Shown piece after piece: positions 1 through 64,000 of a DNA stretch of 64,000 bases; position 1 is the stretch's first letter, and each line of letters opens with the position of its first letter. Position numbers and translations under genes: made by a program. The notes under the pieces are model-generated. The model worked only from the letters and a program-made list of their open reading frames with translations, had not been told where the DNA came from and ran no database searches. Source of the DNA: an uncultured Methylocystaceae bacterium (GTDB lineage Bacteria; Pseudomonadota; Alphaproteobacteria; Rhizobiales; Beijerinckiaceae); NCBI GenBank assembly GCA_937870755.1, contig CALMZV010000145.1:2501-66500 (forward strand), written 5' to 3'.

Positions 1-499
1 AATGATGCGGCGCGCGCTCGTCCGGTCGCGCGTTCCTGCGAAAATACCGGCAGTCGAAACAGGCGCCGAATGGACGCCCGCCGTTACGGGCGACGGCGCC
101 GACCAGCGTGCGGCGCAGAGCGGCGGCGAAGGATCCGGATTCGGCTCCGAGGGCGGCTTCGATGTCCCGGGCGAGCGTCAGGACCGGATCGCGCTCGAGC
201 GCCTGTTCGGCCAGTCGCGTCAGGGCCAAATGAATGCTGCGCCCGTCGGTCGGGCTGGGCTGCTTTTCGACGAACCCTTTGTCCTCGAGCGCGATCAATG
301 TCCGCGAGACGGTGCCGCGGGTGGAGCCGAGGTAGTCGGCCAGCGCGGCCGGCGTGCGGGAGAAGCGGTTGGCGCGCGCGAGATATCGCAGGGCCTCCCA
401 CTGCGCCGGGTTGAGGCCGCCGGACTGTTCGTCGGCGCGCGCCAGCCGCTCGAGCCGATCCAAGATGAGCGCCGCTTCCAGAGCGTGATCCGAAATCAT
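1..499 (-). CDS. MarR-family transcriptional regulator, C-terminus beyond the window
   Basis: The frame opens with ATG at 499 and stays open through position 1, so 166 residues are visible. Residues about 30-95 form a winged helix-turn-helix: the recognition-helix stretch is STRGTVSRTLIALEDKGFV and the wing is PTDGRSIHLALT, matching the D-x-R wing motif of MarR proteins. Just before the cut lies a C147-x2-C150 pair in the context RPFGACFDCRYF. From family knowledge, a subset of MarR proteins carries further conserved cysteines in this C-terminal tail, which suggests metal or redox sensing; that is inference here because the tail is truncated. No clear Shine-Dalgarno precedes the ATG. The gene is divergent from a protoglobin gene and probably controls it. 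Confidence 0.85.
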   Translation of the reverse strand, partial: MISDHALEAALILDRLERLARADEQSGGLNPAQWEALRYLARANRFSRTPAALADYLGSTRGTVSRTLIALEDKGFVEKQPSPTDGRSIHLALTRLAEQALERDPVLTLARDIEAALGAESGSFAAALRRTLVGAVARNGGRPFGACFDCRYFRRNARPDERAPHH

Positions 500-501
500 A
501 G

Positions 502-560
502 TTGCCAGTCGAAATCATATTGACGCGCGCGTGCGCGCGATGAATAATAGCGACTGGCAA
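502..560. promoter_or_regulatory. Inverted-repeat operator between marR-like gene and protoglobin gene
   Basis: A perfect 10-bp inverted repeat occupies this intergenic region: TTGCCAGTCG at 502-511 and CGACTGGCAA at 551-560. Reading outward from each arm the similarity continues (TTGCCAGTCG, two free bases, then AT-N-AT). The left arm ends 3 bp before the MarR start codon and the right arm covers the predicted transcription start of the protoglobin gene. The position and symmetry fit autoregulation plus control of the neighbour by the MarR protein. Binding is inferred. Confidence 0.6.
520..548 (+). promoter_or_regulatory. Sigma-70-type promoter for the protoglobin gene
   Basis: TTGACG at 520-525 and AATAAT at 543-548 are separated by exactly 17 bp, giving a near-consensus housekeeping promoter. 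The expected start falls near 554-556, inside the right operator arm. The Shine-Dalgarno GGAGG at 580-584 serves the ATG at 590. Confidence 0.55.
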
Positions 561-589
561 TCATATGGCAAGGATGGAAGGAGGTCGTC

Positions 590-1183
590 ATGAACGTCGC
601 TGCGATTCCCGGTTATCGGCTCGGCGATCCGCAACTGCCGAAGTCGCCGCTCACGCCCGACGACCTTGCGACGCTGAAGGTCTCGCTGCTGTTCGGGGAC
701 GACGACATCGCGGCGCTGCGCAAGGCTCACGGCATCGTCGCGGACCAGATCGAGGACATTCTCGATGTCTGGTATGGATTCGTCGGCGGCACGCCGCATC
801 TGCTCGCCTATTTCAGCGATCCCGCGACCGGCCAGCCGGTCGGCGCCTATCTCGACGCCGTGCGCAAACGCTTCGGCCAGTGGATACTCGACACGTGCCG
901 CGCCGAATACGACGCCGCCTGGCTCGCCTATCAGGACGAGATCGGACGACGCCACCATCGCACCGGCAAGAACGCGACGGACGGCGTCCGCGCCGCGCCG
1001 CACATTGCGATGCGCCACCTTCTCGCGCTCGTTTCGCCCATCACGATCACGATGAAGCCCTTCCTGGCGAAGAAGGGGCATAGCGCGGAGGAGGTCGAGG
1101 CCATGCAGGCCGCCTGGGCGAAAACCGTTCTGCTGCAGGCGATTCTGTGGTGCCGGCCCTATACAAGGGACGGGGATTTCTGA
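590..1183 (+). CDS. Protoglobin-domain heme protein
   Basis: The 197-residue protein matches the single-domain protoglobin family over its whole length. Family landmarks are the N-terminal IPGYRLGD, the W61-Y62 pair followed by FVGGTPHLLAYF, and the IGRRHHRTGKN block near residues 118-128, whose first histidine (H122) is the expected proximal heme ligand. A second conserved block (APHIAMRHLLAL) lies near 136-147. There is no attached signalling domain, so it is a stand-alone heme protein rather than a globin-coupled sensor. Protoglobins bind O2, CO and NO; which ligand matters here is unknown. GGAGG lies 5 bp before the ATG. The divergent MarR regulator and shared operator suggest ligand- or stress-inducible expression. 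Confidence 0.85.
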   Translation: MNVAAIPGYRLGDPQLPKSPLTPDDLATLKVSLLFGDDDIAALRKAHGIVADQIEDILDVWYGFVGGTPHLLAYFSDPATGQPVGAYLDAVRKRFGQWILDTCRAEYDAAWLAYQDEIGRRHHRTGKNATDGVRAAPHIAMRHLLALVSPITITMKPFLAKKGHSAEEVEAMQAAWAKTVLLQAILWCRPYTRDGDF

Positions 1184-1249
1184 GCGCGCACGGCTCCAGC
1201 TTGCGGCCGGCCGGCCGGAGGACCAAAATTGGCCGGTTGGGAGTGCTGC

Positions 1250-2074
1250 ATGACGCGTGCGCAGGAGAGCGGAGTTCCAAAGACGGTCGGCGTCATTCGC
1301 GTCGGCATAGGCGGCTGGACCTACGAACCGTGGCGCGGCGCGTTTTTTCCCGAAAGTCTCGCGCACAGGCGCGAGCTCGAATACGCCAGCCGCAAGCTCA
1401 CCTCGATCGAGATCAACGGCACGTTCTACCGAACGCAGACCCCATCCACGTTCGCGAAATGGCGCGACGAAACGCCCGACGATTTCGTGTTCTCGGTCAA
1501 GGCGCCGCGCTATGTGGTGCAGAAGCGCGCTCTGGCTGAGGCCGGCGAGTCGATCGCACGTTTCTTCGACAGCGGCCTCGAGGAGTTGGGGACGAAGCTC
1601 GGGCCGATCCTCTGGCAGTTCGCTCCAACGAAGAAATTCGACGCCGCCGATTTCGGCGCCTTTCTGGATCTGCTGCCGCGCGAGCTGAACGGTCAGCGCC
1701 TGCGTCATGCGCTGGAAGTGCGCCACGAAAGCTTCATGACGGAGCCGTTCGTCGCGCTTGCGCGCGCACATGAGGCGGCGATCGTCGTGGCGGCCGATTC
1801 GCCCCATCCGCAGATCGGCGATCCAACAGCATCGTTCGTCTATCTGCGCGTGATGGGCGCGCAGGAAAGCAAGCCGCTGGGCTATGGCGCCGCCGCGCTC
1901 GACGCCTGGGCCGCGCGCGCGCGGGCGCTTTCGCGCGGGCAGGAGGCGCAAGGCATCGACACGGTCGCGCCGCGCGCGGGCGACGGCGCGGCGCGCGATG
2001 TGTTCTTCTATTTCATCAGCGGCTTCAAGGCGCGCAATCCGCTGGCGGCGATGGCCCTGCTCGAACGGCTGTAA
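1250..2074 (+). CDS. DUF72 (YecE-type) protein
   Basis: This 274-residue protein has the DUF72 landmarks: the start of the barrel IRVGIGGWTYEPWRGAFFP, then YASRKLTSIEINGTFYRTQ, FSVKAPRYVVQ, an ILWQFAPTKKFD strand and a C-terminal VFFYFISGFKARNP segment. DUF72 proteins adopt a TIM-barrel fold and have no agreed biochemical role. ATG 1250 with GGGAG at 1239-1243 was chosen. A TTG at 1229, seven codons upstream and preceded by GGAGG, is a credible alternative. The next gene is an Lrp-type regulator 72 bp downstream on the same strand; no functional link is evident. Confidence 0.85.
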   Translation: MTRAQESGVPKTVGVIRVGIGGWTYEPWRGAFFPESLAHRRELEYASRKLTSIEINGTFYRTQTPSTFAKWRDETPDDFVFSVKAPRYVVQKRALAEAGESIARFFDSGLEELGTKLGPILWQFAPTKKFDAADFGAFLDLLPRELNGQRLRHALEVRHESFMTEPFVALARAHEAAIVVAADSPHPQIGDPTASFVYLRVMGAQESKPLGYGAAALDAWAARARALSRGQEAQGIDTVAPRAGDGAARDVFFYFISGFKARNPLAAMALLERL

Positions 2075-2146
2075 ACGACCGGCTTTTCGACCTCGTGCGA
2101 AAATCTGATAGATATCGCGCGACGACGAGACGCGCGGGACAGATAC

Positions 2147-2614
2147 ATGGACGCCATCGATCGCAAGATTTTGCGCGAGTTGCAGGCCGATGCGAGCATT
2201 TCCATCGCGGAACTGGCCGACCGCGTCGGCCTCTCGCAAACTCCGTGCTGGAAGCGCATCCAGAAACTGGAGCACGCCGGCGTCATCCTCGGCCGTGTCG
2301 CGCTGCTTGCGCCCGAGAAGCTCGGACTTGGATTGACCGTGTTCGTGTCGGTCGAGGCGCCCGACCATTCGGAGGCGTGGCTGCGAAAATTCGCGGAGGA
2401 GGTGGCCGCCATGCCGGAAGTGATGGAATTCTATCGCATGGCCGGCGACGTCGACTACATGATGCGTGTGGTGGTGGCCGACATGGCGGCCTACGACGCC
2501 TTCTACAAGCGGCTGATCGGCGCCATTCCGCTCAAGAACGTCACCTCGCGGTTCGCGATGGAGCGGATCAAGCACACGACCGCCTACGCCATCGCGCAGC
2601 CGCCCAAGAGCTGA
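2147..2614 (+). CDS. Lrp/AsnC-family transcriptional regulator
   Basis: The 155-residue protein begins directly with the family signature DAIDRKILRELQADASIS. A helix-turn-helix follows (AELADRVGLSQTPCWKRIQ, about residues 20-40), then an RAM/ACT ligand-binding half with VMEFYRMAGDVDYMMRVVV and a C-terminal TTAYAI strand. Length and architecture are typical of one-HTH, one-RAM regulators that respond to amino acids. It has no amino-acid gene beside it, so its target cannot be read from context. It is followed 12 bp later by the opgC-like gene. Confidence 0.9.
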   Translation: MDAIDRKILRELQADASISIAELADRVGLSQTPCWKRIQKLEHAGVILGRVALLAPEKLGLGLTVFVSVEAPDHSEAWLRKFAEEVAAMPEVMEFYRMAGDVDYMMRVVVADMAAYDAFYKRLIGAIPLKNVTSRFAMERIKHTTAYAIAQPPKS

Positions 2615-2626
2615 GAGCGGCCCGGC

Positions 2627-3727
2627 GTGCGCCGCCCGAACGAGATCGATTTCTGGCGAGGTTTCGCGCTCGTCACCATCTTCGTCAATCATGTGCCGGG
2701 CATCGCGTTCGAGCGGTTCACCACGCGCAATGTGTCGATTTCCGACAGCGCGGAGCTGTTCGTGTTTCTCGCAGGCTGGTCGCTGCGGTTCGTGGTGCGC
2801 GCGGCGGGCCCCGCCCTGTCGCGGTTCGACCTGTCGGCGCGGCTGTTCGGCCGCGCCTTGCAGATCTACGCGGCGCAGATTCTCATCACCATGATCGCGC
2901 TGGCGCTGATCGCCGGCGCGGCGCTGTGGCTGGAGCAACCGTTCCTGCTCGAATGGCACAATGCGGCCGCGGTGTTCGAGGCGCCGGTTCATGCCCATGT
3001 CGGGCTGGTCGCGCTCACCCATCAGCTCGGCTATTTCAACATCCTGCCGCTCTATGTCGTGCTGATGCTGGCCGCGCCCGCGTTGGCGCTGCTGGACCGC
3101 GTTTCGCCCTGGTTGCTGTTCATCGTTTCGGGCGCGGTGTGGGCGGGGGCGCTTGCGGCCGGCGTCAACCTGCCGACCTGGCCGGTGGAAGGGCGCTGGT
3201 TCTTCAACCCGCTGTCGTGGCAGTTCATCTTCGTCCTGGGCTTTCTGGTCGCGCGGCCGGACGCGGGGCCCGGCGCGCTGGTGCGGCGCGCCCCGGTCCT
3301 GCTGCGCGTGCTGGCGCTGCCCGTCGTCCTGGCGGGAGCGGTCGCAGCCTTCCATGTCTGGTCGCCCAACCCGGCGCGCGTGCCCGAGCCGCGCCTGTTC
3401 TTCCTGTTCGACAAGACGTTTCTGTCGCCGGCGCGCCTCGTCCAGTTTCTGGCGCTGGTGGCGCTGGTTTCCGGGCTGTGGCCCCGGCTGCCGAAGGCGT
3501 TCGCGCCGGTTTCAGCCTATTTTTCGCAGCTTGGCCGCAATTCGCTCAACGTTTTCTGCGTAGCGTCGCTGTTAAGTCTGGCTGCGCAGATCGGCCGCTT
3601 CGTCTGGGGCGCCGGTATGATGGTCGATACGGTCGTGCTAATGATCGGTCTGGCGGGAATGGGGTTCGGCGCGTGGATTTCGGAATGGCGCGAAAGATCG
3701 CGAGCCGGATCGCCGGCGCGGCCTTGA
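2627..3727 (+). CDS. opgC: OpgC-family membrane acyltransferase
   Basis: The 366-residue integral membrane protein starts (GTG) with RRPNEIDFWRGFALVTIFVNH, the arginine/histidine-containing first helix typical of OpgC and related acyltransferase-3 proteins. About ten hydrophobic segments follow, with conserved AELFVFLAGWS and LGRNSLNVFC motifs. OpgC proteins transfer succinyl or other acyl groups onto osmoregulated periplasmic glucans; the acyl group and acceptor here are not known. The last 43 bases overlap the start of a secreted SGNH hydrolase gene, so the two are almost certainly translated together. GAGAG lies shortly before the GTG. Confidence 0.8.
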   Translation: MRRPNEIDFWRGFALVTIFVNHVPGIAFERFTTRNVSISDSAELFVFLAGWSLRFVVRAAGPALSRFDLSARLFGRALQIYAAQILITMIALALIAGAALWLEQPFLLEWHNAAAVFEAPVHAHVGLVALTHQLGYFNILPLYVVLMLAAPALALLDRVSPWLLFIVSGAVWAGALAAGVNLPTWPVEGRWFFNPLSWQFIFVLGFLVARPDAGPGALVRRAPVLLRVLALPVVLAGAVAAFHVWSPNPARVPEPRLFFLFDKTFLSPARLVQFLALVALVSGLWPRLPKAFAPVSAYFSQLGRNSLNVFCVASLLSLAAQIGRFVWGAGMMVDTVVLMIGLAGMGFGAWISEWRERSRAGSPARP

Positions 3728-4482
3728 GCCTCGGCTTCCTGTCCGCGCCGGGACTGATGGCGCAGGACGCGCCGCCGCTCAGCCCGCAATGCCAGGCCCC
3801 CTCGGCCGACATCGCCGCGCCGGCGCCGCTGCCAAACGTCGCCGCCGCGCTGGCGCAACGCAGGATCATCCGCATTCTGGCGATCGGTTCGTCGTCCACC
3901 TACGGCATCGGCGCCACATCGCGCTCGCGCAATTATCCCGCACAGCTGACGGCCATTCTCGAACGCACGCTCAAAGGGGTGGACGTGGAGATCGTCAACC
4001 GGGGCGTGTCGGGCGAGGTGGCGGCGACGACGGCGGCGCGGCTGCGCAGCGAGGTGGCGCTCGAAAAGCCCGATCTTGTGCTCTGGCAACTGGGCACCAA
4101 CGATGCGCTCGCGCGCGTGCCGGTGGAGGAGTTCGAGCAGACCGTGCGCTCCACCATCGAATGGTTGAAGGACAGCCAAATCGACGTGGCGCTGGTCGGC
4201 CTGCAATACACGCCGCGATTCTCGCGTGACGAGAATTATCGCGCGGTCCGCGACGCCCTGCTGCGCATCGCCTCGTCGGAAAACATCCTCTACGTGCGGC
4301 GCTTCAGCGCCATGCAGTTCATCGCGCAGGCGCGCAACGCGCCGCCCCAGGTGACGAACGACGACCTGCATCTCAACGATCTCGGCTATCGCTGCATGGC
4401 CGAGCACATCGCCCACGCCGTCATCGCCAATCTGTTCGTGCGCCGCTTCCGGCCGAATACCGACGCAAACGGCGGACCGTAA
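3685..4482 (+). CDS. Secreted SGNH/GDSL-type hydrolase
   Basis: A 265-residue protein with an N-terminal signal peptide (basic MARKIASR, a hydrophobic stretch, then GLMAQDA as a likely cleavage region). The SGNH blocks are visible: block I AIGSSSTYG with nucleophile S70 (GSS replaces GDS), block II NRGVSG with a glycine at 110, block III GTND at 137-140 with the oxyanion asparagine, and block V DDLH with D226 and H229. It should be a periplasmic esterase or acetylhydrolase. ATG 3685 was chosen; a GTG at 3673 is an in-frame alternative. The start lies inside the opgC-like gene, which suggests a shared acyl-glycan substrate. Confidence 0.8.
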   Translation: MARKIASRIAGAALSLGFLSAPGLMAQDAPPLSPQCQAPSADIAAPAPLPNVAAALAQRRIIRILAIGSSSTYGIGATSRSRNYPAQLTAILERTLKGVDVEIVNRGVSGEVAATTAARLRSEVALEKPDLVLWQLGTNDALARVPVEEFEQTVRSTIEWLKDSQIDVALVGLQYTPRFSRDENYRAVRDALLRIASSENILYVRRFSAMQFIAQARNAPPQVTNDDLHLNDLGYRCMAEHIAHAVIANLFVRRFRPNTDANGGP

Positions 4483-4538
4483 CGCGCGCCGTCGCTCGCG
4501 CGATTCCGCTTCCGGTTCCTGCGTCGCTCGAAAACGTT

Positions 4539-5024
4539 TCAGCGAACGCCCGGAATGGAATCATCGTTGCGCGCGGCGCGCTGGTAGTGGCGTCGCACGG
4601 CCGCGATCGCGCCGCTTTGCAACGCAGCGATCGTGCCTTCATGCGCGATTTCGTAGGAGTCGACCCCCACGCGATGCAGGAAGGCGATCTGGTCGCGCAG
4701 AATGTCGCCGCGCGCGCGCAGTTCGCCGGCGAACGCCCAGCGTTCGCGCAGCAGGCGGGCGATGGAATAGAGCCGGCCGTCGCTGTATTTCGGAATGTCG
4801 AGCACGATCATTGCAAACCGTGCGAGATCGCCTTCCACGCCCGCAAGATCCTCGCCCGGCCGCAGCACCAGCGCGAGCGGATCGGCGCGCTGCATCAGCG
4901 CGTCGCGCTCGCTGATGTACCGCGTCCGGGGCAGCGCGACCGGGCCGCTCCCGGGAATGGGCGCGTCGTCCGCCGGATAGGACCAGGCGTCGGTTTCGAA
5001 AGCGCCGTTGCGATAAAGAGCCAT
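4539..5024 (-). CDS. DUF934 protein, sulfite-reduction operon
   Basis: The 161-residue protein carries the DUF934 core: ALVLRPGEDLAGVEGDL, then IVLDIPKYSDGRLYSIARLL and a C-terminal DQIAFLHRVGVDSYEI. This family accompanies sulfite reductase and PAPS/APS reductase genes in proteobacteria and is thought to assist sulfite reduction, but its biochemistry is unsettled. The start ATG lies 8 bp beyond the stop of cysH, and the gene is the last of the minus-strand cys operon. It ends convergent with the SGNH hydrolase gene. Confidence 0.85.
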   Translation of the reverse strand: MALYRNGAFETDAWSYPADDAPIPGSGPVALPRTRYISERDALMQRADPLALVLRPGEDLAGVEGDLARFAMIVLDIPKYSDGRLYSIARLLRERWAFAGELRARGDILRDQIAFLHRVGVDSYEIAHEGTIAALQSGAIAAVRRHYQRAARNDDSIPGVR

Positions 5025-5032
5025 GGCGGCGA

Positions 5033-5746
5033 TCAGATCCCTTCGCCGGCGTTGATGAAATGAATGCCGCATTCGGTCTTGTCGAATCCGCGCCAGCGCC
5101 CGGCGCGCGGGTCCTCGCCTTCCGCGACTTTCGAAGTGCACGGCGCGCAGCCAATCGAGGGATAGCCCTGCGGCTTCAGGGGATGCTGGGGCAGATCGAA
5201 CGCGATGCGATAGGCTTCGATATCGGCGCCGGTCCAGTCGGCCAGCGGATTGATCTTCACGCGCGGGCCGTCGCCTTCCACCAGCTCGATGCCCTCGCGC
5301 GATTGCGCCTGGAACCGCTTGCGGCCGGAAATCCAGGCGTCGAATTCGCCGAGCGCGGCCTCGAGCGGCCGCGTCTTGCGCAGATCGCAGCACCCGTCGG
5401 GATCATAGCTTGCGCGGTCCTCGCGCGGGTCGCGCTGTTCCACCTCGGCGCGCGGCGGGCGCACGCGCCGCAGATCGGTCAGGCCGATCAGCGTCCGCAC
5501 CTCGTCGACATAGGCGAGCGTCTCCGCAAAATGGCGCCCCGTGTCGATGAACAGCACCGGGATCGACGGATCGACGCTCGCCGCCAGATGCAGCAGCACG
5601 ACCGAATCCGCGCCGAACGAGGATACGAGCGCGAGACGGTCGCCGTAGGTTGCGCGCGCTTCGGCGATCGTGGCGGCGGCGCGGGCGCGCGCGACGCGCT
5701 GGCCGAGGCCTGCCAGGGCGGCGTGTTCAGGCCGGCTCTGTTGCAT
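5033..5746 (-). CDS. cysH: Assimilatory APS (phosphoadenylyl-sulfate) reductase
   Basis: The 237-residue enzyme reduces activated sulfate to sulfite. The nucleotide-binding loop SSFGADSVVLLH is near residues 42-53. C119-C120 (DGCCDLRKTRPLE) and C200-x2-C203 (SIGCAPCTSK) are the four ligands of the [4Fe-4S] cluster that marks the bacterial APS-reducing branch, and C226 in ECGIHF is the catalytic cysteine. All are present. ATG 5746 gives the family length; the frame continues upstream but has no homology there. The gene overlaps the end of cysI by 20 bp and is followed by DUF934. Confidence 0.92.
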   Translation of the reverse strand: MQQSRPEHAALAGLGQRVARARAAATIAEARATYGDRLALVSSFGADSVVLLHLAASVDPSIPVLFIDTGRHFAETLAYVDEVRTLIGLTDLRRVRPPRAEVEQRDPREDRASYDPDGCCDLRKTRPLEAALGEFDAWISGRKRFQAQSREGIELVEGDGPRVKINPLADWTGADIEAYRIAFDLPQHPLKPQGYPSIGCAPCTSKVAEGEDPRAGRWRGFDKTECGIHFINAGEGI

Positions 5747-7388
5747 AGAGCGCCTCCTTGAAAGGCGTCGCCCCAAGGCGACGATAGGCGGACAGGAAGG
5801 TTTCGTCGGCGCTTTCGCGCAGGCGCAGATAGGCCTCGACGATCGTCTCGACCGCATCCGTGATCTCGCCCGCCGCAAAGCCGCGCCCGACGATTTCGCC
5901 GATGGCGAAATTCTCGTCGCCCGAGCCGCCGAGCGTGATCTGGTAGAATTCCTCGCCTTTGCGGTCCACGCCGAGAATGCCGATATGGCCGACGTGATGA
6001 TGGCCGCAGGCGTTGATGCAGCCGGAAATCTTGATCTTCAGATCGCCGATGGCGCGTTGGCGGTCGAGATCGGCGAAACGGCGCGCGATGTTCTGCGCGA
6101 CCGGAATGGAGCGCGCGTTGGCGAGCGCGCAATAGTCGAGGCCGGGGCAGGCGATGATGTCGGTGACGAGGCCGGCGTTGGGCGTGGCGAGGTCATGGGC
6201 CTGCAACGTCGCGAAGATTTCGGGAATGTCGTCGAGCCGCACATGCGGCAGCACGATGTTCTGTTCGTGCGAAACGCGCGCCTCCCCGAACGAATATGTC
6301 TCCGTCAGATCGGCGATGGCCTCGATCTGTCCGGCGGTGGCGTCGCCGGGCGGGGCGCCGACCGGCTTGAGCGAGATGGTGAGAATGCCGTAGCCGGGCT
6401 GCCTGTGCGGCGCGACGTTGCGCGCGGCGAAAGCGGCGAGCGCGGCGTCGCGCGCCCTGGCGCTTTCGAAGATCGCCGAACGCGCCGGCAGAACGGCGAA
6501 GGGCGGCGGCGCGAACTGCGCGACGATACGAGCCGCGTGCGCCGGATCGATCCGGTAGAGCGATTTGTCGATGGCCGCGAATTCGTCCTCCACCAGCTGG
6601 CGGAACTCGGCCTCGCCGGTCTCGTGCACGAGAATCTTGATGCGCGCCTTGTATTTGTTGTCGCGACGGCCTTCGAGATTGTAGACGCGCAGGATCGCCT
6701 CGCAGTAGGCGATCAGATCTTCCTCGGGCAGAAAGTCGCGCAGTTTACGCGCGGGCATCGGCGTGCGGCCGAGACCGCCGCCGGCGTAAACGGCGAAACC
6801 GATCACGCCCTTCTCGCGCTTGACCTCGATGCCGATGTCGTGCGCGCGCATGGCGGCGCGGTCGTGCGGCCCGCCGATGATCGCGATCTTGAACTTGCGC
6901 GGCAGGAACGAAAACTCCGGATGCAGCGAGGACCATTGCCGCAGAATCTCGCCATAGGCGCGCGGGTCGACGATTTCGTCGGGCGCGGCGCCGGCGAAAT
7001 GATCGGACGTGACATTGCGGATGCAGTTGCCGGACGTCTGGATGGCGTGCATGTCGACCTGCGCCAGATCGGCGAGAATGTCCGGCGCATCCTTCAACTG
7101 AATCCAGTTGTACTGAATGTTCTGGCGCGTGGTGAAATGCCCGTAGCCGCGATCGTATTTGCGGGCGATATGCGCGAGCTTGCGCAACTGGCGCGGCGAG
7201 AGCACGCCATAGGGAACGGCCACGCGCAACATGTAGGCGTGCAACTGCAGATAGAGCCCGTTCATCAGGCGCAGCGGGCGAAACTGATCCTCCGAGAGTT
7301 CGCCGCTCAGGCGCCGGCGCACCTGATCGCGAAATTCCGCCGCGCGTTCGGCGACGAAGCCCCGGTCGAATTCATCGTAGCGATACAT
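5727..7388 (-). CDS. cysI: Assimilatory nitrite/sulfite reductase, hemoprotein
   Basis: This 553-residue siroheme protein has the two ferredoxin-like half-domains (GYGHFTTRQNIQYNWI and TYSFGEARVSHEQNIVLP) and the cluster ligands C414-x5-C420 and C457-x3-C461 (CPGLDYC and CINACGHHH). The family contains both sulfite and nitrite reductases. Linkage to cysH and DUF934 points to sulfite, giving sulfide for cysteine synthesis. The substrate call is therefore contextual. It follows the DUF2849 gene by 28 bp. Confidence 0.92.
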   Translation of the reverse strand: MYRYDEFDRGFVAERAAEFRDQVRRRLSGELSEDQFRPLRLMNGLYLQLHAYMLRVAVPYGVLSPRQLRKLAHIARKYDRGYGHFTTRQNIQYNWIQLKDAPDILADLAQVDMHAIQTSGNCIRNVTSDHFAGAAPDEIVDPRAYGEILRQWSSLHPEFSFLPRKFKIAIIGGPHDRAAMRAHDIGIEVKREKGVIGFAVYAGGGLGRTPMPARKLRDFLPEEDLIAYCEAILRVYNLEGRRDNKYKARIKILVHETGEAEFRQLVEDEFAAIDKSLYRIDPAHAARIVAQFAPPPFAVLPARSAIFESARARDAALAAFAARNVAPHRQPGYGILTISLKPVGAPPGDATAGQIEAIADLTETYSFGEARVSHEQNIVLPHVRLDDIPEIFATLQAHDLATPNAGLVTDIIACPGLDYCALANARSIPVAQNIARRFADLDRQRAIGDLKIKISGCINACGHHHVGHIGILGVDRKGEEFYQITLGGSGDENFAIGEIVGRGFAAGEITDAVETIVEAYLRLRESADETFLSAYRRLGATPFKEALYATEPA

Positions 7389-7416
7389 CCCTCACCTCGG
7401 ATCGCCGCGCGGGCGT

Positions 7417-7722
7417 TCAGGCCTGTCCCGGCAAATCGATGGTGGGGCCGGCCGCGCGAATGCGCTCGCGCAACTCCGCGGGCCGCCATCCGCCGTCCTC
7501 GCGCTCCACGGGAATGAGCGCCAGATCGACCACCTTGTTGCCGGCGACATCGCGCTCGCCCGCCGCCAGCAGCGCGGCCGCTTCCTGATCGTTTTCGGCC
7601 ACCTCCGCCTCGCGCGGCGCGCGCGCCCAGGCGCCGCCTGCCGTGCGGAACAGGACCGCGCCGCTCGCCAGATCGTTGGCGGTCGCGATGACGGGTTTGA
7701 AGGGCCTGGCGGGCTTGGCCAT
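7417..7722 (-). CDS. DUF2849 protein
   Basis: A 101-residue protein with the DUF2849 pattern: an N-terminal IATANDLASGAVLFRTAGGAWA, then a central acidic stretch with AALLAAGERDVAGNKVVDLALIPVE. Members of this family sit directly upstream of sulfite reductase genes in many alphaproteobacteria; no activity is established. Its ATG overlaps the stop codon of the preceding small open frame by one base (TGATG), which indicates translational coupling. It is soluble, with no membrane segment. Confidence 0.82.
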   Translation of the reverse strand: MAKPARPFKPVIATANDLASGAVLFRTAGGAWARAPREAEVAENDQEAAALLAAGERDVAGNKVVDLALIPVEREDGGWRPAELRERIRAAGPTIDLPGQA

Positions 7723-7856
7723 CAGTCCGCGCGCTCCAGCGTCGCGTCCGCGCGATGATGTGTCGCGTGCGCGAAAAACGTCGCGCCGAAAATCATCGCC
7801 AGCGCGAGCAGGAACGCCGTGATGTCGCGGGTGCGGGCGTAGGAAACGGAATGCAT
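7722..7856 (-). CDS. Small single-pass membrane protein at the head of the cys operon
   Basis: A 44-residue frame beginning MHSVSYARTRDITAFLLAL and containing one hydrophobic helix (about residues 12-29), then a short histidine- and acid-rich tail. AGGAG lies a few bases before the ATG, its stop overlaps the start of the DUF2849 gene, and a promoter-like element sits just upstream. I recognise no family. In related genomes a siroheme synthase gene often holds this position. It may be a true small protein or a leader peptide that couples translation. Confidence 0.5.
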   Translation of the reverse strand: MHSVSYARTRDITAFLLALAMIFGATFFAHATHHRADATLERAD

Positions 7857-7876
7857 GTCGAAACTCCTGCGCCCGC

Positions 7877-7904
7877 AATAGACCACGTGCGGCGGCGCTT
7901 TCAA
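7877..7904 (-). promoter_or_regulatory. Candidate promoter of the cys operon
   Basis: On the minus strand TTGAAA (7904-7899) and TCTATT (7882-7877) are separated by 16 bp. Transcription would begin near 7870, giving a very short leader that still contains the AGGAG of the first small gene. The remaining 235 bp up to the plus-strand gene at 8140 hold no gene; a short palindrome CATCT-N7-AGATG at 8046-8062 may serve the plus-strand promoter. Confidence 0.4.
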
Positions 7905-8139
7905 CGCGACCGGCGAAGAAAGAAAAGCGCTTCCCTGCGTAGGCGGCGCGGCGAACGATTTCTTTTGCGCGCGCGCCCGCCCGGGCAAGAAAACTGTCGC
8001 GGGCGTCGCGACGCCTTGCGCCGGTTCTTCGCCGCGCGACCGGAAGCATCTATTTATCAGATGTTTGGTGTGATCGGGCGCGTCTCTCTTGCCTTGTTCG
8101 CGCCGATCCACTACCCGTTTGCGCGACAGGAAGGACCCC

Positions 8140-8373
8140 GTGGCCGACAAGAAACCGATCAACTGGACCCACGCCTCGACGCTGATCGCGGTCGCGATCC
8201 TCGTCGGCACGGAACTCGTCGGCGCCTCGTGGGCGGCCGGCTGGGCGCTCGGCGGCCTGTTCCAGCTCGGGCCGGCAATTTCCCGCGCCTTCGAGATCGC
8301 GTTCGCGCTGATTGGCTTCGTCGGCCTCTATTTCTTCATGCGCACCGCAATCCGCCACGAACCGATCCGCTGA
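8140..8373 (+). CDS. Small two-helix membrane protein
   Basis: A 77-residue protein that starts at GTG 8140, preceded by AGGAAGGA at 8129-8136. After a hydrophilic beginning (ADKKPINWTHAS) two hydrophobic helices follow, the first about residues 12-38 and the second about 46-66, with a short basic tail. I do not recognise a family or function. The gene stands alone between the divergent cys operon and a convergent crotonase-family gene only 3 bp away. Start codon, ribosome site and hydrophobic pattern support a real gene. Confidence 0.65.
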   Translation: MADKKPINWTHASTLIAVAILVGTELVGASWAAGWALGGLFQLGPAISRAFEIAFALIGFVGLYFFMRTAIRHEPIR

Positions 8374-8376
8374 CGC

Positions 8377-9120
8377 TCATTTCGCGCGCGCCATGAATGC
8401 GGCGATGCGCGCCTCGCTGTCGGGGCCGCGCCCGGCGCTCTTGTAGATTTCGTGCGCCAGACCCGCCGACAGCGGCAGGCCGTCCGTGTCCATCATCAGC
8501 TTCTTGTTGGCGCGGTGGCTGAACCACGACAGCGCCAGCATTTCGTCGACCAGCGCGTCGAGCTCCTGGTCGAAACCGGCGTCGGCGAAACAATAGTCGG
8601 CAAGTCCGATCGACAGCGCCTCCGCGCCGGCCACGGTGCGGCAGGTGAACATCATGCGGCGGGCGGCGGCCGGACCCACGCGGCGCGGCAGGCGCTGGCT
8701 CATGCCCCAGACCGGGGTGAGCGCCCAGCGCGCGTGGGTGTCGCCGAATTTGGCGTTCTGCGAGGCGACGATGAGATCGCCGGCGAGCGCCAGTTCCAGC
8801 CCGCCGGTGTAGCAGTGGCCGTGCACGGCGGTGATGACGGGTTGCGGGAGATTGGCGAGTTTCTCGATCGTCTCGCTCTGGAAGAAGGGCGTGGGCGGCC
8901 TGTCGCCGGCGGCGATGCCGGCGAGATCGTTGCCGGCGCAGAAAGCCTTGCCCGCGCCGCGCACGACCACCACGCCTATCCTGTCGGTCTCGTCCGCCAG
9001 CCGGTCCACATGGTCGCGCAACTCGCGAAAGGTCGCGATGTTGAGCGCATTCAGCTTGTCCGGCCGGTTGAGGGTGAGATAAGCGGCGCCGTTTCGGTCC
9101 TGCCGCAGCACGTTCTGCAT
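8377..9120 (-). CDS. Enoyl-CoA hydratase/isomerase (crotonase) family protein
   Basis: The 247-residue protein has the crotonase fold signatures: LNRPDKLNALN near the start, the oxyanion-hole segment KAFCAGNDL (58-66), and GHCYTGGLELALAGDL (101-116), where E109 aligns with the first catalytic glutamate of rat enoyl-CoA hydratase. The second catalytic glutamate (in the motif before GxGGxQRL) is missing: the protein reads FGDTHARWALTPVWGMSQRL. Classical hydration of enoyl-CoA is therefore doubtful, and an isomerase or other crotonase reaction is more likely. No beta-oxidation genes flank it. Confidence 0.85.
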   Translation of the reverse strand: MQNVLRQDRNGAAYLTLNRPDKLNALNIATFRELRDHVDRLADETDRIGVVVVRGAGKAFCAGNDLAGIAAGDRPPTPFFQSETIEKLANLPQPVITAVHGHCYTGGLELALAGDLIVASQNAKFGDTHARWALTPVWGMSQRLPRRVGPAAARRMMFTCRTVAGAEALSIGLADYCFADAGFDQELDALVDEMLALSWFSHRANKKLMMDTDGLPLSAGLAHEIYKSAGRGPDSEARIAAFMARAK

Positions 9121-9190
9121 CGCTTCCTCCGGTTGTTGCGGAGGATATTGCCGCGCGGCGCCGGCGGGCGCAATGATCGGGCTTGCGCGT

Positions 9191-10141
9191 TCAGCCGCCG
9201 TTGAAGCGGCGGATCGCCTCGTCCACGGCCGTGCGCTGGCTCTGGGTGAGGCCCGCGAGCTGACTGTCGAGCCAGGAGTCGTTCAGCCCTGCCGCGCGCG
9301 CGATGAGATGCCACTTCATCGCCTCCACCATGTCCTGCTTCACGCCGCGGCCGGCGGCCAGCAGTCGGGCGGCGCGGTTCTGCGCGACCGCGTTGTTGCG
9401 CTGGGCGGCCTTGAGGAACATGCGCGCGGCGCCGGTTTCGTCCTTTTGCGCGCCCTCGCCGTTGAACAGCATGATCGCGTATTCGACCATGCCCGGCACG
9501 TTGTCGGACTCGGCCGCCTGCCTGAACCGCCTGATCGCCTCGGCGTCGTTGCGTGGCGCGCCCTTGCCCTGGTGCTGGAGCACGCCGAGCGAATAGGCGG
9601 CATCCGCGCTGCCGGCGTCCGCGCCCCTGGTGAAATGGGCGATCGCCTTCGCAAAATCCGGTTGCGCGCCGTTGTCCTCGATCGCCATCACGCCGAGATT
9701 GTAGCTGGCTTCGGCGTGACCGGCGGCGGCGGCCTTCTCGAACATGGCCTGCGCATGCTTGCGGTCCCTGGCCATGCCGCGCCCTTCGAGCGCGGCGACG
9801 CCGAGCGCGAACGCCGCGCGCGCGTCGCCGAGGTCGGCCGCCTTGCGAAACCATTCGGCGGCGGCTTTCAGATCGCGCGGCGCGCCCGAGCCTTCGGTGT
9901 AGAGCTGGCCGAGCAACGTCATCGCGGCGGCGTCGTTCCCGTTCGCCTCCACGCGCTTCATCGCCTCCTTGAAGGCGGTGACGAAATAGCCGCGCTGATA
10001 GGCGCCGTAGGCGGCGTCGCCCTGCGGTTCCGGCGCGGCCGGGGACAGCGTGAAGGTCGGCAGGTTGGGCGTCGCCGGCGTCTGGGCCGCGGCGATCTGC
10101 GCCAGCGCGAGGAATGCGAAAGCCAGAGCCGGGCGTTTCAT
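9191..10141 (-). CDS. Secreted Sel1-like (TPR) repeat protein
   Basis: The 316-residue protein begins with a signal peptide (MKRPALAFAFLALAQIAAAQ). From about residue 70 it has six or more Sel1 repeats of 35-37 residues, each recognisable by a core such as AAEWFRKAADLGDARAAFALG. Sel1 repeats form superhelical scaffolds for protein-protein contacts, often in the envelope, and no enzymatic domain is present. The start overlaps the stop of the upstream ThiE-like gene by 4 bp (ATGA), so the two are translationally coupled. Confidence 0.85.
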   Translation of the reverse strand: MKRPALAFAFLALAQIAAAQTPATPNLPTFTLSPAAPEPQGDAAYGAYQRGYFVTAFKEAMKRVEANGNDAAAMTLLGQLYTEGSGAPRDLKAAAEWFRKAADLGDARAAFALGVAALEGRGMARDRKHAQAMFEKAAAAGHAEASYNLGVMAIEDNGAQPDFAKAIAHFTRGADAGSADAAYSLGVLQHQGKGAPRNDAEAIRRFRQAAESDNVPGMVEYAIMLFNGEGAQKDETGAARMFLKAAQRNNAVAQNRAARLLAAGRGVKQDMVEAMKWHLIARAAGLNDSWLDSQLAGLTQSQRTAVDEAIRRFNGG

Positions 10142-10761
10142 GCGCTCGCTCCCTGTTTCAGCATGGCGTGCGCGGCCGCGACCGCAGCCGCCGGTCCGCG
10201 CGCATCGCTCCAGATCGCGTTTTCGAGCGCGACGAATTCGGCGGGCGTGCGGGCAAGCTCGGCCGCCTCGTCCAGCGTGTGGGCGAAGGCGACGCACGGC
10301 ACGTTGAATATCTCCGCCCACCACATGGCGCGCTCGCGCACGTCGTGCGCGGTGGTCGGATCGTCCGGGCCGCCGAACATCAGATAATCGACATCCTGCT
10401 CGCCGACGGTCATGCAGTCGTCGCGCGTTTCGAGGCCGCCGACGCCGACGATACGGTCCGGCTTCAGCGCGTCGAGCGCATCGTGCAACGCGTCGGGCGT
10501 TGTCGCATGCGCGCCGTCGGCGCCCGCGCGCGCGGCGAGCTGCGCGTCGCCGTCCACCAGCAGCGCCGCCCCGGCCTGCTGCACGAGCGGGGCGAGCGCG
10601 CGCACGATCTTCTTCGCCTCGCCCGCATCGCGGGTGGCGAAGCGCACCAGCACGCAGGCGACATCGCCTGCGCCGAGCGCGGCCGCAAGCGCGGCGTCGA
10701 ACGGCGCGGCGGCGGCGAGTTTGGGCGTGACAAGATAGAGGCGTGGCGATTCGTCGGACAT
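10138..10761 (-). CDS. ThiE-like protein with degenerate active-site motifs
   Basis: A 207-residue (beta/alpha)8-type protein related to thiamine-phosphate synthase: it has LYLVTP at the start, GAALLVDGDAQLAARAGADG in the middle, then VGVGGLETRDDCMTVGEQDVDYLMFGG. Key ThiE motifs are altered. The HLGQ-D segment after GADG is replaced by AHATTPDAL, and the C-terminal GGI phosphate-binding loop is not recognisable. No thiamine genes lie nearby. It is likely a paralogue with another or lost activity, coupled by a 4-bp overlap to the Sel1-repeat gene. Confidence 0.75.
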   Translation of the reverse strand: MSDESPRLYLVTPKLAAAAPFDAALAAALGAGDVACVLVRFATRDAGEAKKIVRALAPLVQQAGAALLVDGDAQLAARAGADGAHATTPDALHDALDALKPDRIVGVGGLETRDDCMTVGEQDVDYLMFGGPDDPTTAHDVRERAMWWAEIFNVPCVAFAHTLDEAAELARTPAEFVALENAIWSDARGPAAAVAAAHAMLKQGASA

Positions 10762-10827
10762 GGACCGGATGGATTACATTGCGAGCCGTCGATCCGGTTT
10801 AATCAGAATTCCGGCGAAAGCGCGACC

Positions 10828-10853
10828 TTTTCTCCTTTCGTCGGAGAAAGGAG
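10828..10853 (+). promoter_or_regulatory. Hairpin abutting the ribosome-binding site of the AhpD-like gene
   Basis: TTTCTCC at 10829-10835 can pair with GGAGAAA at 10843-10849 over a 7-base loop. The Shine-Dalgarno AGGAG (10849-10853) begins at the last base of the hairpin, and its GGAG could alternatively pair with the CTCC at 10832-10835. This could modulate translation of the gene at 10862, but the element is short and may be chance. Confidence 0.3.
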
Positions 10854-10861
10854 CTCCAGCC

Positions 10862-11332
10862 ATGAAACCTCGCCTCGACTATGCCGCCGAAGCGCCCGAG
10901 GTGCGCGCCATCCTGCTCGACCTCTGGAAGAAGGTGTCCGCGCTCGGTCTGGACGAACAACTGCTGCGGCTGGTCTACCTGCGCGCCTCGCAGATCAACG
11001 GCTGCGCCTTCTGCATCGACATGCACGCCAAGGACATGCGCGCGGCGGGCGAAAGCGAGCAGCGCGTCTACATGATGAGCGCCTGGCGCGAGAGTCCGCT
11101 CTACGACGAGACGGAAAAAGCCGCGCTCGCCTGGACCGAGGCGGTCACGCGGCTGGAAAACCGGGAGGTCGCGGATGAGGTCTACGACCTCGCGCGCGCG
11201 CATTTCCAGCCGGCCGATCTCGCGAAGCTCACGCTCGCGATCGTCGAGATCAACTGCTGGAACCGGTTCAACGTCGCCTTCCGCACCACGCCCGGCGGCT
11301 ACAAGCCCGTCGCGCGCGCCAAGGCCGGATAA
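10862..11332 (+). CDS. Carboxymuconolactone decarboxylase (AhpD-like) family protein
   Basis: The 156-residue protein has the AhpD core: LVYLRASQINGCAFCIDMHAKDMR, with the redox pair C-A-F-C and the downstream histidine that complete the family active site (E-x-x-x-N-G-C-x-x-C-x-x-x-H type). AhpD-like proteins are alkylhydroperoxidase partners or peroxidases; no AhpC gene is nearby, so the natural partner is unknown. ATG 10862 has AGGAG upstream. The gene is bounded downstream by a strong terminator shared with fba. Confidence 0.88.
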   Translation: MKPRLDYAAEAPEVRAILLDLWKKVSALGLDEQLLRLVYLRASQINGCAFCIDMHAKDMRAAGESEQRVYMMSAWRESPLYDETEKAALAWTEAVTRLENREVADEVYDLARAHFQPADLAKLTLAIVEINCWNRFNVAFRTTPGGYKPVARAKAG

Positions 11333-11333
11333 G

Positions 11334-11359
11334 GAAACGGCGCCCGAAGGCGCCGTTTC
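11334..11359. terminator. Bidirectional hairpin terminator between AhpD-like gene and fba
   Basis: GAAACGGCGCC (11334-11344) and GGCGCCGTTTC (11349-11359) form a perfect 11-bp stem with a CGAA loop. It lies 2 bp after one stop codon and 15 bp from the convergent fba stop, so it can serve both strands. The U-tract is short (three bases, inside the stem). Confidence 0.75.
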
Positions 11360-11374
11360 TCGAAGGCCGCCCGC

Positions 11375-12442
11375 TCAGGCGAATTTGGGGTCGAGTTCGC
11401 CCTTCTCGTAGCGTTTCGCCATTTCCGCGAGCGTGAGCACGCGCTTGATCTTCGACGCCTGACCGGCCGTGCCGAACTCCTCCAGGCGCTGCCTGCAGAG
11501 CTTGGTCATGGCCTCCTGCGCGGGTTTCAGATATTTGCGCGGATCGAATTCGCCGGGGCTTTCGGCGAAGACCTTGCGGATCTGCCCGGTGATGGCCATG
11601 CGGTTGTCGGTGTCGATGTTGATCTTGCGCACGCCGTTCTTGATGCCGCGCTGAATCTCCTCCACCGGCACGCCCCAGGTCTGGGGCATCTTGCCGCCGT
11701 ATTTGTTGATGACGTCCTGCAGATCCTGAGGCACGGAGGAGGAGCCGTGCATGACGAGATGCATGTTCGGCATCTTGCGATGAATTTCCTCGATCACGTT
11801 CATCGCCAGCACCTTGCCGTCCGGCTTGCGCGTGAACTTGTAGGCGCCGTGCGAGGTGCCCATCGCGATGGCGAGCGCGTCGACCTTCGTCTCCTTCACG
11901 AATTTCACCGCCTCGTCCGGATTGGTCAGAAGCTGGTCGTGGCTGAGCTTGCCTTCCGCGCCGTGGCCGTCTTCCTTCTCGCCTTCGCCGGTTTCCAGGC
12001 TGCCCAGAACGCCCAGTTCGCCCTCGACCGAAATGCCGCCGAGATGGGCCATGTCGGTGACGGTCCGGGTCACGCCGACGTTGTAGGCCCAGTCGGCCGG
12101 GGTCTTGCCGTCCTCCTTGAGCGAGCCGTCCATCATGACGGAGGTGAAACCCGCCTGGATGGCGGTCATGCAGGTGGCCGGGCCGTTGCCGTGGTCGAGA
12201 TGCACGCAGACGGGAATGTGCGGATAGATTTCGACCACCGCGTCCATCATGTGCTTGAGCATGATGTCGTTGGCGTACTGACGCGCGCCGCGGGAAGCCT
12301 GGATGATGACCGGAGCGTCGACCGCGTCGGCCGCCGCCATGATGGCGAGCGCCTGCTCCATGTTGTTGATGTTGAACGCCGGCACGCCGTAGGAATGTTC
12401 GGCGGCGTGGTCGAGCAATTGTCTCATCGTGATGCGGGCCAT
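11375..12442 (-). CDS. fba: Class II fructose-bisphosphate aldolase, Calvin-cycle subtype
   Basis: The 355-residue zinc enzyme interconverts fructose 1,6-bisphosphate with glyceraldehyde 3-phosphate and DHAP. Metal and substrate residues are visible in CVHLDHGNG (near 80), [23 protein letters not shown] and [11 protein letters not shown]. The insertion with [19 protein letters not shown] marks the subtype usual in autotrophs and many alphaproteobacteria. No RuBisCO gene is present in the window, so the subtype alone does not show autotrophy. It is the last gene of the minus-strand tkt-gap-pgk-fba group, 28 bp after pgk. Confidence 0.95.
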
Positions 12443-12470
12443 CGGGGTCTCCGTTCTTCGTCGCTTGCGA

Positions 12471-13673
12471 TCAGGCTTTGAGGGCTTCGACGCCCGGCAG
12501 CGCCTTGCCTTCCATCCACTCGAGGAAGGCGCCGCCGGCGGTCGAGATATAGGTGAAGTCGTCGGCGGAGCCTGCGTGGTTGAGGGCCGCGACCGTGTCG
12601 CCGCCGCCGGCGATGGCGACGAGTTTGCCCGCTTTCGTCAACGCCGCCGCCTTGTGGGCGACCGCGACCGTGCCGGTGTCGAACGGGGGAATCTCGAACG
12701 CGCCGAACGGGCCGTTCCACACGAGCGTCCTGGCGCCCGCGAGCCTGGCTTCGACGAGCGCGACCGTCTTGGGCCCGACGTCGAGGATCATCTCGTCGTC
12801 ATGCACATGCGCCACATCGTCGATGCGATGGGCTGCGTGCGGCTTGAACTCCTTCGCCACGAGCGCGTCGACCGGCAGCACGATCTCGCAGCCGGCGGCC
12901 CTCGCCTTGTCCTCGATCTCGCGCGCGGTGGCGACGAGATCGTGCTCGCACAGGCTCTTTCCCACCTTCACGCCGCGCGCGGCGAGGAATGTGTTGGCCA
13001 TGCCGCCGCCGATGATGAGAACGTCGACTTTCTTCACCAGATTGCCGAGCAGGTCGAGCTTGGTCGACACTTTCGCGCCGCCGACGATCGCGGCGACCGG
13101 CTTCTTCGGATTTCCGAGCGCCTTGTCGAGCGCTTCGAGTTCGGCCTGCATGGTGCGGCCGGCGTAGGCGGGCAGTTTGTGGGCAAGCCCTTCGGTGGAG
13201 GCGTGCGCGCGATGGGCGGCCGAGAATGCGTCGTTGACATAAAGGTCGCCGAGTTTCGCCAGGGCGTCGACCAGCGCGGGGTCGTTCTTCTCCTCGCCCT
13301 TGTGGAAGCGGGTGTTCTCGAGCAGCAGCACGTCGCCGTTCTCGAGCGCGTCAACCGCTTTCTCCGCCGTCTCGCCGATGCAGTCGTCGGCGAAGGCGAT
13401 CTTGCGGCCGAGCCGTTCGGCGAGCGCCGCGGCGACGGGCTTCAGCGAATCCTCGTCCACGCGCTGGCCCTTCGGGCGGCCGAAATGGGCGAGCAGCACC
13501 ACCTTGCCGCCCTTGTCGGCGATCTCGCGAATGGTCGGCAGAATGCGGTCGATGCGCGTTGTGTCGGTCACGCGGCCTTCTTCCATCGGCACGTTGAGGT
13601 CGACGCGCACGAGCGTGCGTTTGCCGGCGAGCGAGGCGGAATCGAGAGTGCGAAAGGCGGGCATGGCGTTCAC
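12471..13673 (-). CDS. pgk: Phosphoglycerate kinase
   Basis: The 400-residue two-domain kinase converts 1,3-bisphosphoglycerate and ADP to 3-phosphoglycerate and ATP. It has the N-terminal signature [18 protein letters not shown], the basic-patch histidine and arginines (HFGRPKG), the hinge region with [15 protein letters not shown], and the C-terminal nucleotide loop [12 protein letters not shown]. Length is standard. It lies between gap (51 bp upstream, with an intrinsic terminator in the gap) and fba. Confidence 0.96.
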
Positions 13674-13685
13674 GAAATCCTGGAG

Positions 13686-13713
13686 AAAAAACGGCGCGAG
13701 AGACCCCGCGCCG
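13686..13713 (-). terminator. Intrinsic terminator between gap and pgk
   Basis: On the minus strand CGGCGCG (13713-13707) pairs with CGCGCCG (13698-13692) over an 8-base loop and is followed at once by six T residues (13691-13686). This is a textbook intrinsic terminator placed inside the tkt-gap-pgk-fba group. It would reduce or stop read-through from gap, so pgk may rely on partial read-through or its own promoter. Confidence 0.65.
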
Positions 13714-13724
13714 CGTTTGCCTGA

Positions 13725-14732
<1,008 letters not shown>

Positions 14733-14923
14733 TGTTTCATCCTTCCGTCGGCGAGCCTGCGCGCCTGCGGCGCGCGCGCCCTTGAGAGAATCGAACAGGC
14801 CGGCACAGGCGGCGCGAACGCGGCGCAGACGCGTCTTCCCGCGTCGTTTCGTCGTCGTTTGCCGTCGTCTTTGTGCGGCGCGCGCTCCATATCACAGGCG
14901 ATTGCGCCCGTCATGCGGCCGGA

Positions 14924-16906
14924 TCAAACCCGCGCGAGAGCCGCGCGCGTTTCGGCCGCAACCACTTCCGCCGTCAGGCCGAAATGGGCGAACAGGTTTT
15001 TCGCCGGCGCGCTTGCGCCGAAGCCGCGCATGCCGACAAAGCCGCCGTCGGAGCCGATGATGGCGTCCCAGCCCTGACGCACGCCGGCCTCGACGCCGAT
15101 CCGCACGGGCGCCGAACCGATGACCTTCGCGCGTTCGGCGGCCGGACGGGCGGCGAACAATTCGAACGAGGGCACGGAGACGACGCGCGTCGCCACGCCC
15201 TCCTTCGCCAGCAGGTCGCGGGCGGCGAGCGCGATCTCCACTTCCGAGCCGGATGCGAACAGGCTCGCTCGCGCACCCTGCGCGCCGGCGAGTTCGTAGG
15301 CGCCTTCCGCCACGCGGTTGGCGGCGCCGGCCGCGCGCACCGTCGGCAGGTTCTGCCGCGTCAGCGCCAGCACAGTCGGCCCCTCGCGCCGTTCCACCGC
15401 CACCTGCCAGGCTTCCGCCGCCTCCACGGCGTCGGCCGGGCGAAGCACCACCAGATTGGGCATGGCGCGCAGCGCCGCCAGATGTTCGACCGGCTGATGG
15501 GTCGGGCCGTCCTCGCCGAGCCCGATGGAGTCGTGGGTGAAGACGTAGATCGCCTGCACGCCCATCAAGGCGGCGAGCCGGATGGCGGGCCGGCAGTAGT
15601 CGGAAAAGACCAGGAACGTGCCGCCGCCGGGCACGATCCCGCCATGCAGCGCCAGGCCGTTCATGGCGGCGGCCATGCCGAATTCGCGCACGCCGTAGTG
15701 GACATAGGCGCCGCCGAAGGCGCCGGGCGCGATGGGGGCGGCGGTCTTGGCCTTGGTGTTGTTGGAGCCGGTGAGATCGGCGGAGCCGAGCAGCAGTTCC
15801 GGCGCATGCGGCACGATGGCCTCGATGGCCGTCTCGCTCGACTTGCGGGTGGCGAGCGCCGGCTTTTCGGCTGCGAATTTCTCCTTGAGCGCGACGAGCG
15901 CCTGCGCCACCTCCGGCTTCAGCCGGCCTTCGAGACGGCGGGCGAGTTCCGCGCCGCGCGCGCCCGCGCCGGCGAGGCGGCCGGCCCATGCCTTGCGCTC
16001 GACGGCGCCGCGCGCGCCGATGGCCCGCCAGCCGGCGAGGACGGCAGGCGGAATCTCGAACGGCCCGGCGCTCCACCCGAGTTTTTCCTTGGCGGCCTTC
16101 GCCTCCTCCGGCCCCAGAGGCTCGCCATGAGCCTTGGAGGTGCCCGCGCGATTGGGCGCGCCGTAACCGATGGTGGTGCGGCAGGCGATCAGCGTCGGCC
16201 GGTCGGCGGTTCTGGCGCGTGCGATGGCGGCGGAAACGGCGTCCTGATCATGACCGTCGACCCGTTCGGCGGTCCAGCCGGCCGACCGGAACCGTTCGAT
16301 CTGGTCGACGGAGCAGGACAGCGAAATGGGGCCGTCGATGGAAATGTCGTTGTCGTCCCAGAGCACGATCAGCCGCGACATTTTCAGGTGGCCGGCGAGC
16401 GCGATCGCCTCCTGCGACACGCCTTCCATCAGGTCGCCGTCGCCGGCGATCACATAGGTGCGATGATCGACCAGGTCGTCGCCGAACTCGGCGTTCAGCC
16501 GGCGCTCGGCGAGCGCCATGCCGACGGCGGTGGCCAACCCCTGTCCGAGCGGGCCGGTGGTCGTCTCCACGCCGGGGGTGTGGCCGTATTCGGGATGGCC
16601 GGGGGTCTTCGAGCCAAGCTGGCGGAAGCGTTTCAGCTCGTCGATCGGCAGGTCGTATCCGGTCAGGTGCAGCAGCGCGTAGAGCAGCATGGAGCCGTGG
16701 CCGGCCGAGAGCACGAACCGGTCGCGGTCGGGCCAGGCGGGGTCAGCGGGGTCGAATTTCAGGTGGCGGGCGAACAGCGCGACGGCGACGTCGGCCGCGC
16801 CCATCGGCATGCCGGGATGACCGGATTTGGCGGCCTCCACCCCGTCGATGGCGAGCGCCCGAATGGCGTTGGCCAGATCGGCGTTCGATACGCTCGTCGT
16901 CGTCAT
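14924..16906 (-). CDS. tkt: Transketolase
   Basis: The 660-residue thiamine-diphosphate enzyme links the pentose-phosphate pathway to glycolysis. The cofactor motif begins [13 protein letters not shown] and ends with the [10 protein letters not shown] segment. The substrate histidines are in the N-terminal GHPGMPMG and [20 protein letters not shown] stretches, and the pyrimidine-domain signature [11 protein letters not shown] is present. It is the first gene of the minus-strand carbon-metabolism group and is divergent from the DUF4164-zapA genes, an arrangement conserved in many Hyphomicrobiales. Confidence 0.95.
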
Positions 16907-17144
16907 GAAATCGTCCCGCGCTTTAACCGTGCGCGCGCCCCGCGCCCGCCCGGTTCCTTAACAGGACAAGGCATCGAGTCAACGCGCGCAGCCCGCGCGC
17001 AGCCAGCGCCCGGGCTGCGCGCCTGGGAGGAAAGCGCGAAGAAATCCGTGCAATCCGCCTTCGTGGCGCGCGAAAAGCGCGCGCGCGGATTGACGCGACT
17101 CAGTCGCGCGCCTCCAATGGCGGTTCCATGAAAGCCGCCCGACC

Positions 17145-17453
17145 ATGACTGCCGATTCCGTGCGCGAGCCCGCGCCGGCGCATGGGCTCACGCTCGCCCT
17201 TGCCCGGCTGGAGGCGGCGCTGACCGCGCTGGAGGCGGCGGCCGAACGCCGGCTGGAGGCCGCGCGCGTGCAGGCCGAACTCGGCGAGGCCTTCGCCGCC
17301 ATGCAGGACGACCGTTCGCGGCTGGCGCTCGAACTGGACGACGCGCTGGCGCGCGGCCGGAAACTCGAGTCGGCCAACGACGACGTCGCCCGCAGACTGG
17401 ACCGGGTGGGGGCTGCGCTGGCGGCGCTCTCCGGCGCACAGCGGGAGGGCTGA
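17145..17453 (+). CDS. DUF4164 coiled-coil protein
   Basis: A 102-residue protein that is almost wholly alpha-helical, with heptad-like alanine/leucine/glutamate/arginine repeats (for example TALEAAAERRLEAARVQ) and an SRLALELDDALARGRKLE segment matching DUF4164. Proteins of this family sit just before zapA in alphaproteobacteria and are presumed to act with it in cell division, though that has not been shown. A six-codon frame (ATG 17128) ends at a TGA overlapping this ATG. The gene ends 1 bp before zapA. Confidence 0.75.
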   Translation: MTADSVREPAPAHGLTLALARLEAALTALEAAAERRLEAARVQAELGEAFAAMQDDRSRLALELDDALARGRKLESANDDVARRLDRVGAALAALSGAQREG

Positions 17454-17454
17454 G

Positions 17455-17817
17455 ATGGGGCAGGTGGTCGTCACCATCGCCGGCCGCGTTTACCGCATGG
17501 CGTGCGAGGACGGGCAGGAAGACCACCTCGAACGGCTCGCGCGCGACCTCGACGCCAAGATGGCGCAGTTGCGCGAAGGGTTCGGGGAGATCGGCGAGCA
17601 GCGGCTCGCCATCATGACCGCGCTGACGGTGGTCGACGAACTGGCCGAAACGCAGGCGCGCCTGGCCCGCGCCGAACGCGCGGCGGAGGTCGCGCGCGCC
17701 GAAGTGGAAGCCGCGCGCGCCGGCGACAGCGCCGTGCAGACGCAGGTCGCGACCGCGCTTGCCGCTGCCGCAGAGCGTATCGAAAAGGTCGCGCGCGACC
17801 TCAACACCAAAATCTAA
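17455..17817 (+). CDS. zapA: Cell-division protein ZapA
   Basis: The 120-residue protein has the ZapA head (QVVVTIAGRVYRMACEDGQEDHL) and a central RLAIMTALTVVDELAETQARL segment leading to a long C-terminal coiled coil. ZapA bundles FtsZ filaments at the division ring in the cytoplasm. The next feature on this strand is the 6S RNA, the usual zapA-ssrS-cyclo-ligase order. It is probably co-translated with the DUF4164 gene 1 bp upstream. Confidence 0.9.
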   Translation: MGQVVVTIAGRVYRMACEDGQEDHLERLARDLDAKMAQLREGFGEIGEQRLAIMTALTVVDELAETQARLARAERAAEVARAEVEAARAGDSAVQTQVATALAAAAERIEKVARDLNTKI

Positions 17818-17847
17818 GATCCGTTCGCGCCCGCCGGCGTCGCGGCC

Positions 17848-18087
17848 TCAGCGGATCGAGCGAAGGATGATGGCCTTGGCGCGGTCGCACAGTTTCGCGC
17901 CGGGCGCATTGGGGCCGTGAACATGAACGAAATTCCGCCGGAGCAGGTCGCAATACTGCGCCAGATCGCGCAGGATGTCGTTCTTCAACCCCGCCATGTC
18001 GGCGGAAAAGTCGGCCTCGGTCGGATTTGTGAACCCGCTTTCGATCGCGCGGCGCACGTAATTCCGGTGAGCGTCTGTCGCAGCCAT
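17848..18087 (-). CDS. Hypothetical small protein
   Basis: A 79-residue frame preceded on the minus strand by GGGGGA about 8 bp before the ATG. The sequence is hydrophilic, with an N-terminal AATDAHRNYVRRAIESGF, a central acidic stretch and a C-terminal KLCDRAKAIILRSIR helix. I recognise no domain. It lies between zapA and 6S RNA on the opposite strand and interrupts the otherwise conserved zapA-ssrS neighbourhood. Its codon pattern resembles neighbouring genes, so I judge it probably real. Confidence 0.55.
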   Translation of the reverse strand: MAATDAHRNYVRRAIESGFTNPTEADFSADMAGLKNDILRDLAQYCDLLRRNFVHVHGPNAPGAKLCDRAKAIILRSIR

Positions 18088-18247
18088 GTGGCGTCCCCCA
18101 ATCGGCCAGACTTCACAGTTGGGCGTCGACCCGGTCCGTTTTCAGCGCAGCAAAATGACGCAGGCGGGCGCTCCCGAAGCCGCGCGCCGTCCATCACCAG
18201 CCGGGACTGGCGCCACGGACGGTTTCGCCCTAAATTACGTCGGCGGC

Positions 18248-18404
18248 GCTGCGGGATGCGTGTGGATCTGTATTCCCGGGGCCTTATCGATCCTTAAGGG
18301 AGCTGTCCCTGTCCTCGCCCGTGGGCCTGGGCAATACGGCGCCCACCTACGTTGTAGGTTTCCCGGGGTCGATGTCCCACGGTCTTTGTGGCCCGCAGCT
18401 TTTT
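18248..18404 (+). ncRNA. ssrS: 6S RNA (SsrS)
   Basis: The position between zapA and 5-formyltetrahydrofolate cyclo-ligase is the canonical 6S locus. The ends form an 8-bp closing stem (GCTGCGGG 18248-18255 with CCCGCAGC 18392-18399) followed by TTTTTC. Inside, TTCCCGGGG near 18273 and again near 18360 flank the structure, ATCGATCC (18286-18293) pairs with GGGTCGAT (18366-18373), and GTGGGC/GCCCAC form an apical arm. 6S RNA mimics an open promoter and sequesters housekeeping RNA polymerase in stationary phase. Confidence 0.87.
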
Positions 18405-18410
18405 CTGCGC

Positions 18411-18549
18411 GCGCGAAAGCCGCGCGCGCTCACCTCGCGTCAGCTCGGCGCCGCGGTCGCGGCTACGGCCTTCGGCCGAAAGAGACGCGCGAAAGCCGCG
18501 CGCTTCCTCGCATCAGTTCGCACCAAGTTCGCGACTACGGCCTTCAGCC
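18411..18549 (+). repeat. Imperfect tandem repeat downstream of 6S RNA
   Basis: Two copies about 65 bp long start 76 bp apart at 18411 and 18487. Both open with GCGCGAAAGCCGCGCGC, itself a strong hairpin, continue through a CTCGC-TCAG-TCG core and end near CTACGGCCTTC-GCC. The copies have diverged by small indels and substitutions. They fill the gap between 6S RNA and the cyclo-ligase gene; no frame here looks coding. Confidence 0.6.
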
Positions 18550-18613
18550 AGTCGCCGTCCGGCTGCGTGACATGGCGGTTGCGCATCGCGCGTGGACGCG
18601 CGAATCTGGCGCA

Positions 18614-19198
18614 ATGACAGGCGCGCCCACCAAGACCGACCTGCGCCGGCGTATGCTGGCGGCGCGCGATCTCGTTGCGCCGCAGGAGGCGCATGCGGCC
18701 GCCGCAACCGTCGCGCGATCGGGGCTGGCGCTTGTGCGGCGACTGTGCGCGCCGGGCGCCTGCGTGGCGGCCTATTGGCCCATCCGGTCGGAGCTTTCCA
18801 CCCGCCCGCTGATCGAGGCGCTGCACGCCGCCGGGTTCCGCATGGCGCTGCCGACGATGCACAGCGCTACGCGCATCCTCTCCTTTCGCGCCTTCGCGCC
18901 CGGCGACGAACTCGCCAAGGGCCCGCTCGGCCTGTCGGAACCGCTCGCCGCCTCGCCGTCGGCGACGCCCGACCTGATTTTTGTACCGCTTGCGGTTTTC
19001 GACGCTGCCGGCGCGCGGATCGGCTACGGCGGCGGCCATTACGACGCCACCTTGCAGGCGTTGCGGGCGCAGGGCTCCTGCGTCGCGGTCGGCCTCGCTT
19101 ACGACCGCCAGGAGACCAACAGCATTCCGGCCGAAGGCCACGACGAAAAGCTCGATTTCGTCCTGACCGAAAACAGACTAGTCAAGGTCCGGGGCTGA
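18614..19198 (+). CDS. 5-formyltetrahydrofolate cyclo-ligase
   Basis: The 194-residue enzyme converts 5-formyl-THF to 5,10-methenyl-THF using ATP. Signatures are the N-terminal KTDLRRRMLAARD, a CVAAYWPIRSELSTRPL strand region and the C-terminal nucleotide/metal block FDAAGARIGYGGGHYD. ATG 18614 gives the usual length; the frame remains open far upstream through the 6S region without homology. Together with zapA and 6S RNA this reproduces a widely conserved cluster. Confidence 0.92.
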   Translation: MTGAPTKTDLRRRMLAARDLVAPQEAHAAAATVARSGLALVRRLCAPGACVAAYWPIRSELSTRPLIEALHAAGFRMALPTMHSATRILSFRAFAPGDELAKGPLGLSEPLAASPSATPDLIFVPLAVFDAAGARIGYGGGHYDATLQALRAQGSCVAVGLAYDRQETNSIPAEGHDEKLDFVLTENRLVKVRG

Positions 19199-19213
19199 TT
19201 TCGGAGTTTACGC

Positions 19214-20032
19214 ATGCGTCTTCTGTTCGTCGGCGATGTGGTGGGGCGCGCGGGGCGGGTGGCGGTCGGCGCGCTGCTGCCGGAGCTGCGCCGGCGCTGG
19301 AAGCTCGATTTCGTGGTCGTCAACGGCGAGAACGCGGCCGGCGGGTTCGGCATCACGGAGGCCGTGTGCGACGAACTGATCGAGGCCGGCGCCGATTGCG
19401 TCACGCTCGGAAACCATTCGTTCGACCAGCGCGAGGCGCTCGTCTTCATCGAGCGCCAGGAGCGGCTGATCCGGCCGGTCAACTATCCGCACGGCACGCC
19501 CGGGCGCGGCGCGTTCCTGTTCGAGGGCGCGGCCGGCCATCGCGTGCTGGTGGTCAACGTGCTCGGGCGCATTTTCATGGACCCGATGGACGATCCGTTC
19601 GCGGCCGTCGAACGCGAGATCGTCGCCTGCCCGCTCGGGCTCGGCTGCGACGCGGCGGTCGTCGACATGCATGCGGAGGCCTCCAGCGAAAAGCAGGCGA
19701 TCGGCCATTTCCTCGACGGCCGCGTCTCGCTGGTCGTGGGCACCCACACCCACGCCCCCACGGCCGACGCGCAGATCCTGCCCGGAGGCGCCGGCTTCAT
19801 GACCGACGCCGGGATGACGGGCGACTACGATTCCATCATCGGCATGGACAAGGACGAGCCGCTGCGCCGCTTCACGCGCAAGATCGCCGGCGGGCGGTTC
19901 GAGCCGGCGACCGGCGAGGCGACGCTCTGCGGCGTGGCGGTGGAGACGGGGCCGGACGGGCTTGCGAGGCGGATCGCGCCGGTGCGGCTCGGCGGGCGGT
20001 TGCAGAAGGCCACGCCCGAGTTCTGGGATTGA
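19214..20032 (+). CDS. YmdB/TIGR00282-family metallophosphoesterase
   Basis: The 272-residue protein has the phosphoesterase motifs FVGDVVGRAG, VVNGENAAGGFG, TLGNHSFDQ, VVDMHAEASSEKQA and VGTHTHAPTAD, then TDAGMTGDYDSIIGMDK. These supply the di-metal site residues. The family member YmdB of Bacillus hydrolyses cyclic nucleotides and affects biofilm formation and RNA turnover; the substrate here is unknown. It starts 15 bp after the cyclo-ligase stop, so the two are likely cotranscribed. Confidence 0.9.
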   Translation: MRLLFVGDVVGRAGRVAVGALLPELRRRWKLDFVVVNGENAAGGFGITEAVCDELIEAGADCVTLGNHSFDQREALVFIERQERLIRPVNYPHGTPGRGAFLFEGAAGHRVLVVNVLGRIFMDPMDDPFAAVEREIVACPLGLGCDAAVVDMHAEASSEKQAIGHFLDGRVSLVVGTHTHAPTADAQILPGGAGFMTDAGMTGDYDSIIGMDKDEPLRRFTRKIAGGRFEPATGEATLCGVAVETGPDGLARRIAPVRLGGRLQKATPEFWD

Positions 20033-20041
20033 TCCATAAGC

Positions 20042-20741
20042 CACACGGCCTTCGTCTTCGCCATCGACGAGCTTCAGCACGTCCGCGAGGACGAACTCGC
20101 GGCGTTGATTGCGGCGCTCCACCGCGCAAATCAACGATAGTCGCCGGTGGCGATGATCGCGGCGGGCTTGCCTCTACTCGTGGGTCAGACCGGTCGCGCC
20201 AGGTCCTATGCCGAACGATTGTTCCAATTCGCGCCGCTGGACCGCCTCGACCGTCAGGCCGCCAGGGACGCGCTGTGCAAGCCGGCCGAAAAAGAGGGCG
20301 TATCCTTCGTGCCCGAGGCGATCGACGAGATACTGCGACAAACCAGAGGCTATCCCTATTTCCTGCAGGAATGGGGCAAGCACGGCTGGAACATCGCCGA
20401 TGCCAGCCCGATTGGAGAAGGCGATGCGACGTCATGCGACGTCCGCCGCGCTGGCCGACCTCGACGCCAGCTTTTTCCGCGTCCGGTTCGATCGGCTGAC
20501 GCCAACCGAAAAAAGGTATATGCGGGCGATGGCCGAACTCGGGCCCGGGCCACACCGGTCCGGCGACATCGCCGATCAGGTCGGGCGCAGGGTCACCGCG
20601 GTCGCGCCCATACGAAACACGCTGATCGCGAAAGGAATGATCTACAGCCCTTCGCATGGCGATACGGCTTTCACCGTGCCGCTGTTTGACGGATTCATGA
20701 AGCGAACCATGCCCTGGCCGCTTCCCGGCAATCCGGATTAG
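20042..20741 (+). pseudogene. Decayed 5'-truncated AAA-type ATPase
   Basis: Translated in the frame starting near 20042 the DNA gives AFVFAIDELQHVREDELAAL, a Walker B strand (hydrophobic residues then DE). It is followed by a TAG stop after ANQR, then VAMIAAGLPLLVGQTGRARS, a sensor region and QTRGYPYFLQEWGKHGW. Near 20420 the frame must shift by one to continue in ALADLDASFFRVRFDRLTP and a winged-helix-like end (RSGDIADQVGRR) finishing at 20741. The Walker A part is missing. So it is a remnant with truncation, one nonsense codon and one frameshift. It lies between the YmdB-type gene and yebC. Confidence 0.75.
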
Positions 20742-20779
20742 ACGGCGCAGTTCAATCTCGAGGAAGACAAGAGGCGCCT

Positions 20780-21526
20780 ATGGCAGGCCATAGCCAGTTC
20801 AAGAACATCATGCACAAGAAGGGCAAGCAGGACGCGCTCCGCTCCAAGCTCTTCTCCAAGCTCGCGCGCGAAATCACCGTCGCCGCCAAGATGGGCATGC
20901 CCGATCCCAACATGAACCCGCGCCTGCGGCTGGCCGTGCAGGCCGCGCGCGCGGAAAACATGCCGAAGGACAATATCGAGCGCGCGATCAAGAAGGCGTC
21001 GGGGGGCGACGCGGAGAACTACGAGGAGGTGCGCTACGAGGGCCGCGCGCCCGGCGGCGTCGCCATTATCGTCGAGGCGTTGACCGACAACCGCAACCGC
21101 ACGGCCGGCGAAGTGCGTTCCTATTTCGCCAAGGCCGGCGGCGAGCTGACCGCCAACGGCGCGGTGAGCTTCATGTTCGATCACGTCGGCTCCATCGAAT
21201 ACGACGCGGCCGCGGCGTCCGAGGACGCGATGATGGAAGCCGCGCTCGAAGCCGGCGCCGACGATGTCGTGACGACGGAGGACGGTCACGAGATCACGAC
21301 CGCGATGGAGAGTTTTTCCGACGTCGCCAAGGCGCTCGAAGCCAGGTTCGGCGAACCGCGCAAGGCCAGGATCATCTGGAAGCCGCAGACGACCACCATG
21401 CTCGACGACGAGACGGGCGAGAAAATCCTCAAGCTGATCGGCGTGCTCGAAGACAACGACGACGTGCAGAACGTCTATGCGAATTTCGAGATTTCCGACG
21501 CGCTCGTCGCCAGGATGGGCGGCTGA
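20780..21526 (+). CDS. yebC: YebC/PmpR-family protein
   Basis: The 248-residue protein starts with the family signature [17 protein letters not shown], followed by [20 protein letters not shown] and [18 protein letters not shown], and ends with the third-domain [11 protein letters not shown] strand. Length is standard. YebC proteins are annotated as transcriptional regulators, and recent work links them to translation of proline-rich stretches. The ATG is preceded by GAGG. In many alphaproteobacteria yebC lies beside ruvC; here a bd-oxidase operon separates them. Confidence 0.93.
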
Positions 21527-21529
21527 CCT

Positions 21530-21649
21530 TCAGCGCAACACGGCGCGCAGCGCGAGGGCCAGCGCGGCCACCGCAGCTGCGCCCGCGAGCCAATAGGCGA
21601 CAAACCACAGAAGGCGTCGCCAGAGCGGGCCTTCAGCCGTATCCTTCAT
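21530..21649 (-). CDS. Small bd-oxidase subunit, DUF2474 (CydX-like)
   Basis: A 39-residue single-helix membrane protein. After MKDTAEGPLWRRL it has one hydrophobic segment (LLWFVAYWLAGAAAVAALAL) and a short basic end. Tryptophan-rich DUF2474 proteins follow CIO-type cytochrome bd genes and are the likely counterpart of CydX, which stabilises the heme core. The start overlaps the last 17 bp of cydB, implying translational coupling. It is short and easily missed, but position, size and topology all agree. Confidence 0.8.
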   Translation of the reverse strand: MKDTAEGPLWRRLLWFVAYWLAGAAAVAALALALRAVLR

Positions 21650-22637
21650 GGTCCACCGGCGTCTTGCCGCGAAATACGAAATAGACATAGGCCGTGTAGG
21701 CGAGCACGACAGGCACGAGCACGCAGGCGCCGACCAGCAGAAACACGAGGCTGGCGTGCGGGGCGGCCGCCTGCCAGATCGTAACGCTGTGGGGCACGAT
21801 GAAGGGATAGAAACTGATCCCCAGCCCGACGAAACTCAGAACGAACAGGGCCTGCGTGGCGAAGAACGGGCTTGCCTCGCGCTCGCGCCACACGCCGCGC
21901 AGCAGAACCACGCCGGCGAAAGCGACCAGCGCCGGCACGACCGCCACATAGGCGATGCGCGGCCAGGACAGCCACTTGGCCGCGTAATCGTCGTCGAGCA
22001 ACGGCGTCCAGAGACTGACGACGGCGATGGCGAACAGAAAGGCCGGGGCGAGCAGGCGCGCGAGATCGTAGGCCAAATTCTGCACGCGCGCGTCGGTTTT
22101 CAGAATCAGCCAGCCCGCGCCCTGCAGCGCATAGCCGACGACCAGCGCCGCGCCGGTGAACAGGCTGAACGGGGTGAGCCAGTCCCACCAGCCGCCGGCG
22201 TAGGCGCGGCCTTCGACCGGCACGCCCTGCACCAGCGCGCCGAGCGTGACGCCCTGCGCGAAGGCGGCGACGAGCGAGCCGAGCGCGAAGGCGCGATCCC
22301 AGATGGCGGCGGCGCGCGCGCCCTGCCAGCGGAACTCGAACGCCACGCCGCGGAAGATGAGCGCCAGCAGCATGATCATGATCGGCGCGTAAAGCGCGGA
22401 GAAGATCACCGCGTAGGCGAGCGGAAACACCGCCAGCAAGCCGCCGCCGCCCAGCACCAACCAGGTTTCGTTGCCGTCCCACACAGGCGCGATCGCGCCC
22501 ATCATGCGGCCGCGATCCTCGGCGTTTCGGGCGAAAGGAAAGAGAATGCCGACGCCCAGATCGAAGCCGTCGAGCAAGGTATAGATCAGGACCGCCAGAG
22601 CGATGATCGCGGCCCATACGAAGGGAAGGTCGAGCAT
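21633..22637 (-). CDS. cydB: Cytochrome bd-type quinol oxidase subunit II
   Basis: The 334-residue protein is a nine-helix membrane subunit. It begins VWAAIIALAVLIYTLLDGFDLGVGIL and contains APVWDGNETWLVLGGGGLLA, FRGVAFEFRW and a C-terminal VLAYTAYVYFVFRG, all typical of CydB/CioB. It pairs with CydA to reduce O2 to water without proton pumping. Together with the short Q-loop CydA and the DUF2474 subunit it is best described as the cyanide-insensitive (CIO) branch. It starts 4 bp after cydA. Confidence 0.93.
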   Translation of the reverse strand: MLDLPFVWAAIIALAVLIYTLLDGFDLGVGILFPFARNAEDRGRMMGAIAPVWDGNETWLVLGGGGLLAVFPLAYAVIFSALYAPIMIMLLALIFRGVAFEFRWQGARAAAIWDRAFALGSLVAAFAQGVTLGALVQGVPVEGRAYAGGWWDWLTPFSLFTGAALVVGYALQGAGWLILKTDARVQNLAYDLARLLAPAFLFAIAVVSLWTPLLDDDYAAKWLSWPRIAYVAVVPALVAFAGVVLLRGVWREREASPFFATQALFVLSFVGLGISFYPFIVPHSVTIWQAAAPHASLVFLLVGACVLVPVVLAYTAYVYFVFRGKTPVDHEGYG

Positions 22638-22641
22638 GGCG

Positions 22642-24039
22642 TCACCGCGCGTCGGGCGAGGGGGGAAAGAGAATCTCGCGCAGCGGGGTGGCGAGAGCGG
22701 GCGCGTGCGGCGCCGGCGCGTCGGAAGCGAGCGGCGGCCTGTTCATCAGCGCCAGCATGTAGAAAAGGCCGAACGCCATCACCAACGCATAGACCACGAT
22801 GAACGCGAGCAGCGAGGCGCCGACCGCCGGCGCCGCGATCGGCGAGACGGCGTGTTCCGTGCGCATGAGGCCGTAGACAACCCAGGGCTGGCGTCCGACC
22901 TCCGTCGTCACCCATCCGGCGAGAACCGCGACAAACCCGCTCGGCCCCAGCGCGAGAGCGGCGCGCTGCAGCCACGGCCAATCGCAAAGCCGGCCCTTCC
23001 AGCGCGCATAGAGGCTCCAGACGCCGAGGCCGATCATCGCCATGCCGAGCGCCACCATCAGCCGGAAACTCCAGAACACGATCGCCATCGGCGGCCAGTC
23101 CTTTTCCGGAAAGTTCGTCAGACCGGGAACCACGCCGTCGAGCGAGTGGGTGAGGATGAGGGAGCCGGCGAGCGGAAGTTTCAGCGCGTAATCCACGCGC
23201 CGCTCGGCCGTGTTCGGAACGCCGAACAGAATCAGCGGGGCGCGCGCCTGCGGCTCGAAATGACCCTCGATGGCGGCGATCTTGGCCGGCTGGTGTTCGA
23301 GCGTGTTGAGGCCGTGCTGGTCGCCGGCCAGCAATTGCAGCGGGGCGACGAGCGCGGCCATCCACATCGCCATCGAAAACATCGTGCGCACGGCGGGCGA
23401 CGCCGTTCCCCGCAGCAGATGCAGCGCGCCGACGGCGCCGACCGCGAAGGCGGTCGTCAGATAGGCCGCCAGCACCATGTGGACGAACCGATAGGGGAAC
23501 GAGGGATTGAAAATGACCTTCAGCCAGTCGACCGGCACGAACTGGCCATCCGCGTTGATGGCGTGGCCCTGCGGCGTGTGCATCCAGCTGTTGGCGGCGA
23601 GAATCCAGAAGGCGGAGGCGAACGTGCCGAGCGCCACCATCAGGGTCGCCAGAAAATGCAGCGTCGGCCCTACCTTCTCGCGGCCGAACAGCATGATGCC
23701 CAGAAAGCCGGCTTCGAGAAAGAAGGCCGAGAGAACCTCGTATCCCATGAGCGGGCCGATGACGGGGCCGGCCTTGTCGGAAAACACGCTCCAGTTCGTG
23801 CCGAACTGGTAGCTCATGACAATGCCGCTGACGACGCCCATGCCGAACGTGACGGCGAAAATCTTGCGCCAGTAGTTGAACAGGTCGAGATAGACGGTCC
23901 TGCCCGTCAGCAGCGACAGGCCGTTGAGCGTCGCCAGATAGGAGGCCAGCCCGATCGAGAAGATCGGGAAAACGATGTGAAAACTGACGGTGAATGCGAA
24001 TTGCGCCCGCGCGAGATCCAGTGCGCTGAAACCTGACAT
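22642..24039 (-). CDS. cydA: Cytochrome bd-type quinol oxidase subunit I
   Basis: The 465-residue subunit carries the hemes. The heme b595 ligand region is in the N-terminal LDLARAQFAFTVSFHIVFP. FLEAGFLGIMLFG, the quinol-site region GDQHGLNTLEHQPAK and the GRQPWVVYGLMRTEHAVSP block are present. The stretch between the quinol motif and GRQPW is short, as in the CIO subgroup. ATG 24039 has GGGAG upstream. The gene leads the cydA-cydB-DUF2474 operon and is divergent from ruvC across 136 bp with no other gene. Confidence 0.94.
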   Translation of the reverse strand: MSGFSALDLARAQFAFTVSFHIVFPIFSIGLASYLATLNGLSLLTGRTVYLDLFNYWRKIFAVTFGMGVVSGIVMSYQFGTNWSVFSDKAGPVIGPLMGYEVLSAFFLEAGFLGIMLFGREKVGPTLHFLATLMVALGTFASAFWILAANSWMHTPQGHAINADGQFVPVDWLKVIFNPSFPYRFVHMVLAAYLTTAFAVGAVGALHLLRGTASPAVRTMFSMAMWMAALVAPLQLLAGDQHGLNTLEHQPAKIAAIEGHFEPQARAPLILFGVPNTAERRVDYALKLPLAGSLILTHSLDGVVPGLTNFPEKDWPPMAIVFWSFRLMVALGMAMIGLGVWSLYARWKGRLCDWPWLQRAALALGPSGFVAVLAGWVTTEVGRQPWVVYGLMRTEHAVSPIAAPAVGASLLAFIVVYALVMAFGLFYMLALMNRPPLASDAPAPHAPALATPLREILFPPSPDAR

Positions 24040-24175
24040 CCCGCGGTCTCCCGTCCGACACTGAGCGCTGAACGCGCTTGAGTGGTCGATGTTCCGGCCG
24101 GTCCCTGCGCCCTTGCGCCGCAGGCGACGCGAAGGCGGGCTTTCGGGCCGCGCACAGAGCGCGTAGCCTGCCGCC

Positions 24176-24688
24176 ATGCCGCCCGTCCCGATTCGGATTC
24201 TCGGAATCGATCCCGGCCTGCGCACGACCGGCTGGGGCGTGATCGAGGCGGAGGGGTCGCGCCTCGGCTTCGTCGCCTGCGGGGTGGTGCGGTCGGAGGC
24301 GAGCGACGAATTGAGCGCGCGCCTGCGGGCGCTGCATGCGGGCCTCGCGCAGGTGATCGCCGCCCATGCGCCGCAGGAGGCGGCGGTGGAGGAAACCTTC
24401 GTCAACCGCGATCCGCAATCGGCGCTGAAGCTCGGACAGGCGCGCGGCGTGGCGCTGCTCGCGCCCGCGATGGCCGGGCTGACGGTGGCGGAATACGCCG
24501 CCAATCTCGTGAAAAAGACGGTGGTGGGGGCCGGGCATGCCGAGAAGCGCCAGGTGGCGATGATGGTGAAGACGCTGCTACCGAAGAGCGACGCGCGCGC
24601 GGCGGACGCGGCCGACGCGCTCGCCGTCGCCATCTGCCATGCGCAGCATCGCGGCGCGCGGGCGGTTCTCGTGAAAGTCGCCCGATGA
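24176..24688 (+). CDS. ruvC: Holliday-junction endonuclease RuvC
   Basis: The 170-residue nuclease resolves four-way DNA junctions. The acidic active site is visible: the first aspartate in [14 protein letters not shown], a glutamate in [23 protein letters not shown], and the C-terminal pair in [16 protein letters not shown]. Length fits the family. Its stop overlaps the ruvA start (ATGA), so ruvC, ruvA and ruvB are a tightly coupled operon. Confidence 0.95.
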
Positions 24689-25302
24689 TCGGCAAGCTGA
24701 AGGGCCTTATCGACGGCTACGGCGAGGACCATGTGATCCTCGACGTGAACGGCGTGGGCTATGTCGTGCAATGTTCGGCGCGCACGTTGCAGCGCCTGCC
24801 GCGCGCGGGAGAAGCCGCGACGCTGTCGATCGAAACGCAGGTGCGCGAGGATGCGATCCGCCTGTTCGGCTTCGCGAGCGATACGGAGCGCGACTGGTTC
24901 CGGCTGTTGCAGAACGTGCAGGGGGTCGGAGCGAAAGTCGCACTGGCCATTCTCGGCGTGCTGTCGCCGGCCGAACTTGCGAGCGCCGTCGCCATGCAGG
25001 ACAAGGCGGCGGTCGCGCGCGCCCCCGGCGTCGGACCCAAACTCGCAGCCCGCATCGTCGCGGAGATGAAGGACAAGGCGCCGGCGCTGTCGGCGGTCGA
25101 TCCGCTGGCGGCGCGGCTTGCGGGCGAGGACGAGGCGAAGACAGCGCCCAAGCCCGTGCAGGACGCCATTTCCGCGCTGGTCAATCTCGGCTACGGCCGG
25201 CCGCAGGCGGCCGCCGCGGTGGCGGCGAGCGTGAAGGCGCTCGGCGAGAGCGCGCAGACCAGCGCGCTCATCCGGCGCGGCCTGAAGGAGCTTGCGCAAT
25301 GA
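24685..25302 (+). CDS. ruvA: Holliday-junction DNA-binding subunit RuvA
   Basis: The 205-residue protein starts [19 protein letters not shown], the OB-fold of RuvA, with helix-hairpin-helix motifs in [19 protein letters not shown] and [21 protein letters not shown] flexible linker leads to domain III, a small three-helix domain ([20 protein letters not shown]) that contacts RuvB. It binds the junction and loads RuvB for branch migration. It overlaps both neighbours by 4 bp. Confidence 0.95.
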
Positions 25303-26333
25303 ACGCGCGGCTGATGAGTGGCGACAGGCGCGACGACGACGCCGACGTTTCGCTGCGCCCGCTCTCGCTCGCCGACTTCACGGGGCAGGAAGCCGCGCGC
25401 AAGAATCTCAAGGTTTTCATCGAGGCGGCGAAGGCGCGCGGCGATGCGCTCGACCATGTGCTGTTCGTGGGGCCGCCGGGTCTCGGCAAGACGACGCTGG
25501 CGCAAATCCTCGCGCGCGAACTTGGCGTCAATTTCCGGTCGACCTCCGGCCCGGTGATCGCGAAAGCGGGCGATCTGGCGGCGCAGCTCACCAATCTCGA
25601 AGAACGCGACGTGCTGTTCATCGACGAAATCCATCGGCTCAATCCGGCGGTGGAGGAGATTCTCTATCCCGCGATGGAGGATTTCCAGCTCGACCTCATC
25701 ATCGGCGAGGGGCCGGCGGCGCGTTCGGTGAAGATCGATCTCGCGAAGTTCACCTTGGTCGGCGCCACCACGCGCGCGGGCCTGCTGACGACGCCGCTGC
25801 GCGACCGTTTCGGCATTCCGGTGCGGCTCAATTTTTACACGGTGGAGGAGCTGGAGCGGATCGTCGCGCGCGGCGCGCGCGTGCTCGGCGCGCCAATGAC
25901 ACGCGAAGGCGCCAACGAGATCGCGCGGCGCGCGCGCGGCACGCCGCGCATCGCGGGACGGCTGTTGCGGCGCGTGCGGGATTTCGCGGCCGTCGACGGG
26001 GATGAAGAAATCACGCGCGCGGTCGCCGACAAGGCGCTGTCGCTGCTCGATGTGGACGCCATCGGCCTCGACCAGATGGACCGGCGCTATCTCGACATGA
26101 TCGCGCGCAATTTCGGCGGGGGGCCGGTCGGTATCGAGACGATCGCGGCGGCGCTGTCGGAGCCGCGCGACGCGATCGAGGACATCATCGAGCCCTATCT
26201 CCTGCAGCAGGGCTTCCTGCAGCGCACGCCGCGCGGGCGCCTGCTGACGGCGCTGGCGTTCCGTCATCTCGGGCTCGCCGAGCCTGCGCGTCCGACCGCG
26301 CAGTTCGGCCTGTTCGGCGAGGACGAGGCGTGA
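25299..26333 (+). CDS. ruvB: Holliday-junction branch-migration ATPase RuvB
   Basis: The 344-residue AAA+ motor has Walker A ([14 protein letters not shown]), Walker B with DEIH ([13 protein letters not shown]), sensor 1 ([20 protein letters not shown]) and the sensor 2 arginine in [13 protein letters not shown]. The C-terminal winged helix ends with [16 protein letters not shown]. It drives branch migration with RuvA. The ATG overlaps the ruvA stop by 4 bp, and ybgC overlaps its end by 4 bp. Confidence 0.96.
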
Positions 26334-26725
26334 GCGCGCATCGTCTTCCCATCCGCGTCTACTACGAGGACACCGACTTTTCCGGCGTCGTCTATCACGC
26401 CTCCTATCTGCGTTTCATGGAGCGCGGGCGCACGGAACTGTTGCGCGATCTCGGCATCCATCAGCAGGCGATCCATGCGGGCGAAGCCCCGTTCGCCTTC
26501 GTGGTGCGGGCGATGCAGATCGATTTTCTCAAGCCCGCGCGGATGGACGACGTTCTGACCGTCGAGACATGGGCGAGGCATGTCAAAGGCGCCTCCGCCG
26601 TGCTCGCGCAGCGCGTGCTGCGCGGCGCGGATGTTCTTGTGACGGCCGAGGTGCGCGTCGCGGCGGTGACCGACGGCAAACCCGTGCGCCTGCCGGCGGC
26701 GATGCGCGAGAAACTCGGCGGGTAG
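26330..26725 (+). CDS. ybgC: YbgC-type acyl-CoA thioesterase
   Basis: The 131-residue hotdog-fold thioesterase starts at GTG 26330, overlapping the ruvB stop. It carries the 4-hydroxybenzoyl-CoA thioesterase signature [19 protein letters not shown] with the catalytic aspartate, and [15 protein letters not shown]. In many proteobacteria this gene opens the tol-pal cluster. Here the next gene is on the opposite strand, so the link to tolQRAB is broken at this locus. Its substrate is probably a short or acyl-carrier thioester. Confidence 0.9.
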
Positions 26726-26783
26726 AAAGTTCGGAGAACCCGGCCGGGCCGCGCCCGCATCGCGCCATGAGGTTGGGGCGCGG

Positions 26784-27950
26784 TCAGATGTCCGGTCGGT
26801 CGAGCGCCGCGCGTGTGATCTCGCCGATGTTCGTCAGCCCCGCGAGCGCCATCGCGATTTCGATTTCCTTCTTCATGAAAGCGAGCATGCGCGTCACGCC
26901 CGCCTCGCCCTGCGCCGCCAGCGGCCACACCCAGGCGCGGCCGATGAGACAGGCTTTCGCGCCCGTCGCGACCGCTTTGACCACATCGAGTCCCGAGCGC
27001 ACGCCGCCGTCCATCAGCACCTCGATCCTGCCTTCGACCGCGTCGATCACGGACGGCAGCGCGCCGATGGAGGAGCGCGCGCTGTCGAGCTGGCGGCCGC
27101 CGTGGTTGGAGACGATCACGCCCTGCACGCCCGCATCCACGGCGCGGCGCGCATCTTCCGCGTCCAGCACGCCTTTCAGCAGCACCGCGCCTTTCCATTC
27201 GCCGCGAATCCATTCCACATCCTTCCAGCTCACGGACGGGTCGAGATTCTGCGCGGCGAACGCGGAGAACTGCGGCAGCGTGGCGTTGTCGGGCAGATAT
27301 CTCGCGAGGTTGCCGGGCGCGTGCGGCCGCCCCCCGATGGCCACGTCGCGCAGCCATGCAAAGCGCCGCGCGCGATCGAACAGCACGGCGAGATCGCCCC
27401 ACTTGTCGAGGCCGCCGCCGAAGCCGGACCGCACGTCGCGATAGCGCGCGCCGGGATAGGCGAGATCGACGGTGAGCGCGAGCGTCGTGCAGCCGACGGC
27501 GGCCGCGCGTTGCAGCAGCTCGCGCGCCACGCCGCGATCGCGCATCACGTAGAGCTGGAACCAGAAGGGCGTTGAGGCGGCGGCCGCCACTTCCTCGATG
27601 CCGCAGACGCCGACAGTCGACAGGCAGAACGGCACATTCGCGGCGTTGGCCGCGCGCACCGCCTGCGCCTCGCCGCGGCGGCGGAACATGCCCGCGAGGC
27701 CCACCGGCGCGAGCGCCAGCGGCATGGCCGCCTTCATGCCAAACAGATCGGCGCTGGTGTCGATGTGCGACACGTCGCGCAAGACGCGCTGGCGAATGCG
27801 CAGACGATCGAGATCGGCGGCGTTGTCGCGCAGCGTGACTTCCTGATAGGCGCCGCCGTCGATGAAATCGAACAGCTGCCGCGGCAGGCGTTTTTTCGCG
27901 ATGGCGCGATAATCGGCGAACGTCGCCGGCGCGAGCGCGCGTTGGGTCAT
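26784..27950 (-). CDS. lldD: FMN-dependent L-lactate dehydrogenase (alpha-hydroxy-acid oxidase family)
   Basis: The 388-residue flavoprotein oxidises L-lactate or a related alpha-hydroxy acid. Family motifs are FDFIDGGAYQEVTLRDN, APVGLAGMFRRRGE, FQLYVMRDRG, LTVDLAYPGARYRDVRSGF and the active-site block GVIVSNHGGRQLD with the catalytic histidine, followed by DGGVRSGLDVVKA. The PGARYRD segment resembles LldD more than glycolate oxidase. It follows the fused indolepyruvate oxidoreductase gene by 16 bp, so both may be one transcript. Substrate choice is inferred from similarity. Confidence 0.88.
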   Translation of the reverse strand: MTQRALAPATFADYRAIAKKRLPRQLFDFIDGGAYQEVTLRDNAADLDRLRIRQRVLRDVSHIDTSADLFGMKAAMPLALAPVGLAGMFRRRGEAQAVRAANAANVPFCLSTVGVCGIEEVAAAASTPFWFQLYVMRDRGVARELLQRAAAVGCTTLALTVDLAYPGARYRDVRSGFGGGLDKWGDLAVLFDRARRFAWLRDVAIGGRPHAPGNLARYLPDNATLPQFSAFAAQNLDPSVSWKDVEWIRGEWKGAVLLKGVLDAEDARRAVDAGVQGVIVSNHGGRQLDSARSSIGALPSVIDAVEGRIEVLMDGGVRSGLDVVKAVATGAKACLIGRAWVWPLAAQGEAGVTRMLAFMKKEIEIAMALAGLTNIGEITRAALDRPDI

Positions 27951-27966
27951 GGTTTCCTCCGGTTCG

Positions 27967-30900
27967 TCATGCGGCCTTGTTTTCGACCGCTATGGCCTTC
28001 TTCCATTGCGCGAACAATTTCTCGCGCTCGGCCGCGACCTCGGTCGCGCTTTGCGCGCGCACGTGGCCGTAGCCGCGAATTTTTTCCGGCAGCGCGGCGA
28101 TGCGCGTCGCGATGGCCGCGCCGCGCGGGTCGGCGTGTTCCAAGAGCGCATCGATGTCGGCCTCGTATTGCGCAAGCGTCGCGCGCGCGTGGCGCGCTTC
28201 CAGGCTGTTGCGGAACGGGTCGAGAATAGAGCCGCGCAGAAAGCGCAGCCGCGCCATCGCGCGAAACGCGCGCATCGCCCACGGCCCGACCTCGCCCTTC
28301 ACGAGTTTTCCGGTCGCGGGATCGGTTTTCGCGAATGGCCATGCGCCCAGATGGAAATGCAGCTTGTAGTCGCCTTCGAACTGGCTTTCGAGCGCGCGTG
28401 CGAATTCGGGCGCGGCGTAGAGGCGGGCGACCTCCCATTCGTCCTTGATGGCGAGCAGCTTGTAATAGTATTTCGCAACCGCGCGCGCGAGCGCGTCGTC
28501 GCCGCTCCGCCGCACGCGATCGACCAGCGCGCGATAGCGTTCGGCGTAGGCCGCGTTCCTGTAGGCCACGAGTCGCCTGAATCGATCCTCGATCAGATCG
28601 GCGAGCGTCGACGGCTCGACCGGCGCGAGCGCCACGAACTTTCCGGTCGAACCTTCGCGCGCGAAACGCTCGACGGCGGAAAGATCGTGCGCGGCGCGCC
28701 GACCCCATTCGAACGCCTGCCGGTTCATGTCGATCGCCACGCCGTTCAGTTCGATCGCGCGTTCGATGGCCGCGCGTTCGAGCGGTATCTGGCCGCGCTG
28801 CCAGGCCGCGCCCAGCATGAACATATTGGCGGCGATCGGATCGCCGAGCAGCGCGGCGGCGAGCCGCTGGCCTTCCATCAGCAGCACGTCCTCCCCCATG
28901 ACCGAGGTCAGGCGCCTGGAGAGCGTGGGAACGTCCACCGTCCAGTTGGGGTTGCGGGCGAATTCTGCGGTGGGAATGAGATCGGTGCAGACGACCGCGC
29001 GTGTCTGGCCGGTTTTCAGCTTGGAGAGCGATTCCTCGCCCGCCGCCACGATCAGATCGCAGCCGATCAGCGTGTCCGTCTCGCCGCCGGCGATTCTGGT
29101 CGCGTGCAGATGGTCCGGCGCGCTGGCGATGCGCACATGCGACATCACGGCCCCGTATTTCTGCGAGAGGCCCGTCACGTCGAGGTTCGACGAATAGAGG
29201 CCCTGCAGATGCGCGGCCACCGCCAGCGTCTGGCCGATGGTGACGACGCCCGTGCCGCCGATGCCGCCAATGAGCACGCTGAACTGATCGCCGACCGGCG
29301 GGAGCGTCGGTTCGGGCAGCGCGATCTCCCACGCCGGCGCATCGGCCTTCAGCGCGGGCTCGGGCCTGCGCAGCCGGCCGCCGTGCACGGTCACGAAACT
29401 CGGGCAAAAACCTTCGACGCAGGAATAATCCTTGTTGCACGAGGACTGGTTGATGCGCCGTTTGCGGCCGAGTTCGGTCTCCAGCGGCTCGATCGACATG
29501 CAATTCGACACCTTGCCGCAGTCGCCGCAGCCCTCGCACACTTCGGCGTTAATGAAGGCGCGCTTCTGCGGGTCTTCCCATTTGCCGCGCTTGCGCAGGC
29601 GCCGGCGTTCGGTCGCGCAGGGCTGGTCGTAGAGAATGACCGAAACGTCCCTGTAGGCGCGGAATTCGCGCTGCACGGCGTCGAGCTGGATGCGCGGAAA
29701 CACTTTCACGCCGGGCGGCAGCGCGACGCCGATGTAGCGGTCGGGGTCGTCCGTCACCACCGCCATCTTTTTCACGCCCTCGGCGGCGAGTTCGTGCAGG
29801 ATCTGCGACGGGCTCAGCGCGCCTTCGACCGGCTGGCCGCCCGTCATCGACACGAATCCGTTGTAGAGCAGCTTGTAGGTCATGGGCGCATGGGCGGCCA
29901 CCGCCTGGCGGATGGCGAGAAAACCGGAATGCGCATAGGTGCCGTCGCCGATATTGGCGAATACGTGTTCCTCGCTGGTGAAGGGCTGCTGGCCAAGCCA
30001 CATGACGCCTTCGGCGCCCATATGCGAGACGGTGGTCGTCTGCATCGGGTTCACGAACATCGCCATCGTGTGGCAGCCGATTCCGGCGAGCGCGCGCGAA
30101 CCGTCGGGCAGGCGGGTCGAGCGCGAATGCGGACAGCCGGAGCAGAAGCCCGGCATGCGGGTCGGCGCGCCGGGCGCGGCGGATTTCGGGGCCGGGCCGT
30201 TGGTCGGTTTCAGACCGCAGTCGGGGTCGATCTGCAACAGCGCGGTGGCGAGCACGTCGGCGACGAGTTCGGGACCGATCTCGCCGCAGTTCGGCAGCGC
30301 GACAGGGCCATGCTCGGGGTCGAACACATGGCCGTTGGCGTATTTGCCGACGATGCGCGGCGCATGGCGCGCGCCATAGAGAATGGCGCGAATCTGGTCT
30401 TCCAGAATCGGGCGCTTCTCCTCCACCACCACGATCGTTTCGAGGCCTTCGGCGAAATCGCGGACGATCTCGGGATCGAGCGGCCAGATCATGCCGATCT
30501 TCAGCATGCGCACGCCGAGCATCCGCGCGCGGTCGTCGGAAAGGCCGAGCGCGGCCTTGGCCTGCAACACGTCCTGCCAGGCCTTGCCGGCGGAGACGAC
30601 GCCGATCCGCGCACGCGGCGCGTCGAGCACGATGCGGTTGAGCTGGTTGGCGCGGGCGTAGGCGCGCGCCAGCGGCAGCTTGTGGTTGTAGAGCCGCTGC
30701 TCCTGGGCCACCGCCATGTCGAACGGTCGGATGTTCACGCCGCCCGGCAGGGCGGGCGGGTCGGGCGTCACGATGGCGGGCGAATCGGGGGCGACATAGA
30801 CCGAGCCGCCGCCCTCCACGACGTCGGTCACCACTTTCATGCCGACCCAGCAGCCCGAATAGCGCGAAAGCGCGAAGCCGTGCAGTCCGTAGTCGATCAG

Positions 30901-31446
30901 TTCCTGCGTGTTGGAGGGGTAGAGGACGGGCATGCCGACCGCGATGAAGATCTGGTCGGAGAAATTGACCACGGTGGAGGACTTCGCACCGTGGTCGTCG
31001 CCGGCCAGACAGATCACGCCGCCCCTGGGCGCGGCGCCGGCCGAGTTGGCGTGGCGCAACACGTCGCCCGAACGGTCGACGCCTGGTCCCTTACCGTACC
31101 AGACGCCGAACACGCCATCGACCTTTGCGCCTTGAAAGGCGCCGACATATTGCGCGCCCCAGATGGCGGTGGCGGCCAGATCCTCGTTGAGGCCGGGGCG
31201 AAAGACGATGTTGTTGTCCGCGAGCGCCTTGCCCGCGCCCCACAGTTCCATGTCGTAGCGGCCCATCGGCGAGCCGCGATAGCCGGAGATATAGCCGCCG
31301 GTGTTGAGCCCCGCGGCGGCGTCGCGCAGTCGCTGCTGAATCGGCAGGCGCACGAGCGCCTGCATGCCGGTCATGTAGAGCCAGCCCGAAGGGGCGGAGT
31401 ATTTGTCGTCGAGCGTCATGCCGACGCGAAGGAGCGGGGCGTTCAT
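27967..31446 (-). CDS. Fused indolepyruvate ferredoxin oxidoreductase
   Basis: A 1159-residue enzyme of the fused IorA-IorB type that oxidatively decarboxylates aryl- or branched 2-oxo acids to acyl-CoA. Order: N-terminal pyrimidine-binding domain (GYISGYRGSPMG near 51-62), thiamine-diphosphate domain (GIGCHTMAMFVNP, then NIGDGTYAHSG), a ferredoxin-like [4Fe-4S] region (CEGCGDCGKVSNC and CNKDYSCVEGFCPSF), a gamma domain (LIGGIGGTGVVTIGQTLAVA, then LSQKYGAVMSHVRI) and a C-terminal DUF6537-like part. The fused architecture is typical of aerobic alphaproteobacteria. It lies directly upstream of lldD. Confidence 0.92.
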   Translation of the reverse strand: MNAPLLRVGMTLDDKYSAPSGWLYMTGMQALVRLPIQQRLRDAAAGLNTGGYISGYRGSPMGRYDMELWGAGKALADNNIVFRPGLNEDLAATAIWGAQYVGAFQGAKVDGVFGVWYGKGPGVDRSGDVLRHANSAGAAPRGGVICLAGDDHGAKSSTVVNFSDQIFIAVGMPVLYPSNTQELIDYGLHGFALSRYSGCWVGMKVVTDVVEGGGSVYVAPDSPAIVTPDPPALPGGVNIRPFDMAVAQEQRLYNHKLPLARAYARANQLNRIVLDAPRARIGVVSAGKAWQDVLQAKAALGLSDDRARMLGVRMLKIGMIWPLDPEIVRDFAEGLETIVVVEEKRPILEDQIRAILYGARHAPRIVGKYANGHVFDPEHGPVALPNCGEIGPELVADVLATALLQIDPDCGLKPTNGPAPKSAAPGAPTRMPGFCSGCPHSRSTRLPDGSRALAGIGCHTMAMFVNPMQTTTVSHMGAEGVMWLGQQPFTSEEHVFANIGDGTYAHSGFLAIRQAVAAHAPMTYKLLYNGFVSMTGGQPVEGALSPSQILHELAAEGVKKMAVVTDDPDRYIGVALPPGVKVFPRIQLDAVQREFRAYRDVSVILYDQPCATERRRLRKRGKWEDPQKRAFINAEVCEGCGDCGKVSNCMSIEPLETELGRKRRINQSSCNKDYSCVEGFCPSFVTVHGGRLRRPEPALKADAPAWEIALPEPTLPPVGDQFSVLIGGIGGTGVVTIGQTLAVAAHLQGLYSSNLDVTGLSQKYGAVMSHVRIASAPDHLHATRIAGGETDTLIGCDLIVAAGEESLSKLKTGQTRAVVCTDLIPTAEFARNPNWTVDVPTLSRRLTSVMGEDVLLMEGQRLAAALLGDPIAANMFMLGAAWQRGQIPLERAAIERAIELNGVAIDMNRQAFEWGRRAAHDLSAVERFAREGSTGKFVALAPVEPSTLADLIEDRFRRLVAYRNAAYAERYRALVDRVRRSGDDALARAVAKYYYKLLAIKDEWEVARLYAAPEFARALESQFEGDYKLHFHLGAWPFAKTDPATGKLVKGEVGPWAMRAFRAMARLRFLRGSILDPFRNSLEARHARATLAQYEADIDALLEHADPRGAAIATRIAALPEKIRGYGHVRAQSATEVAAEREKLFAQWKKAIAVENKAA

Positions 31447-31552
31447 GGCGGGTCCGCGAGTTTCGAGGCGCGCGCGTGCGTGCGCGGGGTCAAACAGTTT
31501 CGGACGCGGGGGCGCGTCCCGTCCATCAAAATCGCGGCGCGGGCGGACCCGT

Positions 31553-31849
31553 CTATGGCGTGGCGTGGACGATGACGGGGCCGGCGGCGGCGGTCGCCTG
31601 TCCCTCGACCAGTAGCGGCCCCAGGTTCTTCTCCACCCATGCGAGCGCGCGGCGGTTCGATTCCTCGGCGCCTTCGACGGTATTGAACAGGCTGATCGCG
31701 GTCACCGTGTCGTCGGGCGAATAGACGACGTAGTAGCCCAGAAAGCCCGGCACATTGGAGATGATCGAGAGCGCGCCCGTCTTGATGCGGCGCGCGAGTT
31801 CGTCGGCCTTGCCGGGTTTCGCCCTGGCCTGTCGGATCGCAGCGTACAT
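31553..31849 (-). CDS. Small ABM-type (ferredoxin-like fold) protein
   Basis: A 98-residue protein with AGGAGG just before the ATG. It starts MYAAIRQARAKPGKADELAR, continues with PGFLGYYVVYSPDDTVTAISLF and ends with a helix and a short strand. This is the beta-alpha-beta-beta pattern of antibiotic-biosynthesis-monooxygenase-like dimers. Such small proteins range from heme-degrading to cofactor-free oxygenases to purely structural ones, so no reaction is assigned. It stands alone 106 bp from the oxidoreductase start and just past the tRNA-Val gene. Confidence 0.7.
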   Translation of the reverse strand: MYAAIRQARAKPGKADELARRIKTGALSIISNVPGFLGYYVVYSPDDTVTAISLFNTVEGAEESNRRALAWVEKNLGPLLVEGQATAAAGPVIVHATP

Positions 31850-31969
31850 GGCGCCCTCCTGTCGTTCGGTCGTTGCGGAACGGAACGGGTCAAGCCAAGC
31901 GCGTTTGCGCGCGTTTGCCAAGGGCGGATCGAAATCGCGAAAAAACCGGCGCGACGGCCGGCTCGAAAA

Positions 31970-32044
<75 letters not shown>

Positions 32045-32162
32045 ACTTCGTCGCAAGCGACGGTCCGCATGGTCGGGACATGCGCCGGAAACCGCGAGGT
32101 CGCCGGGACGGGTTGGCTATAAAGGCTCGCGCGGGCGCGCGCAAGCGCCGGGCGCGGCGAAA

Positions 32163-32519
32163 TCAGGCCGCCAGCAGGCGCTGCACCTCGTTCACCAGAT
32201 CGCGCAGGTGGAACGGTTTGGACAGGATTTTCGCCTGTTTGGGCGCGTGATTGTCCGGGTTGAGCGCCACGGCCGCGAAACCGGTGATGAACATGACCTT
32301 GATGTCGGGATCGAGTTCGGTGGCGCGGCGGGCGAGTTCGATTCCGTCCATCTCCGGCATCACGATGTCGGTCAGGAGCAGCTCGAACGGCTCCTCGCGC
32401 AGACGGTTGTAGGCCGAAAGCCCGTTGTCGAACGAGGCGACGGTGTAGCCCGCGTTCTGCAGCGCCTTCACCAGAAACCGGCGCATGTCGTTGTCGTCTT
32501 CCGCGAGCAGGATTTTCAT
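32163..32519 (-). CDS. cpdR: Single-domain response regulator CpdR
   Basis: The 118-residue receiver domain has the acidic pair in LLAEDDND, phosphoacceptor D51 (LLLTDIVMPEMDG), the switch threonine in VMFITGFAAVAL and the lysine in KILSKPFHLRDL, and nothing else. Sequence and length match CpdR, which in its unphosphorylated form helps ClpXP deliver substrates at the cell pole in alphaproteobacteria. The C-terminus ends in two alanines, as reported for CpdR of Caulobacter. It lies between tRNA-Val and a divergent amidohydrolase. Confidence 0.9.
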   Translation of the reverse strand: MKILLAEDDNDMRRFLVKALQNAGYTVASFDNGLSAYNRLREEPFELLLTDIVMPEMDGIELARRATELDPDIKVMFITGFAAVALNPDNHAPKQAKILSKPFHLRDLVNEVQRLLAA

Positions 32520-32699
32520 TGGTCCGACCGATTGTTCGTGCACAGGGCGCGCCGTCCGCTTCCGGGATGGCGTCATCATAGAGCGCGGGTTCGGTAAAAA
32601 TCGAGTGAAACCGAGCGACAAGCGACCGGTTGGATGAAAAATTCGTTCGCGTGGACAGCGCGGCGCGAGGCTGGCAGAGTGCCCGCCCCGGGAGACCGA

Positions 32700-33623
32700 A
32701 TGGATCGCAAACCGAGCATCGTTGGGGAAATAGGCGCGGTCGCGCCGGCCGAGCCCGAACTGGCGACCCCCGTCGAGGTCGTCGCGCCCGCAGGCGCGGC
32801 ATCGCCGGTCGTTCTGTCTTCCCCCCATTCGGGGCGCATCTATCCGGAACGATTTCTGGCGCTGTCGCGCCTCGACCCCGCCACGCTGCGCCGCTCGGAG
32901 GACGCGTTCGTCGACGAGATGTTCGCCGGCGCCGGCGGCGCGCCGCTGGTGCGCGCGCTCTTTCCCCGCGCCTTCCTCGACGTGAACCGCGAACCCTACG
33001 AACTCGATCCGCGCATGTTCGAGGGGCGGCTGCCGGCGCACGCCAACACCCGCTCGCTGCGGGTCGCCGGCGGGCTCGGCACCATCGCGCGGATCGTGGG
33101 CGAATCGCAGGAAATCTACGCCCGGCGCCTGCCGGTGGAGGACGCGCTCGCGCGTATCGAATCTCTCTACCGGCCCTATCACGCCGCGCTGCGCCGGCTG
33201 ATCCAGCGCGCCGCCGCGCAATTCGGGACCGTGGTGCTCGTCGACTGCCATTCCATGCCCTCGTTCCTGTCGGCGGGCGGGCGGTTGGAGCGGGTGACGG
33301 CCGACATCGTGCTCGGCGACCGATTCGGCACCAGCTGTGATTCGGCCTTCGCGGCGGCCGCCGAATCGGAGCTGCGGCGGCTGGGCTATTCGGTTCAACG
33401 CAACAAGCCGTACGCCGGCGGGTTCATCACCGAACACTACGGAGCGCCGGCCGGCCGCGTGCACGCGCTCCAGATCGAAATCAACCGGGCTCTGTATCTG
33501 GACGAGGCCAGAATCGAAAAGACCAAGCATTTCGAGCGTGTTGCAGCCGACATGCGGGCCGTCGTCGACACGCTCTCGCGGCTCGCGCTCGCCGATGTCG
33601 GGCGAAAGGCCGCGGCCGAATAG
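32700..33623 (+). CDS. N-formylglutamate amidohydrolase family protein
   Basis: The 307-residue protein has the family core: VVLSSPHSGRIYPERF, DAFVDEMF, FPRAFLDVNREPYELDP, TVVLVDCHSMPS and GGFITEHYGAPAGRVHALQIEINRALY, supplying metal-binding histidines and acids. HutG of this fold deformylates N-formylglutamate in histidine degradation, but no hut genes are near. The linkage to cpdR and hisN is common in Hyphomicrobiales, so the true substrate may differ. ATG 32700 with GGGAG upstream was chosen over an earlier in-frame start. Confidence 0.85.
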   Translation: MDRKPSIVGEIGAVAPAEPELATPVEVVAPAGAASPVVLSSPHSGRIYPERFLALSRLDPATLRRSEDAFVDEMFAGAGGAPLVRALFPRAFLDVNREPYELDPRMFEGRLPAHANTRSLRVAGGLGTIARIVGESQEIYARRLPVEDALARIESLYRPYHAALRRLIQRAAAQFGTVVLVDCHSMPSFLSAGGRLERVTADIVLGDRFGTSCDSAFAAAAESELRRLGYSVQRNKPYAGGFITEHYGAPAGRVHALQIEINRALYLDEARIEKTKHFERVAADMRAVVDTLSRLALADVGRKAAAE

Positions 33624-33657
33624 GTCGTCCGCCGGGGGCGCCTGCCGCGCGCTGACC

Positions 33658-33692
33658 ACAAAAAGAAAGCGGCCGCCTGCAAGCAAGCGGCC
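33658..33692 (-). terminator. Second, duplicated sRNA terminator copy
   Basis: The same hairpin sequence recurs at 33692-33671, 35 bp further along the minus strand, followed by GCTTTCTTTTTGTG. The 34-bp unit including the T-tract is repeated almost exactly, so it is a recent tandem duplication and a back-up terminator. Confidence 0.7.
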
Positions 33693-33693
33693 C

Positions 33694-33727
33694 AAAAAAG
33701 AAAGAGGCCGCCTGCAAGCAAGCGGCC
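33694..33727 (-). terminator. First sRNA terminator copy
   Basis: On the minus strand GGCCGC and GCGGCC form the ends of a hairpin at 33727-33706, followed by TCTTTCTTTTTT. It would end the small RNA at about 33695. Confidence 0.75.
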
Positions 33728-33839
33728 CAAGTCTTGGGAGGAAACGCCCAAAGAGGGCATATTCAATCTATCTCGCAACGCACAAATTGCAAGTGAGTCC
33801 TTAGTCTATATCGCCCTTAAAGTGGCCGTCCTGGAATTT

Positions 33840-35138
33840 TTATTCCGACTGTTGCAGCGGCGCCTCGTCCTGAGAGGCGGCGCCGGCGAGCGCCTCGTCC
33901 CGATCGGGAGCGCGCCGGTAGAACCAGGCGGCGAGCGCGAGCTGGGCGGCCAGAATGGCGAACACCAGCCGATAGGCTTCCGGCGGATAGGTGCGCACGC
34001 CATCGACCATCCGGAAGCCGAAGGTTTCGATGGCCAGGCCCGTCACCGACTGCATGACGAACGTCCCGCCCATGGTGCCCATATTGAGCAGCGTGATGCC
34101 GCGGCCGGTGAGCGCCGGGGGGAAAAGCGATTTGCCGTGGGCGACCAGCACCGGGAAGAAGCCGAGCGCCGCGCCATAGAAGGCGAGCGCCCACGGCAGC
34201 GCGGCGCGCGGAATCGGCGCCAGCGCGGCGAGCGCGAGCGCGCCCACGACCAGCCCCGTGCCGATCAGCACCGGAACGCGGTAGCTGCGGAACAGCCGGT
34301 CGCTCGGCCCCCAGGCGAAGACGGCCGCGATCTGGGCCACGGCGAGCGCGAGGATCAGGCTGCCGCGCTCCTCGAGCGGCACATGATAGACCTGCGCCAG
34401 CCACGGGCCGACCCACAGGCCGAGAATCGTGGCGAGCGTCGACGAACTGGCCGCCTGCATGAAGAACAGGGGCCAGAAGCCGGGCGCCCTGGTTGAGGCC
34501 AGAATGCCGGCGAAAGTCTCGCCCCAGGTTTCGGCGCGGCTGCGGCGCGCCGCGACCGCCTGCGGGGCCTCGTGGACGAACAGGACGAGGGTGACGGTCA
34601 TGAGCGCGGCGAAGGCGGCTGCGATGAGGAATACGTTGCGCCAGCCGATGGAAGCCGCGCCGATGGCCAGGGGCGCGGTCGCCATCAACATGCCGAGCGA
34701 GCCGGCGCCCAGATGGATGGACGCCACGGTGGAGAACCGGTCGGCCGAGAACAGGCCGGCGTAGAGGGCGAGCGGCGCCATGAAATAGGCGCAGCAGCCG
34801 AAGCCCAGCAGCAGCCGTGCGGCGGTCAGCTGGCGCGAATCGGCCGCCAGCGCGAAAAACACGGTCGCGGCGATGAGAAGCAGCGCGGTCGCCACCATCG
34901 GCGCTTTCGGCCCCCATCGGTCGATGGCGACGCCGAGCGGGATCTGGGCGGCGGAAAAAGAAAGAAAGAACACCGAGGACAGGAAGCCGAGCGCGGCCGC
35001 ATCGAGATCGAATTCGCGCGCCAGATCGGGCGCGATCACCGCGATCGAATTGCGGAAGAACTGGCTGAGCATGTAAATGCCCACCAGCGCCGCGATGACG
35101 ATCGCCGGTCCGCGCGCCGGTTTGCCGAAGGAACCCAT
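33840..35138 (-). CDS. MFS transporter
   Basis: The 432-residue protein has twelve hydrophobic segments and major-facilitator motifs, including the loop-2 pattern IPLGVAIDRWGPKAPM and SVFFLSFSAAQ in helix 2. The N-terminal segment IVIAALVGIYMLSQFFRNSIAVIAPDL resembles the anion:cation symporter or nitrate/glucarate-like MFS branch. Substrate is unknown. ATG 35138 follows a weak ribosome site. The gene is divergent from hisN, 90 bp away, and ends just before the sRNA promoter. Confidence 0.85.
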   Translation of the reverse strand: MGSFGKPARGPAIVIAALVGIYMLSQFFRNSIAVIAPDLAREFDLDAAALGFLSSVFFLSFSAAQIPLGVAIDRWGPKAPMVATALLLIAATVFFALAADSRQLTAARLLLGFGCCAYFMAPLALYAGLFSADRFSTVASIHLGAGSLGMLMATAPLAIGAASIGWRNVFLIAAAFAALMTVTLVLFVHEAPQAVAARRSRAETWGETFAGILASTRAPGFWPLFFMQAASSSTLATILGLWVGPWLAQVYHVPLEERGSLILALAVAQIAAVFAWGPSDRLFRSYRVPVLIGTGLVVGALALAALAPIPRAALPWALAFYGAALGFFPVLVAHGKSLFPPALTGRGITLLNMGTMGGTFVMQSVTGLAIETFGFRMVDGVRTYPPEAYRLVFAILAAQLALAAWFYRRAPDRDEALAGAASQDEAPLQQSE

Positions 35139-35228
35139 GCGTCGTTTCGTCCCCGTGAATTTTCGCGCCCGTTCGGGCCGACTGACGTTTTCTCGTAGCA
35201 TCATTTCGCGCGCGAACGGAGACCGCCG

Positions 35229-36032
35229 ATGAACGCCGTCGATTTCGAACATTTCGTCGCGCGCCTGGCGGACGTATCGGGCGAGGCGCTGATGCCGTTC
35301 TTCCGCACGGCGCTCGGCGCGCAGGACAAGAGCGTGGGCGGCGCGTTCGATCCCGTGACCGAGGCCGACCGCGCGGCGGAGGTGGCGATGCGCCGCCTGA
35401 TCGGCGCGCAATTTCCCGGCCACGGCATCCTCGGCGAGGAGTTCGGCGCCCAGGACATGGATGCGCCGTATGTGTGGGCGCTCGATCCGATCGACGGCAC
35501 CAAGAGCTTCGTGTCCGGCCTGCCGGTCTGGGGCACGCTCATCGGCCTCCTGCACAACGGCCGGCCGTGCTACGGGCTGATGAACCAGCCGTTCACGCGC
35601 GAGCGGTTCTTCGGCGACGGCGCGGCCAGCCACTGGACCGGGCCGGCCCATCGCGGGCAGGGAACGGAGCGGCGCCGGCTGCGCACGCGCGCCTGCGCGG
35701 ACGTGGGGGAGGCGACGCTGATGACCACGTCGCCGCTGCTGATCGGCGAGGACCGGCGCGAGGCCTACCGGCGGGTGGAGCGCGCCGCGCGGCTGCCGCG
35801 CTACGGCGGCGACTGCTACGCCTATTGCGCGCTCGCCGCGGGCCATGTCGATCTGGTGATCGAGGATGGATTGCAGCCCTACGACATCATCGCGCTCATT
35901 CCGATCGTGGAAGGGGCCGGCGGCGTCGTGACGACGTGGGATGGCGGCGACGCCACCAGGGGCGGCGCGATCATCGCGGCCGGCGACCCGCGCGCGCACG
36001 AAGCGGCGATGCAACTGCTGGCGAAAGGATGA
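35229..36032 (+). CDS. hisN: Histidinol-phosphatase, inositol-monophosphatase family
   Basis: The 267-residue Mg-dependent phosphatase has the metal-site motifs GILGEEFG, WALDPIDGTKSFVSGLPVWG and the C-terminal GHVDLVIEDGLQPYDIIAL. The DPIDGTKSF(V/I)SG(L/I)P form and the overall length fit HisN, which performs the penultimate step of histidine synthesis in alphaproteobacteria. An inositol monophosphatase cannot be excluded by motif alone. The following Rid gene starts 4 bp after the stop. Confidence 0.88.
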   Translation: MNAVDFEHFVARLADVSGEALMPFFRTALGAQDKSVGGAFDPVTEADRAAEVAMRRLIGAQFPGHGILGEEFGAQDMDAPYVWALDPIDGTKSFVSGLPVWGTLIGLLHNGRPCYGLMNQPFTRERFFGDGAASHWTGPAHRGQGTERRRLRTRACADVGEATLMTTSPLLIGEDRREAYRRVERAARLPRYGGDCYAYCALAAGHVDLVIEDGLQPYDIIALIPIVEGAGGVVTTWDGGDATRGGAIIAAGDPRAHEAAMQLLAKG

Positions 36033-36036
36033 GAGA

Positions 36037-36495
36037 ATGAGCGCGGAAGACAGGATCGGTTCGCTCGGGCTCGCGCTGCCGGCGGCGGCGGCGCCGGCCG
36101 GCAACTACGTCGCCTCGGCGCGGGTCGGCGACATGCTCTATCTCTCGGGCATCGGGCCGCAGCGGCCGGACGGCGCCTATATGACGGGCGTGGTCGGCCA
36201 GGACCTCACCGTGGCGCAAGGCTACGAGGCGGCGCGGTTCTGCGGCCTCGTGCTGCTCGCTAACATGCGCGCCGCGCTCGGCTCGCTCGATCGGGTGGCG
36301 CGCGTCGTCAAGGTGTTCGGCATGGTGCGGTGCGCGCCGGGGTTCGGCGAGCAGCCGGAGGTGATCAACGGCTGCACCGATCTGTTCGTCGAGGTGTTCG
36401 GCGATGCTGGTCGGCCGGCGCGTTCGGCCGTCGGCATGATCGCGCTGCCGCGCGGCATCGCGGTCGAGATCGAGGCGATCGTGCAGGTCGCCTAG
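36037..36495 (+). CDS. RidA/YjgF-family protein
   Basis: The 152-residue protein has the Rid fold: GNYVASARVGDMLYLSGIGP at the start, ANMRAALGSLDRVARVVKVFGMV in the middle, and RPARSAVGMIALPRGIAVEIEAI at the end. The arginine in PARSAVG and the glutamate in VEIEAI correspond to active-site residues of imine/enamine deaminases. It may remove reactive enamine intermediates. Placed 4 bp after hisN it is surely cotranscribed, but no specific role in histidine synthesis is known. Confidence 0.88.
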   Translation: MSAEDRIGSLGLALPAAAAPAGNYVASARVGDMLYLSGIGPQRPDGAYMTGVVGQDLTVAQGYEAARFCGLVLLANMRAALGSLDRVARVVKVFGMVRCAPGFGEQPEVINGCTDLFVEVFGDAGRPARSAVGMIALPRGIAVEIEAIVQVA

Positions 36496-36505
36496 GCAGC
36501 CGCGC

Positions 36506-37867
36506 TCATGCGGGCGCGGCCAGGCCGACGAATTCCAGCGCCGCGCGCTGGGCCGCGGCCAGCGCGTCGAGGCGAAAATCGCCCAATGCGGCGTTGAACA
36601 TGTCGTGATAGTTCAGCTTCGCGTCGAGGTGCAGGAACACGCCGCCGAGCCCGATCGCCGCGCGATCCATGAACACGAATTCGCGCGGCACGGTGACAGG
36701 CCCCTTCTGTTTCAGCGCCTGATGCACGCGGAAGGCTTCCTTGCGCCCGTAGGCGCCGGGCGCCACGCCATCGGCGATGGTGCGCACGCGGTCCTCCAGG
36801 ATCGGCCCGTAGATGAAGCGCGCCCAGATGTTGAGCACGTCGATCACGTCCTTCTTCAGATTCGTGAAGCCCCAGCTCTCGTAGGCATGGACGATACGCG
36901 CCTCGTCGTTGCGTTTCAGCCCTTCGTAAAGATCGACGACGCCGCCGACGAATTTCGGAGGGAAGATGCGAATGCAACCGTAGTCGAGCAGGTTGATGCC
37001 CTCGCCTTCGCCGAACACCGAATAGTTGCCGAGATGGGGGTCGCCGTGGATGACGCCGTAGCGGCTGAACGGCAGCCACCAGGCTTTGAACATCGCCACG
37101 CCGATGCGGTCGCGCACTTCCTGCGGCGCGCCCTTGAATGACAGCAGCGGCTTGCCGTCGAGCCATTGCATGACGAGCAGCCGGTCGGTCGAAAGCTCCT
37201 CGCGCACCCGCGGCACGCGCACCGTCGGTTCGCCGTCCAGCATCAACGCATAGAGCGCGGCGTGTCTGGCCTCGCGGCGATAGTCCAGCTCCTCGCGCAC
37301 GCGTGCGCCGATCTCCTTGGCGATCTCGCGCGTGTCGATGACGGAGGCGAAGCGGCGATGCACGGCGAAGGCGATCTGCAATTGCGCGAGGTCGGCTTCG
37401 ACGGCCGATTTCATGTCTGGATATTGCAGCTTGCACGCAAGCTGCATGCCGTCGTGGGCGCGCGCGCGATGGACCTGGCCGAGCGATGCGGCGGCGGACG
37501 GCTTGAGATCGAAATCGGCGAAGACGGCGCGCCAGTCGGGGCCAAGCTCCGCGCGCATGCGGCGGGCGACGAAGGCCGCGCCCATCGGCGGCGCGTCGGC
37601 CTGCAACTTGCCCAGTTCCTCCGCATATTCGGGCGGCAGAAGATCGGGAATGGTCGCCATCAACTGGGCGACTTTCATCAGCGGGCCTTTCAAGCCGCCG
37701 AGCGCGCGCGCGAGCGCGGCCGCGTTCGAGGCGTCGCCGAGCGATCCGCCCGCGATCTTCTGGCCCGCCATGCGGGCGGCGACGCCCCCGATATTGGCGC
37801 CGACCCGCGCATAGCGCGCAGCCCTCGCCGAAAGCCTGTTGCGCTCTTCGTCCTTCATCGCAGCCAA
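36506..37867 (-). CDS. ABC1/AarF/UbiB-family kinase-like protein
   Basis: The 453-residue protein has the atypical-kinase signatures of this family: a KxGQ-like motif (LKGPLMKVAQLMAT, with alanine in the glycine position), the alanine-rich loop PSAAASLGQVHRA, HGDPHLGNYSVFG with the catalytic aspartate, and INLLDYGCIRIF. UbiB-type proteins support ubiquinone synthesis, but the family is broad. No ubiquinone genes flank it. It is convergent with the Rid gene, 10 bp apart. Confidence 0.87.
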   Translation of the reverse strand: MAAMKDEERNRLSARAARYARVGANIGGVAARMAGQKIAGGSLGDASNAAALARALGGLKGPLMKVAQLMATIPDLLPPEYAEELGKLQADAPPMGAAFVARRMRAELGPDWRAVFADFDLKPSAAASLGQVHRARAHDGMQLACKLQYPDMKSAVEADLAQLQIAFAVHRRFASVIDTREIAKEIGARVREELDYRREARHAALYALMLDGEPTVRVPRVREELSTDRLLVMQWLDGKPLLSFKGAPQEVRDRIGVAMFKAWWLPFSRYGVIHGDPHLGNYSVFGEGEGINLLDYGCIRIFPPKFVGGVVDLYEGLKRNDEARIVHAYESWGFTNLKKDVIDVLNIWARFIYGPILEDRVRTIADGVAPGAYGRKEAFRVHQALKQKGPVTVPREFVFMDRAAIGLGGVFLHLDAKLNYHDMFNAALGDFRLDALAAAQRAALEFVGLAAPA

Positions 37868-37971
37868 TGTCGGGGTTCCGGCGCCAAGATCAAGTGGGCT
37901 TGCGTTCGCGCCGGCGCCCCTTAGAGTCGCAGCGCGACGGCGAGCAAGAGCCGCACGGGGAGGAAACGGGA

Positions 37972-38985
37972 ATGGGCAAGCTGACGGCGGGCGCGCTGGC
38001 GCTTTCGTTTGTTGTGGCGGGCGCGGCGGCGCAGGCCCAGCCGGTCAAGCTGCGCGTGGCGGATTCGTTTCCCTCCGGCCACTACATCGGCGAGAAAATC
38101 ACCAAGGCGTGGATGGCGGAGGCGACCAAACTCTCCAACGGCGCGCTGACCTTCGAATACTACCCGGCCGAACAGCTCGGCAAGGCGAAAGACATGCTGT
38201 CGCTCACCTCCACCGGCGTGGTCGACATCGGTTATGTTGCGCCCTCCTTCACGACGGACAAGCTGCCGTTGTCGGTGGTGGCCGAACTGCCGCTCAATTT
38301 CTCCGAATCATGTCCCGGCACGCTGGCCTATTCGAAACTCGTCGCCGACGACGGCGTGCTCGCCAGACGCGAACTGGCGCCGCTCGGCGTGCGCGTGCTG
38401 TTTGCGCTGGTGCTGCCGCCCTACCAGGCGTTTCTCGGAAAGAAGACGATCGAGGGGCTGAAGACGTTCGAGGGGCTGAAAATCCGCACTTCCGGAGCGG
38501 CGAAGGAACTGGCGGTGCGCAAGATCGGCGCGACGCCGATCCAGATGGCGACGCCGGAGGTTTACGAGTCGCTGTCGCGCGGCACGATCGACGGCATGCT
38601 GTTCCCCTTCTCCTCGATCTATTCCTACGACCTGCAGGGACTGTTGAAATCGGCGACGGTGGGCGAGAATTTCGGCAGTTTCATCGTCTCCTACATGATC
38701 AGCGACCGCCGGTGGAAATCGCTGCCGGAGGACGCGCGCAAGGCGCTGACGGAAGCGAGCGCCAGGGCGACGCAGAGCGCCTGCAGAATCGCGCAGGAGA
38801 CCGAGACGGCGGATCGCGACCGGCTGAAGGCGCTGGGCGTGGCGCTGGTCGAACTGAACGCTGCCGACAAACAGAAGGTGCGCGGCGAAATGGCGACGGT
38901 GAGCGCCGAGTGGGCCGGCGCGCTCGACAAGCGCGGCAAGGCGGGGAGCGAAGTGCTGAAGGCGTTCGAGGCCGCGCTGAAATAA
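37972..38985 (+). CDS. dctP: TRAP transporter substrate-binding protein, DctP type
   Basis: The 337-residue periplasmic protein has a cleavable signal (MGKLTAGALALSFVVAGAAA) and the TRAP binding-protein core: VADSFPSGHYIGEKITKAWM, LSLTSTGVVDIGYVAPSF, FEGLKIRTSGAAKELAVRKIG, and the TPEVYESLSRGTIDGMLFP block. The conserved arginine in IRTSG binds a substrate carboxylate. It should capture an organic acid for the two membrane subunits downstream. GGGGAGG lies before the ATG. Confidence 0.92.
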   Translation: MGKLTAGALALSFVVAGAAAQAQPVKLRVADSFPSGHYIGEKITKAWMAEATKLSNGALTFEYYPAEQLGKAKDMLSLTSTGVVDIGYVAPSFTTDKLPLSVVAELPLNFSESCPGTLAYSKLVADDGVLARRELAPLGVRVLFALVLPPYQAFLGKKTIEGLKTFEGLKIRTSGAAKELAVRKIGATPIQMATPEVYESLSRGTIDGMLFPFSSIYSYDLQGLLKSATVGENFGSFIVSYMISDRRWKSLPEDARKALTEASARATQSACRIAQETETADRDRLKALGVALVELNAADKQKVRGEMATVSAEWAGALDKRGKAGSEVLKAFEAALK

Positions 38986-39032
38986 GCGCGGTCGCGCGGC
39001 GGCGCGCGCGACGGGAAGTCCGGGGGGACGGG

Positions 39033-39593
39033 ATGGCGGGGCTCTTGCGGCTCGTTTCGGGCGCGGAAAAAATCGCTGGCGCACTCGCGGCCGTCGCGCT
39101 TTTTCTCATCATGGCGATCGCCGCCGGCGACGTGGCGATGCGCTACGTCTTCAACAAGCCGTTCGCCTTCGCCTACGATTTCATCTCGCTCTATCTGATG
39201 GTTGCGCTGTTCTATCTCGCACTGTCAGGCGCGTTCGCCCATAACGCGCATGTCGCGGTCGACATTCTGCACAATTTCATGAGCCCGACGCTGCGACGCA
39301 TCTGCGAGACGCTCGTGTGCGGCGTGTCGGCCGCGCTGTTCGCGCTGATCGCCGCCGTCGGCCTGCAGCGCGCGGCGACGGCCTATGCGGCGGGCGACGC
39401 GATCGCCGGCGCAATCGACTGGCCGGCGTGGGCGTCGGTCGCCTTCGTCCCGCTCGGCGCCGGCCTTCTGTGCCTGCGGCTGACGCTGCATTTCGTCGGG
39501 CATCTTCTCAGCCTGTTCGCGCCCACGCCGCTGATTGACCTGCCGCCGGTCTCCGGTTCGACGGAAGCGATGGACCGGGAGATGGGCGAATGA
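39033..39593 (+). CDS. dctQ: TRAP transporter small permease, DctQ type
   Basis: The 186-residue protein has four transmembrane helices and DctQ landmarks: VAMRYVFNKPFAFAYDFISL after helix 1, and NAHVAVDIL after helix 2. It joins with the large permease to form the sodium-driven transport complex. The ATG at 39033 follows GGGGGGACGGG. Its stop overlaps the dctM start by 4 bp. Confidence 0.9.
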   Translation: MAGLLRLVSGAEKIAGALAAVALFLIMAIAAGDVAMRYVFNKPFAFAYDFISLYLMVALFYLALSGAFAHNAHVAVDILHNFMSPTLRRICETLVCGVSAALFALIAAVGLQRAATAYAAGDAIAGAIDWPAWASVAFVPLGAGLLCLRLTLHFVGHLLSLFAPTPLIDLPPVSGSTEAMDREMGE

Positions 39594-40873
39594 TCGCGGC
39601 GTTCGTTCTGATCGTTCTGTTCGCCCTGCTGGCCATCGGCGCCCCGGTCGGGTTCGCGATGGCGCTGGCAGGGTCGCTCGGCCTCTATCTCATCGGCGGC
39701 ATGGACATGATGCTGGGCGTGCTTCAGACCACGCCGCTGACAGCCGTCTCCTCCTACGAACTCATCACCATTCCGATGTTCCTGCTGATGGCGGAACTGG
39801 TGCTGATCTCGGGCGTCGCCGACGATCTGTTCCGCGCGGCCGCGGCGTGGCTCGGGCGCATTCCCGGCGGCCTCGGCATGGCGACGGCGATGGCGGGCGC
39901 CGGTTTCGGCGCCATCTGCGGCACGTCCACCGCCTCGGCCGCGACGTTGTCGTCGACCTCGCTGCCGGCGATGATCAAACAGGGCTACGAACCGAGGATG
40001 GCGGCGGGCGTCGTCGCCATTTCCGGCACGCTCGCCATGCTCATTCCGCCGTCCGTCGCGCTCGTCATCTACGGGCTGCTGGCGGAAGTGAATATCGGCA
40101 AGCTGCTCATCGGCGGCATCATTCCCGGTCTCATCGTGATGATGGCGATCATGTTAACGGTGCTGTTCCTGGTGTGGCGCGATCCCTCGCGCGCGCCGGC
40201 GACCAGGGCCGTGCCGCTGGTGGAGAAAGTGCGGCTATTGCGGCTGGTCGGGCCGATGCTCGTGCTGTTCGGCATCGTCACCACGGTCATCTACACGGGC
40301 ATCGCCACGCCGACGGAAGCATCCGCCATCGGCGCGCTGGGCGCGCTCGTCATGGCGGTCGTGCGCGGCCACGCCGGACCCGCTCAACTGGCGCACGCCT
40401 TCCAGCGGGCGGCCTATTCGAGCTGCATGATCGCGATGATCCTGCTGGGCGCGAGCATTTTCGGCTATTTCTTCACGCTCACGCAGTTGACGCAGGGTCT
40501 GGTCGCCTGGGTCGGCTCCCTCAACGTGTCGCCGTGGATCGTGATGGGATTGATCCTGATCGGCTACATCATTCTCGGCTCGTTCATGGACCAGATCGCC
40601 ATTCTGGTGCTGACGGTGCCGATCGTGCTGCCGCTTATCAAATCACTGGGTTTCGATCCGTTGTGGTTTGGCGTCATCAAGATCGTGACGGCGGAAGTCG
40701 GCATGATCACGCCGCCGATCGGGCTCAACTGCTTCATCGTCGCGCGCTATGCGCAGCGCCCCGTGATGGAAGTCTTCCACGGCGCCTTCCCGCATTTCAT
40801 CGCGCATCTGATCGTGATCGCGCTGTTCCTCGCGTTTCCGAGCCTCATTCTCTGGTTGCCAAACCGCATGTAG
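39590..40873 (+). CDS. dctM: TRAP transporter large permease, DctM type
   Basis: The 427-residue subunit has about twelve hydrophobic helices and the family pattern: GAPVGFAMALAGSLGLYLIG, ITIPMFLLMAELVLISGVADDLF, the GICGTSTASAATLSST-like segment, GTLAMLIPPSVALVIYG, and TPPIGLNCFIVARYAQRPVMEV at the end. It carries the ion-coupled transport step. Overlap with dctQ shows translational coupling. A metallophosphoesterase gene follows 41 bp later. Confidence 0.93.
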   Translation: MIAAFVLIVLFALLAIGAPVGFAMALAGSLGLYLIGGMDMMLGVLQTTPLTAVSSYELITIPMFLLMAELVLISGVADDLFRAAAAWLGRIPGGLGMATAMAGAGFGAICGTSTASAATLSSTSLPAMIKQGYEPRMAAGVVAISGTLAMLIPPSVALVIYGLLAEVNIGKLLIGGIIPGLIVMMAIMLTVLFLVWRDPSRAPATRAVPLVEKVRLLRLVGPMLVLFGIVTTVIYTGIATPTEASAIGALGALVMAVVRGHAGPAQLAHAFQRAAYSSCMIAMILLGASIFGYFFTLTQLTQGLVAWVGSLNVSPWIVMGLILIGYIILGSFMDQIAILVLTVPIVLPLIKSLGFDPLWFGVIKIVTAEVGMITPPIGLNCFIVARYAQRPVMEVFHGAFPHFIAHLIVIALFLAFPSLILWLPNRM

Positions 40874-40914
40874 CCGGTTGCGAAGACGCGCGCGCACGCG
40901 CAAACTTCGACGCC

Positions 40915-42705
40915 ATGCCGAACACCCCGCCCGTTTCGACCGAGGACCTCGCCCGCTATCCGGGAATGACGGGCTGGTTCCAGCCGACCCTGCTCGCCAA
41001 ACTGCTGTGGCGCGTGATCGTGTCGGAACTGTTCGGCCAATACGCCGACGGCCGGCTGATGGTGGCCGCGCTCGACACGGTGAAGGATGACGAACTCGTC
41101 AAACGCGCGCGCCAGTTCATGCCGGGCGTGGGCGATCCGAATGTGTGGACCTTCACGCCGGACGAGGACGGCGCGGTGTGGGTCGACTACGTCGCCGATC
41201 TCGCCGACGGATTCGATTCCACCTACGCCATCGCCTCGCTCATCGCGCAGGAGCGGCTGGAGATCGACGGGTTCGCGACGCGGCGCGGACAATTGCTGGC
41301 GATGGGCGGCGACGAGGTCTATCCGACCGCCACGCTCGAATCCTACCAGCGGAAATTGCGCGATCCTTATGGCTGGGCGTTTCCCGATCCCGATCCGGAT
41401 TCGCCCAAAGGGCCGCCGGTGTTCGCGCTGCCCGGCAACCACGACTGGTACGACGGGCTCGTGCAATTCATGGGCCTGTTCGCGCGCCGCCAGCAGCTGC
41501 ATCTGGGCGGCTGGCGCGCCTATCAGCATCGTTCGTATTTCGCGCTCCAGCTCACCGAAAGCTGGTGGATCTGGGGCGTGGACGCGCAGCTCGTCAACGC
41601 GGTCGACCAGTCGCAGAAGGATTATTTCGCCGCCGTCGCGCGCGCGATGCCCGAGGGCGCGCGCATCATCCTGTGCGGGCCGGAGCCGGGTTGGGTCTAT
41701 CCCGACAGGCAGGGCGCGAAAGCGTTCGCCGTGCTCGATTCCATCGCGCGGATCGCCGTCGAACGGCGCCCCGGCGTGACGATCCCGCTGGTGATCGCGG
41801 GCGATTCGCATCACTACAGCCGTTACGAGGGGCGCAGCGCCGACGGCGCGCACGCGACGCATTTCGTCACCTCCGGCGGCGGCGGCGCGTTCCTGCACGG
41901 CACGCATCATCTGCCGCGCGAGGTGGCGCTCGACGAAACGGGCGGCGCCGCGCGCTGGCTCGACGGCGCCATCCGGAAACTCACGCTCGGGCGCGATGGC
42001 GCGGCGCCGGGGCGCGAGGCGATTTACCCGTCGCGGACCGACAGCGTGCGCATGCTCGCCGGCGTCTTTCTGTTCACGCTGCTCAATCCCACGTTCGCGC
42101 TGATGCTCGGCGTCTTCTACTGGCTGGCGGGGTTGCTGACATGGCATGCGTGGCCGGACGCGCTGTATCTGACGCCGGCGATCTTCTTTCTCGGTTTCTG
42201 GGTCTATACGCGGCGGCAAGAAGGCGGCGGCCCGAAGATATTCGCGGTGTCGCTTGCGACCGCGCTCATCCATTCGGCCGCGTCGATCGGGCTGGCGATT
42301 CTGTTCGGGCTCGCCAACATGCATGTCCTCGACGCCACGGCCTGGCCGCGCCTTGCGTTCGTCCTGTTCGCGCTGGAGACGATCGTCATCGGCGGCGCGG
42401 TCGCGGCCGGATTGTTCGGGCTTTATCTCTACACGTCGTCGCGGTTTCTGGACATGAACCACAACGACGCGTTCACCTCCATGCGCCGCAACACGCATCG
42501 CAATTTCGTGCGCATCCGCATCAAGGGCGAGGAGGCGCACGTCTTCGCCATCGGCCTCGACCGCATTCCGCGCCGGCGGGAGTGGCGCATGAACGTCGCG
42601 CGGAGCGGAGCGCCCGCGCCGGCCTATGTCGCCGACCCGCCGCTCGCGCCGCACCTGATCGAGGCGCCGGTCGTCATCGGCGGAGACGGCGCGCGGAGCG
42701 TATGA
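40915..42705 (+). CDS. Metallophosphoesterase with C-terminal membrane region
   Basis: The 596-residue protein has the calcineurin-like motifs GGDEVYPTATLESY, FALPGNHDWYDG and VIAGDSHHYSRYEG in the first half. The usual first D-x-H/D-x-D motif is altered (VDYVADLADGFDS). The second half has four or so hydrophobic helices (from about MLAGVFLFTLLNPTFAL) and a soluble C-terminus. Such membrane-bound phosphoesterases occur widely but have no known substrate. It follows the TRAP genes closely and ends at a terminator, suggesting they form one unit. Confidence 0.82.
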   Translation: MPNTPPVSTEDLARYPGMTGWFQPTLLAKLLWRVIVSELFGQYADGRLMVAALDTVKDDELVKRARQFMPGVGDPNVWTFTPDEDGAVWVDYVADLADGFDSTYAIASLIAQERLEIDGFATRRGQLLAMGGDEVYPTATLESYQRKLRDPYGWAFPDPDPDSPKGPPVFALPGNHDWYDGLVQFMGLFARRQQLHLGGWRAYQHRSYFALQLTESWWIWGVDAQLVNAVDQSQKDYFAAVARAMPEGARIILCGPEPGWVYPDRQGAKAFAVLDSIARIAVERRPGVTIPLVIAGDSHHYSRYEGRSADGAHATHFVTSGGGGAFLHGTHHLPREVALDETGGAARWLDGAIRKLTLGRDGAAPGREAIYPSRTDSVRMLAGVFLFTLLNPTFALMLGVFYWLAGLLTWHAWPDALYLTPAIFFLGFWVYTRRQEGGGPKIFAVSLATALIHSAASIGLAILFGLANMHVLDATAWPRLAFVLFALETIVIGGAVAAGLFGLYLYTSSRFLDMNHNDAFTSMRRNTHRNFVRIRIKGEEAHVFAIGLDRIPRRREWRMNVARSGAPAPAYVADPPLAPHLIEAPVVIGGDGARSV

Positions 42706-42720
42706 GAAGGACCGTATGAG

Positions 42721-42752
42721 AAAAGGGGGAACGCGACGGCGCGTCCCCCCTT
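42721..42752. terminator. Bidirectional terminator after the metallophosphoesterase gene
   Basis: AAGGGGGAACGCG (42723-42735) pairs with CGCGTCCCCCCTT (42740-42752) with one internal mismatch region. Four A residues precede it and TT ends it, so it may stop transcripts from both sides; the LivK-type gene ends convergent at 42780. Confidence 0.65.
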
Positions 42753-42779
42753 CGGCATTGCGACAGATGCGGCGCGGCC

Positions 42780-43994
42780 TCAATCGACCGTGATTGCGCC
42801 GATCGGCTCCCAGTCGTCGCCGGTGAAGCGCTGCACCTGCAGGCGCCGGAACGGCACGTAGTTGTCCGGGCTCGTATTGTAGGTGGTGCCGGGCAGCAGC
42901 GACGGCGCGGCGAGCCCTTTCAGGTTCGTCGCCTGTTTCAGGAGGTTCTCGCGCGTCAGTTCGTCGCCGCACGCCTCGATGATCTTGCCCATCGCGTAGG
43001 CGAACGAATAGACGGCGAAGCCGATCTCGTTGGTCGGGTCTTCGTTGGGCAGGTATTTCTTCATGAACGCCTTGTAGGCGAGCACGTCCGGGTCGTTGGC
43101 CCAGCGCGGGCTCGACACCTGCTTGTAGGGCGTGGCTGCGACGATGCCTTTCACGCTGTCGAGGCCGGCCGCTTCGAGAAACATGCGGCCGACCGAGGGG
43201 CTGACCACCAGTTGCAGCGGCTTCCAGCCGAGTTCGTGCGCCTTGCGGAAGGCCTGCGAGGCCGCCTTGCCAAGGCTGACGTTGAAGAACACGTCGGCGC
43301 CTGAAGCCCTCAACTGCGTGAGCTGCGAATCGAGCGTGGGGTCGGTGAGTTCGTAGGTCACCTCCTTCACGATCATCGAGGCCGCCTTGTCGCCGAGCGC
43401 CTTCTTGAAGCCGGAAACATAGTCGCGACCGAAATCGTCGTTCTGCATCAGAATGGCGATCTTGGCGTCGGGCTTCACCGACAGAAGATATTTCGCCAGC
43501 ACCTCGCCCTCGGTGCCATAGAGGTGGAAGGCGGGCGTCGACCACGGATAGACCTTCGGCTGGTTCCACTTGTTCGCGCCGGTCGACAGCAGCAGATGCG
43601 GCACGCCCTTCTGGTTGGCGTATTTCTGCACGGCCGATTGCGCGGCGGTGCCGCTCGATCCGAACAGGGCGAACACGCCTTCGTCCTCGACCAGCTTGCG
43701 CGTCTGTTCGACGGTCTTGGGCGGGGAGAAGGCGTCGTCGAGCGATATGAGCCGGATCTTGCGGCCGTTGATGCCGCCCTTCTCCTCGTTGAGCATGGTG
43801 AAATAGGCGACTTCGGTGCGGCCCTGAATGCCGTGCGCCGACAGCGGCCCGCTGTAGGGCATGGTCTGGCCGATCTTGATTTCCGTATCGGTGACGCCGG
43901 GCCCGTATTTCTTCTGCGCGAGCGCCGTTCCGGCGATCATGAGGCCGGCCGCGAGCGCGCCGAGGCGCGCGGCCTGAACGAATGTCCTTTTCAT
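42780..43994 (-). CDS. LivK-type ABC transporter substrate-binding protein
   Basis: The 404-residue protein has a signal peptide (MKRTFVQAARLGALAAGLMIAGTALA) and a type I periplasmic-binding fold: ITDTEIKIGQTMPYSGPLSAHG-like start (VTDTEIKIGQTMPYSG), EEKGGINGRKIRLISLDD, FALFGSSGTAAQSAVQKYAN and ILMQNDDFGRDYVSGFKKAL. It would bind branched-chain amino acids, amides or aromatic acids for a LivHMGF-type importer, but no permease or ATPase genes are adjacent. Its divergent neighbour is an acyl-CoA ligase, which hints at an aromatic or organic acid ligand. Confidence 0.88.
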   Translation of the reverse strand: MKRTFVQAARLGALAAGLMIAGTALAQKKYGPGVTDTEIKIGQTMPYSGPLSAHGIQGRTEVAYFTMLNEEKGGINGRKIRLISLDDAFSPPKTVEQTRKLVEDEGVFALFGSSGTAAQSAVQKYANQKGVPHLLLSTGANKWNQPKVYPWSTPAFHLYGTEGEVLAKYLLSVKPDAKIAILMQNDDFGRDYVSGFKKALGDKAASMIVKEVTYELTDPTLDSQLTQLRASGADVFFNVSLGKAASQAFRKAHELGWKPLQLVVSPSVGRMFLEAAGLDSVKGIVAATPYKQVSSPRWANDPDVLAYKAFMKKYLPNEDPTNEIGFAVYSFAYAMGKIIEACGDELTRENLLKQATNLKGLAAPSLLPGTTYNTSPDNYVPFRRLQVQRFTGDDWEPIGAITVD

Positions 43995-44290
43995 GGTGTT
44001 TCCTGCGTTTCTTCCCTGCGCGGTTGCGCATGTTTGTCGTTGCGCACGCCAACCGACGGGACGGGGCCGCGTCGCCCGGCACGCGCTGTGATATCCGCGA
44101 CCTCCCTACGCGGCGGGCTTTTTCCAGCCCTTGTCGCCGCTCGCGGCGCGCCGCCCTTTTCTTTCCGGAACGACGCAGGGCGCAGTCTGGTCCGGGATCG
44201 GACGGTCGTCAAACCCCGCGCTTGACAGGCGCGCGGCGGGGCATTTCAACCGGACGAACCGCATCAGACGGACCAACGGAAGGGGAGTCC
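43995..44290. other. Divergent intergenic region, no gene seen
   Basis: This 296-bp gap lies between the start codons of the LivK-type gene (minus) and the acyl-CoA ligase (plus). It must contain both promoters. I see no convincing gene, repeat or RNA in it; AGGGGAG at 44280-44286 is the ligase ribosome site. Confidence 0.5.
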
Positions 44291-45853
44291 ATGGGAGCCG
44301 AAGCCAGAACGGGCGCGAACCACCCGGCGCTGCGCAGCCACACGATCGCCGACGCGCTGCATCGCTCGGCCGCGAAATTCCGCGACCGGCTGGCGCTGAC
44401 CTATCTCGACCGCCGCTGGTCGTTCCGCGACCTGCACGCGGCCGCCGGGCGCGTCGCGCACGCGCTCGTCGCCAGGGGGCTGAAAAAGGGCGATCGCGTC
44501 GCCGCCTACGCGCGCAATTCCGACGCCTATGTCGTGCTCTGGCTCGCCTGCAACCGCGCCGGCCTCGTCCATGTGCCGATCAACTACGCGCTGACGGCGG
44601 GCGAACTGAAATACATCGTCGACCAGTCGGGCGCGAACGCGCTCATCCACGAGGCGGACCTGCTGAGCACGGTCGACCAGATCCGCGACGGGGCGCGAAT
44701 CTCGTTCTACGGCCGGTTCGACCGGGCGGCGCCCGGCGAACTCGACATTCTGAAGATCGCGCGCGACGCCAGCGCCCCGCGCATGGACGAGAGCGTGGCC
44801 GCCGACGACGATCTCGCGCAGTTCCTCTACACGTCCGGCACGACGGCCGCGCCCAAGGGCGCGGCGATGACGCACCGCGCCTTCATGGCGGAGTACGCCG
44901 CCTGCATCATCGAACTGGAGATGAGCGGGTCCGACGTCGCGCTGGCCGCGCTGCCGCTCTACCATTCGGCGCAGATGCATTGTTTCACGATGCCGCAGAT
45001 CATCATGGGCGCGACGACGCATCTCATCGACTCGCCCGTGCCGGAAACGGTGCTGAAGCTGATCGAGGAACATCGCATCACCTCGTTCTTCGCGCCGCCG
45101 ACGGTCTGGATCAGCCTGCTGCGCCATCCCGATTTCGACAAGCGCGACCTCTCCACGCTGCGCAACATCTATTACGGCGCCTCGATCATGCCGGTGCCGG
45201 TGCTGCAGGAGCTGCGCCAGCGCCTGCCCGGCATACGGCCGTTCAACTGCTACGGGCAGAGCGAGATCGGACCGCTGGCGACCGTTCTCAAACCCGAGGA
45301 GCACGACGCGCGCCCGGCGTCGGCCGGCCGGCCGATCCTGTCGGTGGAGACGCGGGTGGTGGACGAGACCATGAACGACGTTCCGCCCGGAACGCAGGGC
45401 GAGATCGTCCACCGCTCGCCGCAACTGCTGATGGAATACTGGGACAAGGCCGACGAATCGAAGGAAGCGTTCGAGGGCGGCTGGTTCCATTCGGGCGACG
45501 TCGGGATCATGGACGAGGAAGGCTATCTGTTCGTCGTCGACCGCGTGAAGGACATCATCAAGTCCGGCGGCGTGGTGGTGGCGGGCCGCGAGGTGGAGGA
45601 GGCGCTGTTCAAGCATCCGTCCGTCTCGGAAGTGGCGGTGATCGGCCTGCCGGACCCCAAATGGATCGAGGTCGTCACGGCGGTCGTCGTGCTGCGGCCG
45701 GGCTTCCAGCCGGACGAGGCAGGGCTGATCGCGCACGCGCGCGAACATCTCGCGCCGTTCAAGACGCCGAAAAAGGTCATCTATGTCGAGAACCTGCCGC
45801 GCAATACGGCCGGCAAGCTGCTGAAACGGGAGCTGCGCGGGCAATATTCTTAG
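44291..45853 (+). CDS. AMP-forming acyl-CoA synthetase
   Basis: The 520-residue ANL-superfamily ligase activates a carboxylic acid to acyl-CoA through an acyl-AMP. The P-loop-like motif YTSGTTAAPKG is at 180-190, then YYGASIMPVPVLQELRQR, NCYGQSEIGP, GWFHSGDVGIMDEEGYLFVVDR and the catalytic-lysine end NTAGKLLKREL. It resembles medium/long-chain or aryl-acid ligases; the substrate is unresolved. AGGGGAG precedes ATG 44291. The divergent LivK-type binding protein may supply its substrate. Confidence 0.9.
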   Translation: MGAEARTGANHPALRSHTIADALHRSAAKFRDRLALTYLDRRWSFRDLHAAAGRVAHALVARGLKKGDRVAAYARNSDAYVVLWLACNRAGLVHVPINYALTAGELKYIVDQSGANALIHEADLLSTVDQIRDGARISFYGRFDRAAPGELDILKIARDASAPRMDESVAADDDLAQFLYTSGTTAAPKGAAMTHRAFMAEYAACIIELEMSGSDVALAALPLYHSAQMHCFTMPQIIMGATTHLIDSPVPETVLKLIEEHRITSFFAPPTVWISLLRHPDFDKRDLSTLRNIYYGASIMPVPVLQELRQRLPGIRPFNCYGQSEIGPLATVLKPEEHDARPASAGRPILSVETRVVDETMNDVPPGTQGEIVHRSPQLLMEYWDKADESKEAFEGGWFHSGDVGIMDEEGYLFVVDRVKDIIKSGGVVVAGREVEEALFKHPSVSEVAVIGLPDPKWIEVVTAVVVLRPGFQPDEAGLIAHAREHLAPFKTPKKVIYVENLPRNTAGKLLKRELRGQYS

Positions 45854-45912
45854 GCGGCTGGGTTCTTATTCGCAGGCGGCTGGATTCTTGGGCGGCCGGA
45901 ATCTTGGGCGGC
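45854..45912. repeat. Short tandem repeats beside tRNA-Arg
   Basis: Four imperfect copies of a roughly 17-bp unit (GGCGGCTGGATTCTTGG and variants) fill the space between the acyl-CoA ligase stop and the 3' end of tRNA-Arg. The second and third copies are closest to each other; the first carries an extra TATTCGCA. No coding function is apparent. Confidence 0.55.
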
Positions 45913-45989
<77 letters not shown>

Positions 45990-46117
45990 ACGCCCCCTTA
46001 TGGGGCAAACCGCCACGATCTTTCAAGCGCCAGGCGGCAAAACGCGCCTTGCGCTCCACTCCGCCAGCGGCCAATCTGCCGGCGGTTTCAAAACAAGAAG
46101 TCCGGAGCGAAACGCCG

Positions 46118-47212
46118 ATGAAGGCCGCAGTCCTCAGAGAAATCAACAAGCCGCTCGAAATCCTCGATCTCGAATTCGACGCGGCGCCGCGGGCGGGCGA
46201 GGCGCGCGTGCGCATGAAGGCCACGGGCGTCTGCATGAGCGACTGGCATTACATGGTCGGCGACTGGCCGAACAAGCTGCCCATCGTGCTCGGCCATGAG
46301 GCGGCGGGCATCGTGGAGGAGGTCGGCCCCGGCCCATCGCATCTGTCGGTCGGCGACCACGTCATCTTCTCGTTCGCGAGCCATTGCGGCCATTGCCGCT
46401 ACTGCAATTCCGGCCGTTCGGTGCTTTGCAACGGCCACAAAACCCCGCCGACCGGCCTGCCGGACGGCACTTCGCGCCTCAAACTGAACGGCGAGCCGGT
46501 GAGCCTGATGGCGCGTATCGGCACGTTCCGCGAACAAGTCGTCTGCTCGGCCGAGAATCTCGTACCGGTGCGCAAGGATCTGCCCTGGACGGTGGCGGCC
46601 ATCATCGGCTGCTCCGTGGCGACTGGCGTCGGCGCGGTCACGCGTCACGCGCGCGTGCCGGCGGGCGCGTCGGTCATGGTGGTCGGCTGCGGCGGCGTCG
46701 GACTGAACATCGTGCAGGGCGCGCGGCTCGCCGGCGCCTCCAAGATCATCGCGGTCGACCTGCTCGACAACAAGCTCGAATACGCCAAGCAATACGGCGC
46801 GACCCACACGATCAACGGCAAGACCGAAAACGTCGTGAAGGCGGTGCGCGCGCTGACCGGCGGCGGCGTCGATCATGCGTTCGACGCCATCGGGTCGGAG
46901 GCGACCATTCTGCAGATCGTCGACTGCGTGGCGCCGGGCGGACAGGCGACGATGGTCGGCATTCCGGCGGTCACGACGCGCGTGCCGATCGCGCCGGCCT
47001 CGATGGTGTTTCAGGAAAAGAGCCTGACGACGTCGTTCTACGGTTCGGTGCAACCGGACATCGATTTCCCGATCCTCGCCGATCTCGCGATGGAGGGAAA
47101 ACTCGATCTGACCTCGCTCATCTCGCGCACCTACAGGCTGGACGAAATCAACGAGGGTTTCGAGCAGCTGCGCAAGGGCGGGGTGGCGCGCGGCGTGATC
47201 GTCTTCGACTGA
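46118..47212 (+). CDS. Zinc-dependent alcohol dehydrogenase
   Basis: The 364-residue MDR-family enzyme has catalytic-zinc ligands C39 (GVCMSDWH) and H60-E61 (VLGHEAAG), the structural-zinc lobe C90, C93, C96, C104 (HCGHCRYCNSGRSVLC), and the NAD-binding loop VVGCGGVGLNIVQGARLAGA followed by the acidic residue in IAVD. It should oxidise an alcohol with NAD in the cytoplasm; its substrate is not known. GGAG lies 10 bp before the ATG, a slightly long spacing. A strong terminator follows. Confidence 0.92.
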   Translation: MKAAVLREINKPLEILDLEFDAAPRAGEARVRMKATGVCMSDWHYMVGDWPNKLPIVLGHEAAGIVEEVGPGPSHLSVGDHVIFSFASHCGHCRYCNSGRSVLCNGHKTPPTGLPDGTSRLKLNGEPVSLMARIGTFREQVVCSAENLVPVRKDLPWTVAAIIGCSVATGVGAVTRHARVPAGASVMVVGCGGVGLNIVQGARLAGASKIIAVDLLDNKLEYAKQYGATHTINGKTENVVKAVRALTGGGVDHAFDAIGSEATILQIVDCVAPGGQATMVGIPAVTTRVPIAPASMVFQEKSLTTSFYGSVQPDIDFPILADLAMEGKLDLTSLISRTYRLDEINEGFEQLRKGGVARGVIVFD

Positions 47213-47236
47213 GCGGCCGCACGGACCCATACGATA

Positions 47237-47267
47237 AAGGCGGCCTTGCGGGCCGCCTTCTTTCTTC
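47237..47267 (+). terminator. Terminator of the alcohol dehydrogenase gene
   Basis: AAGGCGGCC (47237-47245), loop TTGCG, GGCCGCCTT (47251-47259), then CTTTCTT. The perfect 9-bp GC-rich stem and T-rich tail form an intrinsic terminator. It may also block transcripts from the convergent hsp20 gene. Confidence 0.8.
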
Positions 47268-47293
47268 CCGGACGCGCATGGCGCGGGCTTGGA

Positions 47294-47749
47294 TCACGCA
47301 GCCTTGGCCTCGACGACCTTCGGCGCGCCGCCGATCGGAATCTGGCGCGGCTTCTGCGCTTCGGGAATCTCGCGCACGAGGTCGACATGCAGCAGGCCGT
47401 TCTCCAGCCTGGCGCCGGTCGCCTGCACATGGTCGGCGAGCTGGAACCGGCGCTCGAAGGCGCGGGCGGCGATGCCCTGATAAAGCACTTCCGGCTTTTC
47501 GGCGCCGTCGGCGCGCGCTTCCTTGGCGCCGCGGATCGTCAGCACGTTTTCACGCGCCTCGATCGTCAGGTCGACTTCGGCGAAACCCGCCACGGCCACG
47601 GTGATGCGATAGGCGTTCTCCGCGGTCCGCTCGATGTTATAGGGCGGGTAGGCGGAAGGTTCGCCAGCGGCGGTCTGGTCCAGCATGGAGAACAGACGGT
47701 CGAACCCGATGGTCGAACGGTAGAGGGGAGACAGATCAAAACCACGCAT
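47294..47749 (-). CDS. Small heat-shock protein, Hsp20/alpha-crystallin family
   Basis: The 151-residue chaperone has the IbpA-like start MRGFDLSPLYRSTIGFDRLF, an alpha-crystallin domain (YNIERTAENAYRITVAVAGF, ENVLTIRGAKE) and the GIAARAFERRFQLADHVQ and ENGLLHVDL strands, with a C-terminal IPI anchor motif. It holds unfolding proteins during heat stress. ATG 47749 lies 8 bp after GGAGG; an in-frame ATG at 47755 is too close to that site. The leader carries a ROSE-type thermosensor. Confidence 0.9.
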   Translation of the reverse strand: MRGFDLSPLYRSTIGFDRLFSMLDQTAAGEPSAYPPYNIERTAENAYRITVAVAGFAEVDLTIEARENVLTIRGAKEARADGAEKPEVLYQGIAARAFERRFQLADHVQATGARLENGLLHVDLVREIPEAQKPRQIPIGGAPKVVEAKAA

Positions 47750-47800
47750 TTGCATATCCTCCATTGAGCGACATGTTCGAGCGGCTTGTTGAGCCGCCGG
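47750..47800 (-). promoter_or_regulatory. ROSE-type RNA thermometer in the hsp20 leader
   Basis: On the minus strand CATGTC-G-CTC (47775-47766) pairs with GAG-GATATG (47761-47753) across an AATG loop. The pairing includes one G-U wobble and a single bulged G opposite the Shine-Dalgarno. That bulged G within a T-(C/T)-G-C-T segment is the diagnostic feature of ROSE elements, which melt on heating to expose GGAGG. A stable hairpin GCGGCT/AGCCGC (47798-47781) lies upstream. The next 220 bp toward the MFS gene at 48053 show no gene. Confidence 0.75.
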
Positions 47801-48052
47801 GGGTCCGGCGCGCCCGCGCCGCTTGCCGGCCCCGGGCTGTTCCAGACCACGCACGCCCGCGAACGGCGCGTGCAGGCCCTATCTGGGAAGGGCGGGAAGG
47901 GCTCGCAAGGCCCAGAACCGGGCGGTTTCGACAAAATTCCGGGGCCGGGCGGGGCGCCCGCGGCGGTTTTTGTTGCCGGTGGCGAAAAAGCGGCGCTAGA
48001 TTTCGATCAAGCCCGGCCAACGGGGCGTCCAACTCGGGGATCGGGGGGAGCC

Positions 48053-49327
48053 ATGAGCGGGCAGGCGACGCCGAAAGGCGCTTGGGGAATCACCTTTCTC
48101 CTTTTTCTCTACATGCTGGTGAATTTCGCCGACAAGGTCGTCGTGGGCCTTGCCGGCGCGCCGATCATGGACGACCTGAAACTGACGCCGGAACAGTTCG
48201 GCTTTCTCGGCTCCTCGTTCTTCTTCCTGTTTTCGGCGACGGCCATCGTCGTCGGCATGATCGCCAACAAGCGGCCGACGCGCTGGATCCTGCTGATCCT
48301 CGCGCTCGTGTGGTCGCTCGTTCAGTTTCCGATGGCGAGCGAGGTCAGTTTCACCACGCTCGTCGTCTGCCGTATCATCCTGGGGGCGGGCGAGGGGCCG
48401 GCGTTCGCGGTCGCCTGCCACGCGCTCTACAAATGGTTTCCGGACGAAAAACGCGCGCTGCCGACCGCCATTCTCTCGCAAGGCTCCGCGCTCGGCGTGA
48501 TCGTCGCGGTGCCGGCGCTCAACTGGATCATCGTCAAATATTCCTGGCACTGGGCGTTCGGCGCGCTGGGGATCGTGGGGCTTGTATGGGTCGCGCTGTG
48601 GCTCGTGTTCGGGCGCGAGGGGCCGCTCGTGGACGAAACGCGCGAGGTGGAGGAAGGGCGACGCTATTCGTTCTGGCGGCTGGTCGCCACGCCGACCTTC
48701 ATCGGCGCGAGCCTGGCGACCTTCGGCGCCTATTGGGCGCTTTCGCTCGCGCTCACCTGGTTCACGCCGTTCATCGTCAAGGGGCTCGGCTTTCCGCAGG
48801 AGAAAGCCGGGCTGCTGTCGGTGCTTCCGTGGGTGGCGGGGGCCATCGTGGTGCTGGGCGCGGGCTGGCTATCGCAACGGATGATCGCGCGCGGCGCCAC
48901 CACGCGCACGGCGCGGGCGGTGCTGGGCGCCGCGCCGCTGCTGCTCGCGGGCCTGTTTATCCTGGCGATGCCGCATGTCGGCAGTCCGGGGGCGATGATC
49001 GCCTGCCTGGTGGCGGCCTCGGCCTGCACCGGCGCGATCTATCCGCTGTGCCCGCCGATGATCGGCGAGTTCACGCCGTCCGCCCAGCGCGGCGGCATGC
49101 TCGCCGTCTACGGCGCGTTCTATTCGCTCGCCGGCGTCGCCGCGCCTTTCGTGATGGGGCGCGTGGTGCAGAACGCAGCCAGCCCGCTCGAAGGCTATCT
49201 GGCCGGCTTCCAGATCAACGGGTTCATACTGATCGCGGCCGGGATCGTCGGGCTGATGCTGATGTATCCGAACCGCGACCGCGCCCGGCTGGCCGGCCAT
49301 ACCATCGCCTGGGGCAAGCCGGCGTGA
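48053..49327 (+). CDS. MFS transporter, anion:cation symporter type
   Basis: The 424-residue protein has twelve predicted helices. Its N-terminal LLFLYMLVNFADKVVVGLAG and the loop GMIANKRPTRW, then ILGAGEGPAFAVACHALYKWFP, match the ACS branch of MFS (hexuronate, glucarate, phthalate carriers), where GEGP-FP-A is characteristic. The substrate is likely an organic anion. GGGGGGAG precedes ATG 48053. The alpha/beta hydrolase gene follows by 62 bp. Confidence 0.88.
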   Translation: MSGQATPKGAWGITFLLFLYMLVNFADKVVVGLAGAPIMDDLKLTPEQFGFLGSSFFFLFSATAIVVGMIANKRPTRWILLILALVWSLVQFPMASEVSFTTLVVCRIILGAGEGPAFAVACHALYKWFPDEKRALPTAILSQGSALGVIVAVPALNWIIVKYSWHWAFGALGIVGLVWVALWLVFGREGPLVDETREVEEGRRYSFWRLVATPTFIGASLATFGAYWALSLALTWFTPFIVKGLGFPQEKAGLLSVLPWVAGAIVVLGAGWLSQRMIARGATTRTARAVLGAAPLLLAGLFILAMPHVGSPGAMIACLVAASACTGAIYPLCPPMIGEFTPSAQRGGMLAVYGAFYSLAGVAAPFVMGRVVQNAASPLEGYLAGFQINGFILIAAGIVGLMLMYPNRDRARLAGHTIAWGKPA

Positions 49328-49389
49328 AGGGCCGTCTCGAATTTTGCGGCGCGGGCCTGTAGAACACCGACGCAGCCGCAGAAGGACCG

Positions 49390-50445
49390 ATGGACCTTTT
49401 CGAAACCGAGGACAATCGCGCGCCGCCCGGCGCCGTCGTTTCCGTCGTTCGCGCGGAGGACGGGTTGCTGTTGCGCGTGGCGCGCTGGACGCCGCAGGCC
49501 GCCGCGCCGCCGCGCGGTTGCGTGGCCGTGTTGCAGGGTCGGGCCGAGTGCATCGAAAAATATTTCGAGACGATCGGCGAACTGCTGGCGCGCAATTTCG
49601 TCGTGGTCGCGCTCGACTGGCGCGGGCAGGGGCTGTCCGAGCGCGAACTGCCGAACCGGCGCAAGGGCCATATCGACGATTTCTCTCTCTATCGTCGCGA
49701 CATCGCGGCGCTGGTCGCCGACGTGCTCGAACCGCATTGCCCGCGGCCGTGGTTCGCGCTCGCCCATTCGATGGGCGCGGCCATTCTGTTGTCGGCGGCG
49801 CGGGCGGGGCTTTCGCCGTTCTCGCGCATCGTGGCGACCGCGCCGATGATCGAGATCGCGGGCGTGAGCCGGCCGCACCTGACGCGCGCGATCATCGAGG
49901 CGCTCGACATTTTCGGCCTCGGCGCGCATTTCATTCCCGGCGGCGGCGAAACCTCGAGCATGACCCGGCCGTATGCCGGCAATCCGCTGACGAGCGATCC
50001 GGCCCGCTACGCCCGCAACGCGCGGATCGTGGCGGCGGCGCCGCAACTGGCGCTCGGCGATCCGACCATCGGCTGGCTCAACGCCGCTTTCCGCGTGACG
50101 AACGCGTTCGCCGATGCGGATTTTCCGCGCCGGCTTTCCACGCCGCTCCTGGCGTTCGGCGCGGGCGCCGATGTCGTCGTCTCGATGCAGGCGGCTGCGC
50201 GGTTCGTCGCGCACATGAAGGCCGGCCGCCTGATCGTGCTGGCGCAGGCGCGTCACGAGATATTGCAGGAACGCGACGCCATCCGCGCGCAATTCTGGGC
50301 GGCGTTCGACGCCTTCGTGCCGGGCGCGCAGGTCGCCCACCGCGCGACGGCGGCGCCTGCGCCGGTCGACGCGCGCTCGCGCCGCTGGCTGCGCCGTCTG
50401 GCGCGCCCGTTCTTCTCCAGACAGACTCCGCGGGCCGTTTCATGA
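49390..50445 (+). CDS. Alpha/beta hydrolase, lysophospholipase-like
   Basis: The 351-residue protein has the serine-hydrolase core: VVALDWRGQGLSER, the nucleophile elbow AHSMGAAILL, and a late ARHEILQERDAIR segment carrying the catalytic histidine, all in the order of PldB-like monoacylglycerol/lysophospholipases. No signal peptide is visible, so it is probably cytoplasmic or peripheral. Its last 4 bp overlap the serA start (ATGA), indicating cotranslation with an unrelated biosynthetic gene. Confidence 0.87.
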   Translation: MDLFETEDNRAPPGAVVSVVRAEDGLLLRVARWTPQAAAPPRGCVAVLQGRAECIEKYFETIGELLARNFVVVALDWRGQGLSERELPNRRKGHIDDFSLYRRDIAALVADVLEPHCPRPWFALAHSMGAAILLSAARAGLSPFSRIVATAPMIEIAGVSRPHLTRAIIEALDIFGLGAHFIPGGGETSSMTRPYAGNPLTSDPARYARNARIVAAAPQLALGDPTIGWLNAAFRVTNAFADADFPRRLSTPLLAFGAGADVVVSMQAAARFVAHMKAGRLIVLAQARHEILQERDAIRAQFWAAFDAFVPGAQVAHRATAAPAPVDARSRRWLRRLARPFFSRQTPRAVS

Positions 50446-51659
50446 TTCATCCGCCGCTCAACGCGCTGCTGCTCGAAGGCGTGAACGACAGCGCGGTCGC
50501 CCTGTTCGAACAGGCAGGCTACGCGAACGTGCGTCGGCTGCCGGGCGCGCTCGACGGCGCGGCGTTGAAAGCGGCGCTGGCGGATGCGCATCTTCTAGGC
50601 ATCCGGTCGCGCACGAAAATGACGGCCGAGATGCTCGCCGCCGCGCCGCTACTCGTCGCGATCGGCTGTTTCAGCGTCGGCGTGAACCAGGTCGATGTCG
50701 CGGCCGCGCGCATGCGCGGCGTGCCGGTGTTCAACGCGCCGTTTTCCAACACGCGCAGCGTGGCGGAACTGACGATCGGCGAAATCATCATGCTCATGCG
50801 CGGCGTTTTTCCGCGCTCGAACGCCGCGCATGCGGGCCGCTGGGACAAGAGCGCGGAAGGCGCGTTCGAGGTGCGCGGCAAGACGCTCGGCATCGTCGGT
50901 TACGGCAACATCGGCAGCCAGCTGGCGGGGCTGGCCGAACAGATGGGCATGCGCGTCGTCTTCTTCGACCTCACTGACAAGCTTCGGCGCGGCAACGTGG
51001 AGCCGACGGACACGCTCGAAGACCTGCTCGCGATCTCCGATGTCGTCAGCCTGCATGTGCCGGAAACGCCGGCCACGCGCGGCATGTTCGGCGCAGCCGA
51101 GATCGCGGCCATGAAGAAGGGCGGCTATCTCGTCAACAACAGCCGCGGCACGGTCGTCGACATCGACGCGCTGGCGGCGGCGCTGAACAGCGGTCATCTG
51201 GCCGGCGCGGCGGTCGACGTGTTTCCGGTCGAGCCGTCCTCCAACAGGGACCGGTTCGTCTCGGCGCTGCAGGGCCTGCCGAACGTCATTCTCACGCCGC
51301 ATATCGGCGGCTCCACGCAGGAAGCGCAGGAGCGCATCGGTTCGGAAGTCGCGCGCAAGCTGATCGACTACGCGCAGACGGGCGCCACGTTCGGCGCCGT
51401 CGGCTTTCCACAGGCGCAACTGCCGCCGCGCGCGACCGGCGCGCGCTACGCGCATATCCATCACAACGTTCCGGGCGTGCTCGGCCGCGTGAACCAGTGT
51501 TTCGCCAGTCGCGACCTCAACATCGCCGCGCAGTATCTTCAGACGGACGGCGATCTCGGCTACGTGGTGGTGGACGTGGACGACAAGCGCGACATGCGGC
51601 CGGGTCTCCTGGAACAGCTCGGCGCCATTCCCGGCACGATCCGCACGCGCGTGCTGTAA
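50442..51659 (+). CDS. serA: D-3-phosphoglycerate dehydrogenase
   Basis: The 405-residue enzyme starts serine synthesis by oxidising 3-phosphoglycerate. It shows VAIGCFSVGVNQVDVAAARMRG, the NAD loop LGIVGYGNIGSQLAGLAEQMGM, the catalytic arginine in NNSRGTVVD, GAAVDVFPVEP, and TPHIGGST with the catalytic histidine. A C-terminal ACT domain starting near HHNVPGVLGRV, with QYLQTDGDLGYVVVD, provides the serine site. The length and short linker match the E. coli-like form. Confidence 0.94.
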   Translation: MIHPPLNALLLEGVNDSAVALFEQAGYANVRRLPGALDGAALKAALADAHLLGIRSRTKMTAEMLAAAPLLVAIGCFSVGVNQVDVAAARMRGVPVFNAPFSNTRSVAELTIGEIIMLMRGVFPRSNAAHAGRWDKSAEGAFEVRGKTLGIVGYGNIGSQLAGLAEQMGMRVVFFDLTDKLRRGNVEPTDTLEDLLAISDVVSLHVPETPATRGMFGAAEIAAMKKGGYLVNNSRGTVVDIDALAAALNSGHLAGAAVDVFPVEPSSNRDRFVSALQGLPNVILTPHIGGSTQEAQERIGSEVARKLIDYAQTGATFGAVGFPQAQLPPRATGARYAHIHHNVPGVLGRVNQCFASRDLNIAAQYLQTDGDLGYVVVDVDDKRDMRPGLLEQLGAIPGTIRTRVL

Positions 51660-51672
51660 ACGCGCGACGGGA

Positions 51673-53628
51673 TCAGCGGTCGAGCACGTAGTCGATCAGC
51701 AGATAGCGCGTCACGAAACCTTCTTCGTCGTGAACGGTCTCGGCCCAAAGATCGTGCCTGAAATTCAACTCCAGCCGGTCGAAAGCCATCGACACGCCCC
51801 AACCGCCCATTTCGTAGGGCTTGTCGCCGTGGTAGCCGCGACGCTCGCCCCAGAGTTCTTCCATGGTCGCGCCGCCGGCATAGAGCTTGAACTGGTACTC
51901 GCGGTTCGTGGCGCCGACCGTTTCGGTCATGGTCGCAGGCGCCGATCGCAACAGGCTGCCTCGAAAATCCGCGCCGTCGCTGGGATCTCCGGGCCAGGCG
52001 AAGCGGACCGTCACGTCCTCGTTCGTGCGCGCGGTCTCGTTCACGTCGCTGCGCCAGGTGGATGTGTCGGTCTCGTCGCCGTCCTCCGGCGGATTGTCTG
52101 GACGGAACCTGCGCTCCTCGATCGTGCGCACGCGGCGCGTTCCCGTCAGCGTGGCGTCGAAGAACGCGAACACATCGTCCCAGCAGGAGACCGGCGGCGG
52201 GCCATGCGAGGCGTTCAGCGGCAGCCCGCATTCCTCCGGAGAGGACAGGCTCGGCGGCGCGCAAGGGTCCGCCGTCAGCGGGCCTCCGCAATAGGCCCAG
52301 TCGATCGCGATGCCCGGATAGCATTCGACCGCCACGTCGGCTTCTATGAAATCGATCAGCGGTTGCACCGTCCAGGCGGTGCGCGACAGACACTTCATCT
52401 CCTGAACCACGCGGCCGCGCAACTTGCGGCCGCGCTCCCATGCGTCGAGCTCGAACACATGCGCGCGAAAATCCGTCCAATCGCCGCCGTGATGGACCGT
52501 CGTTTCGTGCGCAACCGGCGCGCCGTCGATGGTCGCCTCGCGCGTTTCCACATGTTCGGGCGTCACGTGGAACAGGATCGCCGACGGCGCGTCGACGCCC
52601 CAGGATTCCGGCACGAAATCGCCCACGAGTTCGATCTCGAAATTCACCACGCGACGCGGCGCCTCACCCCACCACCAGCTGACCGTCAGACTGGAGAGTA
52701 CGATTCCCGGCCAGGTTTGCGCGCAGATCACGGTCGTGGGATCGGAGGCGATGTCGGCCAGCGTTCCGTCGGCGCGCAACGGAACGAGGCGCAGCATCGC
52801 CGCGAGCGGCGGCTCGTCCCAGAAGGCGGCATCGAGCAGATTGAACCCGGAGGACGCATATAGCTCGCGCGGGTTGTCGGCGCGCGTCAGGTCGCGCTCG
52901 TAGGAGTCGTAGCAAGCGATGGCCGGCGGCCCGACGAGCGCGGCCGCGACATTCGGATCGGTCAGAACGTCCGGCGAATTCGGCGGATAGGCGAAACCGG
53001 GAAAGGGCGCCATCTGCAACAGCACGCGATCGCAGCCGGCGACGCCCGAATAGTCCCAGCGCACGGCGCAGTTGCGCCACAGATGCGGAATGAGGAAAAC
53101 ATAAGCCGCGGTCGAACCCCACGCGATCTGTTTCGGGGCGACGTCGCCACCGGGTTCGCCCGGCTCGGGCTCGCACGGCGCGTCCAGCGCGGCGCGCGGA
53201 CGCATCCTGACTGGACATCCGAACACGTGGGGCGCGGCCGGAACGAAATCGGGCCGGCGCAGACGCGCGGGCATCGCGCTTTCGACAACGAAATCGGTGC
53301 GGTAGCCGAACCGGCTGCGCCGGCTCGCGCCGATCGGTTTGCCGGCGCGATCGCAAGCCGTGACCTCCCAGAGGTAGACGCGTCCGGCGCGCAGCGAAAT
53401 GTCGGCGGGCTTCGGTCGCAGGCGTTCGCGGTTGTCGATCGTCGCTTCGTAGATCTTTTTCGGCCCGCCGCCGCGCGCGGATTCATAGATCCGCAGCACG
53501 TAGCGAATCCGCTTGCGCGCGGTCCACGCGCGCGGTCGCGCCCATTTGAAGAACAGCGCGTCCGGACCGACGAGCGATTGCGCGACGGGATGCTGAAGCG
53601 AAAGATCGACGGGATGTGCGGCGGGCAT
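51673..53628 (-). CDS. Uncharacterised 651-residue protein with Fn3-like N-terminus
   Basis: I do not recognise this family. The frame is intact and has a plausible ribosome site (GGGGG before the ATG). Residues about 30-115 (YVLRIYES, then ISLRAGRVYLWEVTACDRAG, then RFGYRTDF) look like a fibronectin-III/Ig-type sandwich. The remainder is rich in tryptophan, aspartate, cysteine and proline with short strands, and no signal peptide or membrane helix is visible. The C-terminal GGWGVSMAFDRLELNFRHDL could be a beta-rich domain. Neighbours (serA, ACT protein) give no clue. It could be a surface or contact-dependent protein exported by an unknown route. Confidence 0.75.
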   Translation of the reverse strand: MPAAHPVDLSLQHPVAQSLVGPDALFFKWARPRAWTARKRIRYVLRIYESARGGGPKKIYEATIDNRERLRPKPADISLRAGRVYLWEVTACDRAGKPIGASRRSRFGYRTDFVVESAMPARLRRPDFVPAAPHVFGCPVRMRPRAALDAPCEPEPGEPGGDVAPKQIAWGSTAAYVFLIPHLWRNCAVRWDYSGVAGCDRVLLQMAPFPGFAYPPNSPDVLTDPNVAAALVGPPAIACYDSYERDLTRADNPRELYASSGFNLLDAAFWDEPPLAAMLRLVPLRADGTLADIASDPTTVICAQTWPGIVLSSLTVSWWWGEAPRRVVNFEIELVGDFVPESWGVDAPSAILFHVTPEHVETREATIDGAPVAHETTVHHGGDWTDFRAHVFELDAWERGRKLRGRVVQEMKCLSRTAWTVQPLIDFIEADVAVECYPGIAIDWAYCGGPLTADPCAPPSLSSPEECGLPLNASHGPPPVSCWDDVFAFFDATLTGTRRVRTIEERRFRPDNPPEDGDETDTSTWRSDVNETARTNEDVTVRFAWPGDPSDGADFRGSLLRSAPATMTETVGATNREYQFKLYAGGATMEELWGERRGYHGDKPYEMGGWGVSMAFDRLELNFRHDLWAETVHDEEGFVTRYLLIDYVLDR

Positions 53629-53756
53629 GATCGACCCCCATCCGAAAAGCCGAAGGCGATCGGCGGCCGACCGATTTCACGCCTCCGCTTTTTTGGATAT
53701 CGCGGGCGCGCCCGGCCGCCGCAAGGCCGCAGCGCCTGCGTCCGGCTGTCGCGGCG

Positions 53757-54275
53757 TCAGGCGGCGTCGAGCGTCAGATCGACCATCAGTTCATTAGCCA
53801 GCGCCTCGATGGCGCGGCGCAGCGCATCGCGGTCGAGGCCGGCGGGCGGTTGCAGCACGGCGCGCGCCTTGAACATCGCCTCGCCGGAGAAGGAGGCGGT
53901 CAGCCGTTCGGTTTCGAGTTCGACGATCGAAACGCCATGCGCGGCCAGCACGCGCGAGATGTCGCGCACGATCCCGGGACGGTCGAGGCCGAGGAGGTCG
54001 AGCGTGAGCAGGCCTTCGGCCGGCGCCGGCGCCTCGCCGCTCGTTTCGATGACCAGCCGCAGCCCCTGCGTCTCCAGCGTGCGCAGCGCGGTCACGAGCG
54101 CGTCGGCCCTGTCGGCGGGCGCGTCCACCAGAAGAATGCCGGCGAAATGGCCGGACAGGCTCGCCATGCGCGTGTCGAGCCAGTTGCCGCCGCCGGCGGT
54201 CACGATGTCGGAAATGGCGCTGACGAGACCCGGCCGATCGCGTCCGATGAGGGTGAGGACGAGGTGAGTCTGCAT
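53757..54275 (-). CDS. ACT-domain protein, GcvR-like
   Basis: The 172-residue protein consists of two ACT domains: LVLTLIGRDRPGLVSAISDI at the start, then LLTLDLLGLDRPGIVRDISRV from about residue 91. This matches the GcvR/ACT-tandem family, which binds amino acids and in E. coli antagonises GcvA; no gcv genes are seen here. ATG 54275 follows GGGAG by 7 bp. It is the last gene before the composition changes toward the restriction system. Confidence 0.82.
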   Translation of the reverse strand: MQTHLVLTLIGRDRPGLVSAISDIVTAGGGNWLDTRMASLSGHFAGILLVDAPADRADALVTALRTLETQGLRLVIETSGEAPAPAEGLLTLDLLGLDRPGIVRDISRVLAAHGVSIVELETERLTASFSGEAMFKARAVLQPPAGLDRDALRRAIEALANELMVDLTLDAA

Positions 54276-54404
54276 GCGATGCTCCCAGTCGGCGCCACGG
54301 CCGGCGCCCATGGCACTATCGCACGAGCGGCGCCGCGCGTCCGGCGGGCTGTTTCAGCGATCGGCGGGAAAGTGGTGCGCAAGAGGGAAGCGAAATGTCC
54401 ATTC

Positions 54405-54515
54405 ATGCGCCTGATAAAACATTATATTTTTTGGTTTCAGATCGCATGATACCCGCAATAATACCCGCAGAACTCTGAGATGTCCTGAAATGATGTGGAA
54501 AAGTCAGGGACGAAT
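54405..54515. other. AT-richer junction with repeated ATACCCGCA
   Basis: After 54.4 kb the sequence becomes visibly richer in A and T (TAAAACATTATATTTTTTGG near 54414-54433). Two copies of ATACCCGCA occur 12 bp apart at 54449-54457 and 54461-54469. No gene fits here. The change coincides with the boundary between housekeeping genes and the type I restriction operon, so it may be the edge of an integrated element. Confidence 0.4.
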
Positions 54516-57500
54516 CTAAGCGGTTGCGCCTCCCCCAGAGCGGCGACGCACCCGATCATAGACCTCACGAGCCAGATGCATCTCGGCGATATCGCGAAAC
54601 TGGTTGTCGCTCATGACCTTGTTGAAGATGTCCTCGTTGCCCTCCATGCGGGCGATAAACAAGTCCATGAGTTCGCGCCGAAAGAAGCTGGAGAACCCCT
54701 CAAAGCTGTTAGCGTGAGCGGCCGCGACGATGTTTTCCTTGCGCTCCGCCGTCGCACGAACTTGATCGAAGAAAAGTTGGTCTGCCTCGGTGAAGTCCGT
54801 TCCAAATCGCTCGTTGAGTTTCCCGACAAGCGTCGAGAGGTGGACGTTCATCTCCTTCTCGCCAGCGGTCCCCACGTCCGAAGGGCCTTTCAAGGCTTCG
54901 GTCTCGCCTTCGTTCAGCCTGATCGCGCCGCTTGTCATCTGCTGAAGCCGGAAGAACTTCAGCGCCACGTCGTCATCCAGCGTGAACTTCGTGCCATCGC
55001 CGGCACTCGGAAGCTTCGGGGAAAGATTGCGCAGGAACGCGTACAAGCGTTCCAGACCCTCGTCGAAATAGGGCATGATCTGCGATAGGAAGGCGTAAAG
55101 CTTGCAGAACGCAGTGATTTGGCCCCGAAACTCGTTCTGCGTCTCCTCCTCCGCTTCCTTGAAGCGTGCGACGCACCGATCAAGCACAGCGTTCATCAGG
55201 CGATTGTCGTGTCCGCTGGTGTCACGCTTCCCCTTGAACCAAAGGGCTGCGAAATCCGTCACGTCGTCCGGCGTCGCGATGGCGTGCTGAAAAAGCTTGT
55301 GCTGGAGATCGTTGAGCTTGTGCGGATCGACGCTCTCGCCGATTGGCGTGGTCTCGTAATAGGGCTTGAACGCTTTGAAGATATCTTCCTCCTCGTTCCG
55401 GAAATCGAGAACGAAGGTCCTTGTCTTACCCGGCGCGATCCGGTTCAGGCGCGATAATGTCTGGACAGCCTGAACCCCGGCCAAGCGTTTCACGACATAC
55501 ATCGTCTGAAGCAGCGGCTGATCGAAGCCGGTCTGATACTTGTCCGCGACGATGAGGACGCGGAACTCCTCGCCGTCGAAGCGTTCCGGCAATTCCCGCT
55601 CCGGCAAGCCATTGTTCATGCCGACTTCGGTGAAGGACGAGCCAGGATCATCGGGGTCTTCGACCGTTCCGGAGAAGGCGACCAGCGCCCGAATGCCGGT
55701 GTATCCCTTCTCGCGAATGTAGCTGTCGAACGCCTTCTTGTACTTCACCGCGAGCAGCCGCGATCCGGTCACCACCATCGCCTTGGCGCGGCCGCCGAGC
55801 TCGTGCATGACGCGCAATCGAAAATGTTCAATGACGACCGCGACCACCTGCTCAACGTTCACCGGGTGGATTTCGAGGAATTGCCCGAGCGCCTTGGCGG
55901 CCTTTTTCCTCGGCACTTCCGGATCGTCCTCGATCTGTTTCACGAGCCCGAAGAAGCGTTTGTAGGTGACGTAGTTCTGGAGCACGTCGAGGATGAACCC
56001 CTCCTCGATCGCCTGCCGCATTGAATACTCATGGAACGGGGCTTCGCCGCTCGGGCCGGGTTCGTCGAACACCGCCTTGGTCTTGAACTTCGGCGTCGCC
56101 GTGAAGGCGAAGAAGCTGAGGTTGGGCTGGCGGCCGCGCTGCATCATCTCCCTGCGGATGTTGGCCTTCGCCTCTTCGGTCAGATCGTCGTCCTCCTCGT
56201 CGCTGGCCTGGCTGGCGATCGCGTCGGCGATGCCGTCCTTGTTGAGGATGCCCTTGAGCGCCGAGACGGTTTCGCCGGACTGTGAGGAATGCGCTTCGTC
56301 GACGATCACCGCGAAACGCCGGTCGCGCGTTGCGATCTCGACGCCCTCGCCCTTCTGATCCAACGTGCGCAACGCCTGGCTGATGAAGGGAAACTTTTGA
56401 ATCGTCGTGATGACGATTGGCGTCCCGTTCGCCAGAGCCTTGGCCAGTTGCTGGGTGTTCTCGTCGATCTTCTCGACGACGCCCGTCTTGTGCTCGAACT
56501 GATAGATCGTGTTTTGAAGCTGCTGGTCCAGCACCCGGCGGTCGGTGATGACGACGACCGAATGGAAGACCTTCTCGTCGCGCGCGTCGTGCAGCGAGGC
56601 GAGGCGATGGGCGAGCCAGGCGATGGTGTTGGATTTGCCCGATCCCGCCGAGTGCTGAACGAGATAGTTGCGGCCCGAGCCATTCGCCCCGGCATGGGCC
56701 ACGAGCTTCCGCACCGCGTCGAGCTGGTGATAGCGCGGGAATATCATGCCTTCCTTGCGCACGGTCTTGAGGCCTGTGGGCGTCTCGACCTGCCGTTCGG
56801 TCGCCTCCAGATGCATGAAGCGTTGCAGGATATCGAGCAGGCTGTCGGCCTGTAGCACCTCATCCCACAGGTAATGCGTCTTCCAGTTGTCGGCGACGGG
56901 CGGGTTGCCCGCGCCGAATTGGTGGCCGCGATTGAAGGGCAGGAAAAATGTGTCCTCGCCCTTCAGTTGCGTCGCCATCCAGACTTCGTCCGGGTCGACG
57001 GCGAAATGGACGAGCGCGCGCTCCTTGAAGCGAAACAGGAGATCGCGGCCGTCGCGATGCTTCCGGTATTGCGCGACGGCGTTTTCCGCGCGCTGGCCGG
57101 TGAGCGGATTCTTCAGTTCCACCGTCACGACGGGCAGGCCGTTCAGGCTCAGCACCACGTCGATAACGCATTTGCGCTTCTCGCCATCCGGCCGCCTCAG
57201 CACGTCGGAGACGAACTCGACCTGACGCGTGATGATGAAGCGATTGGCCGCGTGGCGGGCCGCGGCCTCGGGGTTCATGCCGGAGTTGGGGCGGAAATAG
57301 GCGAGCCGCAGTTGCTTGCCGTAGCATTTGAAACCATGCCGGAGCACGCCGAGCGCGCCCTTGGACGCCAGCTCTTTGGTGAGGCTGTCGAGCACGGTCA
57401 CCTCCGTGCGCTCCTTCAGCATCGCTTCGAGTTCGCCCCAGCGCGCGAGCTGGCTCGTCTTGAGGAACGCGATGACATCCTTGGGAAAGAGCGCCGTCGC

Positions 57501-57599
57501 AGCGTCGAACTCCTGCGGCCTGCCCTTGGTGAAGCCGCCGCCATGGGTCAGGCCGTATTCGATGGCGTGCTCGAAATCGCGTTCGGTATGGCCGGGCAT
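54516..57599 (-). CDS. hsdR: Type I restriction enzyme, R subunit (HsdR)
   Basis: The 1027-residue motor/nuclease has an N-terminal PD-(D/E)XK nuclease (D147 in CVIDVVLS, E161-L-K163 in TVELKNP), Walker A (HSAGSGKS, 316-323) and DEAH (434-437, VIVDEAHSSQSG). Further helicase motifs follow, including FTATPK and VADKYQTGFDQPLL. It cuts unmodified DNA after translocation. It starts 3 bp after the small nuclease-like gene and closes the operon. Confidence 0.94.
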   Translation of the reverse strand: MPGHTERDFEHAIEYGLTHGGGFTKGRPQEFDAATALFPKDVIAFLKTSQLARWGELEAMLKERTEVTVLDSLTKELASKGALGVLRHGFKCYGKQLRLAYFRPNSGMNPEAAARHAANRFIITRQVEFVSDVLRRPDGEKRKCVIDVVLSLNGLPVVTVELKNPLTGQRAENAVAQYRKHRDGRDLLFRFKERALVHFAVDPDEVWMATQLKGEDTFFLPFNRGHQFGAGNPPVADNWKTHYLWDEVLQADSLLDILQRFMHLEATERQVETPTGLKTVRKEGMIFPRYHQLDAVRKLVAHAGANGSGRNYLVQHSAGSGKSNTIAWLAHRLASLHDARDEKVFHSVVVITDRRVLDQQLQNTIYQFEHKTGVVEKIDENTQQLAKALANGTPIVITTIQKFPFISQALRTLDQKGEGVEIATRDRRFAVIVDEAHSSQSGETVSALKGILNKDGIADAIASQASDEEDDDLTEEAKANIRREMMQRGRQPNLSFFAFTATPKFKTKAVFDEPGPSGEAPFHEYSMRQAIEEGFILDVLQNYVTYKRFFGLVKQIEDDPEVPRKKAAKALGQFLEIHPVNVEQVVAVVIEHFRLRVMHELGGRAKAMVVTGSRLLAVKYKKAFDSYIREKGYTGIRALVAFSGTVEDPDDPGSSFTEVGMNNGLPERELPERFDGEEFRVLIVADKYQTGFDQPLLQTMYVVKRLAGVQAVQTLSRLNRIAPGKTRTFVLDFRNEEEDIFKAFKPYYETTPIGESVDPHKLNDLQHKLFQHAIATPDDVTDFAALWFKGKRDTSGHDNRLMNAVLDRCVARFKEAEEETQNEFRGQITAFCKLYAFLSQIMPYFDEGLERLYAFLRNLSPKLPSAGDGTKFTLDDDVALKFFRLQQMTSGAIRLNEGETEALKGPSDVGTAGEKEMNVHLSTLVGKLNERFGTDFTEADQLFFDQVRATAERKENIVAAAHANSFEGFSSFFRRELMDLFIARMEGNEDIFNKVMSDNQFRDIAEMHLAREVYDRVRRRSGGGATA

Positions 57600-57602
57600 C
57601 GA

Positions 57603-58223
57603 TCAAATCTCCTCAACGGAAGCGTTTTGGAGCGCGATCAGCGACTGCCCATTCACTTCGTCAAAGTGATAGTAACGAATAGACGGATCGGCTGAGAGCT
57701 GTCGCCGCGCATCGACAAATTGCCCGGGCGCTGTGTTGTCAGCGAAGACGAATTTGCGAACCTTGAGTGTCTTGCGTTCGCCTGTGTAGTGCTCGATCAC
57801 CCTCTTGAGGCTCTGGCACCATGCAACGCCCGCCTTAAGCTGCGGCACGATGGTGTTGTGATCGAGGCTCTTGGACTTGAATTCGATACAATCGGCGTGC
57901 AGCGCGCGCCCGCAGACATGGAAGATCACGAAATCACAGCGTTTCGACCATGGCTTCGCTCGGTCATCAAGGAAGTGAAAGAGAGGTGGCTTGTTGCCAT
58001 TGCCACTCTTCTTGCCTCCCCCAACTTCGTCATGATCCAGTTTGAAGGCTATGCCCGGCCCGGCAAGCCCAAGGCTGATAATGCGGTCGAGGCGCTTCAC
58101 TCCGTCTTCAGCGAAATACTTCTCCCGCAACTCGACCGCACCGCCTGTGCCGTCATGGACAATATAGGCTGCATTCAGATACGCCCGCAGGTGACCGAGA
58201 TATGTCGCTGCGTCGAGGCTCAT
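57603..58223 (-). CDS. PD-(D/E)XK-like accessory protein within the RM operon
   Basis: A 206-residue protein that I cannot assign to a named family. It shows a nuclease-like pattern: D97 (RCDFVIFH), then 16 residues on E114-F-K116 (DCIEFKSKS), then Q128-L-K. Before it is a basic glycine-rich loop (GGGKKSGNGN). The start overlaps the hsdS stop by 4 bp and the stop lies 3 bp before hsdR, so it is an integral fourth member of the operon. Possible roles are a second nuclease, an anti-restriction control protein or an assembly factor. Inference only. Confidence 0.7.
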   Translation of the reverse strand: MSLDAATYLGHLRAYLNAAYIVHDGTGGAVELREKYFAEDGVKRLDRIISLGLAGPGIAFKLDHDEVGGGKKSGNGNKPPLFHFLDDRAKPWSKRCDFVIFHVCGRALHADCIEFKSKSLDHNTIVPQLKAGVAWCQSLKRVIEHYTGERKTLKVRKFVFADNTAPGQFVDARRQLSADPSIRYYHFDEVNGQSLIALQNASVEEI

Positions 58224-59506
58224 TGTAGCCCTTCAATCTGGCCTGTGACGGCAGCGGTGATGAGTGCGGAGCGATACTCGACCAGTTTGTCGACTGCGTC
58301 GCCGATCTTCCGGAATACCTTGTCGATCTTTGCCAAATCTGACTTGATATGCTCGCAAATTGAGATCTGGGTTTCGACCGGCGGCACGCAGATTTGCAGG
58401 CCAGCGGCAATCGGCTGGTAAATTGTTTTGTGTGTCGATCCGTTCGTGATTTCGGCAAATTTCTGGTGCATGGCTCGAAACATGAAGAGCAAAAATTCTG
58501 GCAATAGCTTTCGCCCGCAAATCCAATTCCAAAAATCCTGAGTAGTCGCCATCGGATAAGGCATAATGCCACTAAAGCCGATGGATGCCGTGCGAGAGAA
58601 AATCACAGTGCCAGCTGGTAGTAACTCTGCCGCACTGTTCGCCAAACCCAATTCGCTGATTTTCTCAGCAGTCTCTTCAATGTAAAGACGTGTGCCGTCC
58701 CGTAGTTGCCACACGTCAGACAGCGTGAACCAAGGGATCGTGCAGTCAGCCCAATACTCTGCGACCGTTCGAGAGGGCGTATGGCCGGTCTTCATCGTTG
58801 CGAAGCGCCGAATGTTACCAGCCTCCCAATGCGCCGGGATGTCCCCAAGCCAGTCGATGCCGCTGGGTTTCATGGCGACGGCGGGGTTGAGGCCCTTGGT
58901 GACGGCCTGCGTGATGATGGCCTGCCGCTTCTCGGCCAACCGCTCCAGCAGCGCCTGTTTCTTTGCGATCAGCGCATCGATCTGCGCCGTCTTCTCATCC
59001 AGAAACGCCGCGATGCGCTTCTGGGTGTCGAGGGGTGGGAGGGGCGAACGCCAATCCTTGATGAAGCGTTCTGGCACACGCTTTTGACCGCCAGCGCCAA
59101 GCATCTCCGCTTCGCCGATGTTGCGAAAATCATGGGTAATCGTGATGTAGAAAAGAAACTTCGTGTCTAACGTAGGATGCGGTCGGAGGACGTGCAGTTC
59201 TGTCGTGCCAAAGGCGACGCCATTCGTAAGGCACTGAGCAAGCGCTCCCTTGCCGTTCTCAAAGCATGGTGTGATCTTCGCGATGCAGATGTCGCCGTCA
59301 CGAAAATATGTATATCCGGTGTAGACATCAGCAATCGGCTTCGTGTCCTCCAACCGCAGCCCGCCGAATTCGCCCACCGCATCCATTGGAACGAACGAAA
59401 CCTCTGTGTCATCTGGCAAGGTCACCTCTGACTTGACGGGGTTTGTTTTGACATCAAACCGAAGCCGCCGATGTGACCATTTGTGTGGCAGCATCCGCGC
59501 GCTCAT
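58220..59506 (-). CDS. hsdS: Type I restriction enzyme, specificity subunit (HsdS)
   Basis: The 428-residue DNA-recognition subunit has two target-recognition domains separated by the conserved coiled helix PPLDTQKRIAAFLDEKTAQID with KRQAIITQAVTKGLN, followed by SGIDWLGDIPAHWE. A second conserved helix block (ICEHIKSDLAKIDKVFRK) lies at the end. It sets the recognition sequence of both methylation and cleavage. The target cannot be read from sequence. The start overlaps hsdM by 4 bp. Confidence 0.92.
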   Translation of the reverse strand: MSARMLPHKWSHRRLRFDVKTNPVKSEVTLPDDTEVSFVPMDAVGEFGGLRLEDTKPIADVYTGYTYFRDGDICIAKITPCFENGKGALAQCLTNGVAFGTTELHVLRPHPTLDTKFLFYITITHDFRNIGEAEMLGAGGQKRVPERFIKDWRSPLPPLDTQKRIAAFLDEKTAQIDALIAKKQALLERLAEKRQAIITQAVTKGLNPAVAMKPSGIDWLGDIPAHWEAGNIRRFATMKTGHTPSRTVAEYWADCTIPWFTLSDVWQLRDGTRLYIEETAEKISELGLANSAAELLPAGTVIFSRTASIGFSGIMPYPMATTQDFWNWICGRKLLPEFLLFMFRAMHQKFAEITNGSTHKTIYQPIAAGLQICVPPVETQISICEHIKSDLAKIDKVFRKIGDAVDKLVEYRSALITAAVTGQIEGLQ

Positions 59507-61692
59507 CCTACCAGCCCTTCGAGCAGCCCGGCGATCTCACTTTCCAGTGCCGTGATGTCGCGCTCAATCTCGGCCAAAGGGCGCGGCGGCTTGTAGACGT
59601 AGAAATGACGGTTGATGGGAATTTCGTAGCCCACCTTGGTCTTGGCATAGTCGACCCAGGCATCGGCTACATGCGGCAGCACCTCGGCGAGCATATAGGC
59701 GTCGATGGCGGGTTTCATGGCCGCAACCAGCTCATCATTTGGCGCTTCCGGTCCGAAGGGCATGGGCAGCGGCAACCTTGTGCCCGGCGGCAGCGGGATG
59801 TTTTCGGTGTCGCGCAACTCGCTGTCCGCCTCCGGGCGGCCCTTGGCGTCGGTGCAGACATCCGCCTCGGGGTCTCGCTCACCGAGTGCGGCGAAAATCG
59901 CCTTCTTGATCGGCCCCAGCAGCTTCATGCCCCGGCGCTTCGCCGCCGCATCCAGATCGTCCTCGAACCTGTCGCGGTTCAGGTAACGCCCCTTGGGCGC
60001 GAGTGTCGCCAGCAGCCCCCGGATGGCCTCCTGCTCCTTGCGGCCTTCCTCCTCCTCGGCGGCGATGGCCTTGCCATCCTTCCGCTTCTTCGATTGCGCC
60101 AGCGCGGCGAAGGCCGATTGCTCGTCGAGCCTGGCGATGCGCTCCGGCGTCGCCTCGAAATTCAGCTTTAGCGGGCGCTCGACCGTCACCTTCAGGAAGC
60201 CGAATTCCCTGTTCTCGAAGATGCGGGAGACGACGCGCTCCTCCCAGAGGTTCGCCTTCTCGTCCACGCAGACGCGCCGCTTCTCGCCATCAGTGAAGTT
60301 GCCGTAGAGTTCCACGAGATCGCGGATGTGGTCATCCGTCAGCTCGTTGCGCTTGTTGTTCAAGCTCTTCTTCATCTTGGCAAAGAAGCGCGTGCCGTCG
60401 ATCAGCTGCACCTTGCCGCGCCGTTCCTCGGCCTTGCGGTTCGTGACAAGCCAGACATAGGTGAAAATGCCAGTGTTATAGAAAAGCTGGTCAGGCATCG
60501 CGACGATCGCGTCGAGCCAGTCATTCTCGATGATCCAGCGCCGGATGTGCGACGGTCCGGAGCCCGCATCGCCGCTGAACAGCGGCGAACCGTTGAAGAC
60601 TATGGCGATCTTGGAGCCGGGCTTGTTCTCGTTGCCGGCCTCGAAAGGCCGCATCTTCGAGATCATATGCTGGAGGAAGAGCAACGAGCCGTCGTTGATG
60701 GCCGGAAGCCCCGCCCCGAAGCGCCCGGAAAAACCTTTTGTGTCGTGCTCCTTGGCGACGACCTTCTGCTGATCCTTCCACTCGACGCCGAAAGGGGGAT
60801 TGGCCAGCATGTAATCGAACTTGCGGTCTTCGAAGCCGTCCTTGGTCTTGCCGTCGCCGAGCGTGTCGCCCAGCACGATGTTGTCGGTCGGCTCGTCCTT
60901 GATCAGCATGTCGGCGCAGCAGATCGCCCAGGATTCGTCGTTGTATTCCTGTCCGTGCAGCCCGACCCCGCCGATGCGGCTGTTCTGCGCGCGGATGGTC
61001 TCTTCCGAGACCGAGAGCATGCCGCCCGTCCCGCAGGTCGGGTCGTAGATGTCGCAGTAGAAGCCCTCCCGATAGAGCTTCTCCTCCCCCGTGTAGACGA
61101 GGTGCGTCATGAGGCGGATCACCTCGCGCGGCGTGAAGTGGTCGCCCGCTTCCTCGTTGGCCTGCTCGTTGAATCGCATCACCAGATGCTCGAACAAGTA
61201 CCCCATTTCGAGGTTGCTGATCGCGTTGGGATGCAGATCGACTTCGGCCATCGCCTTGACGACGTTGAAAAGGCGGTTGCTTGCGTCGAGCTTCTCGATC
61301 TGTTCGCCGAACTTGAACTTGGCGAAAATCTCGCGGGCGTTATCCGAGAAGCCGTTGATGTAGGCGACGAGGTTCGGCGCGATGTTCTCGCTGTCGCCGA
61401 GCAGCTTGGCGAAGGTGTAGGGGCTCACATTGTAAAGCGGCTGGCTTCGCCCTTGGTCCACCACCTTGGTGAGGAGGCGCGGAACGGCGTTTTCCGGCGT
61501 CTTGGACGTTATCAGCTTGGCATGCTGCGCAAGCACTGCGTCCTTCGTCGGCTCCAGAACGCAGTCGAAACGGCGCAGCACCACCATTGGGAGCATTACG
61601 AGTCGATACTGAGGAGGGCGGTAAGGCCCGCGCAGGCGGTTCGCGATCTCCCAGATTTTCCCGGCGATAGCGTTGTGGCGGTCGGTCAGCAA
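59503..61692 (-). CDS. hsdM: Type I restriction enzyme, methyltransferase subunit (HsdM)
   Basis: The 729-residue N6-adenine methyltransferase has the SAM-binding motif I (DPTCGTGGML, 217-226) and catalytic motif IV (NPPFG, 298-302). The N-terminal helical domain precedes HFTPREV at 185-191. The C-terminus (about residues 530-729) is longer than in the shortest HsdM proteins and contains a basic-acidic coiled segment (KKRKDGKAIAAEEEEGRKE). It is the first gene of hsdM-hsdS-X-hsdR. Confidence 0.94.
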   Translation of the reverse strand: MLTDRHNAIAGKIWEIANRLRGPYRPPQYRLVMLPMVVLRRFDCVLEPTKDAVLAQHAKLITSKTPENAVPRLLTKVVDQGRSQPLYNVSPYTFAKLLGDSENIAPNLVAYINGFSDNAREIFAKFKFGEQIEKLDASNRLFNVVKAMAEVDLHPNAISNLEMGYLFEHLVMRFNEQANEEAGDHFTPREVIRLMTHLVYTGEEKLYREGFYCDIYDPTCGTGGMLSVSEETIRAQNSRIGGVGLHGQEYNDESWAICCADMLIKDEPTDNIVLGDTLGDGKTKDGFEDRKFDYMLANPPFGVEWKDQQKVVAKEHDTKGFSGRFGAGLPAINDGSLLFLQHMISKMRPFEAGNENKPGSKIAIVFNGSPLFSGDAGSGPSHIRRWIIENDWLDAIVAMPDQLFYNTGIFTYVWLVTNRKAEERRGKVQLIDGTRFFAKMKKSLNNKRNELTDDHIRDLVELYGNFTDGEKRRVCVDEKANLWEERVVSRIFENREFGFLKVTVERPLKLNFEATPERIARLDEQSAFAALAQSKKRKDGKAIAAEEEEGRKEQEAIRGLLATLAPKGRYLNRDRFEDDLDAAAKRRGMKLLGPIKKAIFAALGERDPEADVCTDAKGRPEADSELRDTENIPLPPGTRLPLPMPFGPEAPNDELVAAMKPAIDAYMLAEVLPHVADAWVDYAKTKVGYEIPINRHFYVYKPPRPLAEIERDITALESEIAGLLEGLVG

Positions 61693-61775
61693 ATCAGTCC
61701 CCGTCGTTGCGCCGCAATTATCAGTTCTCAGCCGGGGTTGTCACGCAGGGCGAAAGACTATCGCGGGCATCGAAA

Positions 61776-61916
61776 ATGCCGAAACCCGTCCTCTACCGAA
61801 CCCCTCAAAACCTTCAGAACTCGCTTTCGAAGGTTTTGAAGGCGGTCGAAACAGGGGATACGATCACGGTGCAGGAGGAAAATGATCAGGTCTTGGCCCT
61901 TGGGTTAATCGTGTAG
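61776..61916 (+). CDS. Tiny Phd/YefM-like protein (possible orphan antitoxin)
   Basis: A 46-residue frame whose central part, LQNSLSKVLKAVETGDTITV, resembles the core of prevent-host-death antitoxins (helix, then a GE-T(V/I)-like strand). The end VLALGLIV would be the last strand. The DNA-binding first helix is weak, and no toxin gene follows. The last 31 bp overlap the convergent primase gene. It may be a remnant or a chance frame. Confidence 0.3.
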   Translation: MPKPVLYRTPQNLQNSLSKVLKAVETGDTITVQEENDQVLALGLIV

Positions 61917-64000
61917 ACCGTCCGCGGGCGACCGCCGGTTCGGATCGTTCGCTCCGCAAGCCAGTCGAAATCGACGAGCAGGGAAAGCGAGCCCGCGACC
62001 TGATCACGGTCAGTCAGGTGCGACCAGTCCTTCTGGTGCACGTCACGGAGGGTGAAACCGTCCTCAAGATCGCCGTTGCGGATGCGAGACAGGATCGCCT
62101 TGGCGGCCGTGACCTCGGATTGCGCTCCCGCCGCGTAACACCGCCTGGCGTGAGCCTCGGCATAGTCAGCGATGGCGATCGCACGCCGCAGCGCTCCGGA
62201 CGCGACAGCGCCAGCCGCGCCATTGGCCAGATGAGAGGAAAGAGCCAACGATGGAACCAGCTTGCGAAATTTCGCGAGGTGGCTCTCCAGCGCCGGCGAA
62301 AGGTCACCTGCACGGATGCGGCGTTCAAGGTCGAGACGCCAAGCATCGAACATTTCTTGCGCGCCCGGGTCGAACCGCAGGTAGGCGATAGAGTCAAACT
62401 GATCGACCGTGGCTCCGGCAGACGCGGCTGTCAGTTCATTCAAGCGATCGAACGCCGCCCATGCCCTTTGGCGGGCATCGCTGTCCGGATAGCGATCAAC
62501 GTTCCGAAACTGCGGGGCTTGATCAGGCCAAACCATAAGACCGAAGCGCTGGAGCAGCCCGTCGTCACCCGCGCCCTGAGAGCGACGCACGTAATCCGCG
62601 AGCCGACCCGGCTGCGTCGACCCCAGAACAGACAAACAGACCGCGTCGATATGCGTTTGACCTCGCAAGATGCGATCGAAAGTGTAACCGGAGGTGCCGT
62701 TCCACCCGGTCAGATAGAAGCCGCGCGCGGAAGCGTTTCGCTCATCGTCGAGGCTCTTGAGAAGCGACACCAGTTCGTCGCGAAACGCCAGCACGCCATC
62801 GGGATTATGCGCCATCGCCAAACCAAGCGCTTCGTACGTGGTGTCATTCAAGACGTAACGGAGCATGCGGGGCGACTCCGGCGCATCGCCAAACGACGCG
62901 TCGTCGAAGTTGCGCCCCTCCGCGAAGGCCTTACGAGCCCGGCGCGCGTCCGCTTCAGACTTGATCTTGTAAATCTCCTGAGCTCGCTGATGCTCTTTCA
63001 GCGCTTCCTCATTTTTCTGACGCGCCAAAGCCTCAAGACGGGTCAAAGGCTTCAGTGCCTCTTTCATCGCCGGGCTCTTCATCGCGCCCGGACGGCCAAC
63101 GATGCAGCCCCATAGATTGGCGACTTCCATCCAGTCCGTCTTGCGCTGGGGTCGGATCGCCACCTTGCGCCCGATCAGGGAACCGATTGCGACTAAGGCG
63201 GCGACGCCGATGAAGTCGAGCGGACACTGCATGCGGTCGGCGATATCGGAAGCCCATGCGGCGAGAGCCTCGGGAAGAAATCCATCTTCGAAGACCGGCA
63301 CAGGCGAGAGGTTGTCTGGTAGCGATCTCGGCTCCGGCCACTCACGCCCGTCGTCCGCTTTCTCCTCAGCGTGGACGCGGGCTCCATGCTCGTTCCAACC
63401 CAGCGTCTCCGGCTCCGCGCCCATGCAGTCGCAAAGCCAGTGAGCGGCGTCCTTCACGTCAGCGCGGCCGCCCCATTCCTGGACCAGCGAGATCGGCGTG
63501 CGCTTACCCATGCGCGGGTCGCCCATGTCGTGGATGCCGAAGTCGCTGATGCCGCCGGTCTTGCCGGGGACGATGCTGATGTCTTCTTCGAGGTTTCGTC
63601 CGAGGCTGTCGGACGAGACACGATAGCCGCCGGTGCCGGGTTGATGGACTGCCTGAGGGAAGAGCCTTAGCACCCACGACGACAGGCTCTCCATCGCCGC
63701 GTCGTTGACGCACCGGAAGAAGTCCTTTCCACGCTTTGGCTTCTTGCGCTTCGCCGCGCCGGCACGCGGCGTCGCTCTGGGATCGCGCCCGCCGAAGAAG
63801 TTCCACGGCTCCTTGGGCGGCTCGGTCGCGTCAGGCTGCGCCGCGTGGGCGGCAACCTCTGCGGCCGCCTGAAACTCGGCGGCGCGCGCAATGAGCGCGG
63901 CGATGGTTTGCGGCGCGGGCTCGATGCTGGTTGGCGCACCGGGGAGGTGCTCGCCGGTGATCGTCAGATACCTCTGCTTGCCGTAAATCTCGACATGAGC
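61886..64000 (-). CDS. Primase-polymerase/DUF3987 protein, N-terminus beyond the window
   Basis: The frame is open to the right edge, leaving 704 visible residues. The first about 40 (EIYGKQRYLTITGEHLPGAP) match the end of a bifunctional primase-polymerase (Prim-Pol) domain. A basic linker leads to a primase-C-like region (RCVNDAAMESLSSWVLRLFP) and then DUF3987, with its P-loop-like GRPGAMKSPAMKEAL and the Walker-B-like AFRDELVSLLKSLDDERNA. Such proteins are replication enzymes of integrated plasmids, ICEs and phages. It marks the right part of the window as mobile. The ATG at 63694 is internal, not the true start. Confidence 0.85.
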   Translation of the reverse strand, partial: AHVEIYGKQRYLTITGEHLPGAPTSIEPAPQTIAALIARAAEFQAAAEVAAHAAQPDATEPPKEPWNFFGGRDPRATPRAGAAKRKKPKRGKDFFRCVNDAAMESLSSWVLRLFPQAVHQPGTGGYRVSSDSLGRNLEEDISIVPGKTGGISDFGIHDMGDPRMGKRTPISLVQEWGGRADVKDAAHWLCDCMGAEPETLGWNEHGARVHAEEKADDGREWPEPRSLPDNLSPVPVFEDGFLPEALAAWASDIADRMQCPLDFIGVAALVAIGSLIGRKVAIRPQRKTDWMEVANLWGCIVGRPGAMKSPAMKEALKPLTRLEALARQKNEEALKEHQRAQEIYKIKSEADARRARKAFAEGRNFDDASFGDAPESPRMLRYVLNDTTYEALGLAMAHNPDGVLAFRDELVSLLKSLDDERNASARGFYLTGWNGTSGYTFDRILRGQTHIDAVCLSVLGSTQPGRLADYVRRSQGAGDDGLLQRFGLMVWPDQAPQFRNVDRYPDSDARQRAWAAFDRLNELTAASAGATVDQFDSIAYLRFDPGAQEMFDAWRLDLERRIRAGDLSPALESHLAKFRKLVPSLALSSHLANGAAGAVASGALRRAIAIADYAEAHARRCYAAGAQSEVTAAKAILSRIRNGDLEDGFTLRDVHQKDWSHLTDRDQVAGSLSLLVDFDWLAERTIRTGGRPRTVYTINPRAKT

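Follow-up and report, generated by a model that had tools for sequence, protein, structure and literature searches.

Operons of type I restriction systems can carry an effector in addition to the three hsd genes. In EcoprrI the fourth gene encodes PrrC, a latent effector under the control of HsdMSR (PMC12707154, PMC3506569); this protein combines a HEPN anticodon nuclease with an ABC-NTPase domain (PMC3710099). EPEC has a type I operon in which an effector module, DarTG2, lies between hsdS and hsdR, at a site proposed to be a recombination hotspot for defense systems (PMC12255303). The hsdS-hsdR gap is a known type of cargo slot (PrrC, DarTG2). A second relevant group comprises PD-T4-4 (Vassallo 2022, PMC9519451) and PDC-M47 of PADLOC, which are pairs of an ABC ATPase and a PD-(D/E)XK-type nuclease. 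The Vibrio cholerae pair WonAB, described as similar to PD-T4-4, consists of an OLD-type ABC ATPase (WonA) and a PD-(D/E)xK effector (WonB) that needs WonA for toxicity and that stops translation without degrading chromosomal DNA (PMC12137116).

The window analyzed here is a 64,000-nucleotide stretch of DNA from an uncultured Methylocystaceae bacterium. It contains an hsd operon with a small additional gene, here called X. The features are as follows:

59503..61692, minus strand: hsdM, type I DNA methyltransferase subunit, 729 aa (Pfam N6_Mtase 6.8e-54, HsdM_N 1.1e-21; PADLOC MTase_I PDLC03029, 877 bits)
58220..59506, minus strand: hsdS, specificity subunit, 428 aa (Methylase_S 1.8e-22; PADLOC Specificity_I 5.5e-97)
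57603..58223, minus strand: X, predicted PD-(D/E)XK-type nuclease, 206 aa (from conservation, fold model and remote homology)
57933..58037, minus strand: X residues 63-97, which include two invariant residues of the predicted active site, D63 and D97 (coordinates counted from 58223, where X starts)
57840..57884, minus strand: X residues 114-128, with invariant E114-F-K116 and Q128; E114-x-K116 ends a predicted strand and Q128 lies in the next helix
54516..57599, minus strand: hsdR, restriction/translocase subunit, 1027 aa (HSDR_N 1.1e-12, SWI2_SNF2 1.3e-28, T1R_D3)

The genes form a single, tightly packed operon. Both the hsdM/hsdS and the hsdS/X junctions are 4-bp overlaps (ATGA), and a 3-nt gap separates X from hsdR (TGA TCG ATG); the ORF coordinates and the junctions thus bear out the order hsdM-hsdS-X-hsdR, with overlaps or gaps of 4 bp or less, that was given in the first-pass annotation. 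HsdM, HsdS and HsdR are encoded in one operon and HsdR has its nuclease motif, as expected of a type I system. The HsdR nuclease site (D147, E161-L-K163, Q177-Y178) is intact and is invariant in 44/44 HsdR sequences, which makes X a putative second nuclease and rules out the idea that it substitutes for a dead HsdR nuclease.

Is X a functional gene or a degraded remnant? D97, E114 and Q128 each occur in 45 of the 46 homologs aligned, and K116 in 44. D63 is a fifth invariant residue, and all five are invariant both in a 42-sequence alignment of X and in 6 further homologs. Together with a dN/dS of 0.03–0.06 across eight close pairs, this rules out a remnant: X is a genuine, conserved gene under strong purifying selection. 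The D97, E114-x-K116, Q128 pattern, initially read from one sequence, therefore reflects real and near-universal positions rather than chance, and the active-site constellation of PD-(D/E)XK enzymes (D, (D/E)-x-K) is present. On its own, X gave nothing useful against Pfam, NCBIfam or PHROGs (no match in either of the first two), and a PDB sequence search returned only weak LapB rows that were judged to be due to chance. The AlphaFold2 model is a confident alpha/beta structure (pLDDT 86, pTM 0.85) with strands at 98-104 and 107-116 and a helix at 122-147, and it places D97 and E-x-K on neighboring strands; as a model, it is compatible with the PD-(D/E)XK fold. The best VIA-align rows were PD-(D/E)XK enzymes (BsmI, FokI, Nt.BspD6I, Can2/Card1), but with Z values of only 5-6. 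Foldseek matches were weak (E 0.04 or worse), and none of the viral models searched with Foldseek stood out as a match.

PADLOC models for PD-T4-4_B match 41/42 X members (best 1.5e-14) and those for PDC-M47B match 42/42; conversely, the X profile matches enterobacterial PD-T4-4_B proteins. An hhalign comparison of the X family with that of the PD-T4-4/PDC-M47 nuclease subunits gave 97.9% (E 3.9e-13), with D, D and E-x-K aligned. By these sequence comparisons X is distantly homologous to PD-T4-4_B and PDC-M47B, which are the nucleases that pair with OLD-type ABC ATPases. The proteins are of similar size and have D63, D97 and E114-x-K116 in common, but the similarity is remote and concentrated on the catalytic core. 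The likeness to WonB was drawn from its published description only. An ABC ATPase gene adjoins the sampled relatives of X that have adequate flanking sequence, as well as four annotated relatives. X, in contrast, has no such partner nearby (seven ATPase queries found no OLD-type ABC ATPase in X loci) and is located only between hsdS and hsdR, and it was for want of this ATPase gene that we did not class it as a PD-T4-4 system. The conserved residues and the distant kinship to known nucleases support the first-pass suggestion that X is an accessory nuclease resembling PD-(D/E)XK enzymes, and the fold model is compatible with it. The accompanying claim that X matches no known accessory gene is correct as regards Pfam, but overlooks both its homology to PD-T4-4/PDC-M47 nuclease subunits and its position in a published effector slot (PrrC, DarTG2).

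We found 51 further X loci (45 GTDB loci, one additional genome and five viral-contig loci), which span several phyla, with Xanthobacter and Halopseudomonas among the hosts, and all lie within hsd operons of one HsdR clade. With the window included, X is inside an hsd operon in 52/52 loci. An alignment profile run against 385 genomes from the window's class gave three matches, all in hsd operons, and hence no stand-alone X; a tblastn search of plasmids and phages gave none. No antitoxin or ATPase gene of its own lies near X. The X-R and X-M sequence distances are correlated (r=0.87). Searches of the open-access literature turned up no account of an X gene within hsd operons.

X is nonetheless dispensable. 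It has been lost at least twice with hsdMSR kept intact, by an in-frame deletion in locus L088 and by decay to a pseudogene in locus L035. (The L088 deletion is a natural control allele.) In an early tree, built from loci gathered by X similarity, X was gained once and lost once. Sampling led by HsdR gave a different picture: apart from the window, X is intact beside only two of seven close HsdRs (identity 57% or more) and so is not invariably paired with this HsdR. In HsdR-led sampling of a second class, X was missing at 4/4 further close HsdRs, which raised the count of gains and losses to five; the notion of X as a fixed component of the HsdR clade was accordingly dropped. In relatives without X the hsdS-hsdR slot is empty or holds Septu, Kiwa, GmrSD, DarTG, DUF1016, DUF4268 or DUF3800. 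Of these occupants, DarTG is a toxin-antitoxin pair, whereas X is a single gene without antitoxin; the YhcG_C domain is a PDDEXK domain, but DUF1016/YhcG and DUF4268 are other sequence families and X matches neither.

What, then, controls X? Since X is well conserved and related to an ABC-ATPase-paired nuclease, yet lacks the ATPase, the restriction complex itself probably does so. We give about an even chance to the reading that X is an ATPase-free effector of the PD-T4-4_B type, embedded in the hsd cargo slot and controlled by HsdMSR in the manner of PrrC. X would be co-produced with HsdMSR and kept latent on the complex, and would be released once HsdMSR engages foreign DNA or a phage anti-restriction factor disables the complex. 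As with PrrC on EcoprrI, it could then act as a back-up effector that causes growth arrest or abortive infection; the HsdMSR assembly would thus license X as the ABC ATPase licenses the relatives of X. We infer the binding of X to Hsd subunits, the trigger and the substrate. X resembles PrrC in being embedded in an hsd operon, but it has only 206 aa and residues of the PD-(D/E)XK type, and a Pfam scan found in it neither the HEPN/ACNase nor the ABC-NTPase domain of the PrrC family; because PrrC has an NTPase domain of its own and X has none, the analogy is incomplete. One isolate has an IS insertion in hsdM beside an intact X, which fits poorly with a toxin masked by HsdM alone unless the insertion is polar.

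A stronger form of this reading, which we put forward only tentatively, is that these operons encode a type I subtype of their own with X as a fourth functional subunit, a PD-T4-4_B-type nuclease having traded its ABC-ATPase sensor for HsdMSR. DNA recognition or translocation by HsdR, or the inhibition of HsdR by phage proteins, would then directly license a second nuclease with a different target specificity.

It is possible, although rather unlikely, that X is instead a second DNA-cleaving subunit, recruited by translocating HsdR, that helps to destroy invading DNA and has no suicide function. The intact nuclease residues of X, its exclusive link to one HsdR clade, the co-variation of its distances with those of HsdR and HsdM, and its translational coupling would all suit such a subunit. 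HsdR, however, already has an intact nuclease site, and the losses of X, together with its replacement by unrelated toxins or defense pairs in sister operons, suggest separable cargo; moreover, the ABC-paired WonB, to the extent that its description can be applied to X, leaves chromosomal DNA undegraded. Less probable again is that X is an independent defense gene that rides in the cargo slot and has a promoter, but no functional contact, in common with HsdMSR. Septu, Kiwa and DarTG, which are self-contained and unrelated to one another, do occur in the slot; but all 52 X loci are in hsd operons, X is confined to a single HsdR clade, and neither an antitoxin nor an ATPase of its own lies nearby. 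That X regulates or restrains HsdR (for example in restriction alleviation), as the first-pass annotation had entertained, is very improbable: X does directly precede hsdR, but the invariance of its catalytic residues points to an enzyme, hsdR is kept where X is deleted or decayed, and close HsdRs have unrelated neighbors or none.

Type I operons with an embedded effector have been described before, so the label of an undescribed defense variant is fair only for the ATPase-free, hsd-bound subfamily to which X belongs. That subfamily joins two formerly separate fields, the ABC-ATPase/nuclease pairs of abortive infection and type I restriction, and X is a compact natural example of a nuclease effector that appears to have switched its sensor. 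For one HsdR family the hsdS-hsdR gap is an address at which known (Septu, Kiwa, GmrSD, DarTG) and unknown effectors are swapped, and systematic reading of this slot could reveal new defense effectors.

The four genes were placed on the window by open reading frames and, hsdM, hsdS and hsdR, by the expected Pfam domains:

59503-61692, minus strand: hsdM, ORF with expected domains
58220-59506, minus strand: hsdS, ORF with expected domains
57603-58223, minus strand: X, ORF
54516-57599, minus strand: hsdR, ORF with expected domains

The hsdM/hsdS and hsdS/X junctions are each a 4-bp overlap (ATGA), and a 3-base spacer separates the X stop codon from the hsdR ATG, so that the tight operon proposed in the first-pass annotation is borne out exactly. 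Weak evidence points to a candidate promoter-like pair at 61744-61717, immediately 5' of hsdM. Also immediately 5' is a DUF3987 gene (61886-63694, minus strand), whose reading frame in the genome contig is 853 aa and runs past the window edge. The operon may lie within a mobile island; a search around it for island borders found none. The window also carries RNA genes:

18243-18397, plus strand: 6S RNA
33691-33765, minus strand: mmgR/suhB sRNA
31970-32044, minus strand: tRNA-Val(gac)
45913-45989, minus strand: tRNA-Arg(cct)

X is a real gene. Scanning species genomes turned up 45 loci homologous to X (32-65% identity), a class survey one new genome (its other match, L044, was already counted) and viral contigs five more loci, for a total of 52 including the window. 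All adjoin hsdS, hsdR or both, and the genes run M-S-X-R wherever the contig permits. Going by record titles or tree labels, hosts include several classes of Pseudomonadota, Acidobacteriota, Nitrospirota, Nitrospinota, Myxococcota and one Phycisphaerae bin. The D97, E114-x-K116, Q128 pattern noticed in the window is present in 44-45 of 46 sequences and, with D63, is invariant in a 42-row alignment and six further sequences. With these residues kept and a dN/dS of 0.03-0.06 (eight close pairs), X is not a degraded remnant.

What kind of protein is it? Searched alone, X had no match in Pfam or NCBIfam and no convincing one in PHROGs. Of the 42 family members, however, 41 matched the PADLOC model PD-T4-4_B (best 1.5e-14) and all matched PDC-M47B (best 1.9e-7), both nuclease partners of ABC ATPases. 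ABC-linked nuclease genes were fetched from other genomes; the ATPase gene directly adjoins in every case with a long enough flank, and likewise in four annotated records from plasmids or phages. The X loci yielded no ABC ATPase of the PD-T4-4/PDC-M47 kind. The X profile matched PD-T4-4-like nucleases at E values as low as 1e-11 (in a small sequence set), PDC-M47-like ones more weakly, and enterobacterial PD-T4-4_B proteins at 22-26 bits. Profile-profile comparison with the ABC-linked family (probability 97.9%, E 3.9e-13) paired D63, D97 and E114-x-K116 of X with the invariant D57, D77 and E94-x-K96. The proposed structure prediction gave a good AlphaFold2 model (pLDDT 86, pTM 0.85); its matches to solved structures were weak (Foldseek E 0.04 or worse), the best being the PD-(D/E)XK enzymes BsmI, FokI, Nt.BspD6I and Can2/Card1 (Z 5-6), and the fold assignment therefore comes mainly from residues and homology. 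PD-T4-4-type pairs, annotated merely as AAA ATPase and hypothetical protein, make up most of two small plasmids, 4-5 kb long, from E. coli and Klebsiella (L162, L164) and adjoin a CI repressor in Vibrio phage 1.202.O (L161).

The hsdS-hsdR slot was sampled by HsdR-led searches in two classes, unbiased towards X, after which the operons were fetched. Among 29 X-less operons with both genes, the slot was filled in 17, empty in 11 and ambiguous in one. The cargo comprised Septu PtuAB, Kiwa KwaAB, GmrSD, DarT/macro, DUF4268/PDC-S11, DUF1016/YhcG, DUF3800, a D12 methylase, a protein of OLD-type ATPase/TOPRIM-like character, ImmA/IrrE paired with DUF4411, and unknowns. The ImmA/IrrE-type + DUF4411 pair, which looks like toxin-antitoxin cargo, occupies the slot without X in L140 and lies between X and hsdR in L018 and L019. 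In L042 (9615-13460) that position is held by a protein of 1281 aa bearing RecD-like helicase domains. The hsdS-hsdR slot of L096 (11482-12660) is taken by a 392-aa ORF that matches nothing in Pfam, a candidate unknown effector. The hsdM-hsdS gap is a second cargo position, with a RhuM-family gene in L028 (6600-7656) and proteins of similar-looking N-termini in L141 and L142. On predicted viral contigs, hsdMSXR operons carry extra genes: L154 has a patatin 3' of hsdR, L155 has Fic in the gap separating X from hsdR, and L156 has a SIR2-like protein plus a 584-aa protein without identification 3' of hsdR.

X-bearing rows group together on a tree of HsdR (5 changes, compared with 19 for shuffled labels, most rows having been collected by X), and X distances follow those of HsdR and HsdM (r=0.87; weaker within the inner clade, at 0.51 and 0.43). 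Of the seven close HsdRs that were collected independently of X, two have an intact X, four other contents or none, and one an in-frame deletion leaving 23 codons of X between intact hsdS and hsdR (L088:3171-4520, genome G262). The HsdR of this last locus is 71% identical to that of the window, and the locus offers a ready-made natural control. The X of L035 has decayed to a pseudogene, with a stop codon, a frameshift and E-L-R for E-x-K; hsdM, hsdS and hsdR are open there. The Hsd system can therefore do without X: X is always found with this Hsd family, which does not depend on it. In Rhodovarius lipocyclicus (L014:5126-6410) hsdM is broken near codons 273-287 by what we read as an IS3-type transposase pair; hsdS, X and hsdR are open despite this.

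HsdR D147, E161-L-K163, Q177 and Y178 are invariant in all 44 X-associated HsdRs, ruling out X as a substitute for the HsdR nuclease. WonB, an experimentally studied ABC-paired nuclease, requires its ATPase for toxicity, and its activation blocks translation without loss of chromosomal DNA (PMC12137116). WonB serves here as an analogy only; X has no ATPase and occurs only with HsdMSR. The simplest inference, to which we give roughly even odds, is that HsdMSR would both hold and license X, making it a PrrC-like back-up effector. That X, with its nuclease residues, serves the restriction complex as a further DNA nuclease beside the intact HsdR site is distinctly less probable. An unconnected passenger is somewhat less probable still. 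A restrainer of HsdR is very improbable.

Published cases of cargo in type I operons are PrrC (PMC12707154) and DarTG2 (PMC12255303), the hsdS-hsdR site has been proposed as a hotspot (PMC12255303), and repeated exchange of toxin genes by R-M loci was proposed in 2012 (PMC3506569); the general principle is therefore already known. We found no description of an ATPase-free, hsd-bound X subfamily in the open literature searched.
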